DNA of 26,124 nucleotides from a virus, in the IMG/VR virus record IMGVR_UViG_3300017727_000135, positions 1 through 26,124 of that record. The stretch is one strand, 5' to 3'. Both the position numbers and the translations under genes were made by a program. Below the pieces are notes generated by a model. The model did no database searches. It saw only the letters and a program-made list of their open reading frames with translations, and had not been told where the DNA came from. How positions within the stretch are numbered: position 1 is the first letter of the stretch; every line of letters begins with the position of its first letter. This document shows, one piece after another, positions 1 through 26,124 of the stretch.

Positions 1-483
1 ATGAAACGAAATCATTGGCATACTGCTGGAAGTAAAAAACGACAAGCAGCTTATAAATACGGTTATAAATCAGGATTAGAATTAACTGTAGCAGAACAAA
101 TAAAATCTAACGCATATGAAGTTTGTTACGAAACTGAAACACTTCATTATATAGTACCCGAATCAAAACATAAATATACTCCAGATTTTGTGTTTACGAA
201 ACGTGATGGAACATTAATGTACATTGAAACAAAAGGTCGATGGACTGCAGTTGATCGCAAAAAAATGAAACATGTATTAAAGTCAAATCCAGATATTGAT
301 ATAAGAATGGTGTTTCAAAATCCCAATCAAAAGATATCTAAAGCCAGTAAAACAACATATGAAGCATATGCAATCAAGCTAGGTATTCCCAACGTAGCAA
401 AAAAAGAAATACCAGTAGAATGGATGCAAGAATGCTTGAAACCAGGTGAAGAAGCACAAGATCCGAAACGTTTTTTCGAATAA
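1..483 (+). CDS. T7 endonuclease I-type Holliday junction resolvase
   Basis: Structure-specific nuclease expected to resolve branched DNA (Holliday junctions and replication or recombination intermediates) before packaging. The 160 residues align by eye with phage T7 gp3 over almost the whole length. The SGLE motif gives Glu27, YTPDF gives Asp62, and IETKG gives Glu76 and Lys78, matching the T7 catalytic set Glu20/Asp55/Glu65/Lys67. The DDRKK-like segment (VDRKKM), the D-I-R-M-V-F strand and the late P-x-E-W motif are also present. The ATG is the first base of the window, so a longer N-terminus upstream cannot be excluded. However, 26 residues before the first catalytic Glu is close to the 19 of T7, so this start is plausible. 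It lies upstream of primase and Mre11/Rad50 genes, consistent with a replication/recombination cluster. T4 itself uses the unrelated endonuclease VII (gp49). Confidence 0.88.
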   Translation: MKRNHWHTAGSKKRQAAYKYGYKSGLELTVAEQIKSNAYEVCYETETLHYIVPESKHKYTPDFVFTKRDGTLMYIETKGRWTAVDRKKMKHVLKSNPDIDIRMVFQNPNQKISKASKTTYEAYAIKLGIPNVAKKEIPVEWMQECLKPGEEAQDPKRFFE

Positions 484-678
484 GGTTTGATTTGTGAAAA
501 AAAAATAATATATTCATTAAAATGATGTTAATTATTTAAAATGATTGATTCAGTCTTGGATCGATCGTTAGACCAGAAATGGAGTGTATGTGTCTAACCA
601 ATATTAATATATAATATATATAATAATAATTAATTGGATTAATTGGATATATTACAGTAATTTTCTATTATATATTAT
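484..678. promoter_or_regulatory. AT-rich intergenic control region upstream of primase
   Basis: This 195-base gap is the largest in the window and carries no convincing ORF. It contains an inverted repeat (567-598), a palindromic GATCGATC just before it (559-566), long alternating AT tracts (about 601-630), and a tandem 9-mer TAATTGGAT repeated exactly at 631-639 and 640-648. No Shine-Dalgarno sequence precedes the primase ATG at 679; the leader there is only A/T. A promoter or operator for the primase / Mre11-Rad50 unit is the likely content, but I cannot point to a confident -10/-35 pair. Confidence 0.45.
567..598. repeat. Inverted repeat GTTAGAC...GTCTAAC
   Basis: Two perfect 7-base arms (567-573 and 592-598) are separated by an 18-base spacer. 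Three further bases can pair outside the arms (TTG at 556-558 with CAA at 599-601) if the GATCGATC palindrome bulges out. No T-run follows, so it does not look like an intrinsic terminator. It could be an operator or an RNA hairpin in the primase leader. Confidence 0.4.
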
Positions 679-1623
679 ATGCAAAATCTCAAGTTATTAC
701 AGTTACTAGAATCAGTACTAGGAAAAGGTAAATCAACATCAGGTAATAACGTTGCATTCTTCTCTCCATTTACTTCACATTATAAACCTAAATTAGAAAT
801 AGACATCAACACAACGAGTGACGGTCAAAATGCTTGGCATTGTTGGATATCTGATAAAAAGGGAAGAAGTATCAATAGTTTATTCAAACAAATGAACTTG
901 GGTAAACAATATTTCGAACAATTATCTAAAATAATTCAATCAGCAAAATACAAGAATTTTGATACAGAAGAGAAAGTTATTGAGGTAATTGCATTGCCAG
1001 AAGATTATAGACCATTATGGAAACCAAAGAAAACTCCAGATTTTAGAAATGCAATGTCATATCTTAAAAAACGAGGAGTAACAATATTTGATATATTAAA
1101 ATATAGAATTGGATATTGTGAATCTGGAGAATACAGCGGCAAAATTATTATTCCTAGTTATGACTGTACAGGTCAATTAAATTATTTTGTAAGTAGAGCT
1201 TATTATGAAGCAGATAAATACAAACATAAAAATCCTAAAATATCAAAAGACATTATTGGATTTGATTTAACTATTAATTGGGAAGAGCCAATTGTATTAT
1301 GCGAAGGATCATTTGATGCAATTGCAATCAAAAGAAACGCAATACCATTATTTGGTAAAATAATTCAACCAAATTTGCAAAAGAAAATTATTGAAAAACG
1401 TGTCAAAGACATTTACATATGTTTAGATGAAGACGCAATTCGAAATGCATTATCAATCGCAGAAAAATTTATGGGCGAAGGATTAAATGTATACTTTATA
1501 GAACTGAAAGAACAAGATGCATCGGATTTAGGATTCCAACGCATCACTGAAATTATTGAAAATACCGGAGTCATGACATTTGAAAAACTAATGCAACTCC
1601 AAATGGGATTATTATGGAAATAA
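679..1623 (+). CDS. DNA primase, Toprim type (gp61/DnaG-like) with degenerate zinc domain
   Basis: Synthesises RNA primers for lagging-strand replication, presumably with a gp41-like helicase encoded elsewhere. The 314 residues start with a CHC2-type zinc-ribbon-like segment (about 23-70). Its SPF-T (29-32) and WHCW-I-S (53-58) sites occupy the positions of the usual CPxC/H and CxxC ligands, so only Cys55 of the expected four remains. A catalytic core follows: the I-I-P-S-Y segment (about 156-161), Toprim glutamate in LCEGSFDA (Glu209, Gly210), the acidic pair in CLDEDA (Asp250, Asp252), and DASDLG near the C-terminus, equivalent to the KDPxDL motif. No Shine-Dalgarno is visible; the ATG follows a purely A/T leader. 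The 3' end overlaps the next gene by 10 bases, which suggests translational coupling. Confidence 0.85.
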   Translation: MQNLKLLQLLESVLGKGKSTSGNNVAFFSPFTSHYKPKLEIDINTTSDGQNAWHCWISDKKGRSINSLFKQMNLGKQYFEQLSKIIQSAKYKNFDTEEKVIEVIALPEDYRPLWKPKKTPDFRNAMSYLKKRGVTIFDILKYRIGYCESGEYSGKIIIPSYDCTGQLNYFVSRAYYEADKYKHKNPKISKDIIGFDLTINWEEPIVLCEGSFDAIAIKRNAIPLFGKIIQPNLQKKIIEKRVKDIYICLDEDAIRNALSIAEKFMGEGLNVYFIELKEQDASDLGFQRITEIIENTGVMTFEKLMQLQMGLLWK

Positions 1624-4600
1624 CAAAAATACCAAGTAAAATACAGAATGCTGATAAAATTTATCATATTTCTGATGTTCATATTCGTACATTAAAAAGA
1701 CATCGTGAATATAGACACGTTTTTGAAAACATGTTTAATCATATCAATCAAACTAAAACAGAAAATAGTATTGCAGTGGTTACTGGGGATATTGTGCATA
1801 GTAAACTGGATATGTCGCCTGAGTTGATACGAATGCTTACTGACTTCTTTCGTGGATTTAATATTCCTACAATTGTAATTTTAGGTAACCATGACATGAA
1901 CTTAAACAATCTATATCGTGAAGATGCATTGTCGCCGGTATTGGATATGATAAAAAATGATAATATTGTTTTTATTAAAGATAATGGTGTATTTGATTTT
2001 GCCGGCATAACATGGAATCATATGGCGGTAGATGTAGAACCAGCACAATATATTAATGGTAACGACATTAAAACTGACAACATAAAGATTGCATTACATC
2101 ATGGTGCCGTTCATAATGCAAAAACTGACATTGGTTATGAAATATCAAATGAACATGTAACTACTGAATTATTTAATGGTCACGACATGACATTGTTAGG
2201 AGATATACATAAGCCAGCTCAATTCTTAACAGACACTATTGCATATCCTGGATCATTGATACAACAAAATCATGGAGAAGCATTAGATCATGGAATATTA
2301 ATTTGGGACGTTAAAACACAAAAGGCTGATTTTGTAGAAATACATAATGACTATGGATATGTTACCATAGAAACCGATGGACCTAATATAATTAAGTCGC
2401 CACACCGTATGCCCAATAAACCTCGTATTAGAATCAAGTTTAACGAAACTAGTGCGTCTGATATGAAAAAACTAGTTACAACAATACGTAAAAAATATAA
2501 TGTACAAGACATAACAATACAAAGAACCATTGCAGCAAAACACGAAACAAATGCAAATTCAATTACAATTGGCAATGTTCGAGATGTTGAGTATCAAAAT
2601 ACATTATTAACTGATTTTATTAACGTTAAATTTCCAACGGCAACACCAGATGAGTTAGACGCAATACGACATATTAACAGATCCATTAATTCAAAATTAC
2701 CTGCAGTAGAATCTGTAAGGCATATAACATGGCATCCGGTTTCATTTGAATTCGAAAACATGTTTTCATATGGAGAAGGTAATCGAGTTGATTTTAATAA
2801 AATGAGTGATGTCTGTGGTTTATTTGCATCAAATACTAGTGGTAAATCATCTTTATTAGACGCAATAACATATACTATATTTGATAAATGTAGTAAAACT
2901 AGTAAAGCACATGAAGTATTAAATAATAAACAAAGTTCATTTAAAGGTATTTTTAAATTTAAAATGAATGATGTGTTATATACTATTGAACGTGTTGGTA
3001 ATAAAAAGAAAGATAATCATGTTAAGGTAGATGTTAATTTTTATACTGAAACTGAAAACTTAAATGGTGATGAGCGTAGTGATACTAATAAAAGTATTCG
3101 CCGTTATCTAGGAACATATAATGATTTTATATTAACTGCATTTTCTTTACAAGCAGATAATAATAACTTTATAGAAAAATCACAACGAGAAAGAAAAGAT
3201 CTATTATCACAGTTTTTAGATATAACAGTATTTGAACAATTATATCATTTAGCTACTGATGAAATTAAAGAAACGTCTGGTAGATTAAAAGCATTCAAGA
3301 AAACAGATTTTGCTGAAACTATTACATCAGCCGACATTGTTATTAAAGATAATAGTAAACTAATAAAAGATATAAATAAAAAAGAATCAACAAATCAGGA
3401 TTTAAGAAATAAACTGCAAGAAGATATATTGCAATTAATAGAAACTAAACAACCTACTAGTTATGAAGGTGATGATATTAGTATATTACAAGAAACAGAA
3501 ACTGATTTAATAGATAAAATAGAAACATTACAAACAACAATTGACGAAACTGAACAAATAATAACAAAATATCAAGACAAAATTGATAATATATCTGAAA
3601 CAGTTAAAACACAAAATTATAATGTACAAGACTTAAAAGATAAAGTTCAGCAATTAACAGACACTGAATTCCAACTAGATGATTTACAGGATGATCTGAA
3701 AAAACAACAAAGGATTGTAAATGATAAGCAAACAAAAATTGAACATCTCGAAACACACGAATATGATCCAGATTGTAAATACTGTGTCTCTAACGTTTTT
3801 GTGCAAGACGCAATACAAGCAAAGGACGAGATTAATCAAGATAGAGAAATATTAAATAATATTCAGAATAATATTGATGCAAAAAATACAATAATAGACA
3901 AGTTAACTGTAGCTAAAACTGATCTTACAAATTATAATAATTCAATTGACAATATTGAGTTATATAAAAATAAAATAGAACTACATGAACTACAACTTCA
4001 AATTCACGAAAATGATCTTCAAACAAAAGAATCAGAATTAGAAAATAATATAGAACGACAAGAGCTATTTAAACGTAATGAGTCTGCTATACAACATAAT
4101 ATTGAAATAGATAATAAAATTACTACATGTAAGTCTGAAATTGACAATGTAACAAAAAAGATTAAAAAATTACAAGATCAGATAAAAACGAATCATGGGG
4201 AAATTGAGGTAGCTAAAACAAAAAGAAAAACTGCATTAGAACAATTGGAAATATACCGACAATTAGAAATTGAATATAAAGCATATGAATACTATTTGAA
4301 ATCCGTAAAACGTGATGGTATTCCATATGACTTAATATCTAAAGCAATACCAAAAATTGAAACTGAAATAAATAATGTTTTAAATCAAGTAGTTGATTTT
4401 AATATGGTTATGAATACTGATGGTAAAAATATTAACGGTTATATTATATATGATGAAGATAATTATTGGCCATTAGAATTAACGAGTGGTATGGAGCGTT
4501 TTATATCTAGTTTAGCAATTAGAATTGCACTTATTAATGTGTCTGCATTACCTAGACCTAATTTTATTGCAATCGATGAAGGTTGGGGAAGTTTAGATGC

Positions 4601-4757
4601 TGAACATATTGCATCGGTCGCAAATCTATTTGATTATTTTAGAACTAAATTTGATTTTTCAATTATTATATCACACGTTGATACTATGCGTGATATGGTA
4701 GACAATCTAATTGAAGTAAACAAAACTGACGGATATAGCCAGATTCTACACATTTGA
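1614..4757 (+). CDS. Fused Mre11-Rad50 (SbcD-SbcC; T4 gp47-gp46) recombination nuclease
   Basis: A single 1047-residue protein carries both subunits of the double-strand-break end-processing nuclease. Residues about 10-250 are a calcineurin-like phosphoesterase: DVH (Asp21, His23), GD (58-59), GNHD (91-94), HHG (162-164) and GDIH (196-199). After a linker of roughly 130 residues comes an SbcC/Rad50 ATPase. It has a P-loop ending GKSS (410-413), two long coiled-coil arms meeting at a zinc hook CKYC (Cys721, Cys724), a signature-like TSGME (957-961), and Walker B AIDEGWGSLD (Asp988, Glu989). The P-loop has Ala405 where the first Gly normally sits. In T4 the two subunits are separate genes (47 and 46) and feed recombination-dependent replication. 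The frame is open throughout with no internal stop, so this is a true fusion in the sequence given. Confidence 0.92.
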   Translation: MEITKIPSKIQNADKIYHISDVHIRTLKRHREYRHVFENMFNHINQTKTENSIAVVTGDIVHSKLDMSPELIRMLTDFFRGFNIPTIVILGNHDMNLNNLYREDALSPVLDMIKNDNIVFIKDNGVFDFAGITWNHMAVDVEPAQYINGNDIKTDNIKIALHHGAVHNAKTDIGYEISNEHVTTELFNGHDMTLLGDIHKPAQFLTDTIAYPGSLIQQNHGEALDHGILIWDVKTQKADFVEIHNDYGYVTIETDGPNIIKSPHRMPNKPRIRIKFNETSASDMKKLVTTIRKKYNVQDITIQRTIAAKHETNANSITIGNVRDVEYQNTLLTDFINVKFPTATPDELDAIRHINRSINSKLPAVESVRHITWHPVSFEFENMFSYGEGNRVDFNKMSDVCGLFASNTSGKSSLLDAITYTIFDKCSKTSKAHEVLNNKQSSFKGIFKFKMNDVLYTIERVGNKKKDNHVKVDVNFYTETENLNGDERSDTNKSIRRYLGTYNDFILTAFSLQADNNNFIEKSQRERKDLLSQFLDITVFEQLYHLATDEIKETSGRLKAFKKTDFAETITSADIVIKDNSKLIKDINKKESTNQDLRNKLQEDILQLIETKQPTSYEGDDISILQETETDLIDKIETLQTTIDETEQIITKYQDKIDNISETVKTQNYNVQDLKDKVQQLTDTEFQLDDLQDDLKKQQRIVNDKQTKIEHLETHEYDPDCKYCVSNVFVQDAIQAKDEINQDREILNNIQNNIDAKNTIIDKLTVAKTDLTNYNNSIDNIELYKNKIELHELQLQIHENDLQTKESELENNIERQELFKRNESAIQHNIEIDNKITTCKSEIDNVTKKIKKLQDQIKTNHGEIEVAKTKRKTALEQLEIYRQLEIEYKAYEYYLKSVKRDGIPYDLISKAIPKIETEINNVLNQVVDFNMVMNTDGKNINGYIIYDEDNYWPLELTSGMERFISSLAIRIALINVSALPRPNFIAIDEGWGSLDAEHIASVANLFDYFRTKFDFSIIISHVDTMRDMVDNLIEVNKTDGYSQILHI

Positions 4758-4765
4758 TATTTATA
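4757..4765 (+). promoter_or_regulatory. Recurrent intergenic element ATATTTATA (copy 1)
   Basis: Exact ATATTTATA overlapping the last base of the upstream TGA stop and ending 19 bases before the next ATG. It belongs to a set of nine similar sites in gene gaps, all in the same orientation. On the minus strand it reads TATAAATAT, which contains the T4 late-promoter octamer. Function is unproven. Confidence 0.45.
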
Positions 4766-4784
4766 TATAAAGTGTAAATTATCA

Positions 4785-7220
4785 ATGGAACGTAAAGAAG
4801 CTGTATATCAAGGTTTAGAATTTATACCGGTTTTGTATGAAGATAAATCTTTAACATCTCCAGAATACTTTCAAATATCAGAATTTCCAACCAGATTAAC
4901 TGCCGGTAAAAATTTATTTAAATTACGAGGCCATCCAACTAATTTAAGAACAGGAGGTGCATTAGGGTTTGAAGTTTTAGATTATAATGGTGATCCTATA
5001 TATTCTGAAGTTGTTGACTATATCGATGAAGATAAAAGTCGTGTTATTGCAATTTATATTTATGAAGAAACCTCTCCTGGTGATTGTACCATTACTTTAG
5101 TAGCAGATGCTGCTACAATAGAAAATAATCCAACACCTCCTGATTGGCAAAACAAAGTCAATGTCAGGTGGTCACGTACAGTGCCTGTTAATCCAATGGT
5201 TGCTAATGTTTCTGAAATTATATTTGACCAATTACCAACAGTTATCGTTAAAGAGCAAATTGGAGTGCAGTTAGATAGACAATATGCAACAACACAATTT
5301 CCAATATATAATACCGGACACGTAAGATTCTTTTCACTGAATAATCAACCAGCAATAGAATTAATCGGTGGAGAATTAGAATCTGATATGCAAAATGGAA
5401 CACTCACAGTTTCATCACCAACAAATCCAACTCCTACACCAGCGTATCCGATTAGTACAACGGCGTATACATCAACAATAAAAAAGATATTAACTCCGAC
5501 TACAGCATTGTTAGATCAAGAATATACAGTGTATAGTAGCCAAAGTATTTTTCCGCATACATATAATTCATTTGATGCATCTGCATATTCTATATCATAT
5601 GAAGCAACTCCAACATATGTTGAAACTGAAAATTCACAATCCTTTGCATATATTCAAATAGAAGGTTTAGAACCAGCAACTGGTGACATTAGCCGCACAA
5701 AAATATATACTAATAATAAAGGAACTGTAGGAACATGGGATCTTATTAATGATGTTGAATTAGAAGAAACAGAAATATTTGTGCCTAGCACATCGTCTTT
5801 ATTACCAGACGTTAGCATAGGAACATTTGTAACACAGAGCACGATTGACACATATTGGGAAGGTCATTCATATCAAGGTAATATAGAAAGCACCGCTCCA
5901 ACATTAACTTGGACGACTGCATCGTTAGATAGAGCTGTATTAATAGATAGTGCTACCAATATATCAGCAAATAACAGTGTTTTAACATTTCAAACAAAAA
6001 ATGCATATAATGGAGTATTTATTGCAACTAGTTCATATAAGGTAACATTTGATGCATTAGGCACACGTAGTAGTGTTAGCAATAATAACGATCCAGTTAT
6101 CAGTGTTTATATGTCAGGTAGTGCATTTGATTTTGATACAACTGATTTGTTTAATCAAGAATTACCTGTAACGTTAGGTAAACGAATCGGAGAACTACGA
6201 GTAACTGCAGATTCGCAAAGATTTGATGATGTTGTGTTTAATTTTGAAACTGACAATGCTGGCCATGGTGCATTAATATTTGTAGTAGAATCTGGTCAAT
6301 GGCAAATATCGGATGTAAAGACAACAACAGATAATGATGTTGGTTATACTCCTAATTATACTAGAATTAAAACATTTGTAGAAACAACACATAAAATAGA
6401 TAATCAGATATCATTTAAGGTAGAATATTATAATGTTGATGGTGTTGCAAGTAATCATGTAACATATGTGTATGACAAAGATTGGGAAGGTGGTAACAGA
6501 TATGTTGATGGTGATTATTCAATGCTTACTGGATCTTTATATGTGGCAAATTCACTAAATAGTGGAGTAGCAATAACAGGTGATACCAGTACTGGATTTA
6601 TTAGATCATTGGGATATCAAGGATTTGATTCTGGATTTCCCGGATTTTTGCTTTGGAGTGGTAGTGCTCTTGCTGGTCAAACTTCAAAGGGCAGTCCATA
6701 TAGTGGTGTTGGTTTAGAGTTATATGCAAATACTTCTAGTTATTTTCGATATTCTACTAGCGATAGTGAAATTGATGTTAGAACCGATAAGTTCTTTTTT
6801 GGAAATCCTAGCTCATCATTTATAAGTGGTAGCAATGGAACTTTAGAAATATCGTCTAGTAATTTTTCTTTAGATTCAAATGGATTTGTAACAGCAGGAA
6901 ACTTTGCAGAAAAAGTTATTACTATAGATGACAATAATTCTGGATCATTTTTACGACATTTAAATGGAGCTTCTGAACCTACTGGTTCGGTAAATGCACA
7001 AAAAAATATTGTATTTGATGGTTCATTAGGTGGCACTGTTATGATGAATTGTGTTTTAGACGTTACTGCAGGATTCATAATAAAAGACATAGAAGTTGCA
7101 AATACAGGTTCTATTACATTTAATAATGTAGATATTATAATACAAACAAAAGGAATGCGATTTGACGATACTACAATAAATTCTAGTACCACTGCCGCAT
7201 ATCCAGCAGCTACATCATAG
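4785..7220 (+). CDS. Large virion/tail-fibre-like structural protein
   Basis: An 811-residue protein rich in Ser, Thr, Asn and beta-branched residues, with almost no charged clusters, as expected for an extended beta-structured fibre or adhesin. The N-terminal region (about 10-110) looks like a compact beta domain and may be the virion attachment module. The middle is Thr/Ser-rich. Around residues 665-705 there is a fibre-type stretch with SFISGSNG, LEISSSNF and SLDSNG, a phrase style I know from phage structural proteins. The C-terminus (about 710-811) resembles a short beta-helix. No enzymatic motif is visible. It is followed 10 bases later by an S74-chaperone fibre gene, so the two probably form part of the host-recognition apparatus. 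Which fibre it corresponds to in T4 cannot be told from sequence. Confidence 0.6.
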   Translation: MERKEAVYQGLEFIPVLYEDKSLTSPEYFQISEFPTRLTAGKNLFKLRGHPTNLRTGGALGFEVLDYNGDPIYSEVVDYIDEDKSRVIAIYIYEETSPGDCTITLVADAATIENNPTPPDWQNKVNVRWSRTVPVNPMVANVSEIIFDQLPTVIVKEQIGVQLDRQYATTQFPIYNTGHVRFFSLNNQPAIELIGGELESDMQNGTLTVSSPTNPTPTPAYPISTTAYTSTIKKILTPTTALLDQEYTVYSSQSIFPHTYNSFDASAYSISYEATPTYVETENSQSFAYIQIEGLEPATGDISRTKIYTNNKGTVGTWDLINDVELEETEIFVPSTSSLLPDVSIGTFVTQSTIDTYWEGHSYQGNIESTAPTLTWTTASLDRAVLIDSATNISANNSVLTFQTKNAYNGVFIATSSYKVTFDALGTRSSVSNNNDPVISVYMSGSAFDFDTTDLFNQELPVTLGKRIGELRVTADSQRFDDVVFNFETDNAGHGALIFVVESGQWQISDVKTTTDNDVGYTPNYTRIKTFVETTHKIDNQISFKVEYYNVDGVASNHVTYVYDKDWEGGNRYVDGDYSMLTGSLYVANSLNSGVAITGDTSTGFIRSLGYQGFDSGFPGFLLWSGSALAGQTSKGSPYSGVGLELYANTSSYFRYSTSDSEIDVRTDKFFFGNPSSSFISGSNGTLEISSSNFSLDSNGFVTAGNFAEKVITIDDNNSGSFLRHLNGASEPTGSVNAQKNIVFDGSLGGTVMMNCVLDVTAGFIIKDIEVANTGSITFNNVDIIIQTKGMRFDDTTINSSTTAAYPAATS

Positions 7221-7230
7221 GAGATTAATA

Positions 7231-8079
7231 ATGGCAAACATTGGTATAACAGGAGGTATAACTTATCAATTTGCAAGAATACAAGGCAATACTATAATAT
7301 TAGATTCTGATGATCATAGTCATGCAGTAAAGACATTTGCAAATAAAATACACATAACTGGATCAAATGTCCCTACGGTGGCATTACAAGTTGATTTAAC
7401 TGACGGCGGGTATGCCAGTCTAGCAAGACCAACTACTTCTACTAGTACTACATCAATGCTTTTGTTACAAAATACGACTAACAGCGGTTATTGTTATATG
7501 AAATTTCAAGGTGATGACAATTGGTCTATGGGCGTATATAATAATACTACCGCCGATGACAGGCATTTTAAAATCGTTAACAGTGCATTATTAGGAAATA
7601 CTAATGATGCTGCAACTGTAGGATTTACAGTGGCTCCTAGGCGCACCGGTGGGGAGATGCCAGTATTTATGCCACATTTGAATTCAGGAGCCGGTACAAA
7701 TTATTTAAAATATAACACTACCGGTGGAGAATTAACATATCAAACTTCTACGCAAAAAAATAAAAAAAATATTACGTCACCACCTTCAAAAATTTACGAT
7801 GACATTTTAGCATTACAGCCTAGATATTTTGAAATGAAAGATCCTAATGATAACAAACAATATCTGAGTTTTATTGCAGAAGAAACAGCTGCGGTATCAC
7901 CTAAGTTTTCGACCTATGCAGAAGATTTTGATTATGATGATAAAGGAATAAATAGAAATAAAGAATTGGTTAGTGATAAACTAGTACCAATGGATATTGA
8001 TGAAAGAGCTATTATTGCTGCATTAGTAGGAAAGATACAAGATTTAGAAAATAGAATAAAAACACTAGAAAACAACTAA
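7231..8079 (+). CDS. Tail fibre/spike with C-terminal S74 intramolecular chaperone
   Basis: This 282-residue protein has two parts. Residues 1-165 are a beta-rich, glycine- and threonine-rich shaft. Residues about 171-282 match the Peptidase_S74 / intramolecular chaperone autoprocessing family: the STQKNKKNI motif gives a candidate catalytic Ser173 and Lys178 dyad in the S-x-x-[RK]-x-K pattern, followed by I-x-x-L-x-P-x-x-F (about 192-200), a F-I-A-E-E motif (214-218), and a terminal helix AIIAALVGKIQDLENRIK (260-277) suited to trimeric coiled-coil assembly. In known members the domain trimerises, helps the fibre fold, then cleaves itself off before the serine. A good Shine-Dalgarno (AGGAG, 7 bases before ATG) fixes the start. 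The shaft is short, so it may be a distal tip fibre working with the preceding protein. Confidence 0.8.
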   Translation: MANIGITGGITYQFARIQGNTIILDSDDHSHAVKTFANKIHITGSNVPTVALQVDLTDGGYASLARPTTSTSTTSMLLLQNTTNSGYCYMKFQGDDNWSMGVYNNTTADDRHFKIVNSALLGNTNDAATVGFTVAPRRTGGEMPVFMPHLNSGAGTNYLKYNTTGGELTYQTSTQKNKKNITSPPSKIYDDILALQPRYFEMKDPNDNKQYLSFIAEETAAVSPKFSTYAEDFDYDDKGINRNKELVSDKLVPMDIDERAIIAALVGKIQDLENRIKTLENN

Positions 8080-8082
8080 CGA

Positions 8083-8091
8083 ATATTTATA
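8083..8091 (+). promoter_or_regulatory. Recurrent intergenic element ATATTTATA (copy 2)
   Basis: Exact ATATTTATA in the 16-base gap between two genes, ending only 4 bases before the ATG at 8096. At that distance a conventional -10 box would put the transcript start at or inside the start codon, so this copy argues against a simple leadered sense promoter. Confidence 0.45.
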
Positions 8092-8095
8092 TAAA

Positions 8096-10162
8096 ATGAA
8101 TAAAACTATAGTACTTTTTCCAGGCGGGTTCAAACCATTAACCGGAGCCCATTTAGCACTAGCAAATCGTTATGCTCAATCTTCCAATGTAGAACGGGTA
8201 ATAATGTTGATTGGACCAAAAGAACGAGACGGTGTTAGCAGACAAGATACTGCAGAAATCTTCAATCTAATTAATAGCAATCCAAAAATTGCGATGCAAC
8301 CCACTGATTACAATTCTCCAATTATGGCTGCATATGAATACTTATTTGCATTACCAGAAACAGACAATGGAACATATGCAATGGCGGCATCTAAAAAAGG
8401 TGATGATTATGCTCGTACCATGAGTTTTGGAAGTAACGTGGAAAAATACAAAACAGTTGGAGATAAAGGCGGCAGAAAAATGCCTGCTGGTATCAATGTT
8501 AATCCACTCGAAATTGATGTAGATCCATTAGCATACGCAGACGGAACACCTATTTCTGCTAGCACAGTAAGAAAGGCCATTACAGAAAAGGATTATGAAA
8601 CATTTGCAGCATCATATCCAGGTACTAAAGAAGCAATTGTTAAAAATATTTGGCAAATGTTAACTGGAGTACAAGAGTCAATATTTAGTAAAGATTGGTG
8701 GGGACAACAATTATCTGAAGATATAGATGAAGTGATTGAGGGATACCAAACTCCTAAAATGGCTAAAGCTCATGACAAAAAAATAAAGAAATTAAAAAAG
8801 TTTTTGGACAAGAGTAGAGGAAAAGAATTTGTTTATGATTTTAATAATTTTAGTAAAACGGTATTTGGTGCTCCTATAAAAGAATCTTTAATAACTGAAG
8901 GTGGTGCTGGAGGTCATATGAATCATCCATATGATGCTTATGGTTTAACTTTCAATGATATGAAAGAAATTGTTTCTAGAGCATTAGAGGGACGTTTAGA
9001 CATAGAACAAGAAGTAACAGAAAAGACTGATGGTCAGAATATTCAAGTAACATGGAAAAATGGAGAACCTGGATTTGCTCGTGGGGTGAAAACAGTTAGA
9101 AATCCAATGACAACATCAGAAATTATTGCTAGCTTCGAAGAAAAATATCAGAAAATAGTTGATGAAAGTGGTACAGATGCCGCAGAAGGATATAAATCAG
9201 TAGTAGAAGCATATACCGAAACAGCTGCAGACTTAACAAGTGCTTTAAGTAAATTATCACCACGCACATTACAGTCTATATTTAAAAACGGACGTGTTTT
9301 TGCTAACATGGAAATTATTTACCCATCTACTAAAAATATTATTGCGTATGAAACGGCAGTATTACAATTTCATAATTTGGTAGAATATGATGAATCAGGA
9401 AAAGTAGTGCAGACAGACTTAGCAGGTGGTACTACATTACAAAAAGTAATTCAAGATGCAAATGCACATTTACAAAAGACATTTTCATTTATACCTCCTA
9501 ATAAAATGAAGCTAGGACAAATTGAAGATTTTGAAGATAAACAAAATGCATTCTTTGCTGAAATTGATAGTTTAAAAAATCAATTCGGACTAAAAGAAAC
9601 AGATACCGTTTCTGAATATCATAAAGCATGGTGGAAAAATATAATACAAGAAAAGGCAGATCAACTAGGATATGATATAAACGATGAAATAATAGAGTTA
9701 TTAACATACCGATGGGCATTTGGAGATAAATCTACTAGTATTACTAAAATTAAAAAATTGATTGACAACGATCAATTTGCTGAGTGGGTTTCTGCATTTG
9801 ATAAAAAAGATTTTAAATTATATCGTAAACAAAATATACAACCATTTGAATCTATATTCTTAAGACTTGGAGCTGTTGTATTAAAAAACATTAAAAACTA
9901 TCTTGCAGCAAATCCAAATGCAGCAGTTCAGGATATAAAACGAAGTATAGCAAACTTAACTAAACAATTACAAACATCAGACAATATTGAAACTATTAAC
10001 AAATTAGAAACTGAGCTTAAGAAAATAGAACAAATCGGAGGCTTTGATACTATAGTTCCAATTGAAGGCATAGTATTCACATACGGAGGTAATACGTATA
10101 AACTAACAGGCTCATTTGCTCCAGTCAATCAAATACTAGGAGTGTTAAAATACGCAAGGTAA
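8096..10162 (+). CDS. NMN-adenylyltransferase-like / nucleic-acid-ligase-like fusion protein
   Basis: This 688-residue protein has two nucleotidyl-transfer domains. Residues 1-190 resemble the HIGH-type nucleotidylyltransferases (NadM/NadR, CoaD). The opening FPGGFKP-LTGAH (8-19) matches GxFxPxHxGH, with Thr17 replacing the first His, and ISASTVR (153-159) matches the ISxSxxR signature. A basic linker (about 200-262) leads to a GGAGGHMNHP motif (269-278) and a covalent nucleotidyltransferase (RNA/DNA ligase) domain. That domain has motif I EKTDG with Lys310, motif III-like FANMEII (402-408), motif IV EGIVF (657-661) and motif V-like YKLTG with Lys669. Possible roles are NAD or cofactor synthesis coupled to end-joining or RNA repair, but substrates cannot be read from sequence. 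No Shine-Dalgarno precedes the start. It sits among structural genes, not with the replication genes. Confidence 0.7.
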   Translation: MNKTIVLFPGGFKPLTGAHLALANRYAQSSNVERVIMLIGPKERDGVSRQDTAEIFNLINSNPKIAMQPTDYNSPIMAAYEYLFALPETDNGTYAMAASKKGDDYARTMSFGSNVEKYKTVGDKGGRKMPAGINVNPLEIDVDPLAYADGTPISASTVRKAITEKDYETFAASYPGTKEAIVKNIWQMLTGVQESIFSKDWWGQQLSEDIDEVIEGYQTPKMAKAHDKKIKKLKKFLDKSRGKEFVYDFNNFSKTVFGAPIKESLITEGGAGGHMNHPYDAYGLTFNDMKEIVSRALEGRLDIEQEVTEKTDGQNIQVTWKNGEPGFARGVKTVRNPMTTSEIIASFEEKYQKIVDESGTDAAEGYKSVVEAYTETAADLTSALSKLSPRTLQSIFKNGRVFANMEIIYPSTKNIIAYETAVLQFHNLVEYDESGKVVQTDLAGGTTLQKVIQDANAHLQKTFSFIPPNKMKLGQIEDFEDKQNAFFAEIDSLKNQFGLKETDTVSEYHKAWWKNIIQEKADQLGYDINDEIIELLTYRWAFGDKSTSITKIKKLIDNDQFAEWVSAFDKKDFKLYRKQNIQPFESIFLRLGAVVLKNIKNYLAANPNAAVQDIKRSIANLTKQLQTSDNIETINKLETELKKIEQIGGFDTIVPIEGIVFTYGGNTYKLTGSFAPVNQILGVLKYAR

Positions 10163-10170
10163 TATTTATA
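10162..10170 (+). promoter_or_regulatory. Recurrent intergenic element ATATTTATA (copy 3)
   Basis: Exact ATATTTATA overlapping the final base of the upstream TAA stop and ending 20 bases before the next ATG at 10191. Same orientation as the other eight copies. Confidence 0.45.
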
Positions 10171-10190
10171 TTAAATAAACGGATAACACA

Positions 10191-11192
10191 ATGGCAGAAA
10201 AACATAAAACAAAGTATAAATCACCAAAAGATTTAGAAAAATCAACAAAACCAAATACTCGTAAAGATATTAAAGATTATACCGGTGAGGAAGCTCATGG
10301 TATGGTTCCTAACTTGTCAAAAGGAGTACAGCCATTAGTAGTAAGAAAATATGCTACTGATGTTCTAGATGACGTTGAAAATATGGTTCCTAAAATTGTA
10401 GACCACATTTATAAAAAAGTTGAAGAAGGAGAATATTCTCCAGAACATGCTCGAAAAGTATTTGAAAAAATGCAATTAGCAGGAACTGAAGAATATATTA
10501 AAAAATTAGAACGAATTGATCATGTAGCTATTACTAACTCATTAGTGAAACCAGAAAATGAAGAAACTCTTAAAGAGTCAATATCAAAATTATCTGAAGA
10601 GCAAAAAGAGCAAGTAATTAGAAAATATGTTAGAAATAAAATTGCTAAAATATTAAGAGAAAGTTATGTATTCGAACAAGAAGATGCAACAGACGTAGTA
10701 GATACACCAGAACCTGCAGATGTAGACGTTGATACTCCAGACACAGATGCACCTGACGTAGATGCTCCTGACGTAGATGTACCAGAAGCAGACGTAGAAG
10801 TAGACGCAGATGCTGAAGCAGCAGTCGACTCCGATACATCGTCACCAGCACCAACATCTTTTTCAGGGGGCGGAGGTTCTAGTTCACCTAGTCCAACACC
10901 AACCCCAACATCAACTGATACTGCCGACACCACATCTGATACATCATCTACTGACACGGTTAATAAAATGAAAGCATCAGTTGATTCATTTGTAGCCGAT
11001 ATAAAATCAAAATTAGCAAATGCTACTCCATTGGAAGTTGCACCAGAAGTTGTGCAGCCAATTAAAGATTTAATGAAAGGCATGACTGCAAAAAAGTCTA
11101 AAGAATTTAAAAAAGCAATCGCAACAGCAATGAGAAATGCAGATATTAAATTACCATCTCCATCTCCATCAGACGATTATACTGAAAATTAA
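10191..11192 (+). CDS. Acidic low-complexity phage protein, function unknown
   Basis: I do not recognise a family for this 333-residue protein. The first 160 residues are charged and mostly helical (IRKYVRNKIAKILRES at about 143-158 is the last helix). Residues about 165-215 are a low-complexity Asp/Val/Ala/Pro tract built on D-V-D-A-P units. A Gly/Ser/Pro/Thr linker (about 215-255) with GGGG and SPSPTPTPT follows, then a helical C-terminal segment (about 256-325) with basic patches (KKSKEFKKAI). The layout of two helical domains joined by a long disordered acidic linker would suit a virion core or assembly protein. It is followed closely by a Cys-cluster protein and membrane proteins upstream of terminase. 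Start is the first ATG after the 28-base gap, with only a weak purine stretch ahead of it. Confidence 0.7.
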   Translation: MAEKHKTKYKSPKDLEKSTKPNTRKDIKDYTGEEAHGMVPNLSKGVQPLVVRKYATDVLDDVENMVPKIVDHIYKKVEEGEYSPEHARKVFEKMQLAGTEEYIKKLERIDHVAITNSLVKPENEETLKESISKLSEEQKEQVIRKYVRNKIAKILRESYVFEQEDATDVVDTPEPADVDVDTPDTDAPDVDAPDVDVPEADVEVDADAEAAVDSDTSSPAPTSFSGGGGSSSPSPTPTPTSTDTADTTSDTSSTDTVNKMKASVDSFVADIKSKLANATPLEVAPEVVQPIKDLMKGMTAKKSKEFKKAIATAMRNADIKLPSPSPSDDYTEN

Positions 11193-11205
11193 ACATAAAA
11201 AGGTT

Positions 11206-11859
11206 ATGGCAAAAACAAACAAGTTACAAAACATCAAAGCCGTTCAACAAATGATTGACGGTACTCACAAATTTCAAACAAAAAAGACTGTTGGATTTAG
11301 TGATGTTGATGCAACAAAAAAGAAAAATGAACATCATGAAATTGGAGATATCTGGGAAGATGTTGATGTTAATGGTAATATTACCATAGTAGAACAATTT
11401 GATGGATTTAGAACAAGAAAACCAAAAAATTCAGAAGTACTTAGTGAAGTTCGGGAAGAACTAAGATCATATGCTAAATGTCCAAAAGAGACATGTACTT
11501 GTGATACTAACTACTATCTTAATCAAAAAATGAGAGCAATTCATGGAATGTGTTTTGACTGTGTTATTGATATGGAACATGAACTCAAAAAAACTGATGA
11601 ATTTGAGGACTATGCTAATAAAAAAATAGAAGCCAATGCATTAGCATGGTTAAAGAAAGCAGAGCAAGATGTTGATATGTTACGAGAAACATATACTAAA
11701 GCATCTCAATTAGTTATTAACGGTGAAGGCGAAACTGAAACATGGGCCGCAAAAATGACACCAGAAGAATTTGAAGAAAAAATCACAAAAGGATTTGAGT
11801 CATATAAAATAGACTTTTTAAATAAATTAAATAAAACAGTTACAGGAGAAACAAAATGA
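11206..11859 (+). CDS. Conserved phage-type protein with a five-cysteine cluster
   Basis: A 217-residue protein of unknown function. An in-frame ATG at 11137 would run 56 bases into the previous gene. The ATG at 11206, 14 bases after that gene's stop and close behind AAAGG, is the better start and gives MAKTNKLQN. A central Cys cluster (Cys92-x4-Cys97-x-Cys99 ... Cys116-x2-Cys119) looks like a zinc-binding site; the HGMCFDCV segment holds the second pair. The N-terminal half has a short beta segment (IGDIWEDVDVNGNITI), and the C-terminal half is helical and charged. I have an impression of similar CPKETC / GMCFDC proteins in other large marine phages but cannot name a family. It overlaps the next gene by 4 bases (ATGA). 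Confidence 0.75.
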   Translation: MAKTNKLQNIKAVQQMIDGTHKFQTKKTVGFSDVDATKKKNEHHEIGDIWEDVDVNGNITIVEQFDGFRTRKPKNSEVLSEVREELRSYAKCPKETCTCDTNYYLNQKMRAIHGMCFDCVIDMEHELKKTDEFEDYANKKIEANALAWLKKAEQDVDMLRETYTKASQLVINGEGETETWAAKMTPEEFEEKITKGFESYKIDFLNKLNKTVTGETK

Positions 11860-12200
11860 AAATTTGGAACACTATTAAATCATATGGTAAATGGATCATT
11901 GGTGGAATTATAGGATTATTAGCTCTAATTGCAGCAATTGGAAAATTACGTAATCGAAAAACAGTAGAAAAAATACAAGAAAAGATTGATGATAACACAA
12001 AAAAAATTGAACGTGTTAAAGGAAAAGAAGATCAAGTTAAAACACAAAAACGACAAGTAAAAAAAGAATTAACAGAATTAAAAGAAACTGTTAAAAAAAC
12101 AAAAGCTACTAAAACAGCAAAACGTATGCCCGGTCGTCCAAAGAAAACTACATCACAAGCAAAACATAATATTGTTTCGAAAACTAAGAGAAAACGATGA
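11856..12200 (+). CDS. Small membrane-anchored coiled-coil protein with basic AT-hook-like tail
   Basis: 114 residues. One hydrophobic segment (about 13-29, WIIGGIIGLLALIAAIG) lies near the N-terminus, followed by a highly charged coiled coil (about 33-85), then a very basic tail with MPGRPKK (91-97), resembling the GRP core of an AT-hook, and ending KTKRKR. Start is supported by AGGAG 7 bases upstream and by ATGA overlap with the previous stop. With the next gene (also overlapping, also a membrane coiled coil) it could be the inner-membrane half of a spanin pair that disrupts the envelope at lysis. Alternatively, a cytoplasmic basic tail could tether DNA or RNA to the membrane. Positive charges flank the membrane segment on both sides, so topology is ambiguous. 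Confidence 0.75.
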   Translation: MKIWNTIKSYGKWIIGGIIGLLALIAAIGKLRNRKTVEKIQEKIDDNTKKIERVKGKEDQVKTQKRQVKKELTELKETVKKTKATKTAKRMPGRPKKTTSQAKHNIVSKTKRKR

Positions 12201-12577
12201 AACAATTAATACTTGTATTATTATTTCCAATAATTGGATTCGGTCAAACAGTAGTCGATACTTGTTTTACAGAACAACAAATACATGATATATCAGAAAC
12301 TTTAGATGATTTATATTATAAAGATTCAGTTAATAATCAATTAATAAATCAACAAACAGATGTTATTGATAAACAAGATGAACTAATTAAATTAGATTCA
12401 TTGCAATTAGTATATAAACAGCAACAAATTGATTTATTAGAAACTAACATAAATTTATATATCGAACAACAAAAAAAATTACAACCTAAATGGTATAATA
12501 ATAAAGTTGTTTGGTTCGGCGCCGGTATTCTTACAACAATACTAACTGGCAAATTTATTGTAGGAGTAATTCAATAA
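12197..12577 (+). CDS. Secreted coiled-coil protein with C-terminal membrane segment; spanin candidate
   Basis: 126 residues. The N-terminus (MKQLILVLLFPIIGFGQ) is a classic short signal peptide with likely signal peptidase I cleavage after Gly16, before Gln17. Cleavage before Gln is characteristic of Bacteroidetes secreted proteins. There is no lipobox; the nearest Cys is Cys23 in VVDTC. The body (about 25-97) is polar, Gln/Asp/Leu-rich and predicted coiled coil, and a C-terminal hydrophobic helix (about 104-125) follows. Signal peptide, periplasmic coiled coil and C-terminal anchor recall unimolecular spanins, except that an outer-membrane lipid anchor is missing. It overlaps the preceding membrane gene by 4 bases and the terminase start by 1 base (TAATG), so all three are coupled. 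The lysis role is inferred from architecture only. Confidence 0.72.
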   Translation: MKQLILVLLFPIIGFGQTVVDTCFTEQQIHDISETLDDLYYKDSVNNQLINQQTDVIDKQDELIKLDSLQLVYKQQQIDLLETNINLYIEQQKKLQPKWYNNKVVWFGAGILTTILTGKFIVGVIQ

Positions 12578-14157
12578 TGTCACAGCCCAGCATAAAACAA
12601 ATAATACAGCAACAATATCAAATGTGTGCTGCTGATCCAGTATTTTTTATGCGGCAATATTGTTATATACAACATCCTAAAAAAGGAAAAATTAAATTTA
12701 ATTTATATCCATTTCAGGAAGATTCATTAACCAATTTACAAGACAATAGATATAGTGTTATTTTAAAATCTAGGCAGTTAGGTATATCAACTCTATCTGC
12801 TGGATTTGCACTATGGAGCATGTTATTTCAAGAAGACTTTAACGTGTTAGTTATTGCAACTACACAAGAAGTAGCAAAAAATCTTGTAACCAAAGTTAGG
12901 GTAATGCATGACAACTTACCTAGTTGGTTAAAAGGAACAATTGAAGCTGATAATAAATTATCGTTAAAATTTAAAAACGGATCACAAATAAAAGCAGTTT
13001 CTTCTGCGACAACAGGTGCACGTTCAGAAGCATTATCACTATTAATAATAGATGAAGCTGCGTTTATCCGAAATATCGAAGAAATATGGATAGCATCTCA
13101 AGCAACACTATCAACTGGTGGTGGGGCTATTGTATTATCTACTCCTAATGGTATAGGTAACTGGTTTCATAAAACATGGGTTGATGGAGAAACAAATCCA
13201 CAAACAGAATGGAACAATATAAAGTTACATTGGACGGTGCATCCAGATCGAAATCAAGAATGGAGAGATAGACAAACACAATTATTAGGAGAACGTGGAG
13301 CAGCTCAGGAATGTGATTGTGATTTTGTTAGTTCAGGTCACACTGTAATTGATGGTAATATATTAGCAGAATATGAGGCTACATGTACTGATCCTATAGA
13401 AAAACGAGGACACGATCATGGTTATTGGGTTTGGGAATATCCTGATTACTCAAAAAATTACATGGTAATCGCAGATGTTGCCCGAGGCGATAGTGCCGAC
13501 TGGTCCACGTTTCATGTAATTGAAGTAGAAACAATAACACAAGTAGCTGAATATAAAGGTAAGTTACCACCAAAAGATTTTGGAAACATGTTAGTTACAG
13601 TTGCTACTGAATGGAATAACGCATTACTAGCAATTGAAAATGCTAATATAGGATGGGCTGCAATTCAACCAGCACTAGATAGAAATTATGAAAATTTATT
13701 TTACACATATAAAGATGATGGTTATGTCGATGTAGATGTCCAATTACAAAAAGGATATGATATGAAAGACAAATCAAAAATGGTACCTGGTGTATCTACT
13801 ACTAGCAGAACACGACCATTAATGATATCAGCATTAGAAATGTATATGCGTGAAAAAACTCCAATAATACGAAGTAAACGACTCATACAAGAACTATTTG
13901 TCTTTCATTGGTTAAATGGCAAAGCTCAAGCACAAAGTGGTTATAATGACGATTTAACTATGGCATTTTGTATTGGGTTATGGTTGCGTGACACATCATT
14001 AAAATTACGACAACAAGGAATTGATCTAAACAAACGAGCATTATCTCAATTTCAAAAAACAGATAGTGTTATTTATACAGGTAAAAATAAACCTAGAGAC
14101 TCTGGTTGGGATTGGAATAATGGTCAATCTGACGAAGGATTAACATGGTTATTGTAA
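12577..14157 (+). CDS. Terminase large subunit (gp17-like) packaging ATPase/nuclease
   Basis: The motor that pumps DNA into the prohead and cuts the concatemer. From the ATG at 12577 it has 526 residues. A further upstream in-frame ATG at 12511 lies inside the preceding gene and adds a non-conserved tail, so I reject it; AGGAG lies 10 bases before 12577. N-terminal ATPase: adenine-binding YPFQ (44-47), Walker A SRQLGIST (65-72), Walker B LLIIDE (155-160) with catalytic Glu160, and coupling motif STPNG (188-192). C-terminal RNase H-like nuclease: Asp300 in IADVARGDSADWS, Glu354 in LAIENAN, and Asp458/459 in YNDDLTMA. Length is somewhat below T4 gp17 (610). Small terminase, tail sheath and tube genes are not adjacent here. 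Confidence 0.95.
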   Translation: MSQPSIKQIIQQQYQMCAADPVFFMRQYCYIQHPKKGKIKFNLYPFQEDSLTNLQDNRYSVILKSRQLGISTLSAGFALWSMLFQEDFNVLVIATTQEVAKNLVTKVRVMHDNLPSWLKGTIEADNKLSLKFKNGSQIKAVSSATTGARSEALSLLIIDEAAFIRNIEEIWIASQATLSTGGGAIVLSTPNGIGNWFHKTWVDGETNPQTEWNNIKLHWTVHPDRNQEWRDRQTQLLGERGAAQECDCDFVSSGHTVIDGNILAEYEATCTDPIEKRGHDHGYWVWEYPDYSKNYMVIADVARGDSADWSTFHVIEVETITQVAEYKGKLPPKDFGNMLVTVATEWNNALLAIENANIGWAAIQPALDRNYENLFYTYKDDGYVDVDVQLQKGYDMKDKSKMVPGVSTTSRTRPLMISALEMYMREKTPIIRSKRLIQELFVFHWLNGKAQAQSGYNDDLTMAFCIGLWLRDTSLKLRQQGIDLNKRALSQFQKTDSVIYTGKNKPRDSGWDWNNGQSDEGLTWLL

Positions 14158-14182
14158 AAAATGCTTGGATCTTAAAGTACTT

Positions 14183-14191
14183 ATATTTATA
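14183..14191 (+). promoter_or_regulatory. Recurrent intergenic element ATATTTATA (copy 4)
   Basis: Exact ATATTTATA in the 51-base gap between terminase and portal, ending 17 bases before the portal ATG. Same orientation as the other copies. Confidence 0.45.
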
Positions 14192-14208
14192 ATAAAAGAA
14201 AATACCAT

Positions 14209-16038
14209 ATGGCTTCTTTAAGAAAACGGTTAAGAAATCTATTCAGTACAAATATAATTGTAAAGAATGTTGGAAACAACAAACTACGTGTACTTGATAC
14301 TAATAGATTACAATCAGACGGAAATTTAGCAAAGAGTAAAATTTCTGATAGATATACAAGATTGCATGGTGCTAATCGACATAAGATTGGCGGAATGAAT
14401 GGCGGATATGATTCTAATTATTATATGCATCAAAATCGTATGCAGTTATATACTGATTACGAAATGATGGATAAAGATCCAATTATACATTCGGCATTAG
14501 ACATATACTCAGATGAGTCTACATTGGAAGATCAATTTGGTGATATATTAACTATTAAAACCAATGATAGTAAAATACAAAAAATACTTTACAATCTATT
14601 CTATGATATATTGAATATTGATTTCAATATGTGGTCATGGATTCGTAACGTGACAAAATATGGAGATTTCTTTTTAAAATTAGATATTGCTGACGAGTTA
14701 GGAGTAATTAATGCTAGACCACTTTCTAGTTATGAGATCGAACGATATGAAGAATATAATAGTGATACCGGTGAATATGAAATAAAATTTAAACACTTAT
14801 CAACTCACGAAGAGTGGTATGATAACTTTGAGATCGCTCACTTTAGATTATTATCTGATTCAAACTTCTTACCATATGGTCGTTCAATGTTAGAAGGAGC
14901 AAGGCAAGAATTCCAAAAACTAACAATGTTAGAAGATGCAATGCTTATTCACAGAATAATGCGAGCTCCAGAAAAACGTATTTTTAAAGTCGATATTGGA
15001 AATATTCCCCCAAATGAAGTAGACACATTCATGCAACAAATCATCGATAAGATGAAAAAAATACCACACGTAGATCAAAATACCGGAAACTATAATCTTA
15101 AGTTTAATCTTAATAATATGCTTGAAGATTACTTTTTGCCAGTTCGTGGAGGACAGTCGTCAACACAAATAGATACATTACCAGGTATGACTTGGACTGG
15201 TACTGAAGATATCGAATATGTAAAAAATAAAATGATGGCTGCTTTAAAAATACCTAAACCATTCTTAGGTTACAGTGAAGGGGTTGAAGGAAAAACATCA
15301 TTGGCTTCTATGGATATTCGTTTTGCTAGAACAATTGAACGAATTCAAAAAATTATAACATCTGAACTTTATAAAATTGCAATCGTACATTTAGCATCAC
15401 AAGGATATGAAGGTGAAGACTTAATTAATTTTGACTTAGCATTAACATCTCCATCTATTATATATGATCAGCAAAAAGTTGCATTAATGAATGAAAAGAT
15501 ACAACTTGCTAATACAATGAAAGACAGTAAATTAGTATCAGATAAATACATATATGAATACATATTTAATATGTCCGAAGAACAATGGTTACAAGAAAGA
15601 ACCAATGTTATTGAAGATTTAAAATTACGTTTCCGTCAAAATCAAATTGAACAAGAAGGCAATGATCCAACTATAACAGGTGCATCATACGGAACACCAC
15701 ACGACTTAGCATCAATGCATATGAGCTCTGACGATGTTGAGGAAAAAGATAAAGGTGGTCGACCTAAAGAGGGAATCAAATCCGGACAGCACGCTAATGA
15801 ATTTGGATGGGATCCAACTGGTAAGAAAACTTTAGATCAAGCATTTAATATAAAAAATCAAACAAATGCATTTCAGCCAGATGTACGTCAAAGAAAATTA
15901 TCAATGACATCTGAACAGAAAAATGTTTTAAATTATTTTAAGAATCAAAAAAGACAAAAAATCATAGCAGAAACAATAAATCCTGAAACAAAAGACACAG
16001 ATTCAGGAACAATGTTAGATGAAAACAATATTTTATAA
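14209..16038 (+). CDS. Portal vertex protein (gp20-like)
   Basis: 609-residue portal that forms the dodecameric channel at the packaging vertex and initiates head assembly. Family features visible are the DYEMMDKDPIIHSALDIYSDE segment (about 83-103) typical of gp20 portals, the W-S-W-I-R-N-V-T-K-Y-G-D-F stretch (about 143-155), the RAPEKRIFKVDIGN motif (about 254-267), and the ASMDIRFARTIERIQ segment (about 367-381). The C-terminal 110 residues are hydrophilic and variable, including a KGGRPKEG patch. The protein is longer than T4 gp20 (524). It follows terminase directly; in T4, sheath and tube genes 18 and 19 lie between 17 and 20. Only a weak A-rich stretch precedes the ATG. Confidence 0.93.
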   Translation: MASLRKRLRNLFSTNIIVKNVGNNKLRVLDTNRLQSDGNLAKSKISDRYTRLHGANRHKIGGMNGGYDSNYYMHQNRMQLYTDYEMMDKDPIIHSALDIYSDESTLEDQFGDILTIKTNDSKIQKILYNLFYDILNIDFNMWSWIRNVTKYGDFFLKLDIADELGVINARPLSSYEIERYEEYNSDTGEYEIKFKHLSTHEEWYDNFEIAHFRLLSDSNFLPYGRSMLEGARQEFQKLTMLEDAMLIHRIMRAPEKRIFKVDIGNIPPNEVDTFMQQIIDKMKKIPHVDQNTGNYNLKFNLNNMLEDYFLPVRGGQSSTQIDTLPGMTWTGTEDIEYVKNKMMAALKIPKPFLGYSEGVEGKTSLASMDIRFARTIERIQKIITSELYKIAIVHLASQGYEGEDLINFDLALTSPSIIYDQQKVALMNEKIQLANTMKDSKLVSDKYIYEYIFNMSEEQWLQERTNVIEDLKLRFRQNQIEQEGNDPTITGASYGTPHDLASMHMSSDDVEEKDKGGRPKEGIKSGQHANEFGWDPTGKKTLDQAFNIKNQTNAFQPDVRQRKLSMTSEQKNVLNYFKNQKRQKIIAETINPETKDTDSGTMLDENNIL

Positions 16039-16046
16039 ATTTGTCC

Positions 16047-16055
16047 ATATTTATT
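16047..16055 (+). promoter_or_regulatory. Recurrent intergenic element ATATTTATT (copy 5, one mismatch)
   Basis: ATATTTATT starting 9 bases after the portal stop and 25 bases upstream of the ATG at 16081. Just downstream the + strand also reads AATAAATA (16056-16063), one base off the T4 late octamer, so a sense late promoter is possible at this site. Confidence 0.4.
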
Positions 16056-16068
16056 AATAAATAAAACT

Positions 16069-16080
16069 ACTGGCACCAGT
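16069..16080. repeat. 12-base palindrome abutting a start codon
   Basis: ACTGG-CA-CCAGT sits immediately before the ATG at 16081, where a Shine-Dalgarno would be expected and is absent. It is a GC-rich island in an AT-rich gap. It could be an operator half-site pair or a small hairpin (ACTG-GCAC-CAGT) that hides the start codon; one copy only. Confidence 0.4.
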
Positions 16081-16929
16081 ATGAAAAAATTGAAACATTC
16101 GAAATATAAAAACACCGGTATCTTATTTGAGATGCTTGTAAGGAAACTTACATCAGAAACAATGTCATCTGATAAAACAGTAACAATTGATATTATTAAA
16201 AAATATTTCGGTAAAAATACAGAACTATCAAAAGAACTTAATTTATATAATTCACTAATTAAAGAACAACATAAATCTGAAGCAAGAGCATTAGAATTTA
16301 TGCGAACTATTAGAGAATCATATAGCCGACTCAACCAGAGCACATTAAAAAGACAACGATATAATCTAGTTAAAGAAATATCTGAAAATTTTATATTTGA
16401 GCGTGTTTCTAAAATACATATTAATAATTACAAAGCATTAGCATCAATATACATGTTGTTTGAATATAAAGATTCTGATAATCCTAAAAAATTAATGGAA
16501 TGTAAAAATGCTGTATTAGAGCACACATTAATAGAACGAAAATCAGAAACACAAAAAGATATTGTTATTGAAGAATTCTCTAAACAAGAAAAAGATACAC
16601 GTCTATTAACATATAAGTTAATGATTGATAAATTTAACGAAAAATATTCAGGATTGTCAGAATCTCAGAAACAATTGTTAAATAAATATATTACTAATGT
16701 TAATGATACCGAAGCATTAAAAGAATATATATCCGATATAATACCATCATTAAAAAATAAATTAGCAGAACATTCTAAACACATAACAGACAAAGTAACA
16801 CAAATTAAGGTCACACGACTCTCAGAGATGCTTTGTAATGTTGAAACTATGAAACGTTTAAATGAGTCCCATATCGTATCATTAATGCGTTATATGGACT
16901 TAATTGACGAATTAAATAGGATACAATAA
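16081..16929 (+). CDS. Conserved helical protein between portal and prohead protease, function unknown
   Basis: 282 residues, almost entirely predicted alpha-helix, Lys/Glu/Leu-rich, with no enzymatic motif or membrane segment. The N-terminus K-Y-K-N-T-G-I-L-F-E-M-L-V-R (8-21) resembles a phrase I recall from proteins at the same locus in marine T4-like phages, but I cannot name a function. Its place between portal and the core/protease genes corresponds to T4 genes 67/68 and suggests a role in head assembly, possibly core formation. Start: first ATG after a 42-base gap, preceded by a palindrome in place of a Shine-Dalgarno. Its final base is shared with the ATG of the next gene (TAATG overlap). 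Confidence 0.75.
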   Translation: MKKLKHSKYKNTGILFEMLVRKLTSETMSSDKTVTIDIIKKYFGKNTELSKELNLYNSLIKEQHKSEARALEFMRTIRESYSRLNQSTLKRQRYNLVKEISENFIFERVSKIHINNYKALASIYMLFEYKDSDNPKKLMECKNAVLEHTLIERKSETQKDIVIEEFSKQEKDTRLLTYKLMIDKFNEKYSGLSESQKQLLNKYITNVNDTEALKEYISDIIPSLKNKLAEHSKHITDKVTQIKVTRLSEMLCNVETMKRLNESHIVSLMRYMDLIDELNRIQ

Positions 16930-17543
16930 TGAAATCATTTTTAAAACAAATAGAAGAAAGCTTTCAGTCACTCGATGAAAAAAAAGCAAAACCAGATTTT
17001 TTAGATTTAGATAACGACGGTGATACTGAAGAGTCAATGAAAAAAGCAGCAAAAGAAAAAAATGAAGCTGCTAAGCCTGATTATTTAGATTTTGACAATG
17101 ATGGCGATACTGAAGAGTCAATGAAGAAAGCATTAAGCGATAAAGATGAAGATGAGTTAGAAGAAATTTCTACATCTGCAGGAGCTGGGGCATATATGAC
17201 GCCTAAAGCATTTGGTAAAGCTGATGATGACACTGTTGAAGCATTAGGATATAAAAGAGTCCAGGAAGCAATGGATAATAAATATGAGCGTCTTATCGAA
17301 GGCTATAAAACATTTGCATTGAGTGATCCTAAAATGAGTCCTGCTAAAAAAGTAAATGCATCTATTAAAAATGTAGCTAAACAATTGAAAGAAATTGAAG
17401 AAACTATTAAATATACTAGTCGATTAAAAACAGAATCAGGAATATCACATTCTGGATTTGGTCCTAGTACTAGCAAGGCATTAGGAAAAATATCAGAGCG
17501 ATTAATTAAAATATCAGAGCGAGTTAGATCATTAGGAGAATAA
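16929..17543 (+). CDS. Prohead-core-like acidic protein with duplicated DxDNDGD motif
   Basis: 204 residues. Residues 21-40 and 49-68 are near-identical 20-residue units (PDFLDLDNDGD / PDYLDFDNDGD, then TEESMKKA), differing at two positions. The D-x-D-N-D-G-D core matches the Ca-binding loop of EF-hand and dockerin modules. A glycine/alanine segment follows (STSAGAGAYMTPKAFG, 81-96), which I associate with phage head/core proteins, then a helical basic C-terminus. Position (between portal and gp21-like protease) fits the small core proteins gp67/gp68 of T4. Two glutamates in LEE-I (about 77-80) and LIE-G (about 116-119) contexts could be protease sites. Start is supported by AGGA 8 bases upstream. 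Confidence 0.72.
   Translation: MKSFLKQIEESFQSLDEKKAKPDFLDLDNDGDTEESMKKAAKEKNEAAKPDYLDFDNDGDTEESMKKALSDKDEDELEEISTSAGAGAYMTPKAFGKADDDTVEALGYKRVQEAMDNKYERLIEGYKTFALSDPKMSPAKKVNASIKNVAKQLKEIEETIKYTSRLKTESGISHSGFGPSTSKALGKISERLIKISERVRSLGE
16989..17132 (+). repeat. In-gene duplication of a 60-base Ca-loop-like unit
   Basis: Two 60-base units (16989-17048 and 17073-17132) encode the repeated 20-residue motif, separated by 24 bases. Protein identity is 18 of 20, while many synonymous positions differ, so the duplication is not recent and the amino acids look constrained. Confidence 0.8.
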
Positions 17544-17544
17544 A

Positions 17545-18165
17545 ATGTCAAAATTAATATTAGAAGACTTCATGCAATTTAAACCAGTTGGTTCACTTAA
17601 TGAATCAAACGGAGCAAAATACGGCATACCAGGAGGATTCGTAGTGCAAGGCGTTTTACAGAGAGCTGGTGCTAAAAATCAAAACGGCAGAGTATATCCT
17701 AAAAATATTTTAATGCGTGAATGTCAACGATATCAACGTGAGTATATAGATCAGAATAGAGCATTAGGTGAACTAGATCATCCAGAATCTAGCGTTGTGA
17801 ATTTAAATAATGTATCTCATAATGTTTTAAAAATATGGTGGGATGGCGATGATCTAAAAGGAACCGTTCAAGTATTAGATACTCCATCTGGTAAAATATT
17901 AAAGTCATTATTTAAAGAAGGCATCACATTAGGTATTTCTAGTAGAGGATTGGGTAGTGTAAAAGAACTTAGAAATGAAGGCGTAGTAGAAGTGCAGGAT
18001 GACTTTGAATTGATTTGTTGGGACTTTGTCTCAAATCCATCTACCCATGGAGCATTTATGGGAGTAATGAAAGAATCAGTTGAGAAAGGTATAACTAATA
18101 AATATAAAACGGTTAATGACATAATCACATCAATATTATGTGAAGATGGTAAATGTAGGATATAA
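17545..18165 (+). CDS. Prohead core maturation protease (gp21-like)
   Basis: Serine protease that digests the scaffold and trims capsid and core proteins after prohead assembly. The 206 residues show the herpesvirus-assemblin/gp21 fold signature: GVLQRAGAKNQNGRVYP (36-52), the GELDHPESS motif with catalytic His79, the GTVQVLDTPSGK strand (106-117), and LGISSRGLGS (129-138) holding the nucleophilic serine (Ser132 or Ser133). The length matches T4 gp21 (about 212). AGGAG 6 bases upstream supports the ATG at 17545, one base after the preceding stop. The C-terminus contains VMKESVEKG, a plausible self-cleavage context. Located, as in T4, upstream of scaffold and capsid genes, though three extra small genes intervene here. 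Confidence 0.92.
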   Translation: MSKLILEDFMQFKPVGSLNESNGAKYGIPGGFVVQGVLQRAGAKNQNGRVYPKNILMRECQRYQREYIDQNRALGELDHPESSVVNLNNVSHNVLKIWWDGDDLKGTVQVLDTPSGKILKSLFKEGITLGISSRGLGSVKELRNEGVVEVQDDFELICWDFVSNPSTHGAFMGVMKESVEKGITNKYKTVNDIITSILCEDGKCRI

Positions 18166-18166
18166 A

Positions 18167-18571
18167 ATGAAATTTGAAAATAAAAATTTAACAGCGTTGC
18201 GTGATCTATTAAATGAAGACAAACAAACAGTGTTTAGTGAAGGACCTGCACCATTAACTAATGAACAAAAACAGCAATTTGCAGAAGCAGTAAAAACATT
18301 TTCGCAGATGGGTGAGTCTGTATATAGTAATGGTAAATTAAAAGAGATTGTAGAACGTATCTCTAGTATAGTTGAAACTGCTTCACAACTTGTTACTGAA
18401 AAAGAAGATTTAGTTGACAAAGTATCTGCTAGTAGACACATGAAAGAAGTATCTGGAGCACTTAAGGCATTTCAATCATCTGCAAATGAAGTAATGATTC
18501 AAGAACGTAGAATGGAAGCTGCATTTGAAGATATAGCTCAAGGTATTCAAAAATATTTTGAAGTAGGATAA
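18167..18571 (+). CDS. Small helical protein after prohead protease, unknown
   Basis: 134 residues starting MKFENKNLTALRDLLNEDK. An earlier in-frame ATG at 18140 lies inside the protease gene; AGGA (18157-18160) is correctly spaced for 18167, one base after the protease stop, so I use the later start. The protein is helical, with a heptad-like stretch from about 50 to 130, no Cys, no membrane segment and no recognisable motif. Its place in the head-assembly block suggests a prohead core or capsid accessory role, by context only. Confidence 0.7.
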   Translation: MKFENKNLTALRDLLNEDKQTVFSEGPAPLTNEQKQQFAEAVKTFSQMGESVYSNGKLKEIVERISSIVETASQLVTEKEDLVDKVSASRHMKEVSGALKAFQSSANEVMIQERRMEAAFEDIAQGIQKYFEVG

Positions 18572-18588
18572 TTTGGAGATTTAACTAA

Positions 18589-18597
18589 TTATTTATA
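18589..18597 (+). promoter_or_regulatory. Recurrent intergenic element TTATTTATA (copy 6, one mismatch)
   Basis: TTATTTATA within the 44-base gap, ending 18 bases before the preferred ATG at 18616. This is a weaker copy: the same 9-mer also occurs inside the terminase gene near 14080, so chance is possible here. Confidence 0.3.
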
Positions 18598-18615
18598 TAA
18601 TATAAGAGAATGATA

Positions 18616-19086
18616 ATGAGTAAGTTTAAAAACATGTATAAAGAGTTTTTTGGTTTAAAAGAACAAACTAATTCAAAGATACCAAATCCAAAAGAAATCG
18701 AAGATGCAACTAATGCAATTGAAGATTTAGGCGACGCAATGAAAGATGCCGGATTAGCTGAATCAGAATTAGAAGAAGCTCAACTAGTTAATAACTTATC
18801 TGATTACAATGGACATGTTATATATCAATTAAGAGACCCACAAGAAGCTAACGCAGTTGCAAAGGATATTCAACGTTGGACTACTAAAAAAGGCTTTACT
18901 ATTATATCACATGAAAAGTCAAAGTCAGGCCGTACGGGATATTTTTATTTTAGATTAGGAGAAGATCCAGGAACAGAATCACAAAAGATTCAAGGCTACT
19001 TTGCTCAATTACCAGAACTTTTAAAGTTTGCTTTTAAAGCACCTAAGAGTAAAGAGTCTAAAAAAATGAAACAAAGAAAATTTTAA
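18616..19086 (+). CDS. Small phage protein with conserved-looking globular C-terminal domain, unknown
   Basis: 156 residues from the ATG at 18616. Another ATG two codons earlier (18610) is too close to the AAGAG ribosome site at 18604-18608. Residues 1-60 are acidic and helical (EIEDATNAIEDLGDAMKDAG), with LEEA at about 55-58 that fits the T4 prohead-protease preference (L/I-x-E before A/S/G). Residues 60-145 look like a compact alpha/beta domain (VIYQLRDPQEANAVAKDI, ISHEKSKSGRTGYFYFRLG). I do not recognise the family. The acidic leader plus a candidate cleavage site makes a prohead-core or head-delivered protein possible. Confidence 0.7.
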   Translation: MSKFKNMYKEFFGLKEQTNSKIPNPKEIEDATNAIEDLGDAMKDAGLAESELEEAQLVNNLSDYNGHVIYQLRDPQEANAVAKDIQRWTTKKGFTIISHEKSKSGRTGYFYFRLGEDPGTESQKIQGYFAQLPELLKFAFKAPKSKESKKMKQRKF

Positions 19087-19096
19087 AACAAGTTAT

Positions 19097-19345
19097 ATGA
19101 GTAGAAACCAAAAGTACCACAAAAGCATAGTACCAGGAAATGCAAATGCTGTTTCCGTAACAGGTAAAGACGATAGAGATCTTGCATTTGCTTTAAAGAA
19201 TTTTAAACGCAAAATAAAGAATTCTGGAATATTAGAACATATTAAAGAAAATCGTACGTTTTTAAAGCCTAGTGTAAAACACCGAGCAAAAATGATTAAA
19301 GCAAAGTATATACAAAAAATTAAAGATATGCATCGAGACGATTAA
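19097..19345 (+). CDS. rpsU: Viral ribosomal protein bS21 homologue
   Basis: 82 residues. From about residue 26 it follows bS21: D-L-A-F-A-L-K-N-F-K-R-K-I (28-40), S-G-I-L (43-46), F-L-K-P-S-V (55-60) and K-A-K-Y-I-Q-K-I (68-75). Bacterial bS21 has the same order (ALRRFKR, AGVL, KPT or KPSV, then a basic C-terminal helix). The KPSV and KA-x-YIQ wording is closest to Bacteroidetes versions as I remember them. A 25-residue N-terminal extension (HKSIVPGNANAVSVTG) is unusual for bS21, which is commonly about 55-70 residues. bS21 sits on the small-subunit platform next to the anti-Shine-Dalgarno sequence. bS21 homologues are known in cultivated and metagenomic phages. No Shine-Dalgarno is visible before its own ATG. 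A terminator follows 23 bases after the stop. Confidence 0.82.
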   Translation: MSRNQKYHKSIVPGNANAVSVTGKDDRDLAFALKNFKRKIKNSGILEHIKENRTFLKPSVKHRAKMIKAKYIQKIKDMHRDD

Positions 19346-19368
19346 GCATATTATATTATATATTATAA

Positions 19369-19397
19369 GGTCCTAGCAGAAATGTTAGGACTTTTTT
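19369..19397 (+). terminator. Intrinsic terminator upstream of scaffold-capsid unit
   Basis: Stem GTCCTA (19370-19375) pairs with TAGGAC (19386-19391), extendable by one G-T pair, around a 10-base loop and followed by six T (19392-19397). After ACTG comes a second T-run. It separates the long upstream operon, ending in bS21, from the scaffold and capsid genes. Confidence 0.8.
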
Positions 19398-19417
19398 ACT
19401 GTTTTTTAAGTAGCCTT

Positions 19418-19426
19418 ATATTTATT
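19418..19426 (+). promoter_or_regulatory. Recurrent intergenic element ATATTTATT (copy 7) in capsid-operon leader
   Basis: ATATTTATT lies 21 bases after the terminator T-run and about 100 bases upstream of the scaffold ATG, so here it is well placed to serve as, or beside, a promoter. A TATAAAAA (19456-19463), one base off the T4 late octamer, lies downstream and is an alternative -10. Confidence 0.42.
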
Positions 19427-19474
19427 AAGGAAATACGCTATCTCTATATAGTGTCTATAAAAAACAAATTCTAT

Positions 19475-19494
19475 TAAGATTTCAAATAATCTTA
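19475..19494 (+). promoter_or_regulatory. Leader hairpin upstream of scaffold gene
   Basis: TAAGATT (19475-19481) and AATCTTA (19488-19494) form a 7-pair stem with a 6-base loop, about 30 bases upstream of the scaffold ATG. No T-run follows. If transcription starts in the gap, this would be a 5'-leader stem that could stabilise the abundant capsid mRNA. Pairing is A/T-rich and weak. Confidence 0.35.
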
Positions 19495-19512
19495 TTTCCA
19501 AAAAACAAATTT

Positions 19513-19518
19513 AAGGAG
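19513..19518 (+). promoter_or_regulatory. Shine-Dalgarno AAGGAG of scaffold gene
   Basis: AAGGAG with a 7-base A-rich spacer to the ATG at 19526. It is one of the strongest ribosome-binding sites in the window and sets the start of the scaffold gene. Confidence 0.75.
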
Positions 19519-19525
19519 AAAACAA

Positions 19526-20578
<1,053 letters not shown>

Positions 20579-20612
20579 TTTAATTTTAAAAAAAAGAAAA
20601 AGGAAAAGAAAA

Positions 20613-22298
20613 ATGAGTCTTAATTCATTATTACAAAGTCCAGACGCTTCTCAAAGAACAGCTGTGAAAGCACACGTTTCTAAATGGGAAAAAACAGGTC
20701 TTTTAGAAGGTCTCTCAAACGAGACAGAAAAAGCCGGAATGGCTACATTGCTTGAAAACCAAGCAAGACAATTAGTAAAAGAATCATCTGCTACAGGTAC
20801 AGCAGCAGGTTCTGAGGAATGGGCAGGAGTTGCTCTTCCATTGGTACGAAGAATCTTTGCTGAATTTGCAGCTAAAGAATTTGTATCTGTACAACCAATG
20901 AACTTGCCATCAGGTCTAGTATTTTACTTAGACTTTAAATATGGTACAGCTCAACCAGGATTTGACGATGATAACGCAGAAGGTGATGGACACCCATTCG
21001 GTTCTCCAGAAGCTGACGATTCAATGTTTGGTGTAACTAATACAACAGGTGACCCATCAGGTGGTCTTTACGGTGCTGGTCGTTTTGGATATTCAATCCC
21101 TAGCGTAACAGGCGTTAAAGCAACAGTTTCAGCTGGTGCATCTACTGGTTCAAATGCAGGTGGCGGAGCTTCTGCTGCAGCAGCAACAAGTGCATCATTA
21201 AACTTCGATTCACTTTACACTGCAAATTCAGGACAGTATTTTAATTTAACAGTACCAGTACCAACAGATGCTGATCCATTAGCTGTTAGAGCATTTACAT
21301 TGATTTCTGGATCTACAGAAATTATTCCTGTACAAGCATTTTCAACGATTGACGCTAACTTTACTGCATCATTTGTTGTAACTGCATCACAAGCAGATCT
21401 TATCCAAAATGCAATTACTGGAAATGAATTAAATATCAATTATAGCAAAGCACCAACGGATACAACTAGAGGTGACTTTGAAGATAAAGATCCATTTAAA
21501 GGATCAGGAACATCTGGTATTAATGATGGTACTGATATTGATATTCCAGAAGTTAATTTGGAACTTCAGTCTGAGCCAATCGTTGCTAAGACAAGAAAAC
21601 TAAAAGCTGTTTGGACTCCTGAGTTTGCTCAAGATCTTAACGCTTACCACTCAATCGATGCTGAAGCAGAATTGACTTCAATGTTGTCTGAGTATGTATC
21701 AATGGAAATTGATTTAGAGATTCTTGATATGTTGATTTCTTCTGCTCCAACTACTGAGTATTGGTCAGCAGTAAACAATGAGTTCTGGAACGGTACATCA
21801 TTCGACGCTGCAGCTGCAGTTGGCGCTGGTGGGTTCTATAACACTCAAGGCGGATGGTTCCAAACTCTTGGTACTAAACTGCAAAAAGTTTCAAATAAAA
21901 TTCATCAAAAAACATTGCGTGGTGGTGCTAACTTCTTAGTAACATCTCCAGCAGTGGCAACTATCCTAGAATCTATTCCTGGATTTGCTGCAGACACAGA
22001 TGGAAATAAAATGGAATTTGCAGCTGGTGTACAAAAGATTGGTGCAATCAATAATCGTTACACAGTTTACAAAAACCCATACATGAAAGAGAATGTAATC
22101 CTAATGGGATTCAGAGGAGCACAATTCCTTGAGACTGGAGCAGTTTTCTCTCCATATGTACCTCTTATCATGACTCCATTGGTATACGATCCGGTAAACT
22201 TCACTCCACGTAAAGGTGTTATGACACGTTACGCGAAGAAAGTAGTTCGTCCAGAATTCTACGGAAAAGTATATGTCAAAGGATTAGAGACTCTTTAG
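20613..22298 (+). CDS. Major capsid protein (gp23-like)
   Basis: 561-residue HK97-fold capsid subunit. Segments matching T4 gp23 are LVRRIFAEFAAKEFVSVQPM (about 77-96) with N-L-P-S-G-L-V-F; the R-K-L-K-A-V-W-T-P-E-F-A-Q-D-L block (about 329-343); H-S-I-D-A-E-A-E-L (about 347-355); the SPYVPL stretch; F-T-P-R-K-G-V-M-T-R-Y-A; and the C-terminal FYGKVYVKGLETL, comparable to the end of gp23. The N-terminal 57 residues are a probable propeptide: VKE/SS at 55-59 fits gp21-type cleavage. An insertion of about 130 residues rich in Gly, Ala, Ser and Thr (roughly 150-300) may be a surface domain. Length is a little above T4 gp23 (521). A purine-rich AAGGA precedes the ATG, and a strong terminator follows. 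Confidence 0.95.
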   Translation: MSLNSLLQSPDASQRTAVKAHVSKWEKTGLLEGLSNETEKAGMATLLENQARQLVKESSATGTAAGSEEWAGVALPLVRRIFAEFAAKEFVSVQPMNLPSGLVFYLDFKYGTAQPGFDDDNAEGDGHPFGSPEADDSMFGVTNTTGDPSGGLYGAGRFGYSIPSVTGVKATVSAGASTGSNAGGGASAAAATSASLNFDSLYTANSGQYFNLTVPVPTDADPLAVRAFTLISGSTEIIPVQAFSTIDANFTASFVVTASQADLIQNAITGNELNINYSKAPTDTTRGDFEDKDPFKGSGTSGINDGTDIDIPEVNLELQSEPIVAKTRKLKAVWTPEFAQDLNAYHSIDAEAELTSMLSEYVSMEIDLEILDMLISSAPTTEYWSAVNNEFWNGTSFDAAAAVGAGGFYNTQGGWFQTLGTKLQKVSNKIHQKTLRGGANFLVTSPAVATILESIPGFAADTDGNKMEFAAGVQKIGAINNRYTVYKNPYMKENVILMGFRGAQFLETGAVFSPYVPLIMTPLVYDPVNFTPRKGVMTRYAKKVVRPEFYGKVYVKGLETL

Positions 22299-22348
22299 TA
22301 TTTAAATAGTTAAACACTTTTTGATTTAAAGAATTAATAATTGAGTTT

Positions 22349-22379
22349 AAAGGGGGTGGCTTCGGTCATCCCCTTTTTT
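22349..22379 (+). terminator. Strong intrinsic terminator after capsid gene
   Basis: A 12-pair stem (22349-22360 with 22365-22376, two G-T pairs) is closed by C(TTCG)G, the exceptionally stable UUCG tetraloop in RNA. It is followed by a T-run to 22379 and, after ACTG, a second T5 run. It ends the scaffold-capsid transcript 50 bases after the capsid stop. Confidence 0.92.
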
Positions 22380-22389
22380 ACTGTTTTTG

Positions 22390-22398
22390 ATATTTATA
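22390..22398 (+). promoter_or_regulatory. Recurrent intergenic element ATATTTATA (copy 8)
   Basis: Exact ATATTTATA 10 bases after the terminator and 15 bases before the ATG at 22414. Because a strong terminator lies just upstream, a new transcript must start about here for the downstream genes, which makes this the best-placed copy for a sense promoter. Confidence 0.5.
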
Positions 22399-22413
22399 TA
22401 AAAAAGAAATAAT

Positions 22414-22689
22414 ATGGCAGTTCCAAGAATAAAATACGAAATGTTTGCCGATATTCGATATGAAGGTAGGCTAGTAGATGTATTAGACCGTATACGAGCT
22501 ATACGTTTAGTTTTAATGGTACATATAGAAAAAGACTTAGGGCCAAAAAAAGAATTAATTAAAATTAAAATTCTAAGTCCGTATCCACCAAAACAAACAT
22601 TTGACGCAATTCGACAAATTTGTTTAGGCAAGATAGAAACATTAACAGATCTATCTTACAGACAATCAACACTCACAAAATTAAGTTAA
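22414..22689 (+). CDS. Small conserved-looking protein, unknown
   Basis: 91 residues, mixed alpha/beta, basic, no Cys cluster and no membrane segment; only one Cys, in RQICLGK. It begins MAVPRIKYEMFADIRYEG, has a repeated D-R-I-R-A-I-R type helix (about 25-33), and a L-S-P-Y-P-P-K-Q-T-F-D-A motif (about 54-65). I do not recognise the family. First gene after the capsid terminator and 14 bases before the PhoH-like gene, so likely co-transcribed with it. The weak purine run AAAAAAGAAA precedes the ATG. It could be a small DNA- or RNA-associated factor, but nothing in the sequence decides this. Confidence 0.7.
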   Translation: MAVPRIKYEMFADIRYEGRLVDVLDRIRAIRLVLMVHIEKDLGPKKELIKIKILSPYPPKQTFDAIRQICLGKIETLTDLSYRQSTLTKLS

Positions 22690-22703
22690 TAAAGGTTATA
22701 AAA

Positions 22704-23369
22704 ATGCCAACACCAAATCGGGTCAAAACCCCTCCAAAAAATAGTATTAAATTTTCTATATCATTATCAGCAGAACAAAAACAAGCAAAAGCTGAAATAT
22801 TAGCAACGCCTTTTAATTTTATATTAGGTAAAGCTGGTAGTGGTAAAACATTATTAGCAGTACAAGTAGCGTTAGACAAATATTTTAAACGTGAAATAGA
22901 TAAGATTATAATTACTCGACCAACAGTATCAACAGAAGACAATGGATTTTTACCAGGTTCATTAGAAGAAAAAATGAGCGAATGGTTAGTTCCAATCAGA
23001 AGTAATATGCGAAAGGTATATAATAAACCAGATCTATTAGAAAAAATGGAAAAAGAAGAAAATATCGAATTGGTTTCTTTAGCACACTTTAGAGGACGTA
23101 CTTTTGATAATTCCATATGTATTGTAGATGAGTTTCAGAACTTAACTAAACAACAATTACAAATGGTATTGAGTAGATTAGGGAAGGGGTCTACTATGAT
23201 ATTATGTGGAGATCGGTATCAAATTGATTTAAAATTTAAAAATGATTCGGCAATCCATGATGTTCCAAAAATCAAAGAATCACGCTACGTAAATGAAACT
23301 ATTTTAACAGATAATCATCGACATGAATCTTTAGAAGAGATTTTGAACCTTCTAAATGAAAAGTATTGA
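22704..23369 (+). CDS. phoH: PhoH-like P-loop ATPase
   Basis: 221 residues from the ATG at 22704 (AAAGG upstream). An earlier in-frame ATG at 22620 would overlap the preceding gene by 70 bases and adds no conserved sequence. PhoH family hallmarks are Walker A GKAGSGKT (42-49), the R-P-T-V segment (72-75) with following G-F-L-P-G, LAHFRGRTFDNS (126-137), Walker B IVDEFQN (140-146) and the CGDRYQID stretch (168-175). PhoH-like proteins are helicase-related ATPases. They are frequent in marine phages, where the link to phosphate starvation is often assumed but not established; RNA metabolism is another proposal. No phosphate-control site is visible upstream. It lies between capsid and neck genes and is probably expressed with them. 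Confidence 0.92.
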   Translation: MPTPNRVKTPPKNSIKFSISLSAEQKQAKAEILATPFNFILGKAGSGKTLLAVQVALDKYFKREIDKIIITRPTVSTEDNGFLPGSLEEKMSEWLVPIRSNMRKVYNKPDLLEKMEKEENIELVSLAHFRGRTFDNSICIVDEFQNLTKQQLQMVLSRLGKGSTMILCGDRYQIDLKFKNDSAIHDVPKIKESRYVNETILTDNHRHESLEEILNLLNEKY

Positions 23370-23377
23370 TATTTATT
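23369..23377 (+). promoter_or_regulatory. Recurrent intergenic element ATATTTATT (copy 9, one mismatch)
   Basis: ATATTTATT overlapping the last base of the phoH TGA stop, ending 13 bases before the next ATG at 23391. Its placement over the stop codon repeats copies 1 and 3. Confidence 0.42.
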
Positions 23378-23390
23378 ATAAAGGATATTA

Positions 23391-24614
23391 ATGGACTACT
23401 CAGAAAATAAACCAATATGGCCCGGAAGCTCTTCATTTAGCCCCGGAAAAACTCCATTTGGTTTCTTTGATACTGATACATCATTCCAATCAGAAGCTGA
23501 CAGTTTTGCACAATTTGCTGCAAATAACGTTGGGTATCCAATTATGGATGTTGAATTAATAGATATAAATTTTTATACAGCTTTTGAATCTGCTGTTATT
23601 GAATATTCTAATCAAGTAAATCAAATTAATATTGTTAATAATTTAATAAATACATTAGGTGTTGAAACCGGATCTGATTTTTTAACTAATGACGGATTTA
23701 CCGGAGCATTAGTAGGGGGCAATTTAAGCTACATAACCAGACTATCAAAAGCATATGGTACAGAAGCAGATTCAGGTGGTGATCTGCGTTGGTATAGTGC
23801 ATCAATTGATGTTGTAGACGGCAAACAAACATATAGTATTAGAGATGCTGTATCTGCGTCATTAGGAGTAGATATAACAGATAATAACGGCGTTGAGATA
23901 CGTAGAGTACTTCATGCGCCACCTCCCGCAATTGTTAGATACTTTGATCCATTTGTAGGAACAGGTATGGGTTCACAAAACATGATGGATGCATTTGACT
24001 TTGGTGGATTTTCTCCTAGTGTAAACTTTATGATGATGCCATTACATATGGATTTGTTCCGTATACAGGGTATTGAGTTTAATGATCGTATACGTAAATC
24101 AGCATTTTCTTTTGAGATTCATGGAGATGACATTAAATTATATCCAGTACCTGGTACTCAGGGAACAATATCTACTCCATTTTATGATAAGGTTTGGTTT
24201 GAATTTATATATGAAAAAGATAAAACTAACAGCGGTGTGTTATTTGGGAATAGCGCACTTCTAAACGGGGTAGTGTCAGACGCATCTAATATACCATATT
24301 CATATCAAAAATACGCTAACATTAATGATATGGGCCGTAGTTGGATATATAGATATGCATCTGCCATTGTGAAAGAGACATTGGGATATGTACGTAATAA
24401 ATATTCGTCAGTTCCAATACCAAATGGAGAAGTAACCTTAAATGGTAGTGATTTAGTGACACAAGGACAGTCTGAAAAAGAAGCATTGATAACACAACTT
24501 AGAGAATTTTTAGACAAGTTAACTAAAGAACAGATGTTAACAAGGCAAAACACAGAAGCAACACAACAAATGGAAATATTAGGAAAAGTTCCATTAAAAA
24601 TATATGTAGGATAG
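23391..24614 (+). CDS. Probable neck/head-completion structural protein (gp13 position)
   Basis: 407 residues with few charges, no membrane segment and no enzymatic motif. The N-terminus is Pro/Ser/Phe-rich (PIWPGSSSFSPGKTPFGFFD). Distinctive segments are W-Y-S-A-S-I-D-V-V-D-G-K-Q-T-Y (about 144-158), V-L-H-A-P-P-P-A-I-V-R-Y-F-D-P-F-V-G-T-G (about 183-202) and FGGFSPSVNF. I recall similar wording in uncharacterised structural proteins of T4-like marine phages. The two downstream genes look like gp14 and gp15, so by gene order this would occupy the gp13 neck slot (head completion, portal-tail junction). It is longer than T4 gp13 (309), and a direct sequence match to gp13 is not evident to me. 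AAAGGA precedes the ATG. Confidence 0.65.
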   Translation: MDYSENKPIWPGSSSFSPGKTPFGFFDTDTSFQSEADSFAQFAANNVGYPIMDVELIDINFYTAFESAVIEYSNQVNQINIVNNLINTLGVETGSDFLTNDGFTGALVGGNLSYITRLSKAYGTEADSGGDLRWYSASIDVVDGKQTYSIRDAVSASLGVDITDNNGVEIRRVLHAPPPAIVRYFDPFVGTGMGSQNMMDAFDFGGFSPSVNFMMMPLHMDLFRIQGIEFNDRIRKSAFSFEIHGDDIKLYPVPGTQGTISTPFYDKVWFEFIYEKDKTNSGVLFGNSALLNGVVSDASNIPYSYQKYANINDMGRSWIYRYASAIVKETLGYVRNKYSSVPIPNGEVTLNGSDLVTQGQSEKEALITQLREFLDKLTKEQMLTRQNTEATQQMEILGKVPLKIYVG

Positions 24615-24619
24615 GAGGT
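24613..24619 (+). promoter_or_regulatory. Full Shine-Dalgarno AGGAGGT overlapping upstream stop
   Basis: AGGAGGT begins inside the TAG stop of the preceding gene and lies 5 bases before the ATG at 24625. It is the longest anti-Shine-Dalgarno match in the window, notable if the host is a Bacteroidetes species in which such sites are generally little used. Confidence 0.8.
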
Positions 24620-24624
24620 AGATT

Positions 24625-25146
24625 ATGGCATTGTTTGGAGGTCAGAGGGATGCTAAATTTTTAGCTTCAATTAATTCAGAACTAATAAACGCTGTCATTG
24701 ATACAGAAATTGAATTTTATAAACTTGTTGTTGAGTCATCGAATTCGAATTTATACGGTGAGTCTGAATCTAAATCATATTATGACTCTATATTGATTCC
24801 ATGTCTAATTACTAAAGACGATAAAAATTCTAGTATGGATGATTATGGACATACATATACTCGTACTTCTAAATTTGCTATCGCTCGAGACATTCTAGTA
24901 AAAGCAGACTTTTATCCAGAAGTGGGTGATATTGTTTTTTGGGATAATGAATATTTTGAATTAGACAACGTAGATTCTAATCAATATTTTGTAGGTAAAA
25001 ATCCTGAAACATGGCCTAATGGAACAGATCATGGATATAGTGTGTCAGTAGTTGTTGATGCACATGCAACTAGACAAACGCCGCAAGGTATTTTAGATAT
25101 GCGTTTTGGTGGTAATAATAATTCACCTGCATATAAAGGAGATTAA
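24625..25146 (+). CDS. Neck protein (gp14-like)
   Basis: 173 residues. The region YPEVGDIVFWDNEYFELDNV (about 98-117), followed by the Y-F-V-G-K and Y-S-V-S-V-V-V segments, parallels the T4 gp14 segment with R-P-R-E-G-D-L-I-Y-F-P, F-E-I-x-x-V, and the following F-Y-Q-L-G and Y-x-L-x-C-E. In T4, gp13 and gp14 close the packaged head so that the tail can attach. The protein is shorter than T4 gp14 (256); the C-terminus after about 150 is Gly/Asn-rich. The full Shine-Dalgarno fixes the start. It overlaps the next gene by one base (TAATG). Confidence 0.65.
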   Translation: MALFGGQRDAKFLASINSELINAVIDTEIEFYKLVVESSNSNLYGESESKSYYDSILIPCLITKDDKNSSMDDYGHTYTRTSKFAIARDILVKADFYPEVGDIVFWDNEYFELDNVDSNQYFVGKNPETWPNGTDHGYSVSVVVDAHATRQTPQGILDMRFGGNNNSPAYKGD

Positions 25147-26124
25147 TGCCAAAGTATAATAGAAAAAATATCGATCGAAAAACAAATAAACCAAATCCAG
25201 ATAGAACAGATGGATTAGGAGCTGATCCAATCTTAAATAGATCGGAACAGACACGTCGTGATGATGATGTAATTCGAAGTGCTTCTCGTACTATATATGA
25301 TATTGATTATGCTGTAAAATGGTATATTGAAAATGAAATTGAACCTCAAATTACAGCAAATAAAAATTTAATATCAGTTCCTACTATTTTTGCTAATGGT
25401 GAAAAGTGGGATAATGTTCGTAGACTAGGATATATACGAGACGAAAAAGGAATGTTACAATCTCCTTTATTAATGCTTAAACGAAATTCAATGTCAGAAC
25501 GTGACAACAGAAAAGGTTTAGATGTTAATAGAAAGTTAACTGATAATCGTTTAATTTATCGATCTAAATATAATAGTAGAAATAGATATGAAGATGAACT
25601 ATTTCCTATACCAACAAATCCTAAACAGAAATCACAAAAAGTATATGTAGTAGACGTTCCCAAATATGTTACTATTGAATATGACTTGATGCTCTGGTGT
25701 GATTTTACTACACAAATGAATGAATTGGTAGATCAAATATTACCATATGGTAGATTTGCTTGGGGAAATGAACAAAATCGGTATGAAACTATAATTGGAA
25801 ATGTAAGTTTCGAAACGGTTAATACGGTAGGAGAAGATCGATTAGTTAGAGCCACAATACCATTAACAGTACATGGAACATTGTTATCAGAACACGAAAC
25901 TAAAATATCTACGCTGAAAAAAATGTATTCAGTAAAAAAATTAGTATTTCAAACAGTTGTTGATATTGATAGTAATATATTTGAAACAACAAAAATTCCT
26001 ACTCAATTATTAAATTCATCACAAACTATTGTAGGTGGCGGCACTGTAATTGTTAACGGCGCCGGCGGTAGTCGTACGACAATAGATGGTAATGTATTAA
26101 CATATTTAACTACATTAACAGATA
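25146..26124 (+). CDS. Tail sheath stabiliser/completion protein (gp15-like), 3' end beyond window
   Basis: An open frame of 326 codons runs from the ATG at 25146 (AAGGAG upstream; one-base overlap with the previous stop) to the window edge without a stop. It starts MPKYNRKNIDRKTNKPNPD. Features are V-P-T-I-F-A-N-G-E-K-W-D-N (about 78-90), S-P-L-L-M-L-K-R-N-S (about 106-115), and Y-D-L-M-L-W-C-D-F-T-T-Q-M-N-E-L-V-D-Q-I-L-P-Y (about 179-201). The last resembles the T4 gp15 segment around F-x-R-Y-E-D-D-M-F-Q-I-V-E-Q-I-L-P-Y. gp15 caps the tail at the sheath end and joins it to the neck. Order gp14 then gp15 matches T4. Near the window end the sequence turns Gly-rich (VGGGTVIVNGAGG). Confidence 0.72.
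   Translation, partial: MPKYNRKNIDRKTNKPNPDRTDGLGADPILNRSEQTRRDDDVIRSASRTIYDIDYAVKWYIENEIEPQITANKNLISVPTIFANGEKWDNVRRLGYIRDEKGMLQSPLLMLKRNSMSERDNRKGLDVNRKLTDNRLIYRSKYNSRNRYEDELFPIPTNPKQKSQKVYVVDVPKYVTIEYDLMLWCDFTTQMNELVDQILPYGRFAWGNEQNRYETIIGNVSFETVNTVGEDRLVRATIPLTVHGTLLSEHETKISTLKKMYSVKKLVFQTVVDIDSNIFETTKIPTQLLNSSQTIVGGGTVIVNGAGGSRTTIDGNVLTYLTTLTD

What the first reader, a model, noticed from the sequence alone, without database searches (positions are those of the whole stretch)
8096..10162. NMN-adenylyltransferase-like domain fused to a nucleic-acid-ligase-like domain
Seen: HxGH-type and ISxSxxR signatures in residues 1-190, and ligase motif I (EKTDG, Lys310), III-, IV- and V-like motifs in 270-688. 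Established: NadM/NadR-type domains make NAD from NMN and ATP; ligases of this superfamily form lysine-AMP intermediates from ATP or NAD. Inference: the fusion could couple NAD or cofactor production to end sealing, act in RNA repair, or attach a nucleotide cofactor to nucleic acid. None of these is shown. The gene lies between fibre and assembly genes, an odd place for metabolism.
Basis: partly seen in the sequence, partly recalled or inferred. Interest (0 to 1): 0.66.

Follow-up and report, generated by a model that had tools for sequence, protein, structure and literature searches.

The report
Phage adenylyltransferase–ligase pair, probable virion cargo
A gene in an uncultured T4-like phage makes two joined enzymes, an NAD-synthase-like adenylyltransferase and an RNA-ligase-like enzyme, that travel together in hundreds of phages as one gene or as neighbouring genes; sequence signals suggest the product is loaded into the phage head, cut in two there, and injected with the DNA.

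Summary
Residues 1-190 fold as a CoaD/NadD/NadM-type adenylyltransferase. Residues 269-688 fold as the catalytic core of RNA ligases, with motifs I, Ia, III, IIIa, IV and V invariant and an uncommon ~210-residue helical insertion between IIIa and IV. Pfam, PHROGs and NCBIfam do not recognise this ligase domain.

New here: (1) The two domains are a near-constant pair: fused in 129 of 131 intact loci, adjacent or nearby in others. Cyanophages carry a parallel pair, the same NMNAT-like protein ('cytitidyltransferase') abutting DUF6267/PHROG_455, which I read as ligase-like from its motifs. (2) A T4 gp21-type prohead-protease site, [LIV]xE|GG, sits exactly at the ligase domain's start in 109 of 112 distinct junctions, behind a hypervariable linker. 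Stand-alone ligase, DUF6267 and cyanophage NMNAT proteins often start with T4-type capsid-targeting sequences. NMNAT-like proteins have been found by mass spectrometry in cyanophage virions.

Best reading: a virion-delivered two-enzyme cargo, cut in the prohead, that seals nucleic-acid ends early in infection. Folds and pairing are shown; packaging and cleavage are inferred; substrate is unknown.

The parts
8096..10162 (+). NMNAT-like / ligase-like fusion protein, 688 aa
8096..8665 (+). N-terminal HIGH-superfamily adenylyltransferase domain (residues 1-190; T-G-A-H at 16-19, ISASTVR at 153-159)
   Evidence: AlphaFold model, block pLDDT mostly 77-91 over 1-190; CoaD Z 13.6, NadD 12.5, NadM 11.9; profile hits to NMNAT/PPAT in PDB
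8666..8899 (+). linker, residues 191-268; low-confidence in the full-length model; contains a lysine-rich stretch; in relatives it carries inserted domains at about residue 268
8882..8902 (+). predicted prohead-protease sites IKE263|S and ITE268|G269
   Evidence: [LIV]xE|GG in 109/112 distinct junctions against 3.4% per position in the linker; gp21 motif L/I-X-E from PMC9026906
8900..10159 (+). ligase-like nucleotidyltransferase domain (residues 269-688)
   Evidence: model md7fc43994290 pLDDT 90.5, pTM 0.87; RNA ligases are the best PDB matches
9020..9034 (+). motif I E-K310-T-D-G
   Evidence: K and DG invariant
9311..9313 (+). motif III Glu406 (NMEIIYP)
   Evidence: invariant
9428..10060 (+). 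long helical insertion between motifs IIIa and IV (residues about 445-655)
   Evidence: secondary structure of the model; VIA-align aligns only about 185 of 420 residues to known ligases
10064..10102 (+). motif IV E657-G and motif V K669-L-T
   Evidence: invariant
17545..18165 (+). T4 gp21-type prohead protease, the enzyme proposed to cut the fusion
   Evidence: PF03420 Peptidase_S77 E 3.6e-30, PHROG_207 5.2e-57

Best explanation
The protein is a two-enzyme cargo of a T4-like virion. It is made late, enters the prohead, and is cut by the phage's gp21-type protease after ITE268, which frees an NMNAT-like adenylyltransferase and a 420-residue ligase-like enzyme beginning GGAGGHMNHP. Both are injected with the DNA. 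The ligase-like enzyme takes AMP onto Lys310 and seals nucleic-acid ends, most likely RNA (for example tRNA cut by host defence); the NMNAT-like enzyme keeps the NAD or adenylate side of the reaction running. Shown: the two folds, the conserved active sites, the near-constant pairing, the junction motif. Supported by relatives and literature: head targeting of the NMNAT-like partner. Inferred: cleavage, packaging of this particular protein, substrate and the coupling. My separate confidences: folds 0.95, functional pair 0.9, virion cargo 0.7, cut at E268 0.65, end sealing rather than another AMP transfer 0.5.
For: Folds: ligase model pLDDT 90.5; leading Foldseek structures are RNA ligases (T4 Rnl1 E 2.4e-3, prob 0.97); VIA Z 9.0 Naegleria ligase, 8.6 Trl1, 8.5 Rnl1, 8.0 Rnl2 over about 185 residues, DNA ligases and capping enzymes lower at 5-6; N domain Z 13.6 CoaD, 11.9 NadM. 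Pairing: 129 of 131 intact loci fused, the other two have it adjacent or within 3.3 kb; stand-alone ligase type has the NMNAT-like gene downstream in 66/80 and the 14 others hold under 3 kb of downstream DNA; the cyanophage DUF6267 gene has it in 64/69 loci with room, many abutting, two fused. Cargo: [LIV]xE|GG in 109/112 distinct junctions vs 3.4% background; GGAG is the only stretch of the ligase model under pLDDT 50; stand-alone ligase ORFs start with CTS-like [YF]xxF[LIV]xE in 24/42 against 0.1 expected in shuffles; cyanophage NMNAT-like proteins start MKSYKEFLSEA and the like, DUF6267 in 15/76; T4 CTS positions 4 and 7 target and 8 and 10 direct cutting (PMC9026906); NMNAT-like proteins in virion proteomes of S-CREM2, S-SZBM1, S-SCSM1, S-CBWM1. 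Gene lies between fibre and terminase genes, also in a 484-kb phage, and just upstream of terminase in Mel-JY01. End-healing-type partners in some relatives: P-loop kinase (L147 Zeta_toxin 8e-8, AAA_33 3.5e-6, PHROG polynucleotide kinase 0.008), HAD-like motif in L072.
Against: The window-type proteins themselves have no N-terminal CTS (0/61). [LIV]xE|GG could be a structural cap of the domain. CTS-like N-termini also occur on many unknown proteins in these phages (58/1002). No proteome exists for this phage; in S-SZBM1 the NMNAT-like protein was in the virion list but the DUF6267 neighbour is not named in the paper's text or table, and the proteome authors themselves could not exclude carry-over. 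Motif V is K-x-T, not K-x-K. No kinase or phosphatase partner is in this window. Nothing identifies the nucleic acid, or shows that there is one.
Confidence: 0.45

Rival explanations
1. An intracellular bifunctional enzyme that is not packaged: it acts during infection in RNA repair or NAD salvage, and the [LI]xE|GG motif is only part of the ligase fold.
For: No CTS on the fused form; T4 Rnl1 and Pnkp act from newly made protein (established knowledge); proteome authors note carry-over is possible.
Against: Late head-module location; exact protease motif with variable middle residue; CTS on stand-alone relatives, DUF6267 and cyanophage NMNAT-like proteins.
Confidence: 0.25
2. The ligase-like half uses NAD and releases NMN, and the NMNAT-like half turns NMN and ATP back into NAD, a self-recycling NAD-dependent ligase.
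For: The constant pairing has an obvious chemical logic; NAD-dependent ligases use NAD to adenylate ends (PMC9503650) and release NMN (established knowledge). A weak match of L082 to LigA at motif I (E 0.055).
Against: Nearest folds are ATP-dependent RNA ligases; no recognisable LigA Ia domain; if the two halves are cut apart they would not be physically coupled.
Confidence: 0.15
3. An anti-defence NAD-restoring cargo in which the NMNAT-like half is the active part and the ligase-like half serves as an AMP donor or modifies a protein or small molecule.
For: Phage NadM/NadR and NAD reconstitution pathways are known.
Against: The ligase active site is invariant and the domain is larger and holds most of the invariant columns of the protein.
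Confidence: 0.1
4. A tail-fibre attachment factor like T4 gp63, whose ligase fold has a second, non-enzymatic assembly role.
For: Fibre genes lie directly upstream; T4 Rnl1 (gp63) promotes fibre attachment (established knowledge).
Against: In cyanophages the DUF6267-NMNAT pair lies near replication genes, not fibre genes; active sites intact.
Confidence: 0.05

Closest known systems
T4 RNA ligase 1 / Naegleria-type and fungal tRNA ligases (ATP-dependent RNA ligase superfamily)
   Same: Core nucleotidyltransferase fold; motifs I, Ia, III, IIIa, IV, V
   Different: No detectable sequence similarity to any characterised family; ~210-residue helical insertion between IIIa and IV; chain ends right after motif V; motif V K-x-T; fused to an NMNAT-like domain.
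DUF6267 (PF19782, PHROG_455) of T4-like cyanophages
   Same: KWDGAP, QGD, PNTIxY, FHT, PEG, KLV motifs in the same order; HLxHxED start; long stretch between IIIa and IV; abuts the NMNAT-like gene; sometimes a CTS
   Different: Motif III has Asp for Glu; profile-profile comparison finds no significant match; usually a separate gene upstream of the NMNAT-like gene.
NadM / NadR / CoaD adenylyltransferases
   Same: HIGH-superfamily fold and TxxH, SxSxxR signatures
   Different: No Nudix or nicotinamide-riboside kinase partner; substrate unknown; partner is a ligase fold.
T4 internal head proteins and Alt (CTS, gp21 processing)
   Same: [LI]xE|G/A sites; CTS [YF]xxF[LI]xE in stand-alone relatives
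   Different: Cargo is a two-enzyme fusion, with the predicted site between the enzymes rather than only at the ends.
Polyvalent proteins (Iyer et al. 2017, PMC5512222)
   Same: Multi-domain, virion-associated, shuffled enzymatic domains
   Different: No ligase plus NMNAT architecture was found in the passages of that paper or of PMC9503650 and PMC7824862 that I searched.

Membership tests
Covalent nucleotidyltransferase (ligase) superfamily | KxDG motif with invariant lysine | tested here: met
   K310 invariant
Covalent nucleotidyltransferase (ligase) superfamily | Motifs III (Glu), IV (EG), V (Lys) in order on the NTase fold | tested here: met
   E406, E657-G658, K669 invariant; fold
Covalent nucleotidyltransferase (ligase) superfamily | Forms lysine-AMP | not testable with these tools
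   needs an assay
T4 Rnl1 (RnlA) family | Sequence homology and Rnl1 C-terminal helical domain after motif V | tested here: not met
   no Pfam or PHROG ligase match above cut-off; chain ends about 19 residues after motif V
T4 Rnl2 family | Pfam RNA_ligase PF09414 above gathering score | tested here: not met
   3 of 17 members, best E 0.072
NAD-dependent DNA ligase LigA | N-terminal Ia NAD-binding domain, OB, HhH, BRCT | tested here: inconclusive
   only a motif I level match in one relative, E 0.055; no Ia domain recognised by Pfam
NMN adenylyltransferase (NadM/NadR/NadD) | HIGH-superfamily fold with (H/T)xxH and SxTxxR-type signatures | tested here: met
NMN adenylyltransferase (NadM/NadR/NadD) | NMN or NaMN as substrate | not testable with these tools
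   CoaD folds score as high as NadD/NadM; curated NMNAT cut-offs not reached
T4-type head cargo (CTS plus gp21 processing) | gp21 motif L/I-X-E at the mature start of a domain | tested here: met
   109/112 distinct junctions have [LIV]xE|GG; motif from PMC9026906
T4-type head cargo (CTS plus gp21 processing) | N-terminal CTS on the protein itself | tested here: not met
   0/61 fused forms by the strict pattern; met only in stand-alone relatives, cyanophage NMNAT-like and some DUF6267 proteins
T4-type head cargo (CTS plus gp21 processing) | Found in virions and cleaved | not testable with these tools
   published only for presence of the cyanophage NMNAT-like partner
DUF6267 (PF19782) | Pfam match above cut-off | tested here: not met
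   no match for the window protein or for members of A2 in the rows shown; hhalign not significant

The most novel reading that the evidence does not exclude
A previously unrecognised, very widespread phage system: an obligate pair of an NMNAT-like and a new ligase-like enzyme (including DUF6267 of T4-like cyanophages) that is packaged into the head, released by the prohead protease from a polyprotein, and injected to repair or modify host or phage nucleic acid in the first minutes of infection.
Probability: 0.5. Interest if true: 0.85.

Novelty: new variant of a known kind. Interest (0 to 1): 0.68.

Why it matters
Several hundred sequenced T4-like cyanophages carry the NMNAT-like gene and DUF6267 as unknowns, and published proteomes found the NMNAT-like protein in virions without a partner or a reason. 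Recognising a ligase fold beside it turns two orphan genes into one testable enzyme pair, predicts exact mature N-termini, and offers a new way by which a phage could deliver repair or NAD-related enzymes before any gene is expressed.

Tried and rejected
Single-sequence Pfam, NCBIfam and PHROG scans of P0001: no useful match except weak PHROG_395. Profile search of the ligase family against PDB sequences: nothing. Full-length AlphaFold with a shallow alignment gave a poor ligase half; a deeper domain-only alignment solved it. hhalign between the ligase family and DUF6267: not significant even with 88 sequences, so that link rests on motifs, shared order, the long insertion and a BFVD fold match to a 591-aa S-PM2 cytidyltransferase-like protein that I suspect but did not show to be a DUF6267-NMNAT fusion. 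The S-H38 gene upstream of the NMNAT-like gene (P0002) is PHROG_1462, not ligase-like by eye. Bacterial genomes: only two loci, both contigs of MAGs. A second ligase-like domain in split systems (A6) gave no significant ligase match. The window's genome record holds only this 26-kb stretch, so other NAD or repair genes of the phage cannot be checked. No paper in the library names DUF6267.

Full report
OBSERVATION. The ORF 8096-10162 (+) encodes 688 aa and is conserved end to end in many IMG/VR loci. The window is the head module of a T4-like phage: gp46/47-like SbcCD (PF00149 plus AAA_23), fibres, the finding, terminase, portal, gp21-type protease (PF03420, 3.6e-30), gp23 (PF07068). Single-sequence profile scans see almost nothing in the protein.

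N-TERMINAL DOMAIN. In the full-length model residues 1-190 have pLDDT mostly 77-91 and match CoaD (Z 13.6), NadD (12.5) and NadM (11.9). A profile of 17 divergent phage NMNAT-like proteins hits archaeal NMNAT MJ0541 at 1.8e-9 and NadD/CoaD structures. Seven residues, including H19, S154 and R159, are invariant. Fold and superfamily are settled; the substrate is not, because CoaD and NadM score alike.

C-TERMINAL DOMAIN. With a 56-member alignment residues 269-688 give pLDDT 90.5 and pTM 0.87. The leading Foldseek PDB matches are RNA ligases, led by T4 Rnl1 (E 2.4e-3, probability 0.97). VIA-align ranks Naegleria RNA ligase (Z 9.0, 3.9 A, 185 residues), fungal Trl1, Rnl1 and Rnl2 above DNA ligases and capping enzymes. 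Only about 185 of 420 residues align; the rest is largely a helical insertion between motifs IIIa and IV. The tool warns that Z under 8 can be chance and that a shared fold shows no function; here the fold match agrees with invariant catalytic motifs (K310, R329, E406, E657, K669), which is why I accept it. The family has no Pfam model; RNA_ligase is touched only at E 0.07 by 3 of 17 members.

THE PAIR. Relatives show the two domains staying together in different arrangements. (a) NMNAT-ligase fusion, as here: 129 of 131 loci with an intact 5' side (the first query was the full protein, which favours fusions, but the second, used the ligase alone). (b) Stand-alone ligase, with the NMNAT-like domain in a downstream ORF: 66 of 80, the rest lacking downstream DNA (queried with the ligase alone). 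(c) In T4-like cyanophages the NMNAT-like 'cytitidyltransferase' is abutted or overlapped by DUF6267/PHROG_455 upstream: 64 of 69 loci with room, two fused. 537 phage records carry the NMNAT-like gene and 470 carry DUF6267. (d) In Stenotrophomonas phage Ps15 a 268-aa protein with KVDG, IEGV and K-x-Q elements overlaps the NMNAT gene by four bases (by eye). That DUF6267 is ligase-like is my reading of its invariant KWDGAP, QGD, FHT, PEG and KLV motifs; profile comparison did not confirm it. Many loci are near-identical, so counts are not independent events.

CARGO EVIDENCE. At the start of the ligase domain, position -1 is Glu in 109 of 112 distinct junctions and position -3 is Leu/Ile/Val in all; position -2 varies, upstream is hypervariable, and GG follows in 111. 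The same triplet occurs at 3.4% per position in the rest of the linker. T4 gp21 cuts after L/I-X-E (PMC9026906), and this phage has a gp21 homologue. Where the ligase stands alone, its ORF begins with a short leader such as MKLFTYQEFLNE...LVLE|GG; 24 of 42 distinct leaders carry [YF]xxF[LIV]xE against 0.1 expected in shuffles. T4's CTS needs residues 4 and 7 for targeting and 8 and 10 for cutting (PMC9026906). Cyanophage NMNAT-like proteins start MKSYKEFLSEA, MKKFSAFLNEA, MRFRQFIIEA, and DUF6267 has such a leader in 15 of 76. NMNAT-like proteins were found in virions of S-CREM2, S-SZBM1, S-SCSM1 and S-CBWM1 (PMC10665884, PMC9146016, PMC9602691). Weak points: the fused form has no CTS, such leaders are common in these phages (58 of 1002 other ORFs), and the proteome authors allow for carry-over.

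MECHANISM. I commit to a virion-delivered ligase plus NMNAT pair that seals nucleic-acid ends early in infection. The ligase's nearest folds are RNA ligases; a few relatives add a P-loop kinase related to zeta toxin/polynucleotide kinase, or a HAD-like motif, as in the T4 Pnkp-Rnl1 end-healing set (established knowledge). Others add an ART-like, protein-kinase-like or ParB-like piece, which fits modular injected cargo as described for polyvalent proteins (PMC5512222). Why an NMNAT partner: NAD restoration against NADase defence, recycling NMN from an NAD-dependent ligase, or AMP supply; I cannot separate these.

NOVELTY. Phage NadM and NadR fusions (to Nudix or kinase) and phage RNA ligases are known. 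I found no report of this ligase family, of its pairing with NMNAT, or of any function for DUF6267 in the library searched, which lacks most subscription journals. I rate it a new variant of known kinds: new ligase-like family, new pairing, new cargo.

Noticed in passing
L233:1287-2483, L234:1190-2380, L236:1540-2514: DUF6267/PHROG_455 of T4-like cyanophages carries ligase-like motifs and is linked to the NMNAT-like gene; annotated as unknown in about 470 phage records.
   Followed up: partly
L190:7298-9142, L148:7341-10442, L082:6268-8226: Split systems have a second ligase-like ORF next to the first, with a degenerate motif I (EKIQAS, EKLSGS, ENLDGS), often ending in the NMNAT-like domain; it may be an inactive or altered paralogue.
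   Followed up: partly
L060, L055, L066, L077 at residues about 270-400: A conserved ~130-aa domain (ENYITRxEL...LNDPRN...) is inserted at the junction in many relatives, itself flanked by [LI]xE motifs.
   Followed up: no
L147:3062-6931, L143:3379-7200, L072:2-2014, L080:6001-9084, L084:4474-7218: Extra domains shuffled into the same protein: P-loop kinase, ART-like (YHYTDKKGLAGIL), HAD-like, protein-kinase-like, ParB-like (DGHHRWKA); a DDGPxxFYG domain recurs in L084, L136, L139, L143 and L147.
   Followed up: partly
L150-L229, many small ORFs: Dozens of short unknown proteins start with MKHIKLFEQFLNE-like leaders; they may be a large set of head-targeted proteins in these phages.
   Followed up: partly
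L077:627-3182, L080:739-3294: The SbcCD-like gene seems interrupted just before GSTIQQNHGE, with a new start MSKKIKLYRKKPE; possibly an intron, intein or split gene.
   Followed up: no
window 16929-17543: Protein before the protease carries repeated KPDxLDxDNDGDTEESMKKA calcium-loop-like motifs.
   Followed up: no
L260:4167-6176: In S-CRM01 the DUF6267 gene is followed by a small ORF and then a protein kinase with a CTS-like start (MISFDQFLSEK) instead of the NMNAT-like gene.
   Followed up: no
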